Positions 1 through 64,000 of a stretch of 64,000 nt of DNA are shown piece by piece. A program made the translations under genes and the position numbers. Position 1 is the first letter of the stretch. Every line of letters begins with the position of its first letter. The notes beneath the pieces are model-generated. The model saw nothing but the letters and a program-made list of their open reading frames with translations, was not told the origin of the DNA and searched no databases. Origin of the DNA: Pseudomonas sp. ADAK18 (lineage in GTDB: Bacteria > Pseudomonadota > Gammaproteobacteria > Pseudomonadales > Pseudomonadaceae); contig NZ_CP052859.1 in assembly GCF_012935695.1 (NCBI RefSeq), forward strand, positions 1,901,001 to 1,965,000, given 5' to 3'.

Positions 1-1146
1 CAGGGTGCGGGCCGGCAAATGGGTACGTTCCAGATGGTCTTCATGGGTGTTCCACCACACGACTTCCACCGCCGGCAGTTCCACGGTGCCGGCGCGGTTG
101 GGCACCAGCGCTTCACGGTCTTCGCGGCTGCCGATCACGCCGCGATCGCTGTTCTGGTTGCTCAATACCGGTTGGTCCGGGTAGCGGCGCAGGCCTGCAA
201 CCTCGGTGTTCGGCAGCGGTGGCAATTGGGCGCTGGCCAGCCCTTCGGCCTTGAGGGTCAGGCTGCGGGTCACGGAGTCGCCCACCTGGACGTGATCCGG
301 TTCCGGGTTCCAGCTTTCACTCAGGCTCAGGCTGCGGGCCGGCAGCCAAGGGGCATCCGCCGGGTACAGGGCGGGCTTGGCCTTGACTGTCAGGAGCAGC
401 TCCGTGGAGCTGACATGCAACAGCTTGCCGGGTTTCGGGCCTTGCGGATTGCTGTCCTGGGCGGGGCGCGGTTCCACCAGGGTCGCACTGAAGACCTGTG
501 CCGGAATCACCAGCGGGCCGCTGCGTTGCGGATAGATGCCGTAGCGCATTTCGATCACGCCATGGCGAATGCCGTTGATGACTTTCTCGTAGTTGCGCGA
601 TTCTCCGAGCTGTTCGATGCGGGTGTCTGGAATCTGCAACGGCGTCAGGCTGCTGTCGTCGTACAGCGACACCGAATGGTAGACCCGCACGGTCAGCAAG
701 GCCTGGGCCTGGACATAGACCGTGTCTTGGTCGAGGTTGGCCTCGATGAATACCGGCGCCAGTTGGGTGTTGGTGTCCTGGCTGGCGGTTTCGATGACTT
801 GCAGGGTGATCGGCTGGCTCTTGAGCGCTCCCAACTGCAGCGACGGAATCACTACTGTGCCGTTCTCCTTGGGCAGTAACGTAATGATCCAGCGGGTGGT
901 GGCGTGATTGTCGCCGCCCAGGGTGGTGAGTTGGTTGATCTGGCGTGTGCCGCGTACTTCGAACGTCGGGTCCAGGGGCGCCAGGTCGGGTTTGCCGAAC
1001 TGCGTGACGTCATTGGATTCCACGGTCAGTTCCACCGTCTCCCCGGAGTTGATGCGGCTGCGGTCGACGCTGGCAACCAGGTCCGCGGCCTGGGCATGGC
1101 AGGCCCACAGTGTGAGGGTGAGGAGAAGGGCGGTGCAGCGGCTCAT
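1..1146 (-). CDS. batD: BatD-family protein (partial, C-terminus outside window)
   Basis: This is the last gene seen of a minus-strand Bat/MoxR operon, and its 3' end runs off the left edge; 382 codons are present. The product opens with a signal peptide (about residues 1-20, ending CHAQA) and continues as a periplasmic beta-rich protein in the BatD (oxygen tolerance) style, with repeated immunoglobulin-like stretches such as GETVELTVESND. BatD proteins are anchored by a C-terminal membrane segment, which cannot be checked here. The start codon overlaps the stop of the upstream VWA/TPR gene in an ATGA arrangement, which fixes the start and implies translational coupling. Family assignment comes from gene order plus sequence style; the molecular role of BatD is poorly known. 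Confidence 0.85.
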   Translation of the reverse strand, partial: MSRCTALLLTLTLWACHAQAADLVASVDRSRINSGETVELTVESNDVTQFGKPDLAPLDPTFEVRGTRQINQLTTLGGDNHATTRWIITLLPKENGTVVIPSLQLGALKSQPITLQVIETASQDTNTQLAPVFIEANLDQDTVYVQAQALLTVRVYHSVSLYDDSSLTPLQIPDTRIEQLGESRNYEKVINGIRHGVIEMRYGIYPQRSGPLVIPAQVFSATLVEPRPAQDSNPQGPKPGKLLHVSSTELLLTVKAKPALYPADAPWLPARSLSLSESWNPEPDHVQVGDSVTRSLTLKAEGLASAQLPPLPNTEVAGLRRYPDQPVLSNQNSDRGVIGSREDREALVPNRAGTVELPAVEVVWWNTHEDHLERTHLPARTL

Positions 1147-2879
1147 CGAGTCTTGTCCTGATGTTGTTGCTGTTCGTACCAGAATTTACGTCGCAGCAGC
1201 TCGCCGGGGTTGTCCGGGATCTGTCGCAGCCACTGTTCCAGGGCCTGGCGGTGTTCGCCGTCGAGGCTGGCATTCGCCCCGCGCAGGGGGGGCGTGGTGG
1301 TCTGCTCATCCCCCAGTTCGCTGCCGGGTACCTCGTTGCCGCCCGCGTGCGGCGTGGCGCCGGTTTGCGTCTCGGCGGTGCCCGGCTGGCCCTGGCCCTG
1401 TGGCGTCTGCTCGCCACTGGGGGCGGTCTGGCCGCTGGTGCCCGGTTGTGCAGTCTGGCCGGGTTGGGTGGTTTCGTCATCCTCCTTCTTGGGCGGTTTG
1501 GCGGGTTCCGGTTCCGGTTCTTCCTGCAGCAGGCTTTCCACCAGGGTTTTGTTTTTCAGGGCCGGTTGCAAATCCGGCTGGGCTTCCAGGGCTTGTTCAT
1601 AGGCGTCTATCGCCGCTTCCAGTTCACCGGCCTTGGCCAGGGCATTACCGCGATTGTAGTGGGAATAGGCATCGTTGCCTTCGGCAAAGCGCTTGGCGGC
1701 TTCGGCATAGTTGCCGGCTTCATACAGGGCAACACCTTGCCATTGCGGGTTTTCGAAGCGTTCGGCGGCTTCCCCAGGGCGTTTTTTCTTGAGCAGGTAT
1801 TGGCCTTGCTGGTCCGGGCGTAGCCACAGGTCCTGAACGTCGAAGGCGTAGCTCGGTTGCGGGGCGATCAATAGCAACAACGGCAGGCAGAACAGCCAGC
1901 CCCGACGACCGGCGCAGGCAGCGAGTAGCAGCAACGGTAACAGCAGCCAATAACCCTGGTCGGCCCAGGTGTCCAGCTGTAACCGTTGGCCGTCGTTGCG
2001 CAGGCTTTGCGGGCCGTCCAGCAGACCGAGGCTGCGCAGGTCCTTGTCGTCCAGCCGGGCCTGGCGGTAGCGACCGCCCATCTCGCTGGCGAAAGCCTTG
2101 AGGGTTGGGCTGTCCAGGCGTGGTACCAGGATTGCGCCCTGGTCGTCCTTGAGGAACTCGCCGCTTTCTTGAGTCACCGGCGTGCCTTCGCGACTGCCAA
2201 TGCCAAGGATCGACAGGCTTGGCGCTTGGTCTCCCAGCAGCAGGCGGATACCTTGGCGCTCTTGTTTGGACAACGATGAGCCGATCAACAACAAACGGCC
2301 CTGGCCGAGTCCACCTTGTTTGAGCAGTGACAGGGCCTTTTCTACGGCCAGGTCGGCGCGGTGGCCGGCCTCGGGCATGATCGAGGGGCGCAAGGCTTCA
2401 AGCAGGTTACCGCTGGTGGCCAGGTCATCCGAGAGCGGCACCAGGGTGTGGGCGCTGCCGGCGTAGACGACGATGGCGGTCTGCGAATCGCTGCGGGCCT
2501 GGAGCAAGTCGTGCAGTTTGCGCCGCGCCTGTTCCAGGCGATTGGGCGGGCTGTCGGTGGCGAGCATTTCCGGGGTCAGCTCCAGCAATACCACCAGCGG
2601 ATCGGCAGGTTTCTGGCTGTTCTGCTCAACGCGTTGCCAGCTAGGGCCGAGTAATGCCAGCACGCACAGCAGCCAGGCGAGGCCAAGGACCACCCACGGC
2701 GATTTACTTTCCCGACCATTGCCGCCACTGAGCAGCGCCGCGTGAAACGCCGGCGGCAGAATCATCTGCCAACGCCCGGCGCGCTTTTGTCGGTGCCACA
2801 GATGCCACAGCAGCCAGCCGAGCAGCGGCAGCAGCAACAGCCACCAGGGACGGAACCAATGAGGCCACAGGGCAATCAT
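1143..2879 (-). CDS. batB: VWA and TPR domain protein (BatB/BatC fusion)
   Basis: A 578-residue inner-membrane protein. Two membrane segments lie near the N-terminus (about residues 10-28 and 61-79), then a von Willebrand A domain (about 90-270), another hydrophobic pair (about 320-345), TPR repeats (about 380-460, with NRGNALAKAGELEAAIDAYE) and a Pro/Gln/Thr/Gly-rich low-complexity region before a charged C-terminus. It therefore joins what are separate BatB and BatC proteins in some bacteria. I take the ATG at 2879, which overlaps the stop of the preceding VWA gene by ATGA, rather than an in-frame codon 14 residues upstream. The usual metal-binding DxSxS of VWA domains reads ELTPE (about residues 100-104), so the MIDAS site looks degenerate, unlike in the neighbouring BatA. 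Confidence 0.88.
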   Translation of the reverse strand: MIALWPHWFRPWWLLLLPLLGWLLWHLWHRQKRAGRWQMILPPAFHAALLSGGNGRESKSPWVVLGLAWLLCVLALLGPSWQRVEQNSQKPADPLVVLLELTPEMLATDSPPNRLEQARRKLHDLLQARSDSQTAIVVYAGSAHTLVPLSDDLATSGNLLEALRPSIMPEAGHRADLAVEKALSLLKQGGLGQGRLLLIGSSLSKQERQGIRLLLGDQAPSLSILGIGSREGTPVTQESGEFLKDDQGAILVPRLDSPTLKAFASEMGGRYRQARLDDKDLRSLGLLDGPQSLRNDGQRLQLDTWADQGYWLLLPLLLLAACAGRRGWLFCLPLLLLIAPQPSYAFDVQDLWLRPDQQGQYLLKKKRPGEAAERFENPQWQGVALYEAGNYAEAAKRFAEGNDAYSHYNRGNALAKAGELEAAIDAYEQALEAQPDLQPALKNKTLVESLLQEEPEPEPAKPPKKEDDETTQPGQTAQPGTSGQTAPSGEQTPQGQGQPGTAETQTGATPHAGGNEVPGSELGDEQTTTPPLRGANASLDGEHRQALEQWLRQIPDNPGELLRRKFWYEQQQHQDKTR

Positions 2880-3964
2880 CGACGCCTCCGCAAGCGCAGG
2901 CGTTTGAGGCGTTGGCGCCATTCGGGGTGCTGTTGCAGAAAGTGGCCCTTGCTGGAGATTTTGTTGAAGAGGCGTTGCAGGGCGTTGTTCGGCCAGCGTT
3001 CCTGGATCACCAGCAACATGCTCAGGATCAGCGCCAGGGCCAACGGCCCGCTATAGAGCGCCTGGGCCGGGCGCGCCTGGGTCGGTTGTTGGGCCACGGG
3101 TTCCAGCTGATCGAGGGTTTCCTTGACGGCTTGCAGTTCCTTGCCGTCGCGGGCACGGAAGTAGCGTCCGCCTGTGGCCTCGGCGAGTGCCTTGAGGGCC
3201 GGTTCGTCGAGATCCAGGCTCGGATTGAGACCGAGCATGCCCAGGGAACCGGTTTGCTCCGGATCGGCACCGATGCCGATAGGGTAGATTTTCACGCCTT
3301 CTTCGGCGGCCAGGCGTGCGGCGGTCAACGGGTCGATTTCGCCACCGTTGTTGGCGCCGTCGGTCACCAGGATCAGCACCCGGCTTTGCGCGGGACGCTG
3401 GCGCAGGCGTTTCAAGGCCAGGCCGATGGCATCGCCAATGGCGGTGTTTTTGCCGGCGATGCCAATTCGCGCTTCATCCAGCCAGGTACGCACGGTATGG
3501 CGGTCGAAGGTCAATGGTGCTTGTAGATAGGCCTGGCTGCCGAAGAGGATCAGGCCGACTCGATCACCTTCGCGGCCTTCGAGAAAATCCCCCAGCAGGT
3601 GCTTGACCAACGTCAGGCGGCTGACGTCTTCGTCCTGCCATTGCATGTCGGGGAAATCCATGGAGCCGGACACATCGACCGCCACCAATAAGTCACGGCC
3701 GCTGGCGGCAATTGGCAGGGGTTCACCCAGCCATTCCGGGCGGGCGGCGGCGGTCAACAGCAGCAACCACAACACCACGAACGGCGCTTGTTGACGCCAG
3801 CCTGGCAGGTTGGCCCGGGCACGGCGGCGCGCAAGGCCTTCCAGGTCGCCGAGGAAGCTGACCTTCAAGGCGGGCTCGCCGCTGTCGGCGACGGGCAGGA
3901 GCATCCGCATCACCCACGGTAGGGGCAACAGGGCGAAGATCCACGGCCAGGCGAACTCAAACAT
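2876..3964 (-). CDS. batA: VWA domain membrane protein BatA
   Basis: A 362-residue inner-membrane protein with hydrophobic segments at about residues 5-24 and 60-74, a VWA domain, and a C-terminal membrane segment near residues 310-328. The MIDAS metal site looks complete: DVSGS at residues 97-101, a Thr in GKNTAIGDA near 174 and an Asp in LVTDGANN near 202. VWA domains of this kind bind protein partners in a metal-dependent way; with MoxR-type AAA ATPases they are thought to act in assembly or stress tolerance at the cell envelope. It overlaps the gene upstream by 8 bases and the gene downstream by 4, so the operon is translationally coupled. Confidence 0.9.
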   Translation of the reverse strand: MFEFAWPWIFALLPLPWVMRMLLPVADSGEPALKVSFLGDLEGLARRRARANLPGWRQQAPFVVLWLLLLTAAARPEWLGEPLPIAASGRDLLVAVDVSGSMDFPDMQWQDEDVSRLTLVKHLLGDFLEGREGDRVGLILFGSQAYLQAPLTFDRHTVRTWLDEARIGIAGKNTAIGDAIGLALKRLRQRPAQSRVLILVTDGANNGGEIDPLTAARLAAEEGVKIYPIGIGADPEQTGSLGMLGLNPSLDLDEPALKALAEATGGRYFRARDGKELQAVKETLDQLEPVAQQPTQARPAQALYSGPLALALILSMLLVIQERWPNNALQRLFNKISSKGHFLQQHPEWRQRLKRLRLRRRR

Positions 3965-4451
3965 GTTTGCGAATCCAGGTGTCGACGGCCTGGGTCAGGC
4001 CGGCGATGGCCTTGTCATCGAGCTTGCATTCGGGCTTGTAGGCGCCTTCCACCAGCACCATCCAGCGGGTTAGACCGGCAGCCGGGCAACGGTTGTCGAG
4101 GAAGGCCAGCCATTTGCGACCGTTGAGGGTGTGGCTCTGGCTATAAGGGTAGTCGTTGCGGCACAGGCGCTTGAGCAGTCCGTTGAGTTGCTGCAACCAG
4201 GCGCCGGCCGGCGCACCGTCGTAGGGCTTGGGCATCAGTGCCAGTTCCGCGAGGGCGGCAACTCGCAGCGGGTCCAGCGGTTGTTCGGCGCGGGCCACGG
4301 GGCGCTTGGCCGGGAGGAAGCGGCGCAACGACCACAGGCCCCAGACAAGCAGGGGGATGAGCAGCAACAATAGCCACCAGCCAGGCGCCGGCGGCCAGAA
4401 ACCGATGGCTGGAGGTGCGATCAGCGGTTGCAATTGGTCGAGGCTGCTCAT
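3957..4451 (-). CDS. DUF4381 family membrane protein
   Basis: A 164-residue protein with one clear membrane segment near residues 25-43 (a Trp/Leu-rich stretch after PAPGWW) followed by a cytoplasmic part rich in Leu and Arg. This matches the DUF4381 proteins found between the DUF58 and VWA genes in Bat operons. The start ATG overlaps the DUF58 stop (ATGA). Its biochemical role is unknown; a scaffold role between the DUF58 protein and the VWA proteins is only an inference from its constant place in the operon. Confidence 0.85.
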   Translation of the reverse strand: MSSLDQLQPLIAPPAIGFWPPAPGWWLLLLLIPLLVWGLWSLRRFLPAKRPVARAEQPLDPLRVAALAELALMPKPYDGAPAGAWLQQLNGLLKRLCRNDYPYSQSHTLNGRKWLAFLDNRCPAAGLTRWMVLVEGAYKPECKLDDKAIAGLTQAVDTWIRKHV

Positions 4452-5380
4452 TGCTTTTTGGCCGGACGTTGCGGATTGAGGTATTCGCGCAGTTGCTCGA
4501 CCATTTCGCTCTGGGTACTCAAGGGCATGAGCAATATCCGCAGCTTCTGCGCGAGCAACTCCCAGCGCGCACTACGCTCGTCGGCCTGGGCTTTATAGGC
4601 CTGGCGCAGGTCGAAATTCAGGGTGTCGATCTCCAACTGCGCGCCGCGTTCGGCGAACCGCAGTAGCCCGGCGGCTGGCAGGGCATGGTCCAGCGGATCG
4701 GACACCGGCAACAGCAGCAAGTCGCAATGGCGTGACAAAAGACTCAGTTGCTGTTCGGCGCCGTCGGTCAGGGCGCGTTCATCGCAAATCACGATCGCCA
4801 GGCTGCCGGGGCGCAAGACTTCCCGGCCGCGTCGCAACGCCATGCCAAGGGCATCGGGTTCCGGCTTGCTTTCGGTATTCAGGCTCTGGTTGACCCGCAC
4901 CAACCGGTTGAGCAATTGCAGCAGGCTTTGCTTGCTGCGTCGCGGCTTGATTTCGTAGTGCTCGTTGTCACCGAACACCAACCCGCCGACGCGGTCGTTA
5001 TGCCCCAGCGCGGCCCAGCCGATCAGGCTAGCGGCCTGGGCCGCCAGCACCGATTTGAACATCAGCCCCGAGCCGAAAAACAACCGGCAGCTTTGCTCCA
5101 CCATGATGAAGATCGGGCGTTCTCGTTCTTCGTGGAACAGCTTCGTGTGGGGCTCCTGGGTGCGGGCAGTGACGCGCCAGTCGATGGTGCGCACGTCGTC
5201 GCCGGCCTGGTACACCCGCACCTGATCGAAGTCGACGCCGCGACCTCGCAGTTTCGAGTGGTGCAGGCCAATCAGCGGGCTGCGTTGGCTTGGCGTAGAA
5301 AAAAGTTGTACTTCCCGTACGCGATGACGCATCTCGATCAATTCGCTCAGGGTGACACGGACTCCATCGCTGGCGTTCAT
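4448..5380 (-). CDS. DUF58 domain protein
   Basis: A soluble 310-residue protein of the DUF58 family. The signature region RGVDFDQVRVYQAGDDVRT followed by IDWRVTART is near residues 47-75. DUF58 proteins have a VWA-like fold and nearly always sit beside a MoxR ATPase. I chose the ATG at 5380, five bases after the moxR stop; an in-frame TTG at 5389 overlapping that stop is an alternative. It is the second gene of the operon moxR-DUF58-DUF4381-batA-batB-batD. Confidence 0.88.
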   Translation of the reverse strand: MNASDGVRVTLSELIEMRHRVREVQLFSTPSQRSPLIGLHHSKLRGRGVDFDQVRVYQAGDDVRTIDWRVTARTQEPHTKLFHEERERPIFIMVEQSCRLFFGSGLMFKSVLAAQAASLIGWAALGHNDRVGGLVFGDNEHYEIKPRRSKQSLLQLLNRLVRVNQSLNTESKPEPDALGMALRRGREVLRPGSLAIVICDERALTDGAEQQLSLLSRHCDLLLLPVSDPLDHALPAAGLLRFAERGAQLEIDTLNFDLRQAYKAQADERSARWELLAQKLRILLMPLSTQSEMVEQLREYLNPQRPAKKQ

Positions 5381-5385
5381 GGGGC

Positions 5386-6345
5386 TCAAGCGACGGCTAC
5401 GACGTCGAGAATGCGTTGCACCACGCGGTCCTGGTCAATACCGGCCGCTTCGGCCTCGAACGACAGAATGATCCGGTGGCGCAGCACGTCGAACAGCACC
5501 GCCTGGATATCTTCCGGGCTGACAAAGTCGCGACCGGCCAGCCAGGCGTGGGCCCGGGCGCAGCGGTCGAGGGCAATCGAGCCCCGGGGGCTTGCGCCAT
5601 AGGCAATCCACTCGGCCATTTCCGGATCGAACTTGGCCGGGGTGCGGGTGGCCATGACCAGTTGCACCAGGTATTCCTCCACCGCATCGGCCATGTACAA
5701 GCCGAGGATTTCCTTGCGTGCGGCGAAGATCGCTTGCTGGCTGACCCGGCGTTCGGGCTTGGTCTCGCCGTTGAGGGCTTCGCCACGCGCCTGTTGCAGG
5801 ATGCGGCGTTCGACGGCGGCGTCGGGGAAGCCGATCTTGACGTGCATCAGGAACCGGTCGAGCTGGGCTTCGGGCAGGGGATAGGTGCCTTCCTGTTCGA
5901 TCGGGTTTTGCGTGGCCATTACCAGGAACAGTGGCGACAGTTCATAGGTACTGCGCCCGACACTGACCTGGCGCTCGGCCATGGCTTCAAGCAAGGCTGA
6001 CTGAACCTTGGCCGGGGCCCGGTTGATTTCGTCCGCCAGCACCAGGTTGTGGAAGATCGGCCCTTGCTGGAACACGAAGCTGCCGGTTTCCGGGCGGTAG
6101 ATCTCGGTACCGGTGATGTCGGCAGGCAGCAGGTCGGGAGTGAACTGGATACGATGGAACTGTGCTTCGATCCCTTCGGCAAGCTCCTTGATGGCCTTGG
6201 TCTTGGCCAGGCCGGGAGCGCCTTCAACCAGCATATGGCCATCGGCAAGCAGGGCGATGAGCAGGCGCTCGATAAGTTTTTCCTGGCCGAGGATCTGCGT
6301 TGAAAGAAAGGTTCGCAGCGCGAGCAGCGCTTCACGATGTTCCAT
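5386..6345 (-). CDS. moxR: MoxR-family AAA+ ATPase
   Basis: A 319-residue AAA+ ATPase, probably the first gene of the Bat operon. Walker A is EGAPGLAKTK (residues 41-50) and Walker B is LVLADEINRA (101-110); the sensor 1 motif ATQNPIEQEG and the LPEAQLDRF segment are typical of MoxR. Such ATPases act as chaperone-like remodelers that work with VWA proteins, here the products of the two batA/batB-like genes downstream. The start ATG (MEHREALLALR) is the first in frame. Length is normal for the family. Confidence 0.93.
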   Translation of the reverse strand: MEHREALLALRTFLSTQILGQEKLIERLLIALLADGHMLVEGAPGLAKTKAIKELAEGIEAQFHRIQFTPDLLPADITGTEIYRPETGSFVFQQGPIFHNLVLADEINRAPAKVQSALLEAMAERQVSVGRSTYELSPLFLVMATQNPIEQEGTYPLPEAQLDRFLMHVKIGFPDAAVERRILQQARGEALNGETKPERRVSQQAIFAARKEILGLYMADAVEEYLVQLVMATRTPAKFDPEMAEWIAYGASPRGSIALDRCARAHAWLAGRDFVSPEDIQAVLFDVLRHRIILSFEAEAAGIDQDRVVQRILDVVAVA

Positions 6346-6594
6346 CGATGACGGTTCCTGGAAAGATGAGCCTGGGCATTGTGAAAAATGCCAGAGCCTG
6401 GGGGCCTTACTTTAATGCATTGGGGGGGCTGGCGACTAACGGCGCGCGGGGTATTTTTTGGATTTTGTGGGAATTGTCCGTTGCTGCTGTGTAGCCGCTG
6501 CCGAGGCACGAGGCTGTGATGGGCTGCGAAGCGGCCCCCGGCGGTGGTCCTGCGGCCCATATCGCAGCCTTGTGCCTCGGCAGCGGCTACAGGA
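6346..6594. other. Intergenic region upstream of the moxR operon
   Basis: This 249-base gap holds the presumed moxR promoter (minus strand) and one copy of the long inverted repeat described separately. I see no convincing -35/-10 pair and no further gene. Confidence 0.5.
6490..6591. repeat. Inverted repeat family A, copy 1
   Basis: The ends TGTAGCCGCTGCCGAGGCAC and its reverse complement (CCTCGGCAGCGGCTACA) face each other about 100 bases apart. The middle is less conserved (GCGGCCCCCGGCGGTGGTCCTGCGG). Related copies lie at 30018-30120, 45021-45113 and 49311-49428. Confidence 0.9.
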
Positions 6595-6948
6595 TCACAG
6601 TTCGCTGATGTAAGTCCCGGTACCCTTGAGAATGTTCTGCAAGGTCTCTTGCACTTCAGCCAAATCTGACTTGTCGGTGCTGTGAATGATCTCCAGATGA
6701 TCACTGCCACCCAACGCATCCGCGTCCGTCGCGGCAATCTCCACCAGCAGCTTCGTGGCGCTCAGGGTGATCTTCAGCCCGTCCAGGGTCGACGGCTCGT
6801 AATCCCAAGTGATTTCCACCTCGTCCTCATCGGGGTAACGAGTGACCATGAACATCTCGCCCTTGTCGCCGTGGCAGCAGAGCATGGCCATGTTGTCTTC
6901 TTCGTCATCGCAAGGGTTGACGATCAGGTGGGCGGTGGTCAGTTGCAT
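6595..6948 (-). CDS. Small conserved Pseudomonas protein of unknown function
   Basis: A 117-residue acidic protein starting MQLTTAHLIVNPCDDEEDN. I chose this ATG over one 15 codons upstream because the longer version begins with a basic, unlike stretch, and the acidic sequence looks like the true N-terminus. It has no signal peptide or membrane segment. Two Cys in MLCCHGDKG and an alternating beta-strand pattern (FMVTRYPDEDEVEITWDYEP) suggest a small alpha/beta fold. It stands alone between a repeat and the gdhB upstream region. I do not recognise a characterised family. Confidence 0.75.
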   Translation of the reverse strand: MQLTTAHLIVNPCDDEEDNMAMLCCHGDKGEMFMVTRYPDEDEVEITWDYEPSTLDGLKITLSATKLLVEIAATDADALGGSDHLEIIHSTDKSDLAEVQETLQNILKGTGTYISEL

Positions 6949-7416
6949 GGAAAATCCTGTCTGGGAGAGGGCGCGGCGTGACAATTGTGCCATTGCAGCG
7001 AATTTTGTGCTTCATTCTGTGTCAGAGGCTCGGTGTGACTTGGGTGGGCATCTCGGTCATTTCCGGTACTCGCAAGGCGCAAATCCACCCGTAAACGGCA
7101 GGTTGCCCAAGTCGCAACCCGTCAGCAGCGTGCCGTTGACTGAATATGTCGCAGCGCCGCAAGCAGTTGCCTTCCTACACTCGTTAAGCTGCGCAACGGA
7201 TGAGCGCCTGCCAGGAGTCTGACCTGCCCGTCGTACCGTCGCCCGGCCAGCGGCTCATCTTATGGAAGTTGTATGTGACCTCGTTGTCTTGTCCAGCTTC
7301 ACCCACCTGTCACTCTGAATTCGTTATGGTAGACCCCGAACAGAGCTGACGGTCTCCCCGCAAGGGGATAACACGCGACGCTTCCATCAATAACAAGCCC
7401 GAGCGGAGTACCACAG
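6949..7416 (+). promoter_or_regulatory. gdhB upstream region
   Basis: This 468-base gap holds no supported gene. It must contain the gdhB promoter. The gdhB start is preceded by GCGGAGTACCACAG, a reasonable ribosome binding site. A short hairpin (TCCCCGCAAGGGGA) lies near 7354-7367. No clear -35/-10 pair stands out. The segment close to 6990-7060 also serves as the upstream region of the divergent small gene. Confidence 0.45.
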
Positions 7417-10400
7417 ATGGCGTTCTTCACCGCAGCCAGCAAAGCCGACTTCCAGCATCAACTGCAAGCGGCACTGGCGCAGCACATCAGTGAACAGGCA
7501 CTGCCACAAGTGGCGCTGTTCGCTGAGCAATTCTTCGGCATTATTTCCCTGGATGAACTGACACAGCGTCGCTTGTCCGACCTGGCCGGTTGCACCCTGT
7601 CTGCCTGGCGCCTGCTTGAGCGCTTTGATCACAATCAACCGCAAGTGCGGGTCTACAACCCCGATTACGAACGTCACGGCTGGCAGTCGACCCACACGGC
7701 TGTCGAAGTGCTGCACCACGACCTGCCGTTCCTGGTGGATTCGGTGCGCACCGAGTTGAACCGCCGTGGCTACAGCATCCACACCCTGCAAACCACCGTA
7801 CTCAGCGTGCGTCGTGGCAAGAAGGGCGAGCTGCTGGAAATCCTGCCCAAGGGCACTCAGGGCGATGACATTCAGCAAGAGTCGCTGATGTACCTGGAAA
7901 TCGACCGCTGCGCCAACGCCGCCGAGCTGAATGTCCTGAGCAAGGAACTTGAGCAGGTACTGGGCGAAGTGCGCGTCGCCGTTGCCGATTTCGAGCCGAT
8001 GAAAGCCAAGGTCCAGGACCTGCTGGCCGGTATCGACGCCAGCCAGTTCAGCATCGACGGCGAAGAAAAAGCCGAGATCAAGAGCTTCCTGGAATGGCTG
8101 GTGGGCAACCACTTCACCTTCCTCGGCTATGAAGAATTCGTGGTACGTGACGAGCAGGATGGCGGTCATATCGAATATGACGCCAACTCCTTCCTCGGTC
8201 TGACCAAGCTGCTACGCGCCGGCCTCACCTTTGAGGACCTGCGCATTGAAGACTACGCCGTCAACTACCTGCGCGAACCGACTGTGCTGTCGTTCGCCAA
8301 GGCTGCGCACCCGAGCCGCGTACACCGTCCGGCCTACCCGGACTATGTGTCGATCCGCCAGATTGACGCCGACGGCAAGGTCATCAAGGAATGCCGTTTC
8401 ATGGGCCTCTACACCTCTTCGGTGTACGGCGAGAGCGTGCGGGTAATCCCGTACATCCGTCGCAAGGTCGCGGAAATCGAACGTCGTTCGGGCTTCCAGG
8501 CCAAGGCTCACCTGGGCAAGGAACTGGCTCAGGTGGTCGAAGTACTGCCGCGTGACGATCTGTTCCAGACTCCGGTCGACGAACTGTTCAGCACTGTGAT
8601 GTCGATTGTGCAGATCCAGGAACGCAACAAGATCCGCGTGTTCCTGCGCAAAGACCCGTACGGTCGCTTCTGCTACTGCCTGGCCTACGTACCGCGCGAC
8701 ATCTATTCCACCGAAGTGCGCCAGAAGATCCAGCAAGTGCTGATGGATCGCCTGAAAGCCTCGGACTGCGAATTCTGGACCTTCTTCTCCGAGTCCGTAC
8801 TGGCCCGTGTGCAACTGATTCTGCGGGTTGACCCGAAGAACCGCCTGGACATCGACCCGCTGCTGCTGGAAAAAGAAGTGGTACAGGCCTGCCGCAGTTG
8901 GCAGGACGACTACGCCAGCCTCGTCGTCGAAAGCTTCGGCGAAGCCCACGGCACCAACGTGCTCGCGGACTTCCCGAAAGGCTTCCCGGCCGGCTACCGC
9001 GAGCGCTTCGCTGCGCACTCGGCCGTGGTCGACATGCAACACCTGCTGAACCTGACCGAAGCCAAGCCGCTGGTGATGAGCTTCTATCAGCCGCTGGGTC
9101 ATGTGACCGGCCAGCAAGAGTTGCACTGCAAGCTCTACCACGCTGACACGCCGCTGGCGCTGTCCGACGTGCTGCCGATCCTGGAAAACCTCGGCCTGCG
9201 GGTTCTGGGTGAATTCCCGTATCGCCTGCGTCATTCCAATGGCCGCGAGTTCTGGATCCATGACTTCGCGTTCACTGCTGCCGAAGGCCTGAACCTCGAC
9301 ATCCAGCAGCTCAACGACACCCTGCAGGACGCGTTCGTCCACATCGTCAACGGCGATGCCGAAAACGATGCGTTCAACCGCCTGGTGCTGACCGCCGGCC
9401 TGCCATGGCGCGACGTCGCGCTGCTGCGTGCCTACGCTCGCTACCTGAAGCAGATTCGCCTGGGCTTCGACCTGGGTTACATCGCCAGCACGCTGAACAA
9501 CCACACCGACATCGCTCGCGAGTTGACCCGGTTGTTCAAGACTCGCTTCTACCTGGCGCGCAAGCTCACCGCCGAAGATCTGGAAGACAAGCAGCAACGC
9601 CTGGAACAAGCGATTCTGACCGCTCTGGACGACGTTCAGGTGCTCAACGAAGACCGCATCCTGCGTCGCTACCTGGATCTGATCAAAGCGACCCTGCGCA
9701 CTAACTTCTACCAGGCAGATGCCAACGGTCAGAACAAGTCGTACTTCAGCTTCAAGTTCAACCCGCACGCGATTCCTGAACTGCCAAAACCGGTGCCGAA
9801 GTTTGAAATCTTCGTCTACTCGCCACGGGTTGAAGGCGTGCACCTGCGTTTCGGTAACGTCGCTCGCGGCGGTCTGCGCTGGTCTGACCGTGAAGAAGAC
9901 TTCCGTACCGAAGTCCTGGGCCTGGTAAAAGCCCAGCAGGTTAAGAACTCGGTCATCGTACCGGTTGGCGCCAAGGGCGGTTTCCTGCCCCGTCGCCTGC
10001 CATTGGGCGGCAGCCGGGACGAGATCGCGGCCGAGGGCATCGCCTGCTACCGCATCTTCATTTCCGGCTTGTTGGACATCACCGACAACCTGAAAGACGG
10101 TGCCCTGGTGCCACCGTTGAACGTGGTGCGCCACGACGACGATGACCCGTACCTGGTAGTGGCCGCCGACAAAGGCACCGCGACCTTCTCCGACATCGCC
10201 AACGGCATCGCCATCGACTACGGCTTCTGGCTGGGTGATGCGTTTGCCTCCGGTGGTTCGGCGGGTTACGACCACAAGAAAATGGGCATCACCGCCAAGG
10301 GCGCGTGGGTCGGTGTACAGCGCCACTTCCGTGAGCGCGACATCAACGTCCAGGAAGACAGCATCACTGTGGTCGGTGTCGGCGACATGGCCGGCGACGT

Positions 10401-12276
10401 GTTCGGTAACGGCCTGTTGATGTCCGACAAGCTGCAACTGGTCGCAGCCTTCAACCACCTGCATATCTTCATCGATCCAAACCCGACGCCTGCCAACAGC
10501 TTCGTTGAACGCCAACGCCTGTTCGATTTGCCGCGTTCGGCCTGGACCGACTACGACACCAGCATCATGTCCGAAGGCGGCGGTATCTTCTCGCGTAGCG
10601 CGAAGAGCATTGCCATCTCGGCGCAGATGAAAGAGCGCTTCGATATCCAGGCCGACAAGCTGACCCCGACCGAACTGCTGAACGCCTTGCTCAAGGCACC
10701 GGTGGACCTGTTGTGGAACGGCGGTATCGGTACCTACGTCAAGGCCAGCACTGAAAGCCACGCCGATGTCGGCGACAAGGCCAACGACGCCCTGCGTGTC
10801 AACGGCAACGAGCTGCGCTGCAAGGTTGTGGGCGAGGGCGGTAACCTCGGCATGACCCAGCTGGGGCGTGTGGAATTCGGCCTCAATGGGGGCGGTTCCA
10901 ACACTGACTTCATCGACAACGCTGGTGGTGTGGACTGCTCCGACCACGAAGTGAACATCAAGATCCTGCTCAACGAAGTGGTGCAGGCTGGCGACATGAC
11001 CGACAAGCAACGTAACCAGTTGCTGGCGAGCATGACCGACGAAGTCGGCAGCCTGGTGTTGGGCAACAACTACAAGCAGACCCAGGCGTTGTCCCTGGCC
11101 GCCCGCAAAGCCTACGAGCGAGCAGCCGAGTACAAGCGCCTGATGAGCGACCTGGAAGGCCGGGGCAAGCTGGACCGCGCCATCGAGTACCTGCCTTCGG
11201 AAGAGCAGCTCAATGAGCGTGCTGCCACCGGCAAGGGCCTGACCCGTCCGGAGCTGTCGGTGTTGATCTCCTACAGCAAGATCGACCTCAAGGAAGCACT
11301 GCTCAAATCCCTGGTACCGGATGATGCCTACCTGACCCGTGACATGGAAACCGCGTTCCCGCCGACCCTGGTGGCCAAGTTTTCCGAAGCCATGCGTCGC
11401 CATCGTCTGAAGCGCGAGATCGTCAGCACCCAGATCGCTAACGATCTGGTCAACCACATGGGCATCACCTTCGTTCAACGGCTCAAAGAGTCCACCGGCA
11501 TGAGCCCGGCGAACGTGGCCGGCGCTTACGTGATCGTGCGTGACATCTTCCATCTCCCGCACTGGTTCCGCCAGATCGAAGCCCTGGATCACCAGGTCTC
11601 CGCGCAAGTGCAACTGGAACTGATGGATGAGCTGATGCGCCTGGGCCGTCGTGCCACGCGTTGGTTCCTGCGCAGCCGTCGTAACGAGCAAGATGCTGCT
11701 CGCGACGTCGCACACTTCGGCCCGCATCTGGCCGCGTTGGGTCTCAAGCTTGACGAGCTGCTGGAAGGCCCGACCCGTGAAGGCTGGCAGAACCGTTACC
11801 AGGCGTATGTCGAAGCCGGTGTGCCTGAGTTGTTGGCGCGCATGGTTGCAGGCACTACCCACCTGTACACCCTGTTGCCGATCATCGAAGCCGCTGACGT
11901 GACGGGTCAGAGTGCCGCTGATGTAGCGAAGGCTTACTTCGCCGTCGGCAGCGCCCTGGACTTGCCGTGGTACCTGCAGCAGATCAGCGATCTGCCGGTG
12001 GGCAACAACTGGCAGGCCCAGGCCCGCGAAGCCTTCCGCGACGACGTGGACTGGCAGCAACGGGCGATCACCATCAAGGTTCTGCAATTGGCCGATGCGC
12101 CTGCAGACATGGAAGCCCGCGTGGCCCTGTGGCTGGAGCAGAACCTGGACATGGTCGAGCGCTGGCGCGCGATGATGGTGGAGATTCGTGCTGCGGTCGG
12201 CACGGACTACGCCATGTATGCGGTGGCCAACCGTGAACTGCTGGACCTGGCGTTGAGCGGTCAGTCGGTGCTGTAA
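7417..12276 (+). CDS. gdhB: NAD-dependent glutamate dehydrogenase, large (about 180 kDa) type
   Basis: A 1,619-residue enzyme that deaminates glutamate to 2-oxoglutarate with NAD, used for growth on amino acids such as arginine and glutamate. Length and sequence fit the large GDH-180 class known from Pseudomonas (1,620 residues in P. aeruginosa). An N-terminal ACT-like regulatory half precedes the catalytic region: GNVARGGLRWSDREEDFRTE near residue 809, the Lys/Gly-rich GAKGGF near 850, a Rossmann element GVGDMAGDVFGNG near 986, and NTDFIDNAGGVDCSDHEVNI near 1161-1180. It is a single-gene unit followed by a strong terminator. In P. aeruginosa the homologue is induced by arginine and is allosteric; this cannot be seen from sequence. 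Confidence 0.96.
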   Translation: MAFFTAASKADFQHQLQAALAQHISEQALPQVALFAEQFFGIISLDELTQRRLSDLAGCTLSAWRLLERFDHNQPQVRVYNPDYERHGWQSTHTAVEVLHHDLPFLVDSVRTELNRRGYSIHTLQTTVLSVRRGKKGELLEILPKGTQGDDIQQESLMYLEIDRCANAAELNVLSKELEQVLGEVRVAVADFEPMKAKVQDLLAGIDASQFSIDGEEKAEIKSFLEWLVGNHFTFLGYEEFVVRDEQDGGHIEYDANSFLGLTKLLRAGLTFEDLRIEDYAVNYLREPTVLSFAKAAHPSRVHRPAYPDYVSIRQIDADGKVIKECRFMGLYTSSVYGESVRVIPYIRRKVAEIERRSGFQAKAHLGKELAQVVEVLPRDDLFQTPVDELFSTVMSIVQIQERNKIRVFLRKDPYGRFCYCLAYVPRDIYSTEVRQKIQQVLMDRLKASDCEFWTFFSESVLARVQLILRVDPKNRLDIDPLLLEKEVVQACRSWQDDYASLVVESFGEAHGTNVLADFPKGFPAGYRERFAAHSAVVDMQHLLNLTEAKPLVMSFYQPLGHVTGQQELHCKLYHADTPLALSDVLPILENLGLRVLGEFPYRLRHSNGREFWIHDFAFTAAEGLNLDIQQLNDTLQDAFVHIVNGDAENDAFNRLVLTAGLPWRDVALLRAYARYLKQIRLGFDLGYIASTLNNHTDIARELTRLFKTRFYLARKLTAEDLEDKQQRLEQAILTALDDVQVLNEDRILRRYLDLIKATLRTNFYQADANGQNKSYFSFKFNPHAIPELPKPVPKFEIFVYSPRVEGVHLRFGNVARGGLRWSDREEDFRTEVLGLVKAQQVKNSVIVPVGAKGGFLPRRLPLGGSRDEIAAEGIACYRIFISGLLDITDNLKDGALVPPLNVVRHDDDDPYLVVAADKGTATFSDIANGIAIDYGFWLGDAFASGGSAGYDHKKMGITAKGAWVGVQRHFRERDINVQEDSITVVGVGDMAGDVFGNGLLMSDKLQLVAAFNHLHIFIDPNPTPANSFVERQRLFDLPRSAWTDYDTSIMSEGGGIFSRSAKSIAISAQMKERFDIQADKLTPTELLNALLKAPVDLLWNGGIGTYVKASTESHADVGDKANDALRVNGNELRCKVVGEGGNLGMTQLGRVEFGLNGGGSNTDFIDNAGGVDCSDHEVNIKILLNEVVQAGDMTDKQRNQLLASMTDEVGSLVLGNNYKQTQALSLAARKAYERAAEYKRLMSDLEGRGKLDRAIEYLPSEEQLNERAATGKGLTRPELSVLISYSKIDLKEALLKSLVPDDAYLTRDMETAFPPTLVAKFSEAMRRHRLKREIVSTQIANDLVNHMGITFVQRLKESTGMSPANVAGAYVIVRDIFHLPHWFRQIEALDHQVSAQVQLELMDELMRLGRRATRWFLRSRRNEQDAARDVAHFGPHLAALGLKLDELLEGPTREGWQNRYQAYVEAGVPELLARMVAGTTHLYTLLPIIEAADVTGQSAADVAKAYFAVGSALDLPWYLQQISDLPVGNNWQAQAREAFRDDVDWQQRAITIKVLQLADAPADMEARVALWLEQNLDMVERWRAMMVEIRAAVGTDYAMYAVANRELLDLALSGQSVL

Positions 12277-12300
12277 CAGCCTTGATTGAGCGTTAAAACA

Positions 12301-12332
12301 AAAGCCCCGTATCGCGAGATACGGGGCTTTTT
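12301..12332 (+). terminator. Rho-independent terminator of gdhB
   Basis: A 13-base-pair perfect stem (AAAGCCCCGTATC with GATACGGGGCTTT) closed by a GCGA loop and followed by further T residues, 24 bases after the gdhB stop. Confidence 0.95.
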
Positions 12333-12368
12333 GTTGGTGCGCGGTTTATCAAGCGACAAAGATCAAAT

Positions 12369-12455
12369 GTGGGAGCTGGCTTGCCTGCGATAGCGGTGTG
12401 CCAGTGAATAGCTAATTGGCTGATCCACCACTATCGCAGGCAAGCCAGCTCCCAC
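12369..12455. repeat. REP pair, family B (GTGGGAGCTGGCTTGCCTGCGATAG)
   Basis: Two inverted REP units, each GTGGGAGCTGGCTTGCCTGC plus GATAG, face each other with a short spacer. They lie between the convergent gdhB and GntR genes, behind the gdhB terminator. Confidence 0.92.
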
Positions 12456-12460
12456 AGGGT

Positions 12461-13156
12461 TCAGTGGTGATTCAGTAATTTGGCCTCCAGATGATCCAGA
12501 TGCTGGGTCATCAACGTCACGGCGGTATCTGCATCCCCACGCTCCACTGCCTCCACAATCGCCATATGCTCCTGCCACGCACAATACGTGCAGGCCTTCG
12601 CCTCAAATTGTGCGATCACCAGTGATGTTAGCGGCACCAGGCTATTGAGAAACTGCGCCAGCGGCGCGTTGCCTGCAATGGCAGCCAGTTGCAGGTGAAA
12701 CTCCCCGGACAGTCGAATCGCCGGCCCGCGCTGATCCCGCTCGATGCATTCGCGCTCCCGGGCAATCAACTCGCGTAGCTGGCGCACCTGTGCGGGCTTT
12801 GCCTGGGCGCAGGCCAGTTGCACCACGGTGACTTCGGTCAAGCGCCGCGCTTCAAGAATCTGCCGCGCCTGCTGCGCATCCGGCGCCGCCACCTGGGCGC
12901 GGTGATTGGGACGCAGGATGATCACCTGTTGATGGGACAACCGCGCCAGCACTCGACGAATCACGCTGCGGCTGACGCCAAAACTCTGCCCCAGGCTTTC
13001 CTCGGTAAAGCGGCTGGCCGGGGCAATCCGTTGTTCGAGAATGGCATCGAACAGCCGTGGGTAAATGTCGTCCACCGAGGGTTTTTTACCGGCCACCAGG
13101 CGCATGGCGGGCAGGGCGGTGACGACGGCGTAGCGTTGCAGAGCGTGAGCGGTCAT
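12461..13156 (-). CDS. GntR-family transcriptional regulator (FCD type)
   Basis: A 231-residue regulator. The winged helix-turn-helix is at about residues 30-95 (ESLGQSFGVSRSVIRRVLAR) and the C-terminal ligand-binding all-helical FCD domain carries the usual metal-binding style residues (EFHLQLAAIAGN, then a late EHMAIVEAVERGD). The chosen ATG has GGAG seven bases upstream. It lies 17 bases after the other GntR gene and both probably share a transcript. The ligand is not evident; relatives control purine, carboxylate or amino-acid use. Confidence 0.88.
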   Translation of the reverse strand: MTAHALQRYAVVTALPAMRLVAGKKPSVDDIYPRLFDAILEQRIAPASRFTEESLGQSFGVSRSVIRRVLARLSHQQVIILRPNHRAQVAAPDAQQARQILEARRLTEVTVVQLACAQAKPAQVRQLRELIARERECIERDQRGPAIRLSGEFHLQLAAIAGNAPLAQFLNSLVPLTSLVIAQFEAKACTYCAWQEHMAIVEAVERGDADTAVTLMTQHLDHLEAKLLNHH

Positions 13157-13173
13157 GGCCGGTCTCCAAAAAA

Positions 13174-13878
13174 TCAGCTGCCCAGATGGTCGTCCGGGAT
13201 GTTCAGGGCAATGCCCATGCGCAAGCCTTCCTGAAGGATATGCCGGCGCATTTCTGCGCTGGCCAAGGCGCTGTTCTTGTTGCGGATGGCGCGCACCACG
13301 GCGTCGTTTTCCTGCAGGCGCTCCGCCAGGTGCTCGGGGGAGTTGCGCAACACCTGGGCGCTTTGCTTGAGAGCGTTGCTGGTCTGTTGCACCACGTTCT
13401 GGAAGATCGGGTTGGAGGTCAGGGCAAACAGCTCTTCGTGGAAGGCGATGTAGGCGTTCATCCCGGCTTCGCTGTCGTTGGCGTCGAGCGCTTCGCGCAT
13501 GTCCATCAGGGTCAGGCGCAACTGACCGACTTCCTTGCTACTGATGGATTGAGCTACCAGGCCAACGATGAATGGCTCCAGGGTGTAGCGCAGTTGCAGG
13601 ATATCTTCGAGGCTGGCGTCGGCCACGGTACTGTCCTGAGACTGAGGCTCACTCAGCGTGGCTTCGAGTACAACCACACCCTTGCCTGGCATGGAACGCA
13701 CCAGGCCCAGGGTTTCGAGGACGATGACGGCTTCGCGCAGGCTCGGGCGGCTGATGCCCAGTTGCTCGGCCAGTTCGCGCTGGCCGGGCAGCATCTCGCC
13801 GCGCCGCCATTGCCCCTTTGCCAAGGCAGCGCGCAGTTTTTCTACCACTGAATTGACGACGGTTGAGGTGGTGATCAC
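13174..13878 (-). CDS. GntR-family regulator, FadR/FCD subfamily, linked to DctA-type carrier
   Basis: A 234-residue regulator that appears to begin with GTG, preceded by AAGGAG at ideal spacing. The N-terminal winged helix has RELAEQLGISRPSLREAVIV (about residues 34-53) and an effector domain follows (about 85-225). It is encoded behind the DctA-like transporter on the same strand, separated by a REP pair. FadR-subfamily operators have the form TNGTNNNACNA, and matching palindromes lie in the dctA-like promoter (15388-15407 and 15475-15491), so this protein is the natural candidate repressor of that carrier. This link is inferred. Confidence 0.88.
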   Translation of the reverse strand: MITTSTVVNSVVEKLRAALAKGQWRRGEMLPGQRELAEQLGISRPSLREAVIVLETLGLVRSMPGKGVVVLEATLSEPQSQDSTVADASLEDILQLRYTLEPFIVGLVAQSISSKEVGQLRLTLMDMREALDANDSEAGMNAYIAFHEELFALTSNPIFQNVVQQTSNALKQSAQVLRNSPEHLAERLQENDAVVRAIRNKNSALASAEMRRHILQEGLRMGIALNIPDDHLGS

Positions 13879-13909
13879 GTCGCAGGCTCCTTGAATATAA
13901 GTAACCCCT

Positions 13910-14011
13910 CTGTAGGAGCGAGCTTGCTCGCGAAAAACTTCAAGGCACCGCGTGCATCCAGACTGCCCGGGTTATCGTTGACGATCTTCGCGAGCAAGCT
14001 CGCTCCTACAG
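13910..14011. repeat. REP pair, family B (CTGTAGGAGCGAGCTTGCTCGCGAA)
   Basis: Perfect facing copies of CTGTAGGAGCGAGCTTGCTC plus GCGAA, about 50 bases apart, between the DctA-like gene and the downstream GntR gene. It could act as a processing or attenuation point between the two. Confidence 0.93.
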
Positions 14012-14027
14012 GGGAAGGTAGCGTTTT

Positions 14028-15338
14028 TTAGAACTCTTGATGGGCTGGCAACACCGGCTTCTTCGCCTGGAACGCATACCCTTGGTGCCCATCCAACACC
14101 TTGTTCGCTCTCTGGATATCAATGTCCTTTTCCCAGCGCGCAATGGCCACCGTGGCGACGCAGTTACCGATCAGGTTGGTCAGCGCCCGGCCAATCCCCA
14201 TGAACCAGTCCACCGCCAATACCAGCACCAGACCCACCACCGGAATCGCCGGGATCGCTGTGAGCGTGGCCGCCAGAATCACCAGTGCCGAGCCCGGAAT
14301 CCCGTGAGCACCCTTGGAGGTAATCAACGACACCAGCAAGATGGTCAGCAGGTCGGTCATCGACAGCGGTGTACCTGTGGCGTTGGCGATAAACACGATG
14401 GCCAGGGTCAGGTAGATCGAAAAACCATCGAGGTTGAACGAGTAGCCTGTGGGAATCACCAGGCCGACGGTGGAACTGCCAATGCCCAGGTGCTCCAGTT
14501 TACGCATGATCTGTGGCAGCACGGCATCGGAGGAGGCGGTACCCAGGACGATCAGCAGTTCCTCGCGCAGGTACTTGAGGAACGGCAGCATGCGCAGGCC
14601 CGACAGGCGCATCACCAGGCCGAGGATCAGCGCGACGAAGATGAAGCAGGTCAGGTAGAACAGGCCTACCAGGCTGCCCAGGTGTTGCAGGGAGTCGAGG
14701 CCGTACTGGCTGGTGGTGAAGGCGATGGCGCCGAATACACCGATAGGCGCCAGGCGCACGATCATGCCCATGATGCGGAAGATCACGTGGCTCAGTTCAT
14801 TGATCAGCCGCGAGATACCAGAAGCCGCTTCGCCCACCAGGTTCAAGGCGCTGCCGAACAGCACTGAGAACAGCAGCACTTGCAGCACGTTGTTCTCGGC
14901 GAAAGCACCAATCACCGAATTGGGGATCAGCTCCATCAGGAACTGGCTGGTGCCCTTGATGTGCTGACCACGGTCGGCCAGTTCATTGAGACCGGCGGAA
15001 GACAGCTGTTCCAGGTGGATATTGGCGCCGGTGCCGATGCCGCTGCTGAAAGCCATGATCAAGCCGATTATCAGCGCGATCGTGGTCAGCACTTCAAAGT
15101 AGATCACCGACTTGAGGCCGATACGCCCGACTTTCTTCAAGTCGCCGGCACCGGAAATGCCGCTGACCACCACGCAGAACACGATCAGGCCAATCAGCAT
15201 TTTGATCAGCTTGATAAAGCCGTCACCGAGGGGTTTGAGTTGCGAAGAGAATTCGGGAAGAGCCAGGCCGCAAATTACCCCGAGGATCAGGCCAATCACG
15301 ACTTGCAGGAAAATCGAACGCGAGCACCATCTGAGCAT
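14028..15338 (-). CDS. Dicarboxylate/amino acid:cation symporter, DctA family
   Basis: A 436-residue inner-membrane carrier of the DAACS family with about eight membrane helices and the re-entrant loops of this fold. Family signatures are seen: LLIVLGTASSDAVLPQIM, GYSFNLDGFSIYLTL (substrate and cation site) and SKGAHGIPGSALVILAATL. It resembles DctA over its whole length but has the SSD and GIPG variants instead of SSE and GVTG, so it is probably a paralogue whose substrate may not be succinate or fumarate. A strong promoter and GntR-type palindromes precede it. A GntR gene follows, so induction by its substrate is likely. Confidence 0.9.
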   Translation of the reverse strand: MLRWCSRSIFLQVVIGLILGVICGLALPEFSSQLKPLGDGFIKLIKMLIGLIVFCVVVSGISGAGDLKKVGRIGLKSVIYFEVLTTIALIIGLIMAFSSGIGTGANIHLEQLSSAGLNELADRGQHIKGTSQFLMELIPNSVIGAFAENNVLQVLLFSVLFGSALNLVGEAASGISRLINELSHVIFRIMGMIVRLAPIGVFGAIAFTTSQYGLDSLQHLGSLVGLFYLTCFIFVALILGLVMRLSGLRMLPFLKYLREELLIVLGTASSDAVLPQIMRKLEHLGIGSSTVGLVIPTGYSFNLDGFSIYLTLAIVFIANATGTPLSMTDLLTILLVSLITSKGAHGIPGSALVILAATLTAIPAIPVVGLVLVLAVDWFMGIGRALTNLIGNCVATVAIARWEKDIDIQRANKVLDGHQGYAFQAKKPVLPAHQEF

Positions 15339-15387
15339 GGGAAGGATCTCTATTCGGTGCCCTGGTGGTTCCAGGGCTTAATTGTTG

Positions 15388-15407
15388 TGGTCTTACCGGT
15401 AAGTCCA
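15388..15407. promoter_or_regulatory. Candidate GntR operator 1 (downstream of promoter)
   Basis: The 20-base sequence TGGTCTTACCGGTAAGTCCA is a near-perfect palindrome with the core CTTACCGGTAAG and fits TNGTNNNACNN of the FadR subfamily. It sits just downstream of the predicted start of transcription, where a bound repressor would block. Confidence 0.55.
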
Positions 15408-15410
15408 GTG

Positions 15411-15447
15411 CGGGGCCAGTCTACGCAGGGTCTTTTTCAAATCTCAA
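15411..15447 (-). promoter_or_regulatory. Sigma-70 promoter of the DctA-like gene
   Basis: On the minus strand TTGAGA (15442-15447) and TAGACT (15418-15423) are separated by 18 bases. Transcription would start near 15411, just upstream of a palindromic operator. Confidence 0.6.
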
Positions 15448-15474
15448 GTAAATAATTGGCGGTTGGTAGGCCCC

Positions 15475-15491
15475 GGTCTGACCAGTTGGTC
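15475..15491. promoter_or_regulatory. Candidate GntR operator 2 (upstream of promoter)
   Basis: GGTCTGACCAGTTGGTC contains the perfect palindrome GGTC-T-GACC and a second overlapping half TTGGTC. It lies upstream of the -35 element of the DctA-like gene, in the region shared with the divergent tag gene. Confidence 0.45.
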
Positions 15492-15571
15492 GGTAAGGGT
15501 GATGCTTGAGCGGTTGGCGGCGTGCAAAGTTTTTTCGCTTATCATCCGGCGCTTGGCCAGAAAGGTGAGCT

Positions 15572-16198
15572 ATGGATATTCCAGGACTGACAACGCACGA
15601 AGGCACCACCCACTGCGCATGGCGCACGTCGGCACCTGAGTACCGCGATTACCACGATCACGAATGGGGCGTGCCGGTCGCCGACGACATTCAATTGTTC
15701 GAGAAGATCTGCCTGGAAGGTTTCCAGGCGGGCATGGCGTGGATCACCATCCTGCGCAAGCGGGAGAATTTTCGGCGGGCGTTCGAGGGCTTTGATTATC
15801 AACGGGTGGCGCAGTACACCGATGAAGATGTCCTGCGGCTGATGGCGAACCCCGGCATCGTGCGTAATCGGGCCAAGATTGTATCGGTGATCAACAATGC
15901 GCGGCGGGCGTGTGAGCTGGTGGAGGAGGTCGGTTCGCTGGCGGCCTGGATGTGGTCGTTCGAGCCTGGCGCCGATGAGCGTCCGGCGGTGGTCGACCTG
16001 GCCTACTTGACGGCCAACCCGACGTCGAAGGCGTCGATACGCTTATCCAAGGCCTTGAAGAAACGGGGCTGGAGCTTTGTTGGACCGACCACAATGTATG
16101 CCTTGATGCAGGCGATGGGCATGGTCAACGACCATCTGGAAGGCTGTATCTGCCGACAGCAAATCGACGCGCAGCGCCGGCAGTTCAAGCGTCCCTAA
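15572..16198 (+). CDS. tag: DNA-3-methyladenine glycosylase I
   Basis: A 208-residue base-excision repair enzyme that removes 3-methyladenine from alkylated DNA. The family zinc site is visible: a Cys in THCAW (near residue 15), a His in YHDHEWGVP, and the C-terminal HLEGCICR motif. The catalytic pocket segment FEKICLEGFQAGMAWITILR is intact. It is divergent from the DctA-like gene and probably transcribed alone. Confidence 0.94.
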   Translation: MDIPGLTTHEGTTHCAWRTSAPEYRDYHDHEWGVPVADDIQLFEKICLEGFQAGMAWITILRKRENFRRAFEGFDYQRVAQYTDEDVLRLMANPGIVRNRAKIVSVINNARRACELVEEVGSLAAWMWSFEPGADERPAVVDLAYLTANPTSKASIRLSKALKKRGWSFVGPTTMYALMQAMGMVNDHLEGCICRQQIDAQRRQFKRP

Positions 16199-16203
16199 TG
16201 CCA

Positions 16204-16456
16204 CCCTTTTCAAGGTCTTTGAAAAACCAGTCGCATCAGGCTGGGGATGAAGATCTAACCGGCGACGTGAAACCCTGGTGGGAGCTGTCGAGCCCCAGCG
16301 AGGCTGCGATAGCGGTGGGTCCGCCAACATCGATGCTGGCAGTGCCGACGCTATCGCAGCCTCGCTAAAGCTCGACAACTCCCACAGTTGATCTTCACTG
16401 CCCGAAACTGGGTATTTCAACCGTATTTGGCTGCGTTCTCAAAGACCTTGAAAGGG
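16204..16456. repeat. Composite repeat: outer inverted repeat E around a family D inverted repeat
   Basis: The outer arms are CCCTTTTCAAGGTCTTTGA (16204-16222) and TCAAAGACCTTGAAAGGG (16439-16456). Between them lies an inner inverted repeat at 16278-16385 (GTGGGAGCTGTCGAGCCCCA facing TCGACAACTCCCAC, with GAGGCTGCGATAGCGG on each inner side). A second element with the same outer arms but a different core is at 38011-38262. Confidence 0.85.
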
Positions 16457-16463
16457 CTGGCGC

Positions 16464-16865
16464 TTAATGCGCCAGAGGTGTCAGCACGTCGGCCTTGTCA
16501 TCCATCACCATGACCACCAGCAGCTTGGCCGGTTTGGTCTGGCTGGCATTGCTGGACTCAAAGTGTCGGGAGCCCGCAGGTTCATAGAATGACTGGCCCA
16601 CCTTGTAGGTAATCGCCTTTTCATCGTTGACCCGCGAGGTGATCTCGCCTTCCAGCACGTAAGCCACGGCGGTGCCGGTGTGGCTATGGGGCGCGGTGGC
16701 CTGGCCAGGCGCGTAGTCCACGGTGAGCATGATGGTTTTCTTGCCGGGAACGCTGGTCAGGGCATGCTCCTGCAGCACGTTGATTTTTTCCTGGTTGTAG
16801 ACCGGGTCGTGGGCAAGGGCGCTGAACGAGGCCAGCAGAAGGGCGGTGCCGAGCAGTACTTTCAT
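16464..16865 (-). CDS. Exported cupin-domain protein
   Basis: A 133-residue protein with a signal peptide (MKVLLGTALLLASFSALA) and a single cupin domain. Metal ligands are recognisable in APHSHTGTAVAYVLEGEI and SRHFES (His-x-His, Glu, His). The mature protein would be a small periplasmic beta-barrel. Substrate is unknown. It is separated from the upstream MocR gene by 84 bases, and its stop lies next to the composite repeat. Confidence 0.87.
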   Translation of the reverse strand: MKVLLGTALLLASFSALAHDPVYNQEKINVLQEHALTSVPGKKTIMLTVDYAPGQATAPHSHTGTAVAYVLEGEITSRVNDEKAITYKVGQSFYEPAGSRHFESSNASQTKPAKLLVVMVMDDKADVLTPLAH

Positions 16866-16949
16866 GGCGATGCTTCCGAGTAGTTCTAGACCCTTTTACC
16901 TTAAGCCCCGGACGTTGCTCGACCAATAGCCAATCCGGCGCAAATACCC

Positions 16950-18383
16950 TCAGCCAATCTGCTGCAGGATGTCCCGCACGTTGTCCAGGGCCGGGTCGAT
17001 GTCCAGGGTTTCAATGGCGCCGAAGCCAATCATCAAGCCTTCGCGTACCGGTGTTTCGTGGAAGAACACGTTCAGCGGATACAGCCCCACCTCGACCTTG
17101 CGCGCCAACTCTATGAGCAACGGGATATTCACGGGTACCTTGCACAGCGCAGCCATATGGAAGCCGGCCACGGTGGGCACGGCTTCGAGCCAGGGCGACA
17201 AGTCCCCGGCCAGGCGGGCGAGAATGCGCTCCCGGCGCCCGGCGTATACCGTGTGGCAGCGCCGTATGTGCTTGAGCAAGTACCCTTCGCTGATGAACTT
17301 GGCCAGCGCCCATTGCGGCAGGGTAGAGCTGTGCTGGTCGCTCAGTTGCTTGGCCTTGACGACTGCTCCGAATAGAGCTGGCGGCAGTACCGCGTAGCCC
17401 AGGCGCAACTCGGGCAGCAAGGTTTTCGAGAAGGTTCCGACGTAAGTCACTACGCCGCGGGTGTCCATGCTTTGCAGGGAGTCGGTGGGACGACCTTCAT
17501 AGCGGAACTCGCTGTCGTAGTCGTCCTCGATCACGATCGCGCCCAGTTCGAATGCCCGTGCCAGCAGGGCTTCCCTGCGCGGTGGGCTCATGGGCATACC
17601 GAGGGGGAACTGGTGGGAGGGCGTCACGTAGATCAGTCGTGTACCGTCGGGAATCAAGTCGACCTGGATGCCTTGATCGTCTACCGGAACGCCCACCACG
17701 GTCGCACCCACGGCATTGAACATCAGCCGCGCCGGGGTATAGCCGGGGTCTTCCATGGCGACGATGGTGCCCGGTTCCAGTACCACGCGGGCGATCAGAT
17801 CCAGGGCTTGCTGGGCGCCATTGGTGACCACGATGTCCTCGTCCCGGCATTTGACCCCGCGGGAAAACGCGATGTGCCCGGCGATGGCACTGCGCAAGGC
17901 CGGCAAGCCTTCGGGTTGGCTGTAGAAACCACTGTTCTGGGCGATGCGGCGCAACGCATCCTGGGTGCAGCGGCGCCATTCGTCTTGGGGGAACTGGTTG
18001 CGGGTGGTGGCGCCGCCAATAAAGTCCCAGCGTGGGCTGGTGTCTCGGCTGGGGTGACCCATGGGTGAAGGCAAGGCTTGCCATTTGGCCAACGTGTCGG
18101 CGCAGGCGAGGTCAGTTGCACGTTGCAAGCGTTCGGAGCGCGGGCTCCAGGCATTGACGAAGGTTCCCCGGCCGATCTTTCCGATCAGCAAACCTTCGTA
18201 GGTCAGCAGTGCGTAGGTATCGGACACGGTCTTGCGCGACACGCCCAATTGCTCGGCCAGCAGGCGGCTGGGCGGCAGTTGGGCTCCCGCAGCCAGGCGT
18301 CCGGACTCCATGGCCTCGCGTAGTTGCCGGTACAGCTGCTCGGCCAGGTCTTTGCGTCCGTTGATGACGACATGCAGTTCCAT
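16950..18383 (-). CDS. MocR-family regulator (GntR helix-turn-helix fused to aminotransferase fold, PdxR-like)
   Basis: A 477-residue chimera. A GntR winged helix (about residues 10-75, with LAEQLGVSRKTVSDTYALL) is joined to a fold-type I aminotransferase domain (about 120-470), including EDDYDSEFRY and the PLP lysine in VGTFSKTLLPELRLGY. Regulators of this design sense pyridoxal phosphate or amino-group compounds. It is divergent from an AhpD-like gene, and a 34-base palindrome lies between them, so it probably controls that gene and itself. The PdxR name is not certain because no pdxST genes are adjacent. Confidence 0.9.
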   Translation of the reverse strand: MELHVVINGRKDLAEQLYRQLREAMESGRLAAGAQLPPSRLLAEQLGVSRKTVSDTYALLTYEGLLIGKIGRGTFVNAWSPRSERLQRATDLACADTLAKWQALPSPMGHPSRDTSPRWDFIGGATTRNQFPQDEWRRCTQDALRRIAQNSGFYSQPEGLPALRSAIAGHIAFSRGVKCRDEDIVVTNGAQQALDLIARVVLEPGTIVAMEDPGYTPARLMFNAVGATVVGVPVDDQGIQVDLIPDGTRLIYVTPSHQFPLGMPMSPPRREALLARAFELGAIVIEDDYDSEFRYEGRPTDSLQSMDTRGVVTYVGTFSKTLLPELRLGYAVLPPALFGAVVKAKQLSDQHSSTLPQWALAKFISEGYLLKHIRRCHTVYAGRRERILARLAGDLSPWLEAVPTVAGFHMAALCKVPVNIPLLIELARKVEVGLYPLNVFFHETPVREGLMIGFGAIETLDIDPALDNVRDILQQIG

Positions 18384-18416
18384 TTTTTATCCTGAGGCGA
18401 TCAATCCTCGGAAAGA

Positions 18417-18450
18417 TTACCCGTAACCGACCAGTGACGGTATCGGGTAA
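18417..18450. promoter_or_regulatory. 34-base palindrome, candidate MocR operator
   Basis: Arms TTACCCG and CGGGTAA bracket inner arms ACCG and CGGT, so the whole 34 bases read as an interrupted palindrome. It lies between the divergent MocR and AhpD-like genes, 34 bases upstream of the MocR start. Confidence 0.5.
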
Positions 18451-18548
18451 ATGGTCTGTGCATAAAGCCGCACTTTGGCTATAGGGCGGATGCAACGGGT
18501 CGTTTAGGCTGGGCAGTCATTGCATTTGCCCACAGAGAGGCCACACCG

Positions 18549-18992
18549 ATGGAAGCTCGCCTGGATTACTACACGGCCTCACCGCAAGCGCTTAAGGGCA
18601 TGCTGATGTTGGAGGCGGCGATATTTGATTCGTCCATCGAAACACCGTTGCTGGAGCTGATCAAGATTCGGGTCTCGCAGCTGAATCACTGCGGGTTTTG
18701 CACGGACATGCACTCGATGGCGGCCCGTCAGCGCGGGGAGAGCGAGCGGCGCTTATTTGCTGTGTGCGTGTGGCGGGATTCGCCGTTTTTTACCGCGAGG
18801 GAGAAGGCCGCGCTGGCTTGGAGCGAGTCGATGGCCACGCTGCCGACGTCTACTGTACCGGATGAGTTGTATGCCGCAGTGCGGGTGGAATTCAGCGAGC
18901 AGGAGCTGGTGGACCTGACCATGGCGGTGTCCAGCATCAGTGCCTGGAACCGCCTGGCCGTAGGGTTTCGCAAACAGCCACCGAATGTTTGA
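18549..18992 (+). CDS. Carboxymuconolactone decarboxylase / AhpD-like protein
   Basis: A 147-residue all-helical protein of the AhpD-like family. The redox motif is HCGFCTDMHSMAAR (CxxC followed by His), typical of alkylhydroperoxidase-like thiol peroxidases. A GAGAGG sequence precedes the ATG. It lies head to head with the MocR regulator, a pairing seen in many proteobacteria, so it is probably the regulated target. Its stop is immediately followed by the stop of the convergent SDR gene. Confidence 0.9.
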   Translation: MEARLDYYTASPQALKGMLMLEAAIFDSSIETPLLELIKIRVSQLNHCGFCTDMHSMAARQRGESERRLFAVCVWRDSPFFTAREKAALAWSESMATLPTSTVPDELYAAVRVEFSEQELVDLTMAVSSISAWNRLAVGFRKQPPNV

Positions 18993-19760
18993 TCAGGACA
19001 GGAAACCACCGTCCACATTCAGCGACACGCCAGTGGTGTAGCTCGACGCATCACTGGCCAGGTACAGCACGGCGCCGGCCATTTCACTGGGTGCCGCCAC
19101 GCGCTTGAGTGGAATCTGTTGCAGGGCCACTTTAAGGATCGAATCGTTCTTCACCAGCGCCGAGGCGAACTTGGTGTCGGTCAGGCCGGGCAGCAGCGCG
19201 TTGCAGCGAATGCCAAACTGCGCGCACTCCTTGGCAAATACCTTGGTCATGTTGATTACTGCGGCCTTGGTCACCGAGTAGATGCCCTGGAAGTGCCCCG
19301 GCGAAATGCCGTTGATCGACGCCACGTTGATGATGCTGCCACCGCCGTTTTCGCGCATCAGCTTGCCGGCTTCCACCGACATGAAGAAGTAGCCACGGAT
19401 ATTCACGTCGACGGTCTTCTGGAACGCGCCGAGGTCGGTGTCCAGCACGTTGCAGAACTGCGGGTTGGTGGCGGCGTTGTTGACCAGGATATCCAGACGC
19501 CCGAACTGTTCGCGAATGCCGGCAAACACCTGGGTGATCTGTTCCATCTCGCCGATATGGCAGGCAATCGCCGTGGCCTTGCCGCCGTCGGCGATAATCG
19601 CGTCGGCGACGTGCTGGCAGCCGTCGATCTTGCGGCTGGAGACGATCACATGGGCGCCTTGCTGGGCCAACAGCTTGGCAATCGCCTCGCCGATACCGCG
19701 GCTGGCGCCGGAAACGAAAGCAATCTTGCCGTCGAGGTCGAACAACTGGGTCTTGGACAT
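18993..19760 (-). CDS. Short-chain dehydrogenase/reductase
   Basis: A 255-residue classical SDR. It has the cofactor motif SGASRGIGEAIA (about residues 18-29), NNAATNP, and the catalytic Ser (INVASINGIS), Tyr and Lys (YSVTKAA). It ends in NVDGGFLS, as usual for the family. It lies 16 bases behind the phosphotransferase-like gene and forms an operon with it; this pair is common in Pseudomonas and is linked to fatty or branched acid use. The substrate cannot be read from the sequence. Confidence 0.9.
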   Translation of the reverse strand: MSKTQLFDLDGKIAFVSGASRGIGEAIAKLLAQQGAHVIVSSRKIDGCQHVADAIIADGGKATAIACHIGEMEQITQVFAGIREQFGRLDILVNNAATNPQFCNVLDTDLGAFQKTVDVNIRGYFFMSVEAGKLMRENGGGSIINVASINGISPGHFQGIYSVTKAAVINMTKVFAKECAQFGIRCNALLPGLTDTKFASALVKNDSILKVALQQIPLKRVAAPSEMAGAVLYLASDASSYTTGVSLNVDGGFLS

Positions 19761-19776
19761 GGTGGTTCCTTGTGGG

Positions 19777-20844
19777 TCAGAGCGCGGATTTGCCGATGAC
19801 GTTCAGGCTCATTTGCTCCAGCAGCTTGTTCATGTGGATGAACTGCGCAAAGCGTTTGTCCTGGGTCTGGCCGTGGAAGAAGCGGTAGTAGATCTGCTGC
19901 ACGATGCCGGCCAAACGGAACAGACCGTAGGTGTAGTAGAAGTCGAAATTGTCGATCTGGATCCCTGAGCGTTCGGCGTAGTAATCGACGAACTCGCGGC
20001 GGGTGAGCATGCCTGGCGCGTTGCTCGGCTGGCGGCGCATCAACTGCACGGGCGCCGGGTCGCTGGCTTCGATCCAGTAGGCGAGGGTGTTGCCCAAGTC
20101 CATCAGTGGATCGCCCAAGGTGGTCAGCTCCCAGTCCAGCACGCCGATGATCTGCATCGGGTTGTGCGGGTCGAGGATCACGTTGTCGAAGCGGTAGTCG
20201 TTGTGCACGATGCTGGACGTCGGGTGGTCGGCGGGCATCTTGTCGTTGAGCCAGGCGCGTACGGTTTCCCAGCTGGGCGCATCCGGGGTCAGGGCTTTTT
20301 CGTAGCGGTCGCTCCAGCCGCGAATCTGGCGCTCGACGTAACCTTCGGGTTTGCCCAGGTCGGCCAGGCCGCAGGCGGTGTAATCGACCTGATGCAGTTC
20401 GACGAACTTGTCGATAAAGCTTTTGCACAATGCTTCGGTTTTCGCGGCATCCAGGCCCAGTTCCGGCGGCAGGTCCGAGCGCAGGATGATGCCGTTGACC
20501 CGCTCCATCACATAGAACTCGGCGCCGATCACCGATTCGTCGGTGCAGTGCACATAGGCCTTGGGGCAATACGGGAAGCCGTCCTTGAGTTGATTGAGAA
20601 TCCGGTATTCGCGGCCCATGTCATGGGCGGACTTGGCCTTGTGGCCAAACGGCGGGCGACGCAGCACGAACTCCTGGCTCGGGTATTCCAGCAGGTAGGT
20701 CAGGTTGGACGCGCCACCCGGGAACTGGCTGATTTTGGGGGTGCCATCGAGGCCCGGGATATGGGCCTTGAGGTAGGGATCGATGAGGCGGACATCAAGT
20801 TCTTCGCCTGGGCGAATCTGGGTCGATTGGTCGTTAAGCGCCAT
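19777..20844 (-). CDS. Phosphotransferase-family protein (APH-like, ACAD10/11-type)
   Basis: A 355-residue soluble protein of the aminoglycoside-phosphotransferase fold. The catalytic loop HNDYRFDNVILDP and metal-binding IGVLDWELTTLGDPLMDLG are intact, and FVLRRPPFGHKAKSAHDMGR is the family's nucleotide-lobe region. Relatives are fused or linked to acyl-CoA dehydrogenases and phosphorylate hydroxyacyl groups, so a role in unusual acyl-chain catabolism with the downstream SDR is plausible. Antibiotic resistance is unlikely. Confidence 0.88.
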   Translation of the reverse strand: MALNDQSTQIRPGEELDVRLIDPYLKAHIPGLDGTPKISQFPGGASNLTYLLEYPSQEFVLRRPPFGHKAKSAHDMGREYRILNQLKDGFPYCPKAYVHCTDESVIGAEFYVMERVNGIILRSDLPPELGLDAAKTEALCKSFIDKFVELHQVDYTACGLADLGKPEGYVERQIRGWSDRYEKALTPDAPSWETVRAWLNDKMPADHPTSSIVHNDYRFDNVILDPHNPMQIIGVLDWELTTLGDPLMDLGNTLAYWIEASDPAPVQLMRRQPSNAPGMLTRREFVDYYAERSGIQIDNFDFYYTYGLFRLAGIVQQIYYRFFHGQTQDKRFAQFIHMNKLLEQMSLNVIGKSAL

Positions 20845-20901
20845 GCTTATCCCTTCTGCTTATTCTAAAGGCCTTGGACTATTGGCTAATCTAATGCGCG
20901 C

Positions 20902-20930
20902 AGCCGCCCAGCCACAAGGTCGGGGCGGCT
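20902..20930 (-). terminator. Possible terminator hairpin behind the TadG-like gene
   Basis: AGCCGCCC and GGGCGGCT form an 8-base-pair stem between the TadG-like stop and the start of the phosphotransferase gene. There is no T tract on the minus strand, so this could be Rho-dependent or only a structural element. Confidence 0.35.
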
Positions 20931-20982
20931 TAATAGGTTAGCGTGTTGGCCGGTGATCAGTGTTCCTGATGTGCCTGAAGGC

Positions 20983-22839
20983 TCAGATCACCAGAATTGC
21001 ACGACCACCGGGGTTGCAGGACAGGTTGGCACCGATTTCGACTTTTGCCAGGTCGATGCCCAGGCCGGCGAGGAGGTTGTTGACGAGGGGGTCAAGGAGC
21101 GGACTAAGGAGGCCGGAAATGACCCCGCTAAGGAGATTGAGTACGCTGGTCAGCACGTTGACTACAAGGCTAAGTACCAAGCCTAAAAGTCCTCCGAGCG
21201 TCGGTGTATGGCTGATCAGTTTGATGCCGTTAAGGGTGTTGCTCAGGCTACCTACTACGTTATTGGAACTGAAACCGTAATAGTCCGCAGGCTGCTTTAC
21301 TTCGGGAGGCGCCAGGAATACATGCTCCTTGACAGTTTCGGCCACGGTGCTATCAATCATCAGGCCCAAGCCGCCAACGGCATAGGCTTCCCTCGATGCG
21401 CAGACACCTTGACTGCAGATTTTCCTCCCTAGGTCCAGCAACGGAAACTCATCGACTTTCAATTGTTCGACAGAGGAAAACAGGTTTTTCGGATCGATCT
21501 GACCGACCATGAGCCGTACCGCCGACGTTGTGCCGACCACTGAAAGTTGTTTGTCCTTGGGACCGTTGCAGCGGTAGCCAGAGACGTAGCTGCTGCCGCT
21601 GGCGGCTTCCAGTGCAACATCTATTTTCGGGCCTATTTTTGGGTCGAGAGACCCGCCCAGCAAGCCACCGACCAAATCCATGACCCAGCCGATGACGTCG
21701 TTAAGTGTACTGATTACCGGCAGATCCACAGAGATCAATGTCCTGACCTGGGCGGTCCTGACAAAGATGGGCTGCGTGTCGATCAGCTTTGGGTTGCCGA
21801 TGGCTGATATCTGAGCGGGTTCAATGACTTTAGTCTTGACCGTAATGCCCAGTAATCCCAGTACATTGACCGGTAACTCGACTGCTACCGCGCTTTTCTT
21901 GTTGGACAGTTGCACAAAGCCCTGGATCAGATTGAACAGCTGTAGGTTGACGTCGAGGGCGCTCTTGTCCGTACCGTTCTGAATTTTCACCAGGTCCCCA
22001 AGGTGCAGAATCTCGGTGCCCGGTGCGATGAGCTTGATTGCTTCCAGATTATTGATCACCACCTTGACCGCGTCACTACCCAGTTTGAGTACATCAATCG
22101 CTGCTTGGATCAGTTGGCCAACGGTCGCGTCGGTCTTGAGCAGTTGCTCGTAGTTGCCGGCGCTGACATTCAGTCGAATGGCTAAGGCATCGAGATAGGT
22201 GAGCAGGTTGATGTCGGTTTTGAGCAAGCCTTGCCAGCCCGCGGCTTCAATTTGCAACTTGCCCCCCAGCAATCCGCCGATCAAAGCGTTCAACGCTGCG
22301 GACTTGGTGCTGTCTACGGTCAACAAGGTGCTGCGAACTGTGAGCGTTGCTACCGGAGGAGAGGGCACAGCGGCCACGGCAATTGCAGTCAGTTGCGTCG
22401 TAAGATCAGCGTTGCCTGTGGAGAACAGGGCACGGATACCACCGGCAATACTGGTAGTGACGCGATGCTTGGCGATGACTTGAATGGCATCGGCCTTGAG
22501 CGGATCGGCATTGAAGGTACGCAGGAAGTTGGCGCCCGTGACCAGCGTGCCGCAGGACGTGGCTAAAGTACGGTTGTCATCGAGGGTAAAGTTATTGCGC
22601 GCGGCACTTTCCTGTGCAAACACCGCCGCGTTATTGGCCGGTACGGCGCAGGTGCCGCCACGGCTCACAGCTTCCAGCGCTGCGGTGTCGACAACCCGCT
22701 GCAACTTGCGTTTTTCCAGGTACAAACGACCGCTATCGACCACCAACAGCAGCAGCAACAGCGCGAGTCCGAGGGTTAGCGCGCCCATCAGCCCGATCAC
22801 GCCGCGTTGGCGGGCCGGGCCGGATCCATGGCGAAACAT
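20983..22839 (-). CDS. TadG-like pilus-assembly-related membrane protein (orphan)
   Basis: A 618-residue protein. The N-terminus (RQRGVIGLMGALTLG followed by a long hydrophobic stretch, VDSGRLYLEKRKLQRVVDTA) is the TadG/TadE type: a single membrane anchor followed by the Tad signature for pseudopilin-like processing or anchoring. The rest is a large periplasmic part rich in Leu, Val and Gly with repeated GLLGG / LLSGVISGLLSPLLDPL segments near the C-terminus and a few Cys. I chose the ATG at 22839 over one 16 codons upstream. No tad, rcp or flp genes are nearby, so it is an orphan relative. Confidence 0.8.
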   Translation of the reverse strand: MFRHGSGPARQRGVIGLMGALTLGLALLLLLLVVDSGRLYLEKRKLQRVVDTAALEAVSRGGTCAVPANNAAVFAQESAARNNFTLDDNRTLATSCGTLVTGANFLRTFNADPLKADAIQVIAKHRVTTSIAGGIRALFSTGNADLTTQLTAIAVAAVPSPPVATLTVRSTLLTVDSTKSAALNALIGGLLGGKLQIEAAGWQGLLKTDINLLTYLDALAIRLNVSAGNYEQLLKTDATVGQLIQAAIDVLKLGSDAVKVVINNLEAIKLIAPGTEILHLGDLVKIQNGTDKSALDVNLQLFNLIQGFVQLSNKKSAVAVELPVNVLGLLGITVKTKVIEPAQISAIGNPKLIDTQPIFVRTAQVRTLISVDLPVISTLNDVIGWVMDLVGGLLGGSLDPKIGPKIDVALEAASGSSYVSGYRCNGPKDKQLSVVGTTSAVRLMVGQIDPKNLFSSVEQLKVDEFPLLDLGRKICSQGVCASREAYAVGGLGLMIDSTVAETVKEHVFLAPPEVKQPADYYGFSSNNVVGSLSNTLNGIKLISHTPTLGGLLGLVLSLVVNVLTSVLNLLSGVISGLLSPLLDPLVNNLLAGLGIDLAKVEIGANLSCNPGGRAILVI

Positions 22840-22959
22840 ACGGCGTCCTTCGCCAGTCCTGCACCGGCGTCCTGAGGGTCCCCGCAAGCATTGTAGTCAG
22901 GATCTGGAAAATTGCTGGCTATAAGCCATTATTTGTGGCGCTTGCAGTGTCCGACTGTT

Positions 22960-23910
22960 TCAGTTCGGGAGTGGCAGTGCTACCGGCGTCAATACGGGGC
23001 GGCCCGCGAAGTATTCCATCAGGTTATCCGCTACCCGCTGCACCGTGTCATGGGCCGCTTCCGGCGACAAACCAGCGACATGGGGCGTCAGCACGGTATT
23101 GCTCAGGTGCTTGAGGGCATCCGGCACCTGGGGCTCATCATCGAACACATCCAGCGCTGCGCCGCCGATGCGCCGTTGCTCCAGAGCGCTGATCAAGTCG
23201 GCGGTGACAATCACACTGCCCCGGGCGATGTTCACCAGAAAGCCGTGGGGGCCCAATGCGTCCAGGGCTTGGCGGTCGATCAAGTGTCGGGTAGTGGCGC
23301 CGCCGGGGGTGGCCAGGATCAGGAAGTCCGAGGCCCGCGCCAGCTCCAGCGGAGTCGAGCAGTAGGTGTAGTCCACATCGTCCCGGGGTTGGCGGCTGTG
23401 GTAGCTGACTTCCATGCCGAAACCCAGCGCTGCACGCTTGGCAATCTCCATGCCCACCGCGCCTAGTCCCAGAATGCCCAGCTGTTTGCCCGACAGGGAA
23501 GGGCGCATGACCTTGGGCCATTCGCTGCGCCGCACTGCTGCGTCCGCCCGGGGAATGTCCCGCACCAGCGACAACAACAACGCCATGGCGTGATCGGCCA
23601 CCGACGGTGCATTCACTCCGGCGCCATTGGTCACCACGATCCCACGGTTACTGGCGGCCTGCAGGTCTACATGTTCGTAGCCGGCACCAATCACACAGAT
23701 GATTTTCAGCAACGGCAGGGCAGCGATTTCCTCGGCATATAGACCCAGCGGTCCCCGGGTCAGCACCGCCTGGATTTGCCCGCCATGGGCCTTGATCGCC
23801 TCGGCGCGTTCGGCTGGCGTGGGTGCCAGGATCACATGAAAGCCATTGCCTTCGATGAGCGGCAGGTAGTCGTTGATGGTTTCAACCAGGACCAGAACAG
23901 TGATGGGCAT
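22960..23910 (-). CDS. D-2-hydroxyacid dehydrogenase (NAD(P)-dependent)
   Basis: A 316-residue enzyme reducing 2-oxo acids to D-2-hydroxy acids, or the reverse. The Rossmann motif GILGLGAVGMEIAKRA is present, and the catalytic triad is in NIARGSVI (Arg), DVFDDEP (Glu) and LTPHVAG (His). The start MPITVLVLVE is chosen over one 15 codons upstream. It is the next minus-strand gene after the isochorismatase-like hydrolase (132 bases apart), so it may share the attenuated transcript. Substrate is unknown; glyoxylate or hydroxypyruvate are common in this family. Confidence 0.9.
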   Translation of the reverse strand: MPITVLVLVETINDYLPLIEGNGFHVILAPTPAERAEAIKAHGGQIQAVLTRGPLGLYAEEIAALPLLKIICVIGAGYEHVDLQAASNRGIVVTNGAGVNAPSVADHAMALLLSLVRDIPRADAAVRRSEWPKVMRPSLSGKQLGILGLGAVGMEIAKRAALGFGMEVSYHSRQPRDDVDYTYCSTPLELARASDFLILATPGGATTRHLIDRQALDALGPHGFLVNIARGSVIVTADLISALEQRRIGGAALDVFDDEPQVPDALKHLSNTVLTPHVAGLSPEAAHDTVQRVADNLMEYFAGRPVLTPVALPLPN

Positions 23911-24042
23911 GCGAAGGCTCTTCCTGAAGGCTTTGATGGCGCCAGTATGCGACATTTCTTTGGCCTGAATCCTGTGTCTGCTGAAGAAAGATCTGATGCG
24001 CGCAGGGTAAATATCTCCCTGCGTGCATCCATGATGTGGATG

Positions 24043-24579
24043 TCAGGCCCAGACATCTGCCGCCTTGACGCGTTTCACAAATGCTCCGGACAGGGTTGCA
24101 TTGTGATGCTCGATAATCGTTTCGGCCGATAACACCGGGGTGTCCATGCACGTGTGGCCGTCTTCCGGCAGCACTACCGAAAAGCCCAGTTCTACCGCCA
24201 CCCGACAAGTCGTGTCGATGCAGTACTGGGTCTTCATTCCGACAAGCACCAGCTCATCGAGCTGCGCTGCCGCCAGTTGCTGGGCCAAATGAGTGCCCAG
24301 AAAGCAACTGGGGTGGGTTTTGTTGAAGACCGTGTCCTGAGCTTCATCAATGTCCAGTGCTGGCCATAGCTGCCAGAGCGGACTGCCGGCTTCGATGGGA
24401 GAGCCGGTCGGGCCTGTATGACGGGCAGCGTAGACCGGGACACCTGCTCGCCGGGCGCGATGAATCAACTGGTTGATCGTGTCGAGTACACGCTCACGTT
24501 CGAACGGCTTTTGCGGCCCATCGTACAGGCCAGCTTGCATATCAATAATCAACAGGGCGGGGCGTTTGGCGTCATGCAT
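24043..24579 (-). CDS. Isochorismatase-like cysteine hydrolase
   Basis: A 178-residue hydrolase of the isochorismatase/nicotinamidase fold with a complete catalytic triad: Asp13 (LLIIDMQ), Lys87 (FNKTHPSCF) and Cys120 (GMKTQYCIDTT). Members cleave amide or related bonds in small molecules such as nicotinamide, N-carbamoyl compounds or isochorismate; the substrate here is not evident. Its 5' region carries a threonine-rich leader peptide and a transcription terminator, which suggests expression depends on charged threonine tRNA. The GGAG site is seven bases before the ATG and is covered by a hairpin. Confidence 0.9.
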   Translation of the reverse strand: MHDAKRPALLIIDMQAGLYDGPQKPFERERVLDTINQLIHRARRAGVPVYAARHTGPTGSPIEAGSPLWQLWPALDIDEAQDTVFNKTHPSCFLGTHLAQQLAAAQLDELVLVGMKTQYCIDTTCRVAVELGFSVVLPEDGHTCMDTPVLSAETIIEHHNATLSGAFVKRVKAADVWA

Positions 24580-24582
24580 GAG

Positions 24583-24617
24583 GTTGCTCCATCGTGTTGC
24601 CAGGTGGACAGAGCAAC
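24583..24617 (-). promoter_or_regulatory. Hairpin covering the hydrolase ribosome binding site
   Basis: In the transcript GUUGCUC (24617-24611) pairs with GAGCAAC (24589-24583), and the GGAG ribosome site (24590-24587) lies at this 3' arm. An alternative stem UGUUGC/GCAACA uses the same 5' arm and would free the site. Confidence 0.5.
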
Positions 24618-24649
24618 AAAAAGGCCCCGTCCATTGCTGGTGGGGCCTT
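24618..24649 (-). terminator. Attenuator terminator upstream of the hydrolase gene
   Basis: AAGGCCCC and GGGGCCTT form a perfect 8-base-pair stem with loop ACCAGCAATGGAC, followed by a run of T residues. It lies after the threonine-rich leader peptide and 38 bases before the hydrolase start, so it must be read through for expression. Confidence 0.85.
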
Positions 24650-24670
24650 GGGTGTTATGGGTGACTTGGT

Positions 24671-24760
24671 TTAGCTCAAGCGCCACTCACAACCACCACG
24701 CGACCCGCCAGAAGCGGTCGTGGTAGTGGTACGGGTGAGGGCTAGCTGAAGAATGGTCAT
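24671..24760 (-). CDS. Threonine-rich leader peptide (29 residues)
   Basis: A 29-codon frame encoding MTILQLALTRTTTTT followed by ASGGSRGGCEWRLS. It holds seven Thr codons, five of them consecutive (ACC ACT ACC ACG ACC). It has no recognisable ribosome binding site, but a good promoter would place the start of transcription on or next to its ATG, so it may be translated from a leaderless mRNA. The Thr codons lie in the 5' arm of a hairpin whose 3' arm (GCGUGGUGG) can instead pair with CCACCAGC in the terminator's 5' arm and loop. This is the layout of classical amino-acid attenuators. It is too short for homology evidence. Confidence 0.75.
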   Translation of the reverse strand: MTILQLALTRTTTTTASGGSRGGCEWRLS

Positions 24761-24796
24761 GGGCCGATCATGCTTGGCCTGGCTCGGCGCTGTCAA
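24761..24796 (-). promoter_or_regulatory. Promoter of the leader peptide transcript
   Basis: On the minus strand a perfect TTGACA (24791-24796) and CATGAT (24767-24772) are 18 bases apart. Six bases follow the -10 before the leader ATG, so transcription is predicted to start at about 24760. Confidence 0.7.
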
Positions 24797-24971
24797 CGTG
24801 CCAGCCACCTTTGGATACCTGCACCGCACAACCATTCCTCAGCTAAGTCTTTGCTTATTCAGGCGAATCCCGGACAATCGCGCCCCTGTTACGGTGAGGG
24901 CGCTGTCTATCGGACTTTTCCGACCCGCCCCCACTGTGTGGCAATGAACCGGAATGCGGAGATCCGACCGG

Positions 24972-26249
24972 ATGAATGATCAGGCCAATAGCGTCGACGA
25001 ACGCTACGCAACGACACCTGCAACCCTCACAAGCTGGAGCCGCCAGGACACCACCTGGATGCTTGGCCTGTTCGGCACGGCCATCGGCGCCGGCACCTTG
25101 TTTCTGCCCATCAACGCCGGCCTGGGTGGCTTCTGGCCGCTGTTGGTGCTGGCGGTCCTGGCCTTCCCGATGACGTTCTATGCGCACCGTGGCCTGACCC
25201 GCTTCGTGCTCTCGGGCCGTGAAGGTTCGGACATCACCGAAGTGGTCGAGGAGCATTTCGGGATCAAGGCCGGTGCGCTGATCACTTTGCTGTACTTCTT
25301 CGCGATCTTCCCGATCCTGCTGATCTACAGCGTCGCCCTGACCAACACCGTCGGCAGCTTCCTCGAACACCAACTGCACATCACGCCGCCGCCACGGGCG
25401 ATCCTGTCGTTTGTGCTGATCCTCGGCCTGCTGGCCGTGGTGCGCTGTGGCGAGCAGGTGATCGTCAAGGCCATGAGCCTGATGGTGTATCCGTTTATCG
25501 TCGCCTTGCTGTTCCTAGCGGTGTTCCTGGTGCCGCACTGGAACGGCGGCATCCTCAGCACTGCCAGTACCTTGCCAGCGCCTTCGGCCCTGCTGCACAC
25601 CTTGTGGCTGGCGATTCCGGTGATGGTGTTCTCGTTCAACCATTCGCCGATCATCTCGGCGTTTGCCGTTGACCAGAAGCGCCGTTATGGCGAACACGCT
25701 GAAGAGCGCAGTTCGCAGATCCTGTCCCGCGCCCACTTGCTGATGGTGGCGATGGTGCTGTTCTTCGTCTTCAGTTGCGTCCTGACCTTGTCGCCAGCGC
25801 AATTGGCGGAAGCCAAGGCGCAGAACCTGTCGATCCTGTCCTACCTGGCCAACCACTTCAGCAACCCGACCATCGCTTTTGCCGCACCGTTGATCGCGTT
25901 CGTGGCCATTGCCAAGTCGTTCCTGGGCCACTACATCGGCGCCAGCGAAGGTCTCAAGGGATTGATCGTCAAAAGCGGTCGCCGTCCTGGACCTAAGGCT
26001 CTGGACCGTATGACGGCGGCCTTCATGCTGGTGGTGTGCTGGATCGTTGCCACACTCAACCCAAGCATCCTGGGGATGATCGAGACCCTGGGCGGGCCGA
26101 TCATCGCGTCGATCCTGTTCCTGATGCCGATGTATGCCATTCGCAAGGTGCCGGCCATGGCCAAGTACCGTGGGCAGGCGTCCAATGTGTTTGTGACAGC
26201 AGTGGGATTGGTGGCGATTACGGCATTGGTGTATTCGTTTGTAGCGTAA
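24972..26249 (+). CDS. Serine/threonine transporter, HAAAP family (SdaC-like)
   Basis: A 425-residue inner-membrane carrier with 11 predicted helices, of the SdaC/TdcC/HAAAP type. The N-terminal signature WMLGLFGTAIGAGTLFLPI and the conserved SFNHSPIISAFA segment are intact. SdaC-type carriers take up serine (TdcC: threonine and serine) with protons. The ATG at 24972 follows GGAG at suitable spacing; an ATG six codons upstream is less likely. It diverges from the threonine-attenuated leader, which fits a link of both units to threonine or serine. Confidence 0.9.
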   Translation: MNDQANSVDERYATTPATLTSWSRQDTTWMLGLFGTAIGAGTLFLPINAGLGGFWPLLVLAVLAFPMTFYAHRGLTRFVLSGREGSDITEVVEEHFGIKAGALITLLYFFAIFPILLIYSVALTNTVGSFLEHQLHITPPPRAILSFVLILGLLAVVRCGEQVIVKAMSLMVYPFIVALLFLAVFLVPHWNGGILSTASTLPAPSALLHTLWLAIPVMVFSFNHSPIISAFAVDQKRRYGEHAEERSSQILSRAHLLMVAMVLFFVFSCVLTLSPAQLAEAKAQNLSILSYLANHFSNPTIAFAAPLIAFVAIAKSFLGHYIGASEGLKGLIVKSGRRPGPKALDRMTAAFMLVVCWIVATLNPSILGMIETLGGPIIASILFLMPMYAIRKVPAMAKYRGQASNVFVTAVGLVAITALVYSFVA

Positions 26250-26273
26250 AGCTTCCTGGGTTCAGGAACTGAT

Positions 26274-26307
26274 AAAGGCCGATCCGCGTTGCGGGTCGGC
26301 CTTTTTT
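26274..26307 (+). terminator. Rho-independent terminator of the SdaC-like gene
   Basis: AAAGGCCGATCCGC pairs with GCGGGTCGGCCTTT (one G-T pair) around a GTT loop, followed by a T run. It lies 25 bases after the stop. Confidence 0.93.
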
Positions 26308-26336
26308 ATATCTGCAAGATGAGTGTCGTCTGGTCC

Positions 26337-26415
26337 GGCCTCATCGCGGGCAAGCCCGGCTCCCACAATTGGAGTGCGTCCCCCTGTGGGAGCCGGGCTT
26401 GCCCGCGATGGGGCC
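26337..26415. repeat. REP pair, family B (GGCCCCATCGCGGGCAAGCCCGGCTCCCAC)
   Basis: Facing units GCGGGCAAGCCCGGCTCCCA and its reverse complement with a spacer of about 20 bases, between the two terminators of convergent genes. Confidence 0.92.
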
Positions 26416-26444
26416 GGAACAGGCAGCCACTTTCTTCCAGGCAT

Positions 26445-26478
26445 AAAAAACGCCGCGTACCTTGCGATACGCGGCGCC
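26445..26478 (-). terminator. Rho-independent terminator of acnB
   Basis: On the minus strand GCGCCGCGTATC and GGTACGCGGCG form a strong stem with a short loop (GCAA) and are followed by TTTTTT. It lies 18 bases after the acnB stop. Confidence 0.92.
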
Positions 26479-26495
26479 TTCTACATCAACAAACC

Positions 26496-29096
26496 TTAGG
26501 CTTGAATCACCGGAATGTTGGCGTTTGCAGCGGCTTCACGGAACTCGGCGATCTGGTCAAAACTCAGGTAGCGATACACATCGCTGGCCATGGTGTTGAT
26601 TTCCTTCGCGTAGGCCATGTACTCCTCGACGGTCGGCAGGCGACCCAGGATGGACGCAACCGACGCCAGCTCGGCCGAAGCCAGGTAGACGTTCGCGCCA
26701 TCACCCAGACGGTTCGGGAAGTTACGGGTCGACGTCGAGACCACGGTGGAGTTCGGTTCAACGCGCGCCTGGTTACCCATGCACAGCGAGCAGCCCGGCA
26801 TTTCCATGCGCGCGCCAGCCTTGCCGTAGATGCCGTAGTAGCCTTCTTCGGTCAGTTGGTGAGCGTCCATCTTGGTCGGCGGCGACAGCCACAGACGGGT
26901 TGGCAGCTGACCCTTGACCTGTTCCAGCAGTTTACCGGCAGCACGGAAGTGACCGATGTTGGTCATGCACGAACCGATGAACACTTCGTCGATTTTCTCG
27001 CCTTGTACCGAAGACAGCAGACGGGCGTCGTCCGGATCGTTTGGCGCGCAGAGCACAGGCTCCTTGATGTCGGCCAGGTCGATCTCGATGATTTCGGCGT
27101 ATTCGGCGTCGGCATCGGCCACCATCAGCTCAGGGTTGGCAACCCAGGCTTCCATCGCTTGGGCGCGACGTTCCAGGGTGCGTGCATCGCCGTAGCCTTC
27201 GCCGATCATCCAGCGCAGCAGGGTGATGTTGGAGTTCAGGTACTCGGTGATCGACTCTTTCGACAGCTTGATGGTGCAACCGGCAGCCGAACGTTCAGCC
27301 GAGGCGTCGGACAGCTCGAAAGCCTGTTCGATGCTCAGGTTGTCCAGGCCTTCGATTTCCAGGATGCGGCCGGAGAAGGCGTTCTTCTTGCCTTTCTTCT
27401 CTACGGTCAGCAGGCCAGCCTGGATCGCGTAGTAAGGAATGGCATGAACCAGGTCACGCAGGGTGATGCCCGGTTGCATTTCGCCTTTGAAGCGCACCAG
27501 GATCGATTCCGGCATGTCCAGTGGCATAACGCCAGTGGCGGCGGCAAACGCTACCAGGCCGGAACCGGCCGGGAACGAGATGCCCATCGGGAAACGAGTG
27601 TGGGAGTCACCACCGGTACCAACGGTGTCCGGCAGCAGCATGCGGTTCAGCCAGCTGTGGATGATGCCGTCGCCCGGACGCAGCGATACGCCGCCACGGG
27701 TCATGATGAAGTCAGGCAGGGTGTGGTGGGTGGTCACGTCGATCGGCTTTGGATAGGCCGCGGTGTGGCAGAACGACTGCATTACCAGATCGGTGGAGAA
27801 GCCCAGGCACGCCAGGTCTTTGAGTTCATCACGGGTCATTGGACCGGTGGTGTCCTGGGAGCCGACGGTGGTCATTTTCGGTTCGCAGTAGGTGCCTGGA
27901 CGAACACCCGCCACGCCGCATGCCTTGCCGACCATTTTCTGCGCCAGGGTGTAGCCCTTGTCGCTTTCAGCCGGAGCTTCCGGCAGCTTGAACAGGGTCG
28001 AAGGCGGCAGACCCAGCTCAATGCGAGCCTTCTCGGTCAGGCCACGGCCGATGATCAGAGGGATACGGCCGCCAGCACGGACTTCGTCCAACAGCACCGG
28101 AGTCTTCATTTCGAAGGTGGTCAGGACTTCATCGCTGTTGTGCTTGGTGACTTTGCCAGCATGCGGGTACAGGTCGATCACGTCGCCCATGTTCATGTTG
28201 GTGACGTCGAATTCGATTGGCAGTGCGCCGGCATCTTCCATGGTGTTGTAGAAGATGGGAGCGATCTTGCTGCCGAAGCAGAAGCCGCCAGCACGCTTGT
28301 TCGGTACATAAGGAACGTCGTCGCCGAAGAACCACAGTACCGAGTTGGTAGCCGATTTACGCGACGAACCCGTACCGACCACGTCACCGACGTAGGCGAT
28401 CGGGAAGCCTTGACCGCGCATTTCTTCGATCTGTTTCATCGGACCGGTGACGCCTTGGACGTCAGGCACGATGCCTTCACGGGCCATTTTCAGCATGGCC
28501 AGGGCGTGCAGCGGGATGTCAGGACGTGACCAGGCATCCGGGGCAGGGGACAGGTCGTCGGTATTGGTTTCGCCGGTGACCTTGAACACGCGCAGGCTGA
28601 TCTTGTCGGCCAGGGTCGGGCGGTTCTTGAACCACTCGCCGTCAGCCCAGGACTGGATCACGTCTTTGGCATGCTGGTTGCCGTTCTTGGCTTTTTCCGC
28701 GACGTCGTGGAATGCATCAAACATCAACAGGGTGTGCTTGAGTTGCTTGGCTGCCACAGGTGCCAGGGTCGCGTCGTCCAGCAGATCGACCAGGGTCACG
28801 ATGTTGTAGCCGCCTTGCATGGTGCCAAGCAGTTCAACCGCGCGTTGTTTGTCGATCAGGGGGGAAGTGGCTTCGCCCTTGGCCAGGGCAGACAGGAAAC
28901 CGGCCTTGACGTAGGCAGCCTCGTCAACGCCTGGTGGAATGCGGTTGGTGATCAGGTCAACGAGGAAAGCTTCTTCGCCAGCCGGGGGATTTTTCAGCAG
29001 CTCGACCAGGCCTGCAGTTTGTTCGGCGTTAAGCGGCTGGGGAACGATACCCAGGGCTGCACGCTCTTCGATATGTTTGCGGTAGGCTTCAAGCAC
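26496..29096 (-). CDS. acnB: Aconitate hydratase B
   Basis: The 866-residue bifunctional aconitase B of the TCA cycle (citrate to isocitrate), which also acts as 2-methylisocitrate dehydratase in the 2-methylcitrate pathway. The length matches E. coli AcnB (865). The iron-sulfur ligands are seen in [13 protein letters not shown] and GCSLCMGNQ (about residues 769 and 772). I chose a GTG start, giving an N-terminus (M)[15 protein letters not shown] that matches AcnB; GAGGGTAA lies just upstream. An ATG nine codons upstream is less likely. A 41-base hairpin lies about 160 bases upstream in the probable 5' leader. Confidence 0.96.
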
Positions 29097-29488
29097 AGTT
29101 ATTACCCTCATCAGTGGTCCCACGGGACGCTCATCCAGACATGCACGGCACGCATGCGCTCGAGGGCTTTTTGGGCCGTAGAGCCAGCGCTGCCGGCATT
29201 TCTCACAGAAGCTGCTTTCAAAGTTTTACGCCTGCAGAACGGAGCTGATGAGGGTTGGCGCTGGCTATTTATCGGGTAAATAACCGTCGCCAACACCGCT
29301 CTGAAGGAACGACTGTGCTCGTGACGCTTTGAAAACAGCTTCCAATGGATTATTGGCGCCTTACAAGGCCGGGTGATTCTACGGCAAAAAATTTCTAAAC
29401 GTAAGTTGCCGTGCCAAGTTTGCGGGGTGATGAACCTTAGACAAAGGGCTAATATGGGCAACTGTTTCTGATTGGCGCGTTGTTGCCC
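29097..29488. other. Intergenic region between acnB and the DUF1289 gene
   Basis: This 392-base gap should hold two divergent promoters. Apart from the strong hairpin at 29254-29294 I see no gene and no confident promoter. An AT-rich stretch at 29385-29400 (GGCAAAAAATTTCTAAAC) may mark promoter DNA. Confidence 0.45.
29254..29294 (-). promoter_or_regulatory. 41-base hairpin in the acnB leader region
   Basis: GTTGGCG pairs with CGCCAAC, then GG with CC, then TATTTA with TAAATA around a five-base loop (CCCGA on the minus strand); small symmetric mismatches separate the three stem parts. There is no T tract, so it is not an ordinary terminator. Confidence 0.55.
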
Positions 29489-29959
29489 ATGTCCAACCAA
29501 ACCATCAAGACCCCCTGCGTCGGCCTGTGCTCCACGGTCTACGGCGATCTCGTGTGCCGTGGCTGCAAGCGCTTCCACCATGAAGTGATCCAGTGGAATG
29601 GCTACAACGAGGAAGAAAAGCGCGCGGTATGGCTCAGGCTCGAGCAACTGTTGGTGCAAGTGATGGCCGGCAAACTGGAAGTGTTTGACCCGAAAATGCT
29701 GCGCTGGCAGCTGGAGCAGCGAAAAATCCGTTTTGTACCCCACCAGTCGGAATACTGCTGGGCCTACCAGTTGATCGCTCGTGGGGCACGGGTCATCACT
29801 AACCTGGAGGCCTACGGCATGGTGCTGATGCCGGAGTTTCGCGACTGGAGCCTGCCGGAGTTGCGGGATGCCATTGATCGGGAGTTCTTCATCCTCTCTG
29901 AAGCCCACTACCAGCGCTATATCGCGCCTGGCTTCCTTAAGGATGCGCTGGGTTACTGA
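29489..29959 (+). CDS. DUF1289 domain protein
   Basis: A 156-residue protein. The N-terminal part has the DUF1289 cysteine motif: TPCVGLCS, then LVCRGCKRFHHEVIQW (about residues 8-38), probably a small metal site. The remaining 110 residues are a helical extension with many Trp/Tyr residues that is specific to Pseudomonas-type members. The ATG at 29489 follows a TTG that could also start. Function is unknown. Family recognition from the CxxxC...CxxC spacing is good. Confidence 0.85.
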   Translation: MSNQTIKTPCVGLCSTVYGDLVCRGCKRFHHEVIQWNGYNEEEKRAVWLRLEQLLVQVMAGKLEVFDPKMLRWQLEQRKIRFVPHQSEYCWAYQLIARGARVITNLEAYGMVLMPEFRDWSLPELRDAIDREFFILSEAHYQRYIAPGFLKDALGY

Positions 29960-30017
29960 TCGGGCGCAGATCAAAATGTGAGTGCCTGCTATGGCAGCGG
30001 CTACAACGGCCGAATCC

Positions 30018-30120
30018 TGTAGCCGCTGTCGAGGCACGAGGCTGCGATGCGTGTCCGCAGGACCGCCCTCTGGGGCCGCTGCGCTGCCCATCGCAGCCTC
30101 ATTCTTCGGCAGCGGCTACA
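30018..30120. repeat. Inverted repeat family A, copy 2
   Basis: Ends TGTAGCCGCTGTCGAGGCAC and GGCAGCGGCTACA face each other, with GCTGCGATG..CATCGCAGC inside. An additional half copy GGCAGCGGCTACA lies just before it (29993-30005), so this site seems to have suffered a partial duplication. Confidence 0.88.
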
Positions 30121-30138
30121 GTTGCAGTGTTCGGCAGA

Positions 30139-31002
30139 TCAGGCGTTGGTGGCCAACTCCTCGAGGTGATCCATCAGTTCCTGGGGCTTGAGCACCAATA
30201 CATCACTTTCCAGCGCATCCAGCACCACTTCCGCAGTATTGCCGATCAATGCCCCCGAGAGCCCGGTGCGCGCCACAGTACCGATGATCGTTACCGCCGC
30301 TTGCCATTTATGCGCAGCATGGGGGATCAGCACATCCGCTGGGCCTTCTTCGATATGCAGGTGGGGGTCATCGATATCGAACTCGGCCTGGAACGCCTTG
30401 CACTGCTCGCGGTAGCGGGCTTCGATGGTTTCCTTGAGCTGAAACACCGGGTCGGCGGCCGAGAGCATCGGCGACGGGTGGGCGCTGATCACATGCAACT
30501 GGGCCTTGGCCAGACTGGCGATCTCGAAGCCATGGTCGACGATGGTGTTATGCAGCGCTTGGTGTTCACTGTCGGTGTTGCCCACGTCGATGGCCGCCAG
30601 GATGACGCCGCCGGCCCAGGGTGTGTCGGTCTTGACCAGCAACACCGGAGTCGGGCAGTAACGCATCAGCTTCCAGTCAGCCGGCGTCAGCAGGGCTTTT
30701 TTCAGCGGGCTGTCGGGGAAGTGCTGCTTGACCACCAAGCCACAGCCTTCAGCCTGCTGCACATCGATGATGGTTTCATGCAGGCTGTCATTCCAGGCCT
30801 GCTCGGTGGTGACGCTGTAGCCGTCTTCCTGCAGGCCGGACTTGAGCAGGCTCAACATCGCCGAGTGCTCATGCTTTTTGTCGCAGACCAGCAAGTGCAG
30901 GTGCGCGCCGGTCACGCCGGCGATCAGCTTGGCGCGTTTGAGGGCCAGGCTTTCCGAATGCTCGGGCTCGATAATCACCAGGATGCTGCGGATGGCTTGC
31001 AT
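30139..31002 (-). CDS. Universal stress protein (tandem UspA domains)
   Basis: A 287-residue protein with two UspA domains (about 1-145 and 150-285), like UspE-type proteins. The C-terminal domain carries a nucleotide-loop style motif (IGTVARTGLSGALIGNTAE). The start MQAIRSILVII is chosen over one 11 codons upstream. Upstream is a nearly perfect Anr/FNR box at the class II distance from a good -10 element, so low-oxygen induction is predicted, as known for usp genes of P. aeruginosa. Confidence 0.92.
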   Translation of the reverse strand: MQAIRSILVIIEPEHSESLALKRAKLIAGVTGAHLHLLVCDKKHEHSAMLSLLKSGLQEDGYSVTTEQAWNDSLHETIIDVQQAEGCGLVVKQHFPDSPLKKALLTPADWKLMRYCPTPVLLVKTDTPWAGGVILAAIDVGNTDSEHQALHNTIVDHGFEIASLAKAQLHVISAHPSPMLSAADPVFQLKETIEARYREQCKAFQAEFDIDDPHLHIEEGPADVLIPHAAHKWQAAVTIIGTVARTGLSGALIGNTAEVVLDALESDVLVLKPQELMDHLEELATNA

Positions 31003-31034
31003 GATCGGGATCTCCGGAAAAGGGGCCTGGAACA

Positions 31035-31077
31035 ACTATAGTTGCTACTCGCCAGACGTCATGTTGACGTGCATCAA
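31035..31077 (-). promoter_or_regulatory. Anr-dependent promoter of the usp gene
   Basis: TTGAT-GCAC-GTCAA on the minus strand (31064-31077) matches the Anr/FNR consensus TTGAT-N4-ATCAA at 9 of 10 positions. A -10 element TATAGT lies at 31035-31040. The box centre is about 42 bases upstream of the predicted start of transcription, the class II position. Confidence 0.7.
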
Positions 31078-31190
31078 GGCCTGTGGCTGGTGGTCTGCGG
31101 CGCGCTGGGTATAATCGGCGCCCTTCGCTGTGAACCTTTATCCGTGAGCCTCATGTTCTTGACCCTTGCTGTTGTGCCGGAAGTGACCCG

Positions 31191-31793
31191 ATGAACCTGC
31201 CGCAAATTCATGAATTCCTCGGCTGCCGTACGCCGGATGGCTGGGTCCAGGCCGCACTGGCGGATCAGGAAACCCTGCTGATCGACCACAAGAACTGCGA
31301 ATTCAAGGCCGCCAGTACTGCCTTGAGCCTGATCGCCAAGTATCACTCCCACGTTGACTTGATCAACCTGATGTCGCGTCTGGCCCGGGAAGAATTGGTG
31401 CACCACGAGCAAGTCATGCGGCTGATGAAAAAGCGCAAGATTGAGTTGCGCCAACTATCGGCCAGCCGGTACGCCTCCGGTTTGCGCAAAGTGGTGCGTA
31501 GCCATGAACCGGTCAAACTGGTGGATACCCTGGTGGTCGGCGCGTTTATCGAAGCCCGCAGTTGCGAGCGTTTCGAAGCGCTGGTGCCGCATTTGGACGA
31601 AGAACTTGGCAAGTTCTACTTCGGCCTGCTGAAAAGCGAGGCGCGGCATTTCCAGGGTTATTTGAAGCTGGCGTATCAATACGGCGACGCCAAAGACATT
31701 GCCCAGGTCATCGACCGTGTGCGAGCGGCCGAGCAGGAGTTGATCGAGTCACCGGACGTCGAGTTCCGTTTTCATAGCGGCGTGCCAGCCTGA
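31191..31793 (+). CDS. miaE: tRNA-(2-methylthio-N6-isopentenyladenosine) hydroxylase
   Basis: A 200-residue ferritin-like diiron monooxygenase that hydroxylates ms2i6A at position 37 of tRNAs reading UNN codons, using oxygen. Iron ligands are in EFKAASTALSLIAKYHSH and LAREELVHHEQV, then EARSCERFEAL and KSEARHFQGYL, giving the usual pairs of Glu and ExxH. Its 3' end overlaps the convergent MFS gene by 45 bases. Confidence 0.93.
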   Translation: MNLPQIHEFLGCRTPDGWVQAALADQETLLIDHKNCEFKAASTALSLIAKYHSHVDLINLMSRLAREELVHHEQVMRLMKKRKIELRQLSASRYASGLRKVVRSHEPVKLVDTLVVGAFIEARSCERFEALVPHLDEELGKFYFGLLKSEARHFQGYLKLAYQYGDAKDIAQVIDRVRAAEQELIESPDVEFRFHSGVPA

Positions 31794-32948
31794 CGCGACT
31801 CCAATCCCGATCAGTGCGGTGATCCCGGCCAACAACAGGATCACCGCCTGCGTGCCCAGCGGCGCCGCCAGCAGCGCAATCAATAAGCCCGCCAAGGGTT
31901 GGGACAGATTGTTGAGCAAGGTCAGCACCCCGACGGTTTTGCCAAAGTCCCGGGCCGGGATCACCCGTTGGCGAACGCTGCGTATGTATACGTTGAACAT
32001 CTTGTCGAAGCCGGTCACCAGCAAGAAGCCGAAGGCATAAGCCCACACGTTCGGGCTGATGGCGGTGATCAGTGCGCCCACCGCAATCATTGAATAAGAC
32101 AAGCCACCCAGGACTCTCAACGGCAGGGTAGAGCGTGCCAGGAAAAACAGAATGGCAATGGTCACTACTGCGCCGCCGGCTTGCAGTCCTGCATAGGTAT
32201 CCTTGCTCGCGGCGTATTGGCCAATGACCATGGCGGCCGAGGTGGCCAGGGTTACGCCGATGATCAGGTTGACGCCGACGGCCAGCACGATGATTTTTTT
32301 CAGCTCTGGCAGGTGGCGGATATGCCCGAAGGCGATGCGCAACGGCTGCAGCCAGATCCCCGGATGTTGTTCGAAGGTTTCCAGGTTGATGCGGGTGTTG
32401 CGTTGCCAAATGCGCATCGCAAAATCTGCCAGCAGAAACAGCCCGGCAACCCCCAGCACCACCCAATGCCAAGCCCAGACCTCCAGCATCAGTGCCGCCA
32501 CCAGTGGCCCCAGCACCAGGCCGCTCTGGTCGGCGATTTGTGAGTAGGACAGGGTCTTGGCATAACTGTATTGTTTGAAAATATTCGGCAGCAGCACTTC
32601 CCGGGCCATGATTCCCTGGGTGGTCAATACACCGCAGAGTGCTGAGAGGATGACAACCCAATAGATGCCGTCAAACAAGCCGTACAGCGCCACGGCCACG
32701 ACACAGGCCAGCGCTCGGTACACTTGGCTGATATGCAAGATGCGCACTGGCGGGTACTTGTCGCACAATGCCCCGCAGACCGGGAACGACAGATAGCGCG
32801 GCAGCGACTCGACAAAAAATGCCAGGCCCGCCCAGGACACGCTGTTGGTGGTTTGAAAGACGATTAACGGCACGATGAACAGTAGAATCTGGTCCGCCAG
32901 CCGGGACAGGAACAACGACACGAAGAACGCCAGATAGTCCTTGCGCAT
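31749..32948 (-). CDS. MFS transporter
   Basis: A 399-residue inner-membrane protein with 12 predicted helices. The loop between helices 2 and 3 (GALCDKYPPVRIL) is the MFS motif A region, and the N-terminal half resembles exporters such as EntS-type and macrolide-efflux carriers. Substrate is unknown. GGGAG precedes the ATG. The last 15 codons overlap the miaE gene on the opposite strand. Confidence 0.85.
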   Translation of the reverse strand: MRKDYLAFFVSLFLSRLADQILLFIVPLIVFQTTNSVSWAGLAFFVESLPRYLSFPVCGALCDKYPPVRILHISQVYRALACVVAVALYGLFDGIYWVVILSALCGVLTTQGIMAREVLLPNIFKQYSYAKTLSYSQIADQSGLVLGPLVAALMLEVWAWHWVVLGVAGLFLLADFAMRIWQRNTRINLETFEQHPGIWLQPLRIAFGHIRHLPELKKIIVLAVGVNLIIGVTLATSAAMVIGQYAASKDTYAGLQAGGAVVTIAILFFLARSTLPLRVLGGLSYSMIAVGALITAISPNVWAYAFGFLLVTGFDKMFNVYIRSVRQRVIPARDFGKTVGVLTLLNNLSQPLAGLLIALLAAPLGTQAVILLLAGITALIGIGVASGWHAAMKTELDVR

Positions 32949-33064
32949 AAAACTCCCTGTAGATTGCGGACGATGTCTCGTTAAATATTGCGGACTATTT
33001 GTTAAAAACTCTTAAAAGCATGAAGCTTCGTCGAAAACCGACGCTCAATGATGGCTACATGCTC

Positions 33065-33091
33065 TTAACGACCCGCGCAGCCACCTATAAT
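33065..33091 (+). promoter_or_regulatory. rstAB promoter
   Basis: A perfect TATAAT (33086-33091) with a weak -35 (TTAACG at 33065-33070). A partial match to the E. coli RstA box (TACAT...TTA) begins at 33056, directly over the -35, which would suit autoregulation. The gene starts 38 bases downstream of the -10. Confidence 0.5.
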
Positions 33092-33128
33092 ACGCACACT
33101 TCAATCCGCGTTCGCACACTGGGAATTT

Positions 33129-33836
33129 ATGGAAAACTTGGGTCTTGGCAAGGTCTTGCTCGTTGAGGACGATCAGAAGCTGGCAGGGCTGATCGCGCAT
33201 TTCCTTTCCCAGCATGGTTTCGAAGTGTTGGCAGTACACCGTGGTGATCTGGCGCTGGCCGCCTTTCTGGAGTTCAAGCCCAAGATTGTCGTGCTCGACC
33301 TGATGCTGCCCGGCCAGAGTGGCCTGCATGTGTGCCGCGAGATTCGCAATGTCTCCGATACGCCGATCGTGATCCTCACCGCCAAGGAAGATGACCTGGA
33401 CCATATCCTGGGCCTGGAGTCCGGGGCCGATGACTATGTGATCAAGCCAATCAAGCCTCCCGTGTTGCTGGCGCGCCTGCGCGCGTTGCAGCGGCGCCAG
33501 GTGCCTGAGCCGACGGTGCGCGGTTCCCTGGAGTTCGGCCGGCTGTCCATCGACCGCAGTTGCCGGGTGGTGAGCCTGGGGGACGAGAAGATCGACCTGA
33601 CCACCATGGAGTTCGAGCTGTTGTGGTTGCTGGCCAGCGCCGCCGGGAAAATCCTTTCCCGCGACGACATCCTCAACCGCATGCGCGGGATTGCCTTCGA
33701 CGGGCTCAACCGCAGTGTCGACGTGTATATCAGCAAGCTGCGCGGCAAACTCAATGACAACCCTCGGGAGCCGGTATGCATCAAGACCATCTGGGGCAAG
33801 GGTTACCTGTTCAATCCATTCGCCTGGGAGGTCTAA
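33129..33836 (+). CDS. rstA: OmpR-family response regulator RstA
   Basis: A 235-residue response regulator. Receiver domain: acidic pair Asp14/Asp15, phosphoacceptor Asp57 (VVLDLMLPG), Thr84 and Lys106 (YVIKPIKPP). The C-terminal OmpR-type winged helix is at about 135-232. The receiver resembles RstA in the GADDYVIKPIKPPVLLARLR region, and the partner kinase resembles RstB. It is one base away from rstB, so the two are co-transcribed. Signals and targets in Pseudomonas are not established from sequence; the adjacent mipA gene is a natural candidate. Confidence 0.88.
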   Translation: MENLGLGKVLLVEDDQKLAGLIAHFLSQHGFEVLAVHRGDLALAAFLEFKPKIVVLDLMLPGQSGLHVCREIRNVSDTPIVILTAKEDDLDHILGLESGADDYVIKPIKPPVLLARLRALQRRQVPEPTVRGSLEFGRLSIDRSCRVVSLGDEKIDLTTMEFELLWLLASAAGKILSRDDILNRMRGIAFDGLNRSVDVYISKLRGKLNDNPREPVCIKTIWGKGYLFNPFAWEV

Positions 33837-35114
33837 ATGTTACGGCTGTTTCTACGCCTGTATGTGATTCTGGCCCTGGGGCTGGCGGGGGCGATCTGGG
33901 CGGTGAACTTCACCTTCGACGAGCTGCTGCCTGAGGCTAACGAGACCTATAACCGCGAAGCAATGCGTGGGCCGATGTATAGCGTGGTGGAGCAACTGCG
34001 GGCGGTGCCTGACGCCGCGCGTGCTGATCGCCTGGCCGAACTGCAAACCCATTACGGGCTGCGCCTGGCGTTGATGCCGCGCGGTGCGGCGCAACTGACC
34101 GAACGTGAGCAGCAATTGTTGGCGGCCGGGCAGGTGGTGGTGCGTGGGGATTTCATGGAGTTCATTGCTGATATCGACGGTGGCCCACAGCTGCTTAATG
34201 TCAAGCTGCCGGAAGAACCCAAATGGCTGTACCTGTGGGCCTACGGCTTCCTGGGTGTGAGCCTGGCGCTGGTTCTGTATTTCTGGGTCCGTCCCCATTG
34301 GCGCGATCTGGAGCACATCCGTCTGGCGGCCCAGCGTTTTGGTGACAATGACTTGGGCTCACGGATCCTCTTGCCACGGCGCTCAACCGTGCGTGAATTG
34401 GCCGGGCACTTCAACCAGATGGCCGAGCGCATCGAAAGTCTGATCGCCAACCAGCGTGAATTGACCAACGCGGTTTCCCACGAACTGCGCACGCCCATTG
34501 CGCGTTTGTCGTTCGAGTTGGATCAGTTGAAACAACAGGCTGACCCACGGCAGAGCCGTGCACTGATCGCCGACATGTACGCGGACCTGGGCGAGCTGGA
34601 AGAAATGGTCTCGGAGCTGTTGACCTACGCCAGCCTTGAGCGTGGCGCCACGCAGGTCACCCGGGAAAATATCGAGGCCCACAGCTGGCTCGACAGCGTG
34701 ATTGGCAGTGTTGCGCTGGAAGCCGAAGCGGCGGGGGTGCAGTTGCTGTTGCGCACCTGTGAAGTCGATTACATCCGCATTGAGCCGCGCTTTATGGCAC
34801 GGGCGGTGATCAACCTGCTGCGCAACGCCATTCGTTATGCCGACCATCGCGTTGAGGTGTCGTTGGTGAAGTTTGGCGCGGGCTATGAAGTGCGGGTTAA
34901 CGATGATGGTCCTGGCGTGCCGCTGGATGGCCGATCGAAGATCTTCGAGCCCTTCCTGCGCCTGGATGCCAGCCGTGACCGTCGCACCGGTGGCTTTGGC
35001 CTCGGGTTGGCGCTAGTGAAGCGGGTTAGCCAGTGGCATGGCGGGCAGGTTGAAGTACTGGACTCGGAGTGGGGCGGTGCGTCGTTTCGGATGACATGGG
35101 CGTATGTCGAATAA
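33837..35114 (+). CDS. rstB: Sensor histidine kinase RstB
   Basis: A 425-residue inner-membrane kinase. Helices at about residues 5-25 and 132-150 flank a periplasmic sensor of about 105 residues. A HAMP domain follows (RPHWRDLEHIRLAAQRFGDN, about 152-205), then the H-box His215 (NAVSHELRTPIARL), N-box (INLLRNAIRYAD), and G-boxes (DDGPGVP, GGFGLGLALV). The segment FVRP/WRD and FEPFLRLDASRDRRTGGFG match RstB closely. It starts right after the rstA stop. Confidence 0.88.
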   Translation: MLRLFLRLYVILALGLAGAIWAVNFTFDELLPEANETYNREAMRGPMYSVVEQLRAVPDAARADRLAELQTHYGLRLALMPRGAAQLTEREQQLLAAGQVVVRGDFMEFIADIDGGPQLLNVKLPEEPKWLYLWAYGFLGVSLALVLYFWVRPHWRDLEHIRLAAQRFGDNDLGSRILLPRRSTVRELAGHFNQMAERIESLIANQRELTNAVSHELRTPIARLSFELDQLKQQADPRQSRALIADMYADLGELEEMVSELLTYASLERGATQVTRENIEAHSWLDSVIGSVALEAEAAGVQLLLRTCEVDYIRIEPRFMARAVINLLRNAIRYADHRVEVSLVKFGAGYEVRVNDDGPGVPLDGRSKIFEPFLRLDASRDRRTGGFGLGLALVKRVSQWHGGQVEVLDSEWGGASFRMTWAYVE

Positions 35115-35152
35115 GGTGTAGCCGATGCCTCGGGAGTGGGCGGTGTCGATCA

Positions 35153-35192
35153 CCTGTAGCCGCTGGCGCAGCCTGCGATCGGCTGCGCAGCA
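35153..35192. repeat. Hairpin with a family A end
   Basis: CTGTAGCCGCTG, the end sequence of family A, runs into a hairpin GGCGCAGCC-tgcgatc-GGCTGCGC. It lies between convergent rstB and mipA and may act as a bidirectional stop, or be a degenerate repeat copy. Confidence 0.5.
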
Positions 35193-35213
35193 GTCGCCAG
35201 GTCTTGAAACCAC

Positions 35214-36017
35214 TCAGAACGTGTAGTCAATCACCCCCATCACCGAAGTCTGCAAACGCCGCTCGACAATCGGGCTGTTGCCCGCCTCATTGGCCAGGTA
35301 TTGCACATCCAGCAGGGTCGAGAAGTTGGTGTGTTCGTTGATCGGCAAACTCCACACCAGTTTCATCCCGTTACTGATCATGCCCCCCTTGGCGTCATAA
35401 GCACGGAAGCGACTTTGGGCCGCTTGGCCGGTGGTCACGCCATACCAGGTCTGCATGTAGTTGCCATCGCCAAAACGGCTGCTGAGGCTGGCGTCCAGCG
35501 AGCCGTATTGGCCCTCATACAAGTTGGTGCCGACGGTCAACTCCAGGGAGGTGAAAGCCTTGCCGCTGTCTTTGTGATCGTCCTCTTTCAGGGCGTGCTC
35601 CAGGGTTGCGCCGAGGATCACCGAGCCTAAGGTGTAGCTGCCGCTGATGCCGACCTGGGCGCGGGTCTTGATCTCACCCATGCCTTTGAGTTTGTCGGAG
35701 CCTGCGTGGGTACTGCTCTTTTTGTCCTTGCGACTGGCACTGGTGCCGACATAGGCACTGAAGCTGGCGTTGTCGCCTTCATAGCCCCAGCCCAGACCTT
35801 TGTCGGTGCTGAGGAAAATCCCCCACGGGCTGATGATCTCGCCGCCCAGCAACGGGGCGGTCACCCGCTCGTCGCTGCCGCTGTAGCGCGGGAGGTTGGC
35901 CACACCGGCCTTCAGGCTGTATTGCCAGTCTTCGGCCAATACGCTGTTGGCGCTGGTGAGCAGGCACAGCGAGGTGAGCGACAGACAGAGGTTTGTTGAA
36001 CGCATGTTGGTTTTCAT
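35214..36017 (-). CDS. MipA/OmpV family outer-membrane protein
   Basis: A 267-residue protein with a signal peptide (ends NSVLA-ED) and a beta-barrel pattern in which aromatic/hydrophobic and polar residues alternate. It starts the mature part with WQYSLKAGVANLPRYSGSD and ends in TSVMGVIDYTF with a C-terminal Phe, as outer-membrane barrels do. MipA proteins have been linked to murein-hydrolase scaffolds and to antibiotic uptake. It is convergent with rstAB and only seven bases after the serine hydrolase-like gene, so those two form an operon. Confidence 0.88.
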   Translation of the reverse strand: MKTNMRSTNLCLSLTSLCLLTSANSVLAEDWQYSLKAGVANLPRYSGSDERVTAPLLGGEIISPWGIFLSTDKGLGWGYEGDNASFSAYVGTSASRKDKKSSTHAGSDKLKGMGEIKTRAQVGISGSYTLGSVILGATLEHALKEDDHKDSGKAFTSLELTVGTNLYEGQYGSLDASLSSRFGDGNYMQTWYGVTTGQAAQSRFRAYDAKGGMISNGMKLVWSLPINEHTNFSTLLDVQYLANEAGNSPIVERRLQTSVMGVIDYTF

Positions 36018-36024
36018 CCGTGGT

Positions 36025-37848
36025 TTAAAAGCTCAAGTTGATGTGGGGTGAATCGGTACGCTTGAAGTGGTAACCCGAGGCACTGAGGCCGTTGACCTGA
36101 CGGCTCACGGTGTCGCCCAGGCCATAGCCGTTGCCAGCCAGCACTGCATGGGCGTTGTCCACGGGCAACAAGATGTAATCGGTCAACGGCTCGTCATGGA
36201 GCTGCCCGCGAATTACCAGGAAACCCTCTTCCAGGCGCACGCTGATGCCACTCAGCGGGGCATCGGGCTCATGGGTGTTGAGCACTTGATAAGTGCCGAC
36301 GGTGTTGGCCCAGGCGCCGGTCAGAGGCGTCGGCTCGATCCGCTCGCCCACTGGGACGCGCTGGCCATGACTCTTGGCGATCAGTACTTGGCGTCCTTGA
36401 ACGGTCACCACATCCAACTGCACCCGGCCCAATTCACCGAGGTCCTTGAGCCAGAAGCCGAGGAATTTTTTCTGGGCGCGCAGCCAGTCATGGTCGTCGC
36501 GCAGCAGTTCGAAGCGGGTGTCGGACAGCTCACCGTACAACTGGCCGTTTTCATCCTTGATGCGAAAGACGCCCCAAGCGGTGGCATAAAAGCCGGCCAG
36601 GCGCTTGCGGTCGACAGCGGCTGGGATACGCCGGTGATCCTGGCCGCCGCCGGGCTTCTGGCAGTCATCAGCACAGGCGACTTCACCGTTCTGCGCCTGG
36701 AGCATCATGCGCAGGGCGTGGGTGGCCAGGGGCGCGACCATGTCTTCGGCGTTGCTGTCGTTGGCCATGATGATCACGGCCAACTGCTGGTCGGGCAGCA
36801 TCGTCAGTTGGGCGGCGAAGTCGTCACCGGCACCACTGTGCTGATACGTCCGTACGCCGGGAGCGACCGGTTCATCGCCACAGGGTGCAAGAAACCAGCC
36901 CAGGCCGATCTTGCAGTCGAAGTCCAGTACGTTACCGACGTTTTGCTGGGTGAACATTTCGTTGATGGACGCACCGTCCAACAGGCGTTTGCCTTTGTAG
37001 TTGCCCTGGGCGAACAGCATCTGCACGTAATGACTGAGGTCCTTGGGGCTGGCCCACAAACCGCTGGCCGCAAGGTCGCGGACCTGGGCATCGGTACTGG
37101 CGGTGCCGTCCTGATAGCTCTGGGACCGGTTGCTGACGTCAGTATTGGTCCCCACAAAACTTGATTGACCCATCTCCAGAGGTTTCAACAGGCTGCGCTG
37201 CAACTGGACCTCGAAGTCTTGCCCGGCACTGCGCTCGATGGCGGCACCCACCAGCGCATAACCCAGGTTGGAATAGGCCACTTGGGTGCCTGGCGGCGTG
37301 CTCAGCCAGATGCCTGAGATCCGCATTGGCATCTGGCTCATGGCGAACCCGCTGCGCAGGTCCCGCAGGTGTTCGCTGGGCAGTCCGGACTGATGGCTGA
37401 GCAGGCGACGCAGAGTGACGTCGCGGTCGGCGGCGCTCTGGTCGGCATGAAAGCGCGAGCGCACGTAGAACTCCTTGAGGGTGTCCTGGATCGGCGCATC
37501 GAGGGCCAGGCGGTTTTGCTCCACCAACTGCAAGGCGGCACTGGCTGTGATCAGCTTGGAAATCGCCCCGGCGCGGAACGCTGTATTGGGTGAAACCGGC
37601 ACGCCTCGGGCCTTGTCGGCGTAGCCGAAGCCACGGGCCCAGATCAGCTCTTGGCCGTTGACCAGGGCAATGGACAGCCCTGGCACGTTATAGCGTGCCA
37701 TCTCCAGGGGAATGCGGTTTTGCAGGTAGCGAATGATTGCGCCGTAGTCGCCCTTGGGAATGGGTGGGGCTGCCGGCGGCTGGGCGTGACAGCCGATGCT
37801 GCCCAGCAGACAGCCCAGCAGCGGAATACTGCGCAACGTGCGAAACAT
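36025..37848 (-). CDS. Penicillin-binding/beta-lactamase-fold lipoprotein with a substituted nucleophile
   Basis: A 607-residue protein with a lipoprotein-like leader (Cys at residue 20, GSIGCHAQ), a beta-lactamase/transpeptidase-fold domain (about 35-395) and C-terminal beta domains (about 420-607). The first catalytic motif, normally SxxK, reads AISK (Ala95 to Lys98, codon GCG at 37564-37566). The YSN motif (192-194) and the HSG motif (337-339) are intact. One base would convert GCG to the usual TCG. It therefore looks catalytically inactive as a serine hydrolase, or it is recently broken. I take ATG 37848 over a GTG three codons upstream. It is co-directional with mipA, seven bases away. 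Confidence 0.88.
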   Translation of the reverse strand: MFRTLRSIPLLGCLLGSIGCHAQPPAAPPIPKGDYGAIIRYLQNRIPLEMARYNVPGLSIALVNGQELIWARGFGYADKARGVPVSPNTAFRAGAISKLITASAALQLVEQNRLALDAPIQDTLKEFYVRSRFHADQSAADRDVTLRRLLSHQSGLPSEHLRDLRSGFAMSQMPMRISGIWLSTPPGTQVAYSNLGYALVGAAIERSAGQDFEVQLQRSLLKPLEMGQSSFVGTNTDVSNRSQSYQDGTASTDAQVRDLAASGLWASPKDLSHYVQMLFAQGNYKGKRLLDGASINEMFTQQNVGNVLDFDCKIGLGWFLAPCGDEPVAPGVRTYQHSGAGDDFAAQLTMLPDQQLAVIIMANDSNAEDMVAPLATHALRMMLQAQNGEVACADDCQKPGGGQDHRRIPAAVDRKRLAGFYATAWGVFRIKDENGQLYGELSDTRFELLRDDHDWLRAQKKFLGFWLKDLGELGRVQLDVVTVQGRQVLIAKSHGQRVPVGERIEPTPLTGAWANTVGTYQVLNTHEPDAPLSGISVRLEEGFLVIRGQLHDEPLTDYILLPVDNAHAVLAGNGYGLGDTVSRQVNGLSASGYHFKRTDSPHINLSF

Positions 37849-38268
37849 GAGGAACACCCAGGAGGTAATTTGGATGCTCGAATGCTAGGGGAGGGTTGTC
37901 CAACAATCTTTGAGAGCTTTGTCGGGAAACTGTCAAAGACTGTTAAGTGGATGAATGTGTGATGTTTCAGTTACTTGCGACGGATGTTAGATCCACTCCT
38001 CAGGGCCGTGCCTTGCAAGGTCTTTGAAAAACAGGTTTTTGGCTAATACCAGTCACTTGGGAGCGAACACTGACCCTGTGGCGAGGGGGCTTGCCCCCGT
38101 TGGACTGCGAAGCAGCCCCAAAAGGATCGCTGAGTTTTTTCAGATAGACCGAGATGGCAGGTTTTAGGGCCGCTTCGCAGCCCAACGGGGGCAAGCCCCC
38201 TCGCCACAGGGTCAGTGTTCGCCCTCCACATACGGGCGACTTTTCTAAGACCTTGAAAGGCGTACCCC
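37849..38268. other. Intergenic region with composite repeat
   Basis: This 420-base gap carries the promoter of the serine hydrolase-like gene (a TTGACA lies at 37936-37941 on the minus strand without a good -10) and the composite repeat at 38011-38262. No gene is seen. Confidence 0.5.
38011..38262. repeat. Composite repeat: outer inverted repeat E around family C
   Basis: Outer arms CCTTGCAAGGTCTTTGAAAA (from 38011) and TTTTCTAAGACCTTGAAAGG (38241-38260) enclose a 160-base inverted repeat at 38063-38222. The inner arms are GCGAACACTGACCCTGTGGC followed by GAGGGGGCTTGCCCCCGTTGG. The centre contains TTTTTCAGATAGACCGAGAT, also found in the copy at 60829-60970. Confidence 0.88.
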
Positions 38269-38760
38269 TCAGGGCGACACCAATCCCAACCGCTCATGCC
38301 ACTGTGCAATCGACTCCTCGGGGTACTCCTCAAACTGCTGATCCCCCGGCCGCACGGTAACCTCCACCCAAGGCGCCCTGGACCCCAGCATCAAATGCGT
38401 ATGCTCCGGCGGTACCGGCAGCGGTGTGTCGATGGCCGAGGCAAATGGGTGAATCAACTCCGGCCACTCAGGGCTGAACAGCCACAACGCCGTACCGCAC
38501 TGCGAGCAGAAATGCCGTTCGGCAGTGCTGGCATGAAAACCGCTGTCCCCAGGTGTTTTCATTCGCGCGTGGTAGACCGAGATCTGCTTGCGCCCACGCA
38601 CTTTCAAACTGTCGGCATCACCGCCAAGGTTGATCGCATAACCGCCGCCGCCCTGGGTCTTGCGGCAGATCGAGCAGTAGCAGCGCTGATAAGGGTAGGG
38701 GTGAACACTGGTCAAGCTGAACGTGACTGCGCCGCAATGGCAGGAACCTTCGAGCAACAT
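38269..38760 (-). CDS. GFA-family protein (CENP-V/Gfa fold)
   Basis: A 163-residue zinc-binding protein of the glutathione-dependent formaldehyde-activating family. Zinc ligands are in GSCHCGAVTF, RCYCSICRKT and HFCSQCGTALW. Despite the family name most members have no shown activity on formaldehyde. The ATG at 38760 follows AAGGAG at ideal spacing; the longer frame upstream is not needed. It is a single gene diverging from the zinc ribbon gene. Confidence 0.92.
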   Translation of the reverse strand: MLLEGSCHCGAVTFSLTSVHPYPYQRCYCSICRKTQGGGGYAINLGGDADSLKVRGRKQISVYHARMKTPGDSGFHASTAERHFCSQCGTALWLFSPEWPELIHPFASAIDTPLPVPPEHTHLMLGSRAPWVEVTVRPGDQQFEEYPEESIAQWHERLGLVSP

Positions 38761-38954
38761 GGGGCTATCTCCTTGTCGGCAAGGTGGACGTCCTTCACAG
38801 GGTAGTCGCCAGCTTCTGCTTGGCAACGTTTTCCCATCGGCATGAGGGTGGTGCTGATCTATTCGGTTGACTCTATAGTTACTTCAGGGTTTATACGGGT
38901 GCTACGGGCATGTCATCCGATGCGCCAGGGTCTTGAATTCATGGAGTCATCATC

Positions 38955-39242
38955 ATGAGCTTTTTCAAAAAAATGCTGGGCGGTCATCATGGTTCTGGCG
39001 GCCACGGTTCCAACGGTGGACACGGTTCCACTGGCGGTCGCCATGGCCAATACAACCAGGGCTTGCCACCGACGGACACTGGCGGCACCAGTTGCCCAAG
39101 TTGCCGGGTGATGAATCCCGGTAACGCACGCTTTTGTCGGCAATGTGGCACCTCGCTCGTACCCGCAGCCTGTGCTCAGTGTGGTTCGGTGATGGTGGCC
39201 GGCGCCAAGTTTTGCGCGCAATGCGGCACGGCCTCTGCCTGA
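38955..39242 (+). CDS. Small double zinc-ribbon protein with Gly/His-rich N-terminus
   Basis: A 95-residue protein. Residues 9-35 are rich in Gly and His (GGHHGSGGHGSNGGHG), followed by two zinc-ribbon-like CxxC pairs: SCPSCRVMNPGNARFCRQCG and ACAQCGSVMVAGAKFCAQCG. This is the double zinc ribbon (DZR-like) architecture. It probably binds two zinc ions and perhaps more with the His-rich part. Function is unknown. Its 3' end overlaps the LysR gene on the other strand by 67 bases. Confidence 0.85.
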   Translation: MSFFKKMLGGHHGSGGHGSNGGHGSTGGRHGQYNQGLPPTDTGGTSCPSCRVMNPGNARFCRQCGTSLVPAACAQCGSVMVAGAKFCAQCGTASA

Positions 39243-40138
39243 GGTGAACCTCCCGGTTCCGGCATCAACGTGGCGATCAACGCGCGAATGGTGCCGGGCA
39301 AGGCTTCCAACTCGCGCACCAGGATGCTGCGTTCGCGCATCGCCCAGCTTTCGTCGAGCTTGATGGTCACCAGTTTCATGGTCCGGCTGTGCCGCACGGC
39401 GGCGGATTCGGGGATGATGCCGATGCCCACGCCAGCCTCGACCATCCGGCAGATCGCCTCGAAACTCGATACCTGAATCCGCAGTGACAAGTGCTTACCG
39501 ATCCGTTCTACATGTTCGCGCAGGAAGCTCAGTAAGGTGCTGCCTTCGTGCAGGCCGATATGTTGATAGGCCAGGGTTTGTTCAAGCGTCACCGACGGCT
39601 GGTCCGCCAGGGGGTGACCCACGGGCACCATCAGCACCAGGTGATCGGTGCTGAAGTGCAGCACTTGCAAGCCGGCAGCCTCCACCGGGCCGGCGATGAT
39701 GCCCATGTCGCTGGTGCCGTCGAGCACGCCGCGGACGATGTCCCGGGACAGGCGCTCTTGCAGGTCCACGGTGACGCCGGGGCGTTTGGAGAGGAAGCCG
39801 GCAAGCACTTCCGGCAGAAATTCAGTCACTGCCGTGGTGTTGGCGAAGATCCGGATATGCCCGGCCGAATCGACGCCGTATTGGGTGAACTCGCTCTTGA
39901 GGTAATCCACCTGGCGCATGATCAACCGGGCGTGGTGCAGCAGCCGCTCGCCGGCGGGGGTGATCTCCACGCCACGGCTGTCGCGGTACAGCAGACGGGT
40001 TTCCAGTTGGCCTTCCAAGGCTTTGATTCTCGCGCTGGCGGCGGCTGGCGAGAGGAAGGCGCGTTTGGCGCCCTGGGTCAGGCTCGGGGACTCGGCGATA
40101 TGGATAAACAGGCGCAAGTCGGCCAGATCGAAGTGCAT
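39176..40138 (-). CDS. LysR-family regulator of the itaconate operon
   Basis: A 320-residue LysR regulator with an N-terminal winged helix (LRLFIHIAESPSLTQGAKRA, about residues 7-26) and a periplasmic-binding-protein-like effector domain (about 90-295). It is divergent from the itaconate catabolic operon in the same position as PA0877 (RipR/ItcR) of P. aeruginosa, so it probably activates that operon in response to itaconate or a CoA ester. I chose the ATG at 40138 (MHFDLADLRLF). The C-terminal tail of about 22 residues reads through the zinc ribbon gene on the opposite strand. Confidence 0.88.
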   Translation of the reverse strand: MHFDLADLRLFIHIAESPSLTQGAKRAFLSPAAASARIKALEGQLETRLLYRDSRGVEITPAGERLLHHARLIMRQVDYLKSEFTQYGVDSAGHIRIFANTTAVTEFLPEVLAGFLSKRPGVTVDLQERLSRDIVRGVLDGTSDMGIIAGPVEAAGLQVLHFSTDHLVLMVPVGHPLADQPSVTLEQTLAYQHIGLHEGSTLLSFLREHVERIGKHLSLRIQVSSFEAICRMVEAGVGIGIIPESAAVRHSRTMKLVTIKLDESWAMRERSILVRELEALPGTIRALIATLMPEPGGSPQAEAVPHCAQNLAPATITEPH

Positions 40139-40199
40139 GGAAGGCTCCCAAAAATAACCATGATCCCCCGTAGAGACCGTCTTGAGCCTCACCGCGCAC

Positions 40200-40288
40200 C
40201 GTAGCAGCTGTCGAGCCCCGGCAAGGCTGCGTCAGCGGGCCACCGGACACACCGCCGACGCAGCCTCGTTTCACTCGACAGCTGTTAC
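40200..40288. repeat. Inverted repeat family D, copy 2
   Basis: GTAGCAGCTGTCGAG faces CTCGACAGCTGTTAC, with AAGGCTGCGTC facing GACGCAGCCT inside. It is related to the inner core at 16278-16385. Confidence 0.82.
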
Positions 40289-40341
40289 GCGGTGGTGTGT
40301 TTGCCCGATGAGGTTCAAGGCGGTATCTACGAGAATGTGGA

Positions 40342-40366
40342 TTCGGCGTTCAGCATAGCCGAACGC
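40342..40366. promoter_or_regulatory. Candidate LysR operator upstream of ich
   Basis: Two overlapping interrupted palindromes: TTCGGC-N10-GCCGAA (40342-40363) and GCGTTC-N9-GAACGC (40346-40366). Both have the size of LysR recognition sites and lie about 85 bases before the first operon gene. Confidence 0.5.
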
Positions 40367-40448
40367 TGCTTTATTGAAATGCAAATTCTCAGAACGGCGA
40401 ATGGCTTGCATGATCCGGACAGATTCCCTGCCCGAGGACATGCACCTG

Positions 40449-41267
40449 ATGAGCGCCACAGACTGGATCGGCCGTAGCGAAACAGCCCACGACCACTTGA
40501 GCCACAACCTGCTCAAACGCATCGCCGCGACCTTGGGCGAGACGGCGCCGGCGGATGGCGAGCCCGTCCCGCCGCTGTGGCAATGGTGTTTTTTCCAGGA
40601 TCCGCTGCCGGAATCTGCCCTTGGCAGCGACGGTCATCCGGCCCGTGGCGGCTTCTTGCCGCCTGCCGATAATCGCAACCGCATGTGGGCCGGTGGGCGC
40701 ATCGAGTTTTTCCATGCTTTGCGCGCCGGTGAGTCCGCCAGCCGTGTTTCCACCATCACCCAGGTGGAAGAAAAAACCGGTCGCACCGGCTCGCTATTGT
40801 TTGTCACCGTGCGCCATGACTATTCCCAGGATGGCCGCCTGGCGATCCGCGAAGAACAGGACATCGTCTACCGCGAACCGACACCACCCAAGCAGGGCAG
40901 TGGCGACGTATTGCCCCAGGGCGATTGGCGCGAAGCCGTCGACCCGACTCCGACCTTGCTGTTTCGCTACAGCGCCGTGACCTTCAACGGTCACCGCATT
41001 CATTACGACTACCCCTACGTCACCGGCACCGAAGGCTATTCGGGCTTGGTGGTGCACGGCCCACTGATTGCCACCCTGAGCCTGCGGGCATTTTGCCGCG
41101 CCCATCCTGAGGCGACCTTGCGCCGCTTTGCCTATCGCGGCGTGCGGCCACTGATCGCCCCGCAGCCCTTTGACGTTGGTGGACGCATCACCGCGCCCGG
41201 TGTCGCTGAACTCTGGGCCGGCAACGCTGATGGCCTGGCCCAGCGCGCCGACATTTCTTTCGAATAG
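40449..41267 (+). CDS. ich: Itaconyl-CoA hydratase
   Basis: A 272-residue hot-dog-fold hydratase of the MaoC/FAS1-dehydratase type. It hydrates itaconyl-CoA to (S)-citramalyl-CoA, the second step of itaconate degradation. The N-terminal half has WQWCFFQDPLPESALGSDGH and the C-terminal half HYDYPYVTGTEGYSGLVVHG, the catalytic hydratase motif. The ATG at 40449 follows GAGGA at ten bases; several in-frame ATGs lie upstream. Assignment rests on this motif and on gene order equal to PA0878-PA0886. Confidence 0.85.
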   Translation: MSATDWIGRSETAHDHLSHNLLKRIAATLGETAPADGEPVPPLWQWCFFQDPLPESALGSDGHPARGGFLPPADNRNRMWAGGRIEFFHALRAGESASRVSTITQVEEKTGRTGSLLFVTVRHDYSQDGRLAIREEQDIVYREPTPPKQGSGDVLPQGDWREAVDPTPTLLFRYSAVTFNGHRIHYDYPYVTGTEGYSGLVVHGPLIATLSLRAFCRAHPEATLRRFAYRGVRPLIAPQPFDVGGRITAPGVAELWAGNADGLAQRADISFE

Positions 41268-41295
41268 ACCCATAACAACAGGCGGAGAGCCGTTA

Positions 41296-42459
41296 ATGAA
41301 TCCCAACGACAACGACGAACTGAACGCCATCCGCGAAGGCGTGCGCGCCTTGTGTGCCGAGTTCGATGCTGCTTACTGGCGCAAGATTGATGAAGAAAAG
41401 GGCTTCCCTGAAGCCTTCGTCAAGGCTCTGACCGACGCCGGCTGGCTGGCGGCGATGATTCCGGTGGAGTACGGCGGGTCGGGCCTGGGCCTGGCCGAAG
41501 CCTCGGTGATCCTCGAAGAAGTGAACCGCTGCGGCGGCAATTCCGGCACTGTCCACGGCCAGATGTACAACATGTTCACCTTGCTGCGCCACGGTAGCGA
41601 GGCGCAAAAAAGCTTCTACCTGCCGAAGCTGGCCAGCGGTGAATTGCGCCTGCAATCCATGGGCGTCACCGAGCCCACCACCGGCACCGACACCACCAAG
41701 ATCAAGACCACCGCCATCAAGCGCGGCGACAAGTACGTGATCAACGGCCAGAAGGTGTGGATCTCACGGGTTCAGCACTCTGATCTGATGATCCTGCTGG
41801 CACGCACCACACCGCTGGCCGAGGTCAAGAAGAAGTCTGAAGGCATGTCGATTTTCCTGGTGGACCTGCGTGACGCCATTGGCAACGGCCTGACCGTGCA
41901 GCCCATCGCCAACATGGTCAACCACGAAACCAACGAGCTATTCTTCGACAACCTTGAGTTGCCTGAAGACAGCCTGATTGGCGAGGAGGGCAAGGGTTTC
42001 CGCTACATCCTCGACGGCCTGAATGCCGAGCGTACGTTGATCGCCGCTGAATGCATCGGCGACGGCCGCTGGTTTATCGAGAAGGCCAGTGCCTATGCCC
42101 GCGACCGCGTGGTGTTTGGCCGGCCCATCGGGCAGAACCAGGGCGTGCAGTTCCCGATTGCCGAAGCCCATATCGAAATTGAAGCGGCGGACCTGATGCG
42201 TTGGCGTGCCTGCGAGGAATACGACAGCGGCGCTAACGCCGGAGCCAGCGCCAATATGGCCAAGTACCTGGCGGCCAAGGCCTCCTGGGAAGCGGCCAAC
42301 GCTTGCCTGCAAACCCATGGCGGCTTTGGCTTTGCCTGCGAATACGACGTGGAGCGCAAGTTCCGCGAGACCCGCCTGTACCAGGTGGCGCCGATCTCTA
42401 CCAACTTGATCCTGTCGTACGTGGCCGAGCATCTGCTCGAGCTGCCGCGCAGCTTCTGA
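41296..42459 (+). CDS. Acyl-CoA dehydrogenase (itaconate cluster)
   Basis: A 387-residue FAD-dependent acyl-CoA dehydrogenase matching PA0879 in position. Family segments LQSMGVTEPTTGTDTTKIKT, VINGQKVWISRVQHSDL and RDRVVFGRPIGQNQGVQF are present. GGCGGAG precedes the ATG. It is not needed in the known three-step itaconate pathway, so it may allow methylsuccinyl-CoA or a related C5 acyl-CoA to enter, but this is not established. Confidence 0.9.
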   Translation: MNPNDNDELNAIREGVRALCAEFDAAYWRKIDEEKGFPEAFVKALTDAGWLAAMIPVEYGGSGLGLAEASVILEEVNRCGGNSGTVHGQMYNMFTLLRHGSEAQKSFYLPKLASGELRLQSMGVTEPTTGTDTTKIKTTAIKRGDKYVINGQKVWISRVQHSDLMILLARTTPLAEVKKKSEGMSIFLVDLRDAIGNGLTVQPIANMVNHETNELFFDNLELPEDSLIGEEGKGFRYILDGLNAERTLIAAECIGDGRWFIEKASAYARDRVVFGRPIGQNQGVQFPIAEAHIEIEAADLMRWRACEEYDSGANAGASANMAKYLAAKASWEAANACLQTHGGFGFACEYDVERKFRETRLYQVAPISTNLILSYVAEHLLELPRSF

Positions 42460-42469
42460 GGGCCTGACC

Positions 42470-43819
42470 ATGAGCCATACCCAAGCCCTGTGCCGATTCC
42501 TGGCTGCACTGGATTACGAGCAACTACCCGACACCGTACTGGCCCGCACTGAAGACCTGTTTCTCGACTGGCTCGCTTCGGCGCTGGCCAGCCAAGGTGC
42601 CCATCCGATCCCATTGTTCGAGCGTTATGCCCAGAAGATGGGTCCGGCCAGCGGACCTGCGCAGATCATCGTCAGCGGCGCCAGCAGCAGTGCGTATTTT
42701 GCCGCGTTGGTAAACGCCGCATCGTCGCACCTGGTGGAGCAGGACGACTTGCACAACAGTTCGGTCTTGCACGCGGCGACTGTGGTATTTCCAGCGGTAT
42801 TTGCTGCGGCGCAGGACCTCGGCAAGTCAGGCCGTCAACTGCTGCTGGCCTCGGTGGCCGGCTACGAGGCGGGGATTCGCATCGGCGAATTCATGGGTCG
42901 TTCCCATTATCGAATCTTTCACACCACAGCCACCGTCGGCACCCTGGCCGCCGCCGTCGCGGTGGGCAAATTGCTGGACTTCAACGAAGAGCAGTTCATC
43001 AACCTGTTGGGCAGCGCCGGCACCCAGGCTGCCGGGTTATGGGAGTTCCTGCGGGACGCTGCCGACTCCAAGCAGTTGCATACCGCCAAGGCCGCTGCCG
43101 ATGGCTTGCTGGCGGCGTATTTGACGGCAGATGGCCTGACCGGTGCGCGCAATATTCTGGAAGGCGATCAGGGCTTGGCGGCGGGCATGTCCACTGACGC
43201 TGACCCAAGCAAATTGTCTGATCGTTTGGGCAGTCGCTGGGCGTTGCTGGAAACCTCGTTCAAGTTCCACGCGTCTTGCCGCCACACCCACCCGGCCGCC
43301 GATGCGCTGCTGGGTTTGATGCAGCGTGAAGGCCTCAATCATGAACAGATCGCCCGCGTGGAAACCCGCGTTCACCAAGGCGCCATCGACGTATTGGGCC
43401 GCGTGGTCGTGCCGCAGACCGTACACCAGGCCAAGTTTTCCATGGGCACCGTGTTGGGTCTGATCGCCGTACACGGCAAGGCTGGGCTGACCGAATTCCA
43501 TGAGTTTGCGCTTAACGATTCGAACGTGTCGGCGTTTCGCGACAAGGTTGGCATGACCCTGGACAGCGAAGTCGATGGCGCCTATCCGCAGCGTTGGCTG
43601 GGCCGGGTGGTGGTCACCACGGTTGACGGTCGCGTGCTGCACGGCGCCATCGACGAACCCAAGGGCGATCCGGGCAACACGTTGAGCCGGGAAGAACTGG
43701 CTGACAAGTTCCAGCGCCTGACCCAATTCAGTGGCGCCCGCACACCTGCGCAGAGCGGTGAGCTGATCCAGAAGGTTTGGGATCTGCGCAGCGCCGTGTC
43801 CCTGGCTCATTGGCTTTAA
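42470..43819 (+). CDS. MmgE/PrpD family protein (itaconate cluster)
   Basis: A 449-residue protein of the MmgE/PrpD family, which includes 2-methylcitrate dehydratase and cis-aconitate decarboxylase. It occupies the place of PA0881. Conserved segments include VEQDDLHNSSVLHAA, SVAGYEAGIRIGEF and FKFHASCRHTHPAADAL. It is ten bases after the acyl-CoA dehydrogenase gene. The exact reaction is unknown; dehydration of a C5 or C6 acid is the family role. It lies inside the same operon. Confidence 0.88.
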   Translation: MSHTQALCRFLAALDYEQLPDTVLARTEDLFLDWLASALASQGAHPIPLFERYAQKMGPASGPAQIIVSGASSSAYFAALVNAASSHLVEQDDLHNSSVLHAATVVFPAVFAAAQDLGKSGRQLLLASVAGYEAGIRIGEFMGRSHYRIFHTTATVGTLAAAVAVGKLLDFNEEQFINLLGSAGTQAAGLWEFLRDAADSKQLHTAKAAADGLLAAYLTADGLTGARNILEGDQGLAAGMSTDADPSKLSDRLGSRWALLETSFKFHASCRHTHPAADALLGLMQREGLNHEQIARVETRVHQGAIDVLGRVVVPQTVHQAKFSMGTVLGLIAVHGKAGLTEFHEFALNDSNVSAFRDKVGMTLDSEVDGAYPQRWLGRVVVTTVDGRVLHGAIDEPKGDPGNTLSREELADKFQRLTQFSGARTPAQSGELIQKVWDLRSAVSLAHWL

Positions 43820-43828
43820 GGAACCGTC

Positions 43829-45025
43829 ATGACTGCTAATCAACGACCGTTGGACGGCATCACTGTCGTCAGCCTGGAACACGCGATTGCCGCGCCGTTC
43901 TGCACCCGCCAGTTGGCCGATCTGGGCGCCCGTGTCATCAAGATCGAGCGCCCTGGTGCCGGTGACTTTGCCCGGGGTTACGACGAGCGCGTGCGTGGCC
44001 TGGCCTCGCATTTCGTCTGGACCAACCGTTCAAAGGAAAGCCTGACCCTGGACCTCAAGCAGGACGAGGCGGGCGATATCCTCGAGCATCTGCTGGCCGA
44101 CGCCGACGTGTTGGTGCAAAACCTCGCGCCAGGCGCAGCGGCGCGCATGGGGTTGTCATTTGACGCGCTGCACCAGCGCTTTCCACGGCTGATCGTCTGC
44201 GACATCTCTGGCTATGGCGAGGGCGGGCCTTATGAGAAGAAAAAAGCCTACGACCTGCTGATTCAGAGCGAAGGTGGTTTTCTCTCGGTGACCGGTGGCC
44301 CGGGTGACGACCAGATGGCCAAGGCTGGTTGCTCCATCGCCGATATTTCTGCCGGGATGTACGCCTACAGCGGCATTCTTTCGGCGCTGCTGCTGCGGGG
44401 CAAAACCGGGAAGGGCAGTCGTATCGACGTCAGCATGTTGGAAAGCCTGGTGGAGTGGATGGGCTACCCGATGTACTACGCCTTCGACGGCGCCCCCCAG
44501 CCACCGCGCGCTGGAGCTGCCCATTCGACGATCTATCCCTACGGGCCGTTTCCCACCGGTGACGGCGGCACGGTGATGCTCGGCTTGCAGAACGAGCGCG
44601 AGTGGGCGGCGTTTTGCGACAAGGTCCTGTTGACACCAGAATTGACGGCTGACGAGCGATTCTCGGCGAACTTCAAGCGTTCGGCCAACCGTGAAGTGCT
44701 GCGCCAGATCATCGTCGACAGCTTCGCTCAACTGACGGCCGAAGCGGTCATCCAGCGCCTGGAAGACGCGCAGATTGCCAGTGCCCGGGTCAACGACATG
44801 CAGGGTGTGTGGGACCACCCGCAACTCAAGGCCCGCGACAGTTGGCGCGAAGTCGACAGCCCGGCGGGCAAGTTACCGTCGCTGCTGCCACCGGCCCGCA
44901 ATGCGGCGTTTACCCCAAGGATGGACGGCGTGCCGGGGCTTGGGCAGCACACCGAGTCGATTCTCACAGGCCTGGGTTACTCGACCGAAACCCTGGAGCA
45001 ATTAAGAGCACGGCGAGTCGTGTAG
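43829..45025 (+). CDS. ict: Itaconate CoA-transferase (CaiB/BaiF family)
   Basis: A 398-residue family III CoA-transferase that transfers CoA from succinyl-CoA to itaconate, the first step of the pathway. The CaiB/BaiF signature is EHAIAAPFCTRQLADLGARV, and the catalytic Asp is about residue 172 (SIADISAGMYA). The order with ich and ccl is as in P. aeruginosa (PA0882). Its TAG stop falls inside the end of an inserted inverted repeat (TGTAGCCGCTG), so the repeat fixes its last codon. Confidence 0.9.
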   Translation: MTANQRPLDGITVVSLEHAIAAPFCTRQLADLGARVIKIERPGAGDFARGYDERVRGLASHFVWTNRSKESLTLDLKQDEAGDILEHLLADADVLVQNLAPGAAARMGLSFDALHQRFPRLIVCDISGYGEGGPYEKKKAYDLLIQSEGGFLSVTGGPGDDQMAKAGCSIADISAGMYAYSGILSALLLRGKTGKGSRIDVSMLESLVEWMGYPMYYAFDGAPQPPRAGAAHSTIYPYGPFPTGDGGTVMLGLQNEREWAAFCDKVLLTPELTADERFSANFKRSANREVLRQIIVDSFAQLTAEAVIQRLEDAQIASARVNDMQGVWDHPQLKARDSWREVDSPAGKLPSLLPPARNAAFTPRMDGVPGLGQHTESILTGLGYSTETLEQLRARRVV

Positions 45026-45113
45026 CCGCTGTCGAGGCACGAGGCTGCGATGCGTGCCCGCAGGACCGCCCTCGGGAGCCGCTGCGCAGCCTCGTGCCTC
45101 GACAGCGGCTACA
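45021..45113. repeat. Inverted repeat family A, copy 3, inside the itaconate operon
   Basis: The ends TGTAGCCGCTGTCGAGGCAC and GTGCCTCGACAGCGGCTACA face each other about 55 bases apart. The left end supplies the ict stop codon, and the element makes up most of the ict-ccl spacer. Confidence 0.9.
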
Positions 45114-45149
45114 GAGTTCGAGATGACTACTAGAAGAAGGAATATAGGT

Positions 45150-45965
45150 ATGGCCCATCCCATAGTGCGCTCTGCACTGTTCGTCCCCGGCAGTCGTCCC
45201 GAGCGTTTTGCCAAGGCTTTGGCCAGCGGCGCCGACGCGGTGATTGTCGATCTTGAAGACGCGGTGGAAGAACCACTCAAGCGCCAGGCCCGGGACAATC
45301 TCGGGGTGTTTTTGCAGGCAACGCCAGCGGCCCGTGTGTGGGTACGGATCAACGCACCGGAGCATCCCGAGCACTTTGCCGATGTTGCCTTCTGCCAGGC
45401 CCATGCCGGGGTGGCGGGCGTTTTGCTGCCCAAAGTGGAAAGCGCCGCCCAGGTGGCGGTGGTGGCCGCGACGGGCAAAGCTATCTGGCCGATCATCGAA
45501 AGTGCGCGAGGCTTGCTGGCGGTGGCTGAAATCGCCCATGCGCCGCAGGTCGAACGTCTGTCGTTTGGTGGCCTGGATTTGGCGCTGGACTTGAACCTGA
45601 GCAGCAACTCCCCGGCGGCGCAATTTGCCCTGGACCAGGCTCGCCTGGCGCTGATCGTGCATTCCCGGGCTGCGGGGCTGGTGGCGCCGCTGGATGGCGT
45701 GCACCCGGCCATCGATGATCCTGAAGGCCTGCGTCGCTCGATTCGGCATGCCTATGAAATGGGCTTCGCCGGGGCGCTGTGTATCCATCCCAAACAAGTG
45801 GCGGTGATCCACCAGGCCTTGGCCCCCAGCGCCGAGGACCTGGCCTGGGCGAAGCGGGTAGTGGAGGCTGGTGCCCATGGGGCCGGGGCTTATCAGTTGG
45901 ACGGGCAGATGGTGGACGCGCCGGTGCTGCTGCGAGCGCAAAGGCTGCTGGCAGTACAGATCTAA
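45150..45965 (+). CDS. ccl: (S)-citramalyl-CoA lyase (HpcH/HpaI-CitE family)
   Basis: A 271-residue aldolase of the CitE-like family that cleaves (S)-citramalyl-CoA to acetyl-CoA and pyruvate, the last itaconate step. Family motifs are SALFVPGSRPERFAKALASG, DAVIVDLEDAVEE, VWVRINAPEH and LLPKVESAAQV. The ATG at 45150 follows AGAAGGA at ten bases; a longer frame reads into the repeat and is rejected. It is preceded by repeat A copy 3 and followed by a REP pair before the TRAP genes. Confidence 0.87.
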   Translation: MAHPIVRSALFVPGSRPERFAKALASGADAVIVDLEDAVEEPLKRQARDNLGVFLQATPAARVWVRINAPEHPEHFADVAFCQAHAGVAGVLLPKVESAAQVAVVAATGKAIWPIIESARGLLAVAEIAHAPQVERLSFGGLDLALDLNLSSNSPAAQFALDQARLALIVHSRAAGLVAPLDGVHPAIDDPEGLRRSIRHAYEMGFAGALCIHPKQVAVIHQALAPSAEDLAWAKRVVEAGAHGAGAYQLDGQMVDAPVLLRAQRLLAVQI

Positions 45966-45967
45966 AA

Positions 45968-46061
45968 AATGTGGGAGCGGGCTTGCTCGCGAATGCGGTG
46001 GATCAGTCAGTACAGGCAGTGACTGGTATATCGCATTCGCGAGCAAGCCCGCTCCCACATT
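45968..46061. repeat. REP pair, family B (AATGTGGGAGCGGGCTTGCTCGCGAATGCG)
   Basis: Facing units GTGGGAGCGGGCTTGCTCGC plus GAATGCG. It lies right behind the ccl stop and 126 bases before dctP, so it divides the catabolic and transport parts of the operon. Confidence 0.93.
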
Positions 46062-46163
46062 AGATCTTCAGCGGTTGCAAGATTGGCGTTCGTCCACGCC
46101 GAACGCAGGTATCTAAAATTCGAAATTCTCTATACGCGTGACATCAGGCACCTTGCCCTATAA

Positions 46164-47171
<1,008 letters not shown>

Positions 47172-47193
47172 TGTTGGGGGAGTGCCGAGATTA

Positions 47194-47302
47194 AATGTGG
47201 GAGCGGGCTTGCTCGCGAAGGCGGTGTATCAGTCACCGGATACATCAACTGAAAGATCGTCTTCGCGAGCAAGTCGAATCGTCGCACCGCCGCTCCCACA
47301 TT
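47194..47302. repeat. REP pair, family B, with a roughly 15-base insertion in one arm
   Basis: AATGTGGGAGCGGGCTTGCT faces GCGAGCAAG-tcgaatcgtcgcacc-GCCGCTCCCACATTT. The right arm is interrupted relative to the left. It lies between dctP and dctQ. Confidence 0.85.
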
Positions 47303-47361
47303 TGACCCGGTTACCCCCCCAAGCCTTGCACTTACCTATCTCTGCTTCGCGAGGTTTTGCC

Positions 47362-47994
47362 ATGCAAACGCTAAGGCGCGTCTGGGAGCACCTGGAGGAA
47401 GGTTTTATCGCCTTCCTGCTGACCGCCATGACCCTGGTGACTTTTGTCTACGTCATGCTCAACAACATCTACACCCTGTTCTTTTCCCTGGCCGACAAGT
47501 GGGCCTTCAGCAGCAACTTTTTCAACGCCTTGGGCGACGGCACCATGGGTTGGGCCCAGGACATGACCTGGAGCGTTGCCCTGACCAAGGCCATGTTCGG
47601 CTGGCTGATTTTCTTCGGGATCTCCTACGGTGTACGCACCGCTGGCCACCTGGGTGTCGACGCGCTGGTCAAGCTGACCTCGCGCCCGGTGCAGCGTGTG
47701 CTGGGGATGCTGGCTTGCCTGTGCTGCCTGGCGTATGCGGGTTTGTTCATGGTCGCCAGTTACAAGTGGGTCAGTGCGGTGATGACCGCGCACATCGGCG
47801 CCGAAGACCTCGACAAGTTCGGGGTGGATGTCGGCGACATCGTGGTGATCGTGCCGATCGGCTTCGCCCTGGTGTTCATCCGCTACCTGGAAATTTTCTA
47901 CCGCATATTTACCCATCGGCAAACCGGGCTGGGGCTGGCGGACGAAGCCGGTGAAGCCAGCAAGCTGGCGGGCAGCCATGAGGAGCGTCACTGA
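47362..47994 (+). CDS. dctQ: TRAP transporter small permease DctQ
   Basis: A 210-residue inner-membrane protein with four helices, the small TRAP subunit. MTLVTFVYVMLNNI and GISYGVRTAGHLGVDAL match DctQ. The ATG at 47362 follows GCGAGG. Its stop overlaps the dctM start by one base (TGATG), so the two are translationally coupled. Confidence 0.92.
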   Translation: MQTLRRVWEHLEEGFIAFLLTAMTLVTFVYVMLNNIYTLFFSLADKWAFSSNFFNALGDGTMGWAQDMTWSVALTKAMFGWLIFFGISYGVRTAGHLGVDALVKLTSRPVQRVLGMLACLCCLAYAGLFMVASYKWVSAVMTAHIGAEDLDKFGVDVGDIVVIVPIGFALVFIRYLEIFYRIFTHRQTGLGLADEAGEASKLAGSHEERH

Positions 47995-49274
47995 TGGCCG
48001 TTCTATGTCTGTTTCTGTTGTTGTTCGTGTTCATGTTTCTCGGGGTGCCGATTGCGATTGCCCTGGGTTTGTCGGGGGCGGCGTCGATCCTGATGTTCAG
48101 CCCGGACTCGGTGAGTTCACTGGCAATCAAGCTGTTTGAAACCTCGGACGCCTACACCTTCCTGGCGATTCCGTTCTTCCTGCTGTCGGGTGCGTTCATG
48201 ACCACTGGCGGCGTGGCGCAACGGCTGATCGACTTTGCCAACGCCTGCGTCGGTCACATCCGTGGCGGCCTGGCGATTGCCGCAGTGCTGGCGTGCATGT
48301 TGTTTGCCGCACTGTCCGGCTCATCGCCGGCCACGGTGGCGGCAGTGGGTTCGATTGCCGTGGCGGGCATGGTGCGTTCGGGGTATCCGAAGGAATTCGG
48401 CGCCGGGATTATCTGTAATGCCGGGACCTTGGGCATCCTGATTCCGCCGTCGATTGTGATGGTGGTGTACTCGGCCGCCACCGAAACCTCGGTGGGCAAG
48501 CTATTCATGGCCGGGGTGATCCCGGGGCTGCTGCTGGGCCTGATGTTGATGATCGCGATCTACATTGTCGCGCGCATCAAGAAGCTACCGGCACAACCAC
48601 GGGCCACCTTTCGTGAGTGGCTGACCTGCGCTCGTCGTGCGTTCTGGGGCTTGCTGTTGCTGGTGATCATCCTTGGTGGCATCTACAGCGGCATGTTCAC
48701 CCCGACCGAAGCGGCAGCTGTGGCGGCGGTGTATTCGGCGTTTGTGGCGCTGTTTGTCTACAAGGACATGAAGTTCAGGGACTGTCCCAAAGTGCTGCTG
48801 GAGTCTGGCCGGTTGGCGATCATGCTGATGTTTATCATCGCCAACGCCATGCTGTTCGCCCACGTGCTGACCACCGAACAGATTCCCCAGGAAATCACCG
48901 CATGGGTGATCTCCGAAGGCCTGACGCCCATTGGCTTCCTGATCATGGTCAACGTGGTACTGCTGGTGGCGGGCAGCTTTATGGAGCCGTCAGCCATCGT
49001 GCTGATCCTGGCGCCGATCTTCTTCCCGATTGCCATGAAGCTGGGCATCGACCCGATTCACCTGGGGATCGTGATGGTGGTGAACATGGAGATTGGCCTG
49101 GTGCATCCGCCGGTGGGGTTGAACCTGTTTGTGACGTCGGCGGTGACCGGGTTGACCCTCGGTCAGACCATCCGGGCGGCGTTGCCGTGGTTGATGATCC
49201 TGCTGGCGTTCCTGATTCTCGTCACGTATGTGCCGTTTATCTCGCTGGCGTTGCCGGGGTGGTTGGGGATGTAA
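47994..49274 (+). CDS. dctM: TRAP transporter large permease DctM
   Basis: A 426-residue inner-membrane protein with about 12 helices, the channel subunit of a TRAP transporter driven by sodium or protons. DctM features: FLGVPIAIALGLSGAAS, LSGSSPATVAAVGSIAV, PPSIVMVVYSAATETSVG and HPPVGLNLFVTSAVTG. It ends the itaconate operon and is followed by nested repeats. Confidence 0.94.
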   Translation: MAVLCLFLLLFVFMFLGVPIAIALGLSGAASILMFSPDSVSSLAIKLFETSDAYTFLAIPFFLLSGAFMTTGGVAQRLIDFANACVGHIRGGLAIAAVLACMLFAALSGSSPATVAAVGSIAVAGMVRSGYPKEFGAGIICNAGTLGILIPPSIVMVVYSAATETSVGKLFMAGVIPGLLLGLMLMIAIYIVARIKKLPAQPRATFREWLTCARRAFWGLLLLVIILGGIYSGMFTPTEAAAVAAVYSAFVALFVYKDMKFRDCPKVLLESGRLAIMLMFIIANAMLFAHVLTTEQIPQEITAWVISEGLTPIGFLIMVNVVLLVAGSFMEPSAIVLILAPIFFPIAMKLGIDPIHLGIVMVVNMEIGLVHPPVGLNLFVTSAVTGLTLGQTIRAALPWLMILLAFLILVTYVPFISLALPGWLGM

Positions 49275-49281
49275 CATTGCC

Positions 49282-49459
49282 AAAATGTGGGAGAAAACCC
49301 TGAATGTGGTTGTAGCCGCTGCCGAGGTACGAGGCTGCGATGGGTTTGGTGCGGCATTCCGACGTAGCGGCCCCCGAGGGCGGTCCTGCGGACACGCATC
49401 GCAGCCTCGTGCCTCGGCAGCGGCTACAGTCGTATTGGCGAGCAAGCCCGCACACATTT
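49282..49459. repeat. Family B REP split by a family A repeat (nested)
   Basis: AAAATGTGGGAG (49282-49293) and GCGAGCAAGCCCGCACACAT (from 49438) are remnants of a family B pair. Between them is a full family A element (49311-49428; TGTAGCCGCTGCCGAGGTAC facing GTGCCTCGGCAGCGGCTACA). Confidence 0.82.
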
Positions 49460-49464
49460 GATCC

Positions 49465-49722
49465 CTATTGGGCTTTCCATTGCAGGTACTCGGTTCGCAT
49501 GCACACCGCACACGGCCGATATCCCGCGGCCCTGGCCGTCGCTTCATCCAGGAAAAACACTCGATTCGCCACATAGCCGCCCCGTGCCAAAGCGCGCAGG
49601 GCGGCCGGACAATCCAGCCGGCCGTAGAGCCGGCTTTTTTTATGCCCGCCGACAGTGCCGGGGCGGTCGCTGGAAAACGGCTGCCCCTGGCTGTCGAGCA
49701 GTGTCCACTGACGGTCGGGCAT
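49465..49722 (-). CDS. Ada-like metal-binding domain protein
   Basis: An 85-residue protein resembling the N-terminal zinc domain of Ada alone, without the methyltransferase parts. It has GRLDCPAALRALARGGYV near residues 34-51 and the typical end AAGYRPCAVCMR (about 66-77), giving three Cys ligands where Ada has four. It follows ampC by 11 bases on the same strand and is probably co-transcribed. Function as a stand-alone protein is unknown. Confidence 0.85.
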   Translation of the reverse strand: MPDRQWTLLDSQGQPFSSDRPGTVGGHKKSRLYGRLDCPAALRALARGGYVANRVFFLDEATARAAGYRPCAVCMRTEYLQWKAQ

Positions 49723-49733
49723 TGATGAAGGTC

Positions 49734-50888
49734 CTATTGATCCATGGCACTCAAGATAGCGTGGGCGGCTTTCACTCGCTCGGCATTCGGGTAGTTCTTG
49801 TTCGCCAGGATCACGATACCGATGCCTCTGCTGGGCACGTAGGCCACATAGGCGCCGAAGCCATTGGTGGCGCCGGTCTTGTTGGCCAGCGTATCGGCAT
49901 GGGGTGGTTGCGGCGGGGTCAGCCAGGTGACCTTATGTGGCTCAAAGGCCATGGAGTTCGAATTACCGGCAACCAAGGCATCCAGCTTGATCGGGTAAGG
50001 GTACATCTCCCAGCCCAGGCCCTGGGTGGTGCCTTCGACCGTGTAGTAGCCGGTGTGGGTGGCTGTGATGGCTTGTTGCAGGGGTTTTTCCAGGCTGGCC
50101 GGGTTCATGTTCACTTCAACATAGTGAATCAGGTCCGAGGTGCTGGTTTTGATCCCATAGGCTTCGCTGTCCAGGGCTCCCGGGCCTACGCGGGAGGGTT
50201 TACCGTCCTTGTCATAGCCTTGGGCGTACAGGCTCATTTGCGATTTGGGCACGTTGATGTAGGTGTGCTTGAGGCCAAGTTTTGGCAGCAAGGTTTTTTC
50301 CATCAACTGGTCGAACGGTTGTCCCAGGCTTTGCGCCGCCAGGTAACCAAACAGGCCCAGGCTCGGGTTGGAATACAGGCGTTGAGTGCCGGGCGCGAAA
50401 TCGGGTTTCCAGTGTTGGTAGTAGCCGATCATCTTGTGGGCACTGTCAGCTTCCGGTGGGAATTGCAGGGGCAGACCGCCCGCCGTGTAAGTGCCGAGGT
50501 TAAGCACGCTGATGTGGTCAAACTTGCCACCCCGCAGCGCAGGCAAGTACTGGCTGGCGGGGGCTTGCAGCTTCAGTTTACCGGTGGCCTGGGCATAGCC
50601 GGCGAGGGTGGCGGCGAAGGTTTTGCTCACCGAGCCGATTTCAAACAGGGTGTTTTCGGTGATCGGTTGTTGGTCGTCCTTTGAGGCGACGCCGTAGTTA
50701 AAGTATTGCGCCTGACCGTTCTGCACAATCGCTACCGACAGGCCTGCGATGTCCTGTTGTTGCATCAGCGGTTTAATCGTTGCGTCTACAACCTGGCGAA
50801 TGTCGCTGGCCGCCATGCAGTTGCCTGCGCCGAGTAATAAGGCGAATATCGTGGCGCTGCGCACTCGAGACAAAGATTTTTCGTACAT
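49734..50888 (-). CDS. ampC: Class C beta-lactamase
   Basis: A 384-residue periplasmic cephalosporinase with a signal peptide (cut near residue 26). All catalytic motifs are present: SVSK (Ser86, Lys89), YSN (LYSNPSLGLFG) and KTG (NKTGATNGFGAYVA). It hydrolyses cephalosporins and penicillins. The ATG at 50888 (MYEKSLSRVRS) is chosen; the frame is open further upstream but has no signal sequence. It diverges from ampR, as in enterobacteria and P. aeruginosa, so expression is expected to respond to murein recycling products. Confidence 0.94.
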   Translation of the reverse strand: MYEKSLSRVRSATIFALLLGAGNCMAASDIRQVVDATIKPLMQQQDIAGLSVAIVQNGQAQYFNYGVASKDDQQPITENTLFEIGSVSKTFAATLAGYAQATGKLKLQAPASQYLPALRGGKFDHISVLNLGTYTAGGLPLQFPPEADSAHKMIGYYQHWKPDFAPGTQRLYSNPSLGLFGYLAAQSLGQPFDQLMEKTLLPKLGLKHTYINVPKSQMSLYAQGYDKDGKPSRVGPGALDSEAYGIKTSTSDLIHYVEVNMNPASLEKPLQQAITATHTGYYTVEGTTQGLGWEMYPYPIKLDALVAGNSNSMAFEPHKVTWLTPPQPPHADTLANKTGATNGFGAYVAYVPSRGIGIVILANKNYPNAERVKAAHAILSAMDQ

Positions 50889-50945
50889 GATGATGTCGCT
50901 TCCATGAAGTTGATTCGTTGGATACCTGCACCGGCGCGGGCGTTG

Positions 50946-50960
50946 CAAATCTAGGCAGTT
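50946..50960. promoter_or_regulatory. Candidate AmpR operator
   Basis: On the minus strand AACTGCCTAGATTTG resembles the enterobacterial AmpR half-site TCTGCTGCTAAATTT (CTGC...TA.ATTT). It lies midway between ampC and ampR. Confidence 0.4.
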
Positions 50961-51021
50961 TGTCGCCATTGGGCAAACGACCATATCTCGGAACAGCCAT
51001 TAGAAAAAATTGGATCAAACC

Positions 51022-51891
51022 ATGCTCCGTTCACATCTGCCCCTCAATGCCTTGCGGGCCTTCGAGGCCTCGGCACGTCATCTGAGCTTTACGCGAGCGG
51101 CCATCGAGCTGTGCGTGACTCAGGCAGCGGTCAGCCACCAGGTGAAAAGCCTGGAGGCACAACTCAATGTCACTTTGTTCAAACGCTTGCCCCGGGGCCT
51201 GATGCTCACCAGTGAAGGCGAAACCCTGCTGCCGGTATTGCGCGAATCCTTCGACCGCATCGCCCAGACCCTGGATCGGTTTGAAGGCGGACACTACCGC
51301 GAAGTACTGACGGTGGGGGCGGTGGGGACGTTTGTCGTCGGTTGGCTATTGCCCCGTCTGCCGGACTTTCAGGCGCGTTATCCCTTTATCGACTTGCGCC
51401 TGTCCACCAACAATAACCGCGTTGACGTTGCCGCCGAAGGCCTGGACTACGCCATTCGTTTCGGCGCGGGTGCTTGGCACGGCACTGAGGCCTGTCAGTT
51501 GCTGGAGGCACCGCTCACGGTGCTGTGCGTGCCGCAGATCGCCCGGCAGTTGCAGACCCCCGTCGACCTGTTGAAGCACACTTTGCTGCGCTCCTACCGC
51601 GCCGATGAATGGACCCAGTGGTTCCAGGCTGCCGGCCTGCCAGCCGATACGCTGGTGCCACGCAGTATCGTCTTCGACTCCTCCCTGGCGATGATGGAAG
51701 CCGCGCAGCAAGGTGTAGGTGTGGCCCTGGCGCCGGCGATGATGTTTTCCCGGCAACTGGCCACGGATGTGATCCGGCAGCCGTTTGAGGTGGAGATCAC
51801 TACGGGCAGCTATTGGCTGACGCGTTTGCAGTCGCGTACAGAGACGCCAGCGATGCTGGCGTTCAAGGAGTGGTTGGGGAGCCATGAGTAG
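51022..51891 (+). CDS. ampR: LysR-family beta-lactamase regulator AmpR
   Basis: A 289-residue LysR regulator. The N-terminal SHLPLNALRAFEASARHLSF followed by TRAAIELCVTQAAVSHQVK is almost the AmpR signature. The effector domain contains VGTFVVGWLLPRLPDFQARY and GVALAPAMMFSRQL. AmpR binds UDP-MurNAc-pentapeptide (repressing) or anhydro-muropeptides (activating) and controls ampC. The ATG at 51022 is used rather than an upstream TTG. It is head to head with ampC. Confidence 0.93.
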   Translation: MLRSHLPLNALRAFEASARHLSFTRAAIELCVTQAAVSHQVKSLEAQLNVTLFKRLPRGLMLTSEGETLLPVLRESFDRIAQTLDRFEGGHYREVLTVGAVGTFVVGWLLPRLPDFQARYPFIDLRLSTNNNRVDVAAEGLDYAIRFGAGAWHGTEACQLLEAPLTVLCVPQIARQLQTPVDLLKHTLLRSYRADEWTQWFQAAGLPADTLVPRSIVFDSSLAMMEAAQQGVGVALAPAMMFSRQLATDVIRQPFEVEITTGSYWLTRLQSRTETPAMLAFKEWLGSHE

Positions 51892-51911
51892 TGGAGCGCT
51901 GAGGGTGGATC

Positions 51912-52799
51912 TCAAGCCAGATACTTGCGAAACCACCCCAACGTCCGCTCCCACGCCAGGTTCGCTGCCGCTTCGTCATACCTCGGCGTCGAATCATTAT
52001 GAAAACCGTGATTGGCGCCCTTGTAGATAAACGCCTCATACGGGGTACCCGCCGCCTTCAAGGCTTTTTCATACGCCGGCCAGCCCTCATTGATCCGTGT
52101 GTCCAGTTCACCGTAATGCAACATGATCGGCGCCTTGATCCGTGGCACATCCTTGGCGTCCGGCTGGCGTCCATAAAACGATACCGCCGCGCCCAACTCG
52201 GGATACGCCACCGCCGCCGCATTGGTCACGCCACCGCCATAGCAGAAGCCAGTGATGCCAACCTTGCCCGTACTCGCGTCGTGGTGCATCAGCCATTCGA
52301 TGGCGGCAAAGAAATCGTTCATCAGCTTTTCAGGATCGACTTTCTGCTGCAACTCCACGCCTTTTTCATCGTTGCCGGGGTAGCCGCCCACGGAGGTCAG
52401 GCCATCGGGGGCCAGGGCGATAAAGCCGGCCTTGGCCAGGCGCCGGGCGACGTCTTCGATATAGGGGTTGAGGCCACGGTTTTCGTGCACGACCACCACG
52501 GCGGGGATTTTTCCGCTGGCGTTGGCTGGACGCACCAGGTAGCCGCGCACTGTGCCGTTGCCCTTGGGTGAGGGGTAGGTGATGTAGTCGGCGACGATGT
52601 CGGGGTCGGTGAATTTCACCTGCTCAGCCAGGGCGTAGTTCGGGCTCAAGGCCGCGAGCAGCGCCGAGGCTGTCAGCCCGCCAAAGGTGAACAGTGCCGC
52701 ACGGTCCAGGAACTCACGACGGTTGAGCTTGCCGTGGGCGTAGCCGTCGTAGAGTTCCAGCAGCTCAGGGGCGAAGTCTTTAGCGGTCAGACGAGTCAT
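51912..52799 (-). CDS. Dienelactone hydrolase family protein, Tat-type export signal
   Basis: A 295-residue alpha/beta hydrolase. The N-terminus carries [20 protein letters not shown] (twin-arginine motif and hydrophobic region, about residues 26-50), so export by Tat is likely. The nucleophile elbow is [10 protein letters not shown] (Cys), followed by Asp (HYGELDTRI) and His ([10 protein letters not shown]), the dienelactone hydrolase triad. Secreted members may act on esters or lactones; the substrate is unknown. It is convergent with ampR. Confidence 0.9.
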
Positions 52800-52844
52800 C
52801 GGTGTGCTCCTCATTCAACGGATGGCACTGAATGTAGACCACTA

Positions 52845-53339
52845 TCAGGCATCCCGACCATGGGCGGCGGCTGCCAACTGTCCGGTATCGACCCGGACAA
52901 AAATTGAATCGCCAATCGCCGTGAGCACGTCACCGGCGTACACCTCGCAGACCACGCGGCTCTTGCGTCCGACCTCACCCTCGACCTTGGCCCGCAAGGT
53001 CAGCGGTACGCCCATGGGCGTCGGCTTGATGAACTTGATGCCCAGGTTGCCGGTGACGCAGTCGATACGCGGCAGGCTGCCCGGTTCGCGGTTTTCAGCC
53101 CGGTAGTGGTAGGCCATGGCGGTCCAGTTGGAGTGGCAGTCAACCAGCATCGCGATCAGTCCACCATAGACCAGGTCGGGCCAGCCGGAGTATTTGCCGT
53201 CGGGTAGATGTTCGGCGATGACGTGGATACCGCCTGCATCCCAGCGGCTCTTGATATGCAATCCATGAGGGTTGCTGCCGCCGCAGCCGTAGCAAATGCC
53301 TTCAGGGGCGGTGATGTCCTGCAATGAAAGGTGGTGCAT
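52845..53339 (-). CDS. PaaI-family thioesterase
   Basis: A 164-residue hot-dog-fold acyl-CoA thioesterase. A CYGCGGSNPHGLHIKS start is followed by the catalytic region SGWPDLVYGGLIAMLVD, where Asp/Asn and Gly-Gly residues of the PaaI type lie. It would hydrolyse a small or aromatic acyl-CoA. It is in a short minus-strand group with the dienelactone hydrolase gene (45 bases apart). Confidence 0.88.
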   Translation of the reverse strand: MHHLSLQDITAPEGICYGCGGSNPHGLHIKSRWDAGGIHVIAEHLPDGKYSGWPDLVYGGLIAMLVDCHSNWTAMAYHYRAENREPGSLPRIDCVTGNLGIKFIKPTPMGVPLTLRAKVEGEVGRKSRVVCEVYAGDVLTAIGDSIFVRVDTGQLAAAAHGRDA

Positions 53340-53448
53340 CGGGGATCCTTATTGTTCTGGGGCAGCTAACCTGCGTTAGAGGTCAGGAGCCTAATGCCAG
53401 ATGCCGGAATAAATCCAGTGCTCGCCCTTTGCCCTTGCGGAGAACTTC

Positions 53449-54009
53449 ATGAGTCGCCGATTTTTGCTTTCTGCCGCACTGGTTACTCTTTTCGTCCTGT
53501 GCAGCGCGCAGGCCGTGGAATACACCTACGTCAATCCGGCCGCCAGCACCATCAGCTTCACCTATGACCAGATGGGGCGGCAGGTGTACGGCACCTTCGG
53601 CCAGTATGAGGCGACCCTGGATTTTGATACGCAAAACCCTGCTGCTTCCCGCGCTGTACTGAAAATCCAACTGTCGAGCATTGATGCCGGCAGCAGCGAT
53701 GCGAACACCGAGCTGACCAAGTCCGGCTGGTTCGACATGGCGACGTTTCCAGTGGGTACCTTTGAATCGACGCGTGTCACCGACTTGGGAGGCAACCTTT
53801 ACCTGTTCACTGGCAACCTGACCCTCAAGGGGCAGACCCGGCCGGTTGATGTACAGGTGGCCCTCAAGGAGCAGGGCGGTATCGGTGTGTTTGATGGCGA
53901 GCTTGTGCTCAAGCGTGCCGAGTTCAATATCGGTGCGGGCGAATGGGCAGACAGCGCGGTGTCCAATGCAATCACCATCAAGTTCAAGATCGTCGCGCCG
54001 CAGCGTTGA
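53449..54009 (+). CDS. YceI family protein
   Basis: A 186-residue periplasmic lipocalin-like protein with a signal peptide (MSRRFLLSAALVTLFVLCSAQA). The YceI domain is clear: YVNPAASTISFTYDQMGRQV, DLGGNLYLFTGNLTLKGQTR and ELVLKRAEFNIGAGEW. YceI proteins bind polyisoprenoid lipids in the periplasm. The gene stands alone, divergent from the thioesterase and convergent with the EamA gene. Confidence 0.93.
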   Translation: MSRRFLLSAALVTLFVLCSAQAVEYTYVNPAASTISFTYDQMGRQVYGTFGQYEATLDFDTQNPAASRAVLKIQLSSIDAGSSDANTELTKSGWFDMATFPVGTFESTRVTDLGGNLYLFTGNLTLKGQTRPVDVQVALKEQGGIGVFDGELVLKRAEFNIGAGEWADSAVSNAITIKFKIVAPQR

Positions 54010-54017
54010 ATAAGGTG

Positions 54018-54911
54018 CTAGCGCGCGAACTTCTTCGCCCCGGCCACGCACAGAATCACCGCCACGGTGACCGCCAGCATGCCCAGGCTGACGCGCTCAT
54101 GGAGCAGGGTCGCCGCCAGCGCCAGGCCGAAGAATGGTTGCAGCAACTGCAACTGGCCGACGGCAGCGATCCCACCCTGGGCCAACCCGCGATACCAGAA
54201 CACAAAGCCGATCAGCATGCTGAACAGCGACACATAGGTCAGGCTCAACCAGGCCGGCAGGCTGATGCCCGAGAACGAAGCGGGCATCAGCAGCAAAGTC
54301 AGCGGCGCCACCACCGGTAACGACACCACCAGCGCCCAGCAGATCACCTGCCAGCCACCGAGGGTGCGGGACAGCTTTGCCCCTTCGGCATAACCCAAAC
54401 CGCACACCAGTATCGCCAGCAGCATCAGCAGGTCGCCGACGGGCGCCGCGCTCAGGCCTTGGGAGACGGCGTAGCCCATCACCAGCAGGCTACCCAGTAT
54501 CGAGAACAGCCAGAACACCGGCCGGGGGCGCTCGCCACCGCGCAGCACGCCGAACGCAGCAGTGGCCAAGGGCAGCAGGCCGACAAACACGATGGAGTGA
54601 GCGGAGGTCACGTATTGCAACGCCAGTGCCGTCAGCAGTGGAAAGCCGATCACCACGCCCAGCGCAACGATGATCAGCGGCACCAGTTGATGGCGGGCAG
54701 GGCGTTTTTCCTTGAACAGCCACAGCAGGCACAGCCCCAACAGCGCGGCGATGGTCGCTCGGGCGACGGTCAGGAAAATTGGATTGAATTCCAGCACCGC
54801 CAAGCGGGTCGCCGGCAGTGAACCACTGAAAATCAGCACGCCGATAAACCCATTGATCCAACCGCGGGCGTTGTTGTGTTCCACGGCATTAAGGGGCGAG
54901 GTACGTTCCAT
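54018..54911 (-). CDS. EamA/DMT-family transporter
   Basis: A 297-residue inner-membrane protein with ten helices in two EamA repeats, the drug/metabolite transporter superfamily. SLPATRLAVLEFNPIFLTVA and the C-terminal WYRGLAQGGIAAVGQLQLLQP match. Members export amino acids or metabolites. It diverges from a MocR regulator (76 bases apart), which probably controls it. Confidence 0.9.
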   Translation of the reverse strand: MERTSPLNAVEHNNARGWINGFIGVLIFSGSLPATRLAVLEFNPIFLTVARATIAALLGLCLLWLFKEKRPARHQLVPLIIVALGVVIGFPLLTALALQYVTSAHSIVFVGLLPLATAAFGVLRGGERPRPVFWLFSILGSLLVMGYAVSQGLSAAPVGDLLMLLAILVCGLGYAEGAKLSRTLGGWQVICWALVVSLPVVAPLTLLLMPASFSGISLPAWLSLTYVSLFSMLIGFVFWYRGLAQGGIAAVGQLQLLQPFFGLALAATLLHERVSLGMLAVTVAVILCVAGAKKFAR

Positions 54912-54969
54912 GAAAGGCAGGCTCGATAAGGATGGGTTGCATCCAGGGCATCCTATGGTCGAAGATTAA

Positions 54970-54987
54970 GACAATCAAAAAATTGTC
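54970..54987. promoter_or_regulatory. Palindrome between EamA and MocR genes
   Basis: GACAAT-CAAAAA-ATTGTC ends directly before the MocR start codon. A regulator bound here would shut its own gene, so autoregulation is possible. Confidence 0.4.
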
Positions 54988-56328
54988 ATGGATACGCCGC
55001 CTATGCCTCGCGCCCGCTACAAGTCGTTGGTCGATAACTTCGCCAGGGACATTCGCTCAGGAAGCCTGGCGCCCGGCACCCGCTTGCCGACGCACCGGCA
55101 ATTGGCGAGTACTCATGGCTTGGCATTGGCCACGGCCAGCCGGGTCTATACCGAGCTTGAAGCTATGGGGCTGGTCAGCGGCGAAACCGGTCGCGGGACC
55201 TTTGTGCGGGAGATAACGCTGTCGCCGGGGCAGGGGATTGGGCAGGTTGCTGTGGCGGCCGGCATGATTGATCTCAACTTCAACTACCCATCGTTACCCG
55301 GCCAGGCCGACCTGCTGCGCACTGCGTTGCGGCAGTTGGCGTTGTCCGGCGACCTGGAATCGCTGTTGCGCTATCAACCCCATGGCGGGCGTGCACATGA
55401 ACGGGCTGCGGTGGCGCGTCATCTGCGTAGCAGGGGGCTGACGGTCCCGGGCGAGCAGGTGCTGATGGTCAGCGGCGCCCAGCATGGCCTGGCGGTGGCG
55501 ATGATGGCGCTGCTCAAGCCCGGTGATGTGGTGGCGGTGGATGGGCTGACCTACTCGGGCTTCAAGGTGCTGGCCGAGGCGCTGCACCTTGAAATCGTCG
55601 CCCTCCCGGTCACGGCGACAGGCCCTGACCTTGGCTTTCTGGAAGACCTTTGTCGCCGGCGCAAGGTGCGCGCCGTCTACAGCATCCCGACCCTGCATAA
55701 TCCCCTGGGGTGGGTGTTGGGCATCGAGCAGCGCCAGCAGTTGGTGACGATCGCCCGTCAACACGACCTGATCCTTATCGAAGACGCGGCCTATGCCTTC
55801 CTGGCAGAGCACGCGCCGCCACCGTTGGCGGAGTTGGCACCGGAACGCACGGTGTACATTTCAGGGCTGTCCAAGAGCGTCGCTACCGGTTTGCGTGTTG
55901 GCTTCGTGGCTGCGCCCCTTCCATGGGTGCACGCGCTGGAGCGCACCATCATGGCGACTGTCTGGAACGCACCAGGGGTGATGACGGCCATCGCTGTCGC
56001 CTGGATCGAAGACGGCACCGTCCTGCAGTTGGAAGCACAAAAACGCAAGGATGCCCAGGCGCGCCAGATGCTGGTGGATGAAGTGCTGGCCGGGCTGGAT
56101 TACATTCGCCATCCATCTTCGTACTTTCTGTGGTTGCCGTTGCCGGAAGACACCCGGGCGGATCAGTTCGCCATGGCGCTGACCCGGGAGAATATTTCAG
56201 TGTCCACGGCCGAGCCGTTTGCGACGACGGTGCATGTTCCCCATGCGGTTCGCCTGGCGCTGGGCTCGGTGGATATGACGGCGCTGCGGGAGGCGTTGAT
56301 CAAGGTGCGGCGGTTGGTGGCGTGGTGA
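54988..56328 (+). CDS. MocR-family regulator / PLP-dependent aminotransferase
   Basis: A 446-residue protein with a GntR winged helix (about residues 8-75, RLPTHRQLASTHGLALATAS) joined to an aminotransferase-fold domain (about 100-440). The PLP lysine is in ISGLSKSVATGLRVGF, and the pocket Asp/Tyr in LIEDAAYAFLAE. It is the second MocR gene in the window and diverges from an EamA exporter, a common pairing. There is almost no 5' untranslated room for a ribosome site except AAAAATTGTC, so translation may be weak or leaderless. Confidence 0.9.
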   Translation: MDTPPMPRARYKSLVDNFARDIRSGSLAPGTRLPTHRQLASTHGLALATASRVYTELEAMGLVSGETGRGTFVREITLSPGQGIGQVAVAAGMIDLNFNYPSLPGQADLLRTALRQLALSGDLESLLRYQPHGGRAHERAAVARHLRSRGLTVPGEQVLMVSGAQHGLAVAMMALLKPGDVVAVDGLTYSGFKVLAEALHLEIVALPVTATGPDLGFLEDLCRRRKVRAVYSIPTLHNPLGWVLGIEQRQQLVTIARQHDLILIEDAAYAFLAEHAPPPLAELAPERTVYISGLSKSVATGLRVGFVAAPLPWVHALERTIMATVWNAPGVMTAIAVAWIEDGTVLQLEAQKRKDAQARQMLVDEVLAGLDYIRHPSSYFLWLPLPEDTRADQFAMALTRENISVSTAEPFATTVHVPHAVRLALGSVDMTALREALIKVRRLVAW

Positions 56329-56350
56329 ACGTCGGCTACAGAAACAGTGT

Positions 56351-56782
56351 TCAGAACTTGAACGCTTGGCGCCCAATCAGCAGCCAGTGGCCTTTCTGTT
56401 TCTGCCAGACCTGAAAATTCTCGATCTCGGTCGGCACTTCCACACCGCTGTTAACCGCCTGTGCCGAGAAGTGATTGCGCACCAGGGCGGTGTCGCCGTT
56501 TAGGGTGATGGTCTGTTTTTGCATTTCCAGGGTCTTGAAACCGCTGCGGCCGGTTTCGATGTCGGCGATGAATTCCTGCTTGGTCTGGATCTTGCCGCTG
56601 GAGTGGCCGTAGGTGAGGTTGTTCGCAGTGAGGGCCTGAAGCTGGGGAATATTCTTGTGCAGCATGGCTTGGGTCAGGTGATCGACGGCCTGGGCGACCT
56701 CTTTGTCGGCGGCGGCCGGGCTGGCGACTACATAGCCGCTGAACAGGCACAGAAAACCGATCAGCACTTTGACGTTTTGCAT
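56351..56782 (-). CDS. Exported NTF2-like protein
   Basis: A 143-residue protein with a signal peptide (MQNVKVLIGFLCLFSGYVVA) and an NTF2-like (DUF4440-type) fold: a first helix (VAQAVDHLTQAMLHKNIPQLQA), YGHSSGKIQTKQEF, then strands ending VWQKQKGHWLLIGRQAFKF. Role unknown; such proteins often bind small molecules. The region upstream (56783-57006) is shared with the SMP-30 gene and is AT-rich. Confidence 0.85.
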   Translation of the reverse strand: MQNVKVLIGFLCLFSGYVVASPAAADKEVAQAVDHLTQAMLHKNIPQLQALTANNLTYGHSSGKIQTKQEFIADIETGRSGFKTLEMQKQTITLNGDTALVRNHFSAQAVNSGVEVPTEIENFQVWQKQKGHWLLIGRQAFKF

Positions 56783-56936
56783 GGGGATTTCCTTGTTGTT
56801 ATAGGGTACGCATGGATGAGCTGGATTTTGCGGAGTCCAGTGCTCACGTCATCATACAACATTGCAATAAATGCCCATGAAAAGGAAAGTGAAATTTCTA
56901 GTTAATGCGTAAATCATGGAGTTATTTGAATAAATC

Positions 56937-56963
56937 ATCTTGTACGATGTCTCATCACAAGAT
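56937..56963. promoter_or_regulatory. Inverted repeat upstream of the SMP-30 gene
   Basis: ATCTTGT-ACGATGTCTCATC-ACAAGAT has perfect 7-base arms, with an inner GATG-TCT-CATC palindrome. It overlaps a TTGTAC that could be a -35 element. Confidence 0.45.
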
Positions 56964-57006
56964 AAAAATGGCGTCCCCGTCTAACAATAAATAACGGAGA
57001 CCTACC

Positions 57007-58101
57007 ATGAGTGTTGCCCCATCGTCCCACTCGGCAGATAACAGTCGCCGGGTGTTTCTCAAGCGAACCCTGGCGGTATCGGCGACGGTTGCGGTACTCG
57101 GCAACCTGCCTCGGCTGGCCCAGGCCGAACTGCTGAGCCAACGCTACCCCGACCCGCTGATCAAGATTCTCGACGACAGCTTCCTCGACCTCAGGTTGTT
57201 CAATGCCAGCGTGGAAAGGCTCGCTACCGGTTTGCGCTGGGCGGAGGGGCCGGTGTGGGTGGGCGACGGGCGTTACCTGTTGGTCAGTGATATTCCCAAT
57301 AACCGCATCATGCGTTGGGATGAAGTCACCGACAGCCTGTCGGTGTATCGGGATCACTCGAATTTCGCCAATGGTATGTGCCGCGATCGCCAGGGCCGGT
57401 TATTAGTCTGCGAAGGTTCGACCACGTCTGGGGAAGGCCGCCGTATTACCCGCACCGAACACAACGGCAGCATTACCGTGCTGGCCGACAGTTTTGACGG
57501 CAAGCCTTTCAACTCGCCCAATGACATCGTGTGCAAGCGCGATGGCTCGGTCTGGTTCAGCGACCCGCCGTTCCAGACTGGCAACAACTACGAGGGGCAC
57601 AAGGTAACGCCCAGCCAGCCTCACGGCGTGTATCGCATTGACGGTGACAGCGGCAAGGTCAGCCGGGTGATCGACGACCTCAACGGACCCAACGGCCTGT
57701 GCTTTTCTCCCGATGAAAAGATCCTCTACGTGGTAGAAGGGCGAGCCAAGCCCAATCGACTTATCTGGGCGATCAGCGTCAATGAAGATGGCAGCCTCGG
57801 TGCGCGCCGCAAGCACATCGAAGGCCTGGATTACGCCGCCATCGACGGCATGAAGTGTGACGAAAGTGGCAACCTCTGGTGCGGCTGGGGCGGCAATGGC
57901 GACCCCAAGGCCGACTTGGAGAAACTCGATGGCGTGCGGGTGTTCAACCCTGAGGGCAAAGCTATCGGCCACATCTCATTGCCGGAGCGTTGCCCCAATT
58001 TGTGCTTCGGGGGGAGGGAGGGCAACCGGCTGTTCATGGCCGGCAGCCATTCGGTGTATGGGCTGTTTGTGAATACCCGGGGCGCCACCTTTGCCGATTA
58101 A
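57007..58101 (+). CDS. SMP-30/gluconolactonase family protein, Tat-exported
   Basis: A 364-residue protein. The N-terminal NSRRVFLKRTLAVSATVAVL (about residues 14-33) is a twin-arginine signal. The rest is a six-bladed propeller of the SMP-30 type: GLRWAEGPVWVGDGR (metal-binding Glu), FNSPNDIVCKRDGSVWFSDP (Asn/Asp) and GPNGLCFSPDEKILYV. The likely reaction is lactone hydrolysis in the periplasm, substrate unknown. AACGGAG precedes the ATG. Confidence 0.92.
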   Translation: MSVAPSSHSADNSRRVFLKRTLAVSATVAVLGNLPRLAQAELLSQRYPDPLIKILDDSFLDLRLFNASVERLATGLRWAEGPVWVGDGRYLLVSDIPNNRIMRWDEVTDSLSVYRDHSNFANGMCRDRQGRLLVCEGSTTSGEGRRITRTEHNGSITVLADSFDGKPFNSPNDIVCKRDGSVWFSDPPFQTGNNYEGHKVTPSQPHGVYRIDGDSGKVSRVIDDLNGPNGLCFSPDEKILYVVEGRAKPNRLIWAISVNEDGSLGARRKHIEGLDYAAIDGMKCDESGNLWCGWGGNGDPKADLEKLDGVRVFNPEGKAIGHISLPERCPNLCFGGREGNRLFMAGSHSVYGLFVNTRGATFAD

Positions 58102-58114
58102 GTGAGCCCGGTGT

Positions 58115-59281
58115 TCAGATCTGCGCGAGGGCCTGGGCCAGATCCTTGCGCAGGTCTTCGACGTCCTCCACACCCACTGACAACCGCACCAGACCATCAC
58201 CAATACCCAACTGCGCACGCGTTTGGGCGGGGATGCTGGCGTGGGTCATGATCGCCGGGTGTTCGATCAGGCTTTCCACGCCGCCGAGGCTTTCAGCCAG
58301 GGCGAAGATCTGTACGTTTTCGAGGAAGCGCTTGGCCCCGGCCAGGTCGCTTTTCAGGTCCACGGAAATCATCCCGCCGAACCCGCGCATTTGCCGACGG
58401 GCCAGTTCGTGCTGAGGGTGTGACGCAAGGCCCGGATAGTAGACCCGCGCTACTTGCGGCTGTTGCTCCAGCCAGGTGGCCAGATCCAGGGCATTGCTGC
58501 AATGACGCTCCATGCGCAGGGCCAACGTCTTCACGCCACGCAGGGTGAGGAAGGCGTCGAACGGGCCGGCAATGGCACCCACGGAGTTTTGCAGGAAGCC
58601 CAGGCGCTCGGCCAGTTCCGGGTTTTGCCCGACCACCGCGATACCGCCGATGACATCCGAATGGCCGTTCAGGTACTTGGTGGTCGAGTGCACCACGATA
58701 TCGAAACCCAGCTCCAGCGGGCGCTGGATCCACGGGCTGGCAAAGGTGTTGTCAGCCACGCAGATGATGCCCCGGGCACGGCAGATGCGGGAAATGGCCG
58801 CCAGATCTGTAAGGCTCAGCAAAGGATTGCTCGGCGTCTCGACCCAGACCATTCGTGTGTCGTCCTGCAAGGCCGCTTCGAAGGCCGCCACGTTGCTCAG
58901 GTCGACGAAGCTGAAGCGATGCCCGGCGCTGCGTTGGCGCACCTTGTCGAACAGGCGAAAGGTGCCGCCGTACAGGTCATTACCGGAGACCACGTGGGCG
59001 CCGGCATCCAGCAACTCCAGCACGGTGGAAATCGCCGCCAGGCCGGAGGCAAACGCGAAGGCCTGGGTGCCTCCCTCGAGGTCTGCCACACAACGCTCCA
59101 GGGCAAAGCGCGTAGGGTTGTGGGAGCGCCCGTAGTCGAGACCCTTGTGCACACCGGGGCTCTGTTGCAGGTAAGTGGAGTTGGCATAGATCGGCGGCAT
59201 CAACGCCCCGGTCGTTGGGTCTGGCGATTGCCCTGCATGGATAACGCGGGTGGCGAAGGCGGTTTTATCGTGCTGACTCAT
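58115..59281 (-). CDS. Cystathionine gamma-lyase / gamma-synthase family PLP enzyme
   Basis: A 388-residue Cys/Met metabolism PLP enzyme. PLP Lys202 is in HSTTKYLNGHSDVIGG, with FASGLAAISTVLELL and Tyr/Arg residues in YGRSHNPTRFALER. Since cbs is immediately upstream with an ATGA overlap, the likely reaction is cleavage of cystathionine to cysteine, 2-oxobutyrate and ammonia (reverse transsulfuration, as for PA0400). A synthase role cannot be excluded by sequence alone. Confidence 0.9.
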   Translation of the reverse strand: MSQHDKTAFATRVIHAGQSPDPTTGALMPPIYANSTYLQQSPGVHKGLDYGRSHNPTRFALERCVADLEGGTQAFAFASGLAAISTVLELLDAGAHVVSGNDLYGGTFRLFDKVRQRSAGHRFSFVDLSNVAAFEAALQDDTRMVWVETPSNPLLSLTDLAAISRICRARGIICVADNTFASPWIQRPLELGFDIVVHSTTKYLNGHSDVIGGIAVVGQNPELAERLGFLQNSVGAIAGPFDAFLTLRGVKTLALRMERHCSNALDLATWLEQQPQVARVYYPGLASHPQHELARRQMRGFGGMISVDLKSDLAGAKRFLENVQIFALAESLGGVESLIEHPAIMTHASIPAQTRAQLGIGDGLVRLSVGVEDVEDLRKDLAQALAQI

Positions 59282-60654
59282 GCAAGGGATCTCCGTAAGT
59301 GATTGAGCAGGTCGACGCGGGTAATCAGGCCGTGAAAGCCTGAGGTATCGGCGATGATTGCCACCAGTCCGCGATCCAGTTCTGCCTGCAGTTCAGCCAG
59401 GCTGGCGCTGGGCGCGAGGGTTTGCAGGGTGTTGGTCATGGCGCTGGCCACGGTCATGTGAAAGTGCGAGGCATCCTGGTGCATGCCCAGCAAGATATCC
59501 GATTCGTCGATCACGCCTACCAGGCGTTGGCCGTCCACCAGCACCGGCAGTTGCGAGATATCCGCCAGGCGCATGCGCTGGAAGGCGGTGAGCAGGGTGT
59601 CGTCCGGGCCGACGCTGATCACCCGGCCATCCTCGAAGCGCCGGGCGATCAGGTCGCGCAGGTCGCCGTAGTGCTTGTACTGGAGCAGGCCCTGGTCGTT
59701 CATCCATTGGTCGTTGTAGACCTTGGACAGGTAACGGGTGCCGGTGTCGCAGACAAAGGTCACGACCCGTTTGGGCTCGGTTTGCTCGCGGCAGTAGCGT
59801 AGGGCGGCCGCAAGCAGGGTGCCAGTGGAAGAGCCGCCGAGAATACCTTCGGCCCGCAGCAGTTGCCGGGCATGGTCGAAGCTTTCTTCGTCGCTGATGG
59901 AGTAGGCCTGGCGCACGCTGGACAAGTCGGCAATCGAGGGGATGAAGTCTTCGCCGATACCTTCTACCGCCCACGAGCCCGGCGTGCCGAGGGTGCCGCT
60001 GCGGCTGTATTCGGCCATCACCGAGCCGACCGGATCGGCCAGCACCATCGCCAGGTCCGGTTGCACGCGCTTGAAGAAGCGGGTCAGCCCGGTCAGGGTG
60101 CCGGCCGAACCGACGCCGACCACGATGGCGTCCAGGTCATGCTGGGTCTGCGCCCAGATTTCCGGGGCGGTACTGGTTTCATGGGCCAGCGGGTTGGCCG
60201 GGTTGTTGAATTGATCGGCGAAAAATGAATCGGGAATTTCCTGCGCCAGTCGCGCTGCGACGTCCTGGTAATACTCGGGATGGCCCTTGCCCACGTCGGA
60301 GCGGGTGATGTGCACCTCGGCACCCATGGCCTTGAGGTGCAGGACCTTCTCGGTGGACATCTTGTCCGGAACCACCAGCACCACCCGATAACCCTTGGCC
60401 CGGCCCACCAGCGCCAGGCCCAGGCCGGTATTACCGGCGGTGGCTTCAATGATGGTACCGCCAGGACGCAGGCGGCCATCGCGCTCGGCGGCGTCGATCA
60501 TCGCCAGACCGATGCGGTCCTTGATCGAACCGCCAGGGTTCTGTGATTCAAGCTTGAGGAACAGCGTGCAGGGGCCGGTATCGAAGCGGCTCACGCGTAC
60601 CAGCGGCGTGTTGCCGATCAGTTCGAGCACGGCGGGGCGGGAGTTTTGAGGCAT
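59278..60654 (-). CDS. cbs: Cystathionine beta-synthase with CBS-domain pair
   Basis: A 458-residue PLP enzyme that condenses serine and homocysteine to cystathionine. The catalytic core (about 1-320) has PLP Lys45 (GGSIKDRIGLAM), EATAGNTGLGLAL and GSSTGTLLAAAL. Two C-terminal CBS domains (about 335-458) probably bind an adenosyl ligand that regulates it. No N-terminal haem-binding region of animal CBS is present. It forms an operon with the cystathionine lyase gene, as PA0399-PA0400. Confidence 0.93.
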   Translation of the reverse strand: MPQNSRPAVLELIGNTPLVRVSRFDTGPCTLFLKLESQNPGGSIKDRIGLAMIDAAERDGRLRPGGTIIEATAGNTGLGLALVGRAKGYRVVLVVPDKMSTEKVLHLKAMGAEVHITRSDVGKGHPEYYQDVAARLAQEIPDSFFADQFNNPANPLAHETSTAPEIWAQTQHDLDAIVVGVGSAGTLTGLTRFFKRVQPDLAMVLADPVGSVMAEYSRSGTLGTPGSWAVEGIGEDFIPSIADLSSVRQAYSISDEESFDHARQLLRAEGILGGSSTGTLLAAALRYCREQTEPKRVVTFVCDTGTRYLSKVYNDQWMNDQGLLQYKHYGDLRDLIARRFEDGRVISVGPDDTLLTAFQRMRLADISQLPVLVDGQRLVGVIDESDILLGMHQDASHFHMTVASAMTNTLQTLAPSASLAELQAELDRGLVAIIADTSGFHGLITRVDLLNHLRRSLA

Positions 60655-61035
60655 GTCGTCACCTGGCTACGGGGCAGTCGTATTTGGATGGACAGCGGGA
60701 TGCGAGTGCAGGTTGCAACTGCATTGTCTGGAACATAGGCCGGTAATGCGCCAGCTGCAACTGGTGGCAAAGCCGGTGGCGGAAAAATTGAAGGTGGCTG
60801 GCTAATGATATTAGGGCAAGCAACAAGTGACCCTGTGGCGAGGGGGCTTGCCCCCGTTGGGTGGCGAAGCCGCCCCAATCAGACCACTGCGGTTTTTCAG
60901 ATAGACCGAGATGGCAGGCTTTAGGGGTGCTTCGCACCCCAACGGGGGCAAGCCCCCTCGCCACAGGGTTGGTGTCAGAGCAGCGGTGCGATGCACTATG
61001 CTTGCCCATTCTCGGCATTGGGTAGGGATAACCTT
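60655..61035. other. Intergenic region upstream of cbs and of the DUF6434 gene
   Basis: This 381-base gap contains a family C repeat (60829-60970) and the presumed cbs promoter on the minus strand. Nothing else is apparent. Confidence 0.5.
60829..60970. repeat. Inverted repeat family C, copy 2
   Basis: GACCCTGTGGCGAGGGGGCT + TGCCCCCGTTGG faces its reverse complement about 75 bases away. The spacer contains TTTTTCAGATAGACCGAGAT, shared with the copy at 38063-38222. This copy lacks the outer E arms. Confidence 0.93.
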
Positions 61036-61245
61036 ATGGGTTTTGACTGGCACAGCGACGTGATCACCCGCAGCACTGAAGTTTCCCGGCACTATAAAAA
61101 CACCCAGAACGTACGCCGATTCATGCTTGAGCACTGCGGCGCCGCGTTCAAGTTCGACCGGACCTTCATGGCTTGGATCCGCAACGGCACGCCAAAGACC
61201 ATGGGCGATGTCGTTGATGAGTGGACGCAACGTCAGGAGCGTTGA
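61036..61245 (+). CDS. DUF6434 small protein
   Basis: A 69-residue protein, MGFDWHSDVITRSTEVSR at its start, matching small DUF6434 proteins of Pseudomonas (conserved core TQNVRRFMLEHCGAAFKFDR and WIRNGTPKTMGDV). This core resembles SAP-like small DNA-binding or helical modules, but the function is not known. Its last 13 bases overlap the convergent HD gene. Confidence 0.8.
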   Translation: MGFDWHSDVITRSTEVSRHYKNTQNVRRFMLEHCGAAFKFDRTFMAWIRNGTPKTMGDVVDEWTQRQER

Positions 61246-61826
61246 AGCCCGGCCTCCAGATTCCTGCGTGTGTCTTCGTCCACCAGTTTGCGCATGGCGG
61301 CAAACAGCGGATGCAGGCTGGTATAGCGGCGCCCGTAATCCAGGTTGAATTCAAAATCAAAGTCGGGCGGGTTGTTGCCCTGGTTGTGCTGGAGCATGGT
61401 TTCCAGCTTGTCGAAGGCTTTGACCGCCAAGGCTTCCGGGGACGAGGCTTGCTCGTATTCATCCCACAGCGACAGGATACCTTCGCGTACCGGCGCGTCC
61501 ACGGAGCGGGCGAGGAACAGCAAGTCGTCTCTTTCCTGTTCGCCCTTGTTCTGCCCTGGGATTTGCGCAATCGCCGGCACGTCACCGTGAATGGCTTCGC
61601 CCAAGTCGTGGATGACGCACATCTTGAGTACTTTCAGACGATCCAGCTCGGCCAGTTCATCCTCGAACACCATCGCCATCAGGCACAGGCGCCAGCTGTG
61701 TTCTGCGGTGCTTTCGGTACGACCGGACGAGGTGTGGGCCGAGCGCAGTACGTCCTTGAGTTTTTCTGCCTCGCGCAGGAAGTCGAGGCGGCCTTTGATT
61801 TTTTCGATGTCCATATAGCTGCTCAC
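61233..61826 (-). CDS. HD-domain hydrolase (YfbR/HDDC2-like)
   Basis: A 197-residue metal-dependent phosphohydrolase. Metal ligands: His in STAEHSWRLCLMAM, HD in MCVIHDLGEAIHGD and a later Asp. This is the pattern of 5'-deoxynucleotidases and HDDC2-like proteins, so dNMP dephosphorylation is likely but not shown. It is a single gene with the convergent DUF6434 gene overlapping its end. Confidence 0.88.
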   Translation of the reverse strand: MSSYMDIEKIKGRLDFLREAEKLKDVLRSAHTSSGRTESTAEHSWRLCLMAMVFEDELAELDRLKVLKMCVIHDLGEAIHGDVPAIAQIPGQNKGEQERDDLLFLARSVDAPVREGILSLWDEYEQASSPEALAVKAFDKLETMLQHNQGNNPPDFDFEFNLDYGRRYTSLHPLFAAMRKLVDEDTRRNLEAGLQRS

Positions 61827-61894
61827 TTGGGTGACTGCCGATAGTCTGGGGCGCTACTGAAGGAGAACGCAAGCCGGTCGTGTGAGGGGGGCTG

Positions 61895-62116
61895 ATGTCT
61901 TCTACGCGTTCATTACAGGCAGTGATGTTCATATTGGCTCTCTTTGGCGTTTCGTCCGCCTTTTGCGAGGAAGTGCAGAGTTCGCTGTTCTTGCCTGGGG
62001 AAAAATGGTTCGTGGTTCACGAGGAAATACCCGGGCAAGTACCGCAGGCGGGTGGCATTCTGTGGCGCTATGGGGCAGGGGCCAAAACGCTTGAGAGGTG
62101 TGACTGTGATCTATGA
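61895..62116 (+). CDS. Possible small secreted protein
   Basis: A 73-codon frame with a good ribosome site (GAGGGGGG just before the ATG) and a signal peptide-like start (MSSTRSLQAVMFILALFG, ends VSSAFCEE). The rest (VQSSLFLPGEKWFVVHEE, ILWRYGAGAKTLERC) is short and has no recognised domain. It overlaps the monooxygenase start by 11 bases, so it might be translationally coupled to it, or be the truncated remains of a longer gene cut by it. Uncertain. Confidence 0.45.
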   Translation: MSSTRSLQAVMFILALFGVSSAFCEEVQSSLFLPGEKWFVVHEEIPGQVPQAGGILWRYGAGAKTLERCDCDL

Positions 62117-63611
62117 TGTCGTGATTGCCGGTGCCGGCCCGGTCGGTTTGTTTCTCGCCTGTGAGCTGCGCCTCGCCAAGCGGTCGGTGTTGGTGTTGGA
62201 GCAAGCCGAGGATCCGCATTCCCCGTTGAAGCGGCTGCCATTCGGCATGCGCGGTCTTTGGACGCCTACCCTCGAGGCCTTCTACCGTCGTGGGATGTTG
62301 GATGACCTTGCGATGTCGCAACCCGTGAAAGTGGACTCGGGCAGTCGCGCACAACCGGCACGCGGCCCGGCCGGTCATTTCGCTGGCATTGTGTTCGACC
62401 ACGACCTTATCGACACTTCGCAATGGCCCTATTATTTGCCAGGCTCCCATGTGACCCATATGGCCTGTGATATGGAGCAGATTGAATCCGTCCTGGCTGC
62501 TCGCGCTGGTGCGATGGGGGTCGAGATCAGGCGTGGCCTGGGGGTTGAAGCGTTCGAGCAATTGGACACGGACGTGGTCATCCGCGCCGGTGGTGAGACG
62601 TTCCGCGCACGCTGGCTCGTGGGGTGTGATGGCGGTCGCAGTACGGTACGTAAGGTCGGCGGTTTTGAATTTCTTGGCACCGATCCGGAGTTCACCGGCT
62701 ATTCCGTTCAAGTCGAGATGGCCGACCCTGAGAAACTCCGCCCGGGCCGCCACTACACGCCCATGGGCATGTATTCCCTGACGCCGCCCGGGACCCTCGC
62801 CATGGTCGATTTCGACGGTGGGGCTTTCCATCGAACGCAGCCGATCACGCTCGAACACGTGCAGACGGTGTTGCACCGTATCGCCGGCGTCGATGTCAGC
62901 TTGACGGCGCTCAAGCAGGCCAGTACCTGGACCGATCGCGCCTGCCAGGCGACGACCTACCGCAAAGGGCGGGTGCTGCTCGCTGGCGATGCCGCGCATA
63001 TCCATTCCCCTTTGGGCGGCCAAGGGCTCAACCTCGGGTTTGGCGATGCGATGAACCTGGGCTGGAAGCTGACGGCTACGCTGCGTGGCGATGCTCCGCC
63101 CGGTCTGCTGGACAGCTATTCAAACGAGCGCTGTCCTGTGGGCGCACAAGTCCTTGACTGGTCACGCGCCCAAGTTGCGCTGATGCGGCCGAGCCGCAAT
63201 TCGCGGGCGCTTGAAGCCATCATCCGTGACCTAATCGACACGCGCGACGGCGCCACCTACTTTGCCGAGCGTGTGTGGGGTATTTCCTTGCGCTATGACT
63301 TGGGCAGCAGCCACCCACTGGTCGGCCGCAGCGCGTCCGACTTCGCGCTGGAGGACGGGACGAAGCTGGGCGAACGGCTGAGGGCGGGGAGAGCGCTGTT
63401 GCTGGATTTCGACAGCAGCGCGCCGCTTCAAGCGTTGGTGAACCAATGGAGTGATCGGATTACCTATGTCGCCAGTGATGCCAAGGAGCGGCTGGGATTG
63501 AGCGCACTGCTTGTAAGGCCGGATGGCATTGTTGCCTGGGTGAGTGAGGCGGATGCTGATCTTGAGGCAGTTGCCGAAGTGGCAGCGCGATGGTTCGGTG
63601 AACCGGTGTGA
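62106..63611 (+). CDS. FAD-dependent monooxygenase (aromatic hydroxylase type)
   Basis: A 501-residue flavoprotein hydroxylase of the PHBH/PheA type. FAD motifs: VVIAGAGPVGLFLACELRL near the N-terminus, LVGCDGGRSTVRK near residue 175, and GRVLLAGDAAHIHSPLGGQG near 290. A C-terminal thioredoxin-like part follows (about 415-501). It would hydroxylate an aromatic or polyketide-like substrate with NAD(P)H and oxygen. I chose GTG at 62106 (IYDVVIAGAGP), preceded by GAGAGG at seven bases; the frame is open much further upstream but lacks family similarity there. Confidence 0.88.
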   Translation: MIYDVVIAGAGPVGLFLACELRLAKRSVLVLEQAEDPHSPLKRLPFGMRGLWTPTLEAFYRRGMLDDLAMSQPVKVDSGSRAQPARGPAGHFAGIVFDHDLIDTSQWPYYLPGSHVTHMACDMEQIESVLAARAGAMGVEIRRGLGVEAFEQLDTDVVIRAGGETFRARWLVGCDGGRSTVRKVGGFEFLGTDPEFTGYSVQVEMADPEKLRPGRHYTPMGMYSLTPPGTLAMVDFDGGAFHRTQPITLEHVQTVLHRIAGVDVSLTALKQASTWTDRACQATTYRKGRVLLAGDAAHIHSPLGGQGLNLGFGDAMNLGWKLTATLRGDAPPGLLDSYSNERCPVGAQVLDWSRAQVALMRPSRNSRALEAIIRDLIDTRDGATYFAERVWGISLRYDLGSSHPLVGRSASDFALEDGTKLGERLRAGRALLLDFDSSAPLQALVNQWSDRITYVASDAKERLGLSALLVRPDGIVAWVSEADADLEAVAEVAARWFGEPV

Positions 63612-63672
63612 GGTGCTACGGATTTGTAGGCACCTCCATGCCATCAAGTGACCGAAAGCGAGTGTATGTCGT

Positions 63673-64000
63673 TTATTTAACTGGAAGATTGGCAAAGTAA
63701 TCGACATCCAGCAGATAGGTTTTACCCAGCAACTTTCCCGCACCGTACCAAGGCGTTCGGTTGAAACTCAGGTTCAGCCCGTCGTATCCGAACTCAAAAA
63801 GATAGCCGTTGTTGCTGGTGAACTTGAAGTCGCTGTCGGAGTACTCAACCAGCGTGTACTGGACATTCTGCCCCTGCGCATAGAGTTCCTTGACCCGCTG
63901 TAGATACAGGGGGGCGATGTCGGCGAACTGTGTTTTGGCCTGTTGATTGTATTGCTCCAGCGTCAGGCCCGGGGTCTTCTCCAGTCGGGTGGCAATCAGC
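63673..64000 (-). CDS. Unknown protein (partial, N-terminus outside window)
   Basis: The last 109 codons of a minus-strand gene, cut by the right edge and ending in TYLLDVDYFANLPVK. The visible part contains QYNQQAKTQFADIAPLYL, EYSDSDFKFTSNNGYLFEFG and LNLSFNRTPWYGAGK. It looks like a soluble or periplasmic alpha/beta protein with aromatic residues. I do not recognise the family. It is convergent with the monooxygenase gene, 61 bases away. Confidence 0.7.
   Translation of the reverse strand, partial: LIATRLEKTPGLTLEQYNQQAKTQFADIAPLYLQRVKELYAQGQNVQYTLVEYSDSDFKFTSNNGYLFEFGYDGLNLSFNRTPWYGAGKLLGKTYLLDVDYFANLPVK

What the first reader, a model, noticed from the sequence alone, without database searches (positions are those of the whole stretch)
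24618..24796. Threonine attenuator ahead of an isochorismatase-like hydrolase
Seen on the minus strand: promoter, 29-codon peptide with five consecutive Thr codons, a hairpin holding those codons (ACCACGACCGC with GCGGGTCGCGTGGT), an alternative pairing of GCGUGGUGG with CCACCAGC, and an intrinsic terminator whose 5' arm and loop include CCACCAGC. This is the logic of thr/ilv-type attenuation: stalling at Thr codons would free GCGUGGUGG to form the antiterminator. The target is a cysteine hydrolase of unknown substrate, not a threonine biosynthesis gene. I do not know of a described attenuator for such a gene. A divergent Ser/Thr carrier adds to the link with threonine.
Basis: partly seen in the sequence, partly recalled or inferred. 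Interest (0 to 1): 0.8.

Follow-up and report, generated by a model that had tools for sequence, protein, structure and literature searches.

The report
Threonine-codon switch before a hydrolase gene
A short threonine-rich reading frame and a switchable RNA sit in front of an enzyme gene of unknown substrate in Pseudomonas and some other bacteria, so the enzyme is probably made only when cells run short of threonine-loaded tRNA; a sister switch built on methionine codons sits in front of a different, detoxification-like gene.

Summary
The attenuator is real and conserved. Upstream of the hydrolase gene (window 24579..24043, minus strand) are a promoter, a 29-codon leader with five Thr codons in a row, a codon-bearing hairpin, an antiterminator and an intrinsic terminator. 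Of 77 hydrolase hits at E<=1e-40 in 199 Pseudomonas genomes, 75 have this leader directly upstream. I read 18 of 68 plasmid-collection records with a homolog: 11 of 12 at >=50% identity, mostly Enterobacterales and Burkholderiales, have a Thr-rich leader; 0 of 6 below 45% do. The same RNA scaffold occurs with Met codons before a GNAT acetyltransferase and, in one genome, with nine Thr codons before an MFS transporter. The leader start codon lies about 6 nt after the -10 box without a Shine-Dalgarno site, so translation is probably leaderless. Response to threonine was not tested. Likely mechanism: stalling at Thr codons when Thr-tRNA is scarce gives antitermination. The targets are not threonine-biosynthesis genes; detoxification of something that blocks Thr or Met supply to the ribosome is the most economical, unproven, reading. 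New variant of a known kind.

The parts
24767..24796 (-). sigma-70-type promoter: TTGACA 24796-24791, CATGAT 24772-24767, 18-nt spacer
   Evidence: best-scoring -10 box ends 5-9 nt before the leader ATG in 80 of 82 homologous upstreams
24671..24760 (-). leader peptide ORF (29 codons), probably leaderless: ATG begins 6 nt after the -10 box, no Shine-Dalgarno
   Evidence: leader present in 50 of 52 distinct homologous upstreams
24716..24730 (-). five consecutive Thr codons ACC ACT ACC ACG ACC (segment 1)
   Evidence: last four codons of the run are Thr in 341 of 356 cells over 89 leaders that were selected for holding a TT
24704..24709 (-). GGCGGG (segment 2): 3' part of the codon hairpin, 5' arm of the antiterminator; the inner antiterminator arm follows at about 24697-24684
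   Evidence: invariant or nearly so in A1 and A3; folds
24618..24649 (-). intrinsic terminator AAGGCCCCACCAGCAATGGACGGGGCC + U5 (segments 3 and 4)
24587..24617 (-). hairpin that pairs GUUGCUCUGUCC (anti-SD, segment 5) with the Shine-Dalgarno GGAG of the hydrolase (24590-24587, segment 6)
   Evidence: conditional opening if the antiterminator is formed in 50 of 117 leaders, not in unconstrained folds
24043..24579 (-). isochorismatase-like cysteine hydrolase, 178 aa, target gene; D13, K87, C120 invariant in the 32 aligned homologs
   Evidence: PF00857 E 4e-34
24954..26249 (+). divergent serine/threonine transporter (stp family): neighbour, not part of the switch
   Evidence: TIGR00814 above cut-off; synteny

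Best explanation
A ribosome-mediated transcription attenuator with a leaderless Thr-codon leader. With enough Thr-tRNA the ribosome runs through the Thr codons to the stop codon and covers the GGCGGG arm, so the CCCCGCC..GGACGGGG terminator forms and transcription stops about 140 nt from the start; without translation the codon hairpin hides GGCGGG with the same result. When Thr-tRNA is scarce the ribosome stalls on the Thr codons, the codon hairpin cannot form, GGCGGG plus the following bases pair with the CCCGCC arm (antiterminator) and the hydrolase gene is transcribed. Possibly a second gate exists: the hydrolase Shine-Dalgarno is held in a hairpin that the freed 3' terminator arm can compete for. 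Shown by computation: anatomy, conservation, stems, target association. Inferred: stalling, antitermination, the leaderless start and the response to Thr-tRNA. The product more likely removes a compound than makes threonine (inference).
For: Leader with Thr run in 50 of 52 distinct upstreams and directly upstream of 75 of 77 hydrolase hits at E<=1e-40 in 199 genomes. Degenerate scaffold pattern: 46 matches in 38 of 149 Pseudomonas genomes, reversed control pattern 0. Antiterminator inner stem: 77 of 79 scored leaders fold better than the mean of versions with the inner part shuffled (59 of 79 at z<-1), mean z -1.73. Codon hairpin: pair 44-63 is C-G in 29 and U-A in 11 of 45 rows; terminator pair 122-151 is G-C in 20 and A-U in 8; 0 of 500 shuffles reach the covariation score. 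Start 5-9 nt after the -10 box in 80 of 82, SD-like motif in 3 of 82. Thr-rich leader before 11 of 12 homologs of at least 50% identity read from the plasmid collection. The same scaffold with Met codons before a different gene argues that the codons are the variable sensor.
Against: No expression data. The pair shuffles do not exclude shared ancestry; two of its five measures (pairs with a double change 128/500, further pair types 480/500) are not above shuffles; pair 46-61 is not formed in 24 of 45 rows and pairs 42-65 and 43-64 not in 10 each. RNAalifold gives almost no covariation energy on the 50 hydrolase leaders (-0.11), because they are very alike. The window itself has a mismatch in the outer antiterminator. 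Two of 77 hydrolases lack the leader (G079, G015). In the Pantoea, Duffyella, Rahnella, P. silvicola and Burkholderia cenocepacia versions the 3:4 hairpin lacks a U-tract, so there the switch cannot be an ordinary terminator. Unconstrained folding does not show the Shine-Dalgarno opening in the stalled state (mean 0.29; shuffled control 0.27).
Confidence: 0.85

Rival explanations
1. The leader senses a ribosome-targeting antibiotic or a nascent-peptide arrest motif (TA-GG[SP]) rather than tRNA charging, as known resistance uORFs do.
For: Targets look like genes for modifying or moving small molecules (hydrolase, GNAT, MFS). Antibiotic-sensing uORF attenuators are described (PMC4191407, PMC10314930, PMC12121999; search listing and abstract starts only). 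The peptide end TA.GG[SP] is common to most Thr and Met leaders read.
Against: The runs are Thr in one family and Met-rich in the other, with Thr codons varying synonymously; the shared TA-GGCGGG is explained by RNA pairing.
Confidence: 0.1
2. Metabolic reading: the hydrolase releases threonine or a precursor from an amide or N-carbamoyl compound, so this is an ordinary amino-acid-supply attenuator.
For: N-carbamoylsarcosine amidohydrolases are among the more distant sequence matches in the PDB (E 1.6e-9; the best match, E 9e-23, bears only the family name).
Against: The sister switch with Met codons controls an N-acetyltransferase, which would not supply methionine; one Thr version controls an MFS protein whose nearest models, far below their cut-offs, are efflux pumps. 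Distant matches do not give a substrate.
Confidence: 0.25
3. The conserved element is mainly a translational switch: the Shine-Dalgarno hairpin is the regulated part and the terminator only a Pseudomonas addition.
For: SD hairpin: mean z -1.28 over 107 regions, median pairing of the four SD letters 0.75 (above 0.8 in 28 of 107); terminator 3' arm with anti-SD at z<-1 against shuffles in 80 of 107. With the antiterminator taken as formed, median SD accessibility is 0.45 against 0.01. No U-tract in the Enterobacterales versions.
Against: U-run kept in the Pseudomonas leaders; unconstrained folds show no difference; of the 7 plasmid-borne sequences printed only 1 (L300) opens.
Confidence: 0.15
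4. Chance Thr-rich ORF and an unrelated terminator.
For: None found.
Confidence: 0.01

Closest known systems
thr operon leader of enterobacteria (thrL; Rfam Thr_leader; both recalled, not fetched)
   Same: Thr-codon leader peptide, codon hairpin, antiterminator, intrinsic terminator
   Different: Controls a cysteine hydrolase, not thrABC; Thr without the Ile codons that thrL has (recalled); leader without Shine-Dalgarno; no Rfam match up to E 1 at this place
Sinorhizobium meliloti trpL attenuator (PMC7298713, passages seen)
   Same: RNA starts at the ATG of the leader ORF; attenuation by a codon run
   Different: Trp codons, trpE(G) target; relation of the scaffolds not tested
Resistance-gene attenuators, e.g. 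bmrCD of Bacillus subtilis and msrD (PMC4191407, PMC10314930; listing and abstract starts only)
   Same: Leader peptide plus attenuation ahead of a protective gene
   Different: Those answer to ribosome-targeting drugs; here the codons are those of one amino acid
Isochorismatase-like cysteine hydrolases (PF00857), e.g. YecD and YcaC families
   Same: Pfam domain, invariant D13-K87-C120
   Different: Below the NCBIfam equivalog cut-offs of all four models matched; substrate unknown

Membership tests
Ribosome-mediated amino-acid transcription attenuator | short leader ORF with a run of codons for one amino acid | tested here: met
Ribosome-mediated amino-acid transcription attenuator | codons lie in a hairpin whose 3' side is the antiterminator arm | tested here: met
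   (computed structure)
Ribosome-mediated amino-acid transcription attenuator | antiterminator exclusive with terminator | tested here: met
   (77 of 79 scored below the shuffled mean; 2 of 81 not scored); computed structure only
Ribosome-mediated amino-acid transcription attenuator | intrinsic terminator with U-run before the gene | tested here: met
   window and Pseudomonas hydrolase leaders; not met in the Enterobacterales, P. silvicola and Burkholderia cenocepacia versions
Ribosome-mediated amino-acid transcription attenuator | expression rises when the charged tRNA is scarce | not testable with these tools
   needs reporter or RNA-seq
thr operon leader (Thr biosynthesis) | target makes or moves threonine | tested here: not met
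   target is a PF00857 hydrolase
thr operon leader (Thr biosynthesis) | match to the Rfam family | tested here: not met
   no leader family at E up to 1 in window 23000-26500
Isochorismatase-like cysteine hydrolase | PF00857 domain and Asp-Lys-Cys triad (triad recalled) | tested here: met
   activity not tested
Leaderless mRNA | transcript 5' end at the start codon | tested here: inconclusive
   promoter spacing only; no 5'-end data

The most novel reading that the evidence does not exclude
A family of exchangeable codon sensors that report inhibition of one aminoacyl-tRNA supply line and switch on a matching protective gene: Thr codons for an amide hydrolase (and once an MFS exporter), Met codons for an N-acetyltransferase. 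The natural inducers would be compounds such as ThrRS inhibitors (obafluorin from Pseudomonas fluorescens, borrelidin; PMC10619133, passages seen) or threonine- or methionine-pathway antimetabolites (recalled), and the enzymes would destroy them.
Probability: 0.35. Interest if true: 0.82.

Novelty: new variant of a known kind. Interest (0 to 1): 0.66.

Why it matters
It gives a handle on an enzyme family of unknown substrate: the regulator names the amino acid whose supply fails when the enzyme is needed. If the detoxification reading holds, bacteria use amino-acid attenuators, textbook devices for biosynthesis, as antibiotic alarms, and the codon run of a leader becomes a guide to which tRNA synthetase or pathway an unknown natural product hits. 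Two codon types on one scaffold also show how such sensors are re-aimed in evolution.

Tried and rejected
Rejected: chance (conservation). The Ser/Thr carrier as evidence (synteny). A known Rfam family (for the window region; for L117, L131, L138: only C4 and isrK matches elsewhere in L131). Weak model hits in the class search (22 of 274 genomes at E up to 0.01, the own genome included): of these I read L089 and L090, ends of other genes plus terminators. Of the 50 places read, the 17 at 41 bits or less are such chance matches, except L231, which looks like a decayed Thr leader. The hydrolase is rare in the class at large: 2 of 312 genomes at E<=1e-30, the own genome included.

Led nowhere: literature. 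Seven searches of the held open-access library asked about attenuators or leader peptides and three about possible compounds or enzymes (54, 64, 83). In the listings shown, several of them capped, I saw no described attenuator for such a gene. PMC2965389 and PMC8297930 (passages seen) hold neither isochorismatase nor acetyltransferase in the main text. Most subscription papers are not held, so this is no proof of absence. Rhizocticin/plumbemycin as threonine-synthase inhibitors and streptothricin hydrolase as an isochorismatase-like resistance enzyme are recalled; I saw only listings.

Results against: the unconstrained fold of the stalled state did not free the Shine-Dalgarno (rise above 0.3 in 14 of 117, fall in 3, shuffled control 0.27 against 0.29). 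The leader is not tied to all acetyltransferase relatives: 14 of 30 fetched loci have it (63 hits in 58 of 199 genomes; the 30 fetched are among the most similar, and the more distant Met-leader genes seen are outside them). The MFS version exists in 1 of 199 genomes at E<=1e-60, in two identical copies. Weaker hydrolase hits (E above 1e-40) were not checked for leaders. The regex counted L123, a Thr leader, as Met; the totals of 82 are unaffected. Of the 62 upstream hits counted, one (G182) came from the R2 search, the others from the R1 listing, which was cut near E 1e-12.

Full report
Observation. On the minus strand at 24796-24579 lie a TTGACA/CATGAT promoter, a 29-codon ORF MTILQLALTRTTTTTASGGSRGGCEWRLS, a stable hairpin containing the Thr codons, and a G+C-rich hairpin followed by five U, then a gene for a 178-aa protein. 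The gene product is an isochorismatase-domain cysteine hydrolase (PF00857, E 4e-34), below the cut-offs of all four NCBIfam equivalog models it matches. The leader region folds better than 200 of 200 shuffles.

Conservation. Homologs of the hydrolase were fetched from unnamed Pseudomonas genomes and from named genome contigs. Of 57 records, 52 upstream regions were distinct; 50 hold the leader, with the Thr run, GGCGGG or a close variant, and a nearly invariant AAGGCCCCGCCAGCAATGGACGGGGCC terminator. L025 and L057 do not. Of 77 hydrolase hits at E<=1e-40 in 199 genomes (48-100% identity), 62 have a listed model hit just upstream; for the other 15 I fetched the upstream and 13 have it: 75 of 77. 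Weaker hits were not checked.

Structure. Three mutually exclusive stems. (1:2) the Thr codons with GCGGGUCG; (2:3) GGCGGG with CCCGCC, with an inner stem whose sequence varies but pairs: 77 of 79 scored leaders (2 of 81 did not fit the search expression) fold better than the mean of versions with the inner part shuffled, 59 of 79 at z<-1, mean z -1.73; (3:4) the terminator. On a 45-row alignment of all classes, 89.6% of cells pair and the covariation score exceeds all 500 shuffles, with C-G to U-A in 11 rows at one codon-hairpin pair and G-C to A-U in 8 rows at one terminator pair; two of the five measures do not exceed shuffles, and shared ancestry is not excluded by this control. On the 50 hydrolase leaders alone covariation is almost nil because they are so alike. 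The window carries a mismatch in stem 2:3 because of an A at 24641.

Leaderless start. In 82 distinct upstreams the gap from the best-scoring -10 box to the leader ATG is 6 nt in 55 and 5-9 nt in 80, and an SD-like motif precedes the ATG in 3. A transcript started there would begin at or next to the AUG. A trpL RNA that starts with the ATG of its leader is described for Sinorhizobium meliloti (PMC7298713, passages). No 5'-end data were available here.

A family with two codon types. A covariance model of the Thr leaders (R1) searched 398 Pseudomonas genomes; 256 have a match at E up to 0.01, many of them weak. Forty further places were fetched and read: 19 have a Met-rich leader such as MTYTRHMNMMCTSMTASGGP, 18 of them followed by a GNAT-like ORF (truncated in L135; none found by the script in L134); 15 have a Thr leader before a hydrolase ORF, mostly a second subclass (partial call in L142); L131 has nine Thr codons before an MFS protein; three (L124, L151, L152) have no same-strand gene of 100 aa or more behind them and look like relics (start codon or Thr run decayed); L121 and L145 have a Thr leader without a hydrolase found by the script. 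A degenerate pattern gave 46 matches in 38 of 149 genomes and none for its reversed control; the 30 fetched are all Thr or Met leaders. The acetyltransferase of L138 is PF00583; its best solved relative is a GCN5-type acetyltransferase (2fiw, E 5e-10), and the tabtoxin resistance protein is a marginal match (E 0.008). The MFS is PF07690, nearest to but far below the cut-offs of the efflux models MdtH and YdeE, and occurs in 1 of 199 genomes. A model of all classes (R2) found the family in three further genera of the same family (strong hits in G680, G707, G752, G760, G768, G787); among the 50 places read I saw no other codon type. Decayed copies exist (L209, L210, L231).

Beyond Pseudomonas chromosomes. 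The plasmid collection holds 68 records with a hydrolase match at E<=1e-20. I read 18. Of 12 at 50% identity or more, 11 have a Thr-rich leader ORF directly upstream: Paraburkholderia, Burkholderia cenocepacia, six Pantoea, Duffyella, Rahnella and Pseudomonas silvicola; Aeromonas has none. The model R2 supports eight of the 11 at E below 1e-5 and three only weakly (0.011-0.017: L301, L307, L315). Of 6 below 45% identity none has one. In the Pantoea, Duffyella, Rahnella, P. silvicola and Burkholderia cenocepacia versions the 3:4 hairpin lacks a U-tract, and the Shine-Dalgarno faces a complementary stretch just behind that hairpin.

Second gate. In 107 Pseudomonas and related regions the Shine-Dalgarno of the target gene sits in a predicted hairpin (mean z -1.28; median pairing 0.75, above 0.8 in 28), and the terminator 3' arm pairs with the anti-SD better than with shuffled sequence (80 of 107 at z<-1). 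If the antiterminator is taken as formed, median SD accessibility is 0.45 against 0.01 with the terminator formed, a rise above 0.3 in 50 of 117 and such a fall in 1; of the 7 plasmid-borne sequences printed there only 1 opens. Unconstrained folding gives no such effect. I rate this gate as possible, not shown.

Targets. All three target types (hydrolase, acetyltransferase, MFS) are of kinds that can remove or modify small molecules; none is a known Thr or Met biosynthesis enzyme. Hence the working idea that the switches answer to compounds that starve the ribosome of one aminoacyl-tRNA. Obafluorin, a ThrRS inhibitor, is made by Pseudomonas fluorescens (PMC10619133, passages). No compound was tied to the hydrolase here; structure prediction could not be run (nine refusals as busy).

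Verdict. It works like thr/ilv attenuation but is not a threonine-biosynthesis leader.

Noticed in passing
L138:1477-1609, L161, L186 and others: Met-codon leaders on the same RNA scaffold ahead of a GNAT acetyltransferase; 14 of 30 fetched acetyltransferase loci have it.
   Followed up: partly
L131:1450-1588; second copy at G079:C104: Leader with nine consecutive Thr codons before an MFS transporter, two identical copies in one genome (G079), whose hydrolase lacks a leader.
   Followed up: partly
L124, L151, L152: Thr-leader scaffolds with terminator but no same-strand gene behind them, two next to a gene that looks Lrp/AsnC-like by eye; decayed starts or Thr runs suggest relics.
   Followed up: partly
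L210:1501-1658: Hydrolase leader in which the Thr codons appear deleted (compare L207) while the terminator and gene remain.
   Followed up: no
L300-L305, L307, L308, L315: Plasmid-borne versions keep Thr codons and hairpins but lack the U-tract: possible shift from transcriptional to translational control.
   Followed up: partly
window 26330-26422: Sub-threshold microRNA-model matches on both strands suggest an inverted repeat; not checked.
   Followed up: no
window 20983-22887: Protein with a TadE/G-like N-terminus (PF13400), next to a 2-hydroxyacid dehydrogenase that is syntenic with the hydrolase.
   Followed up: no
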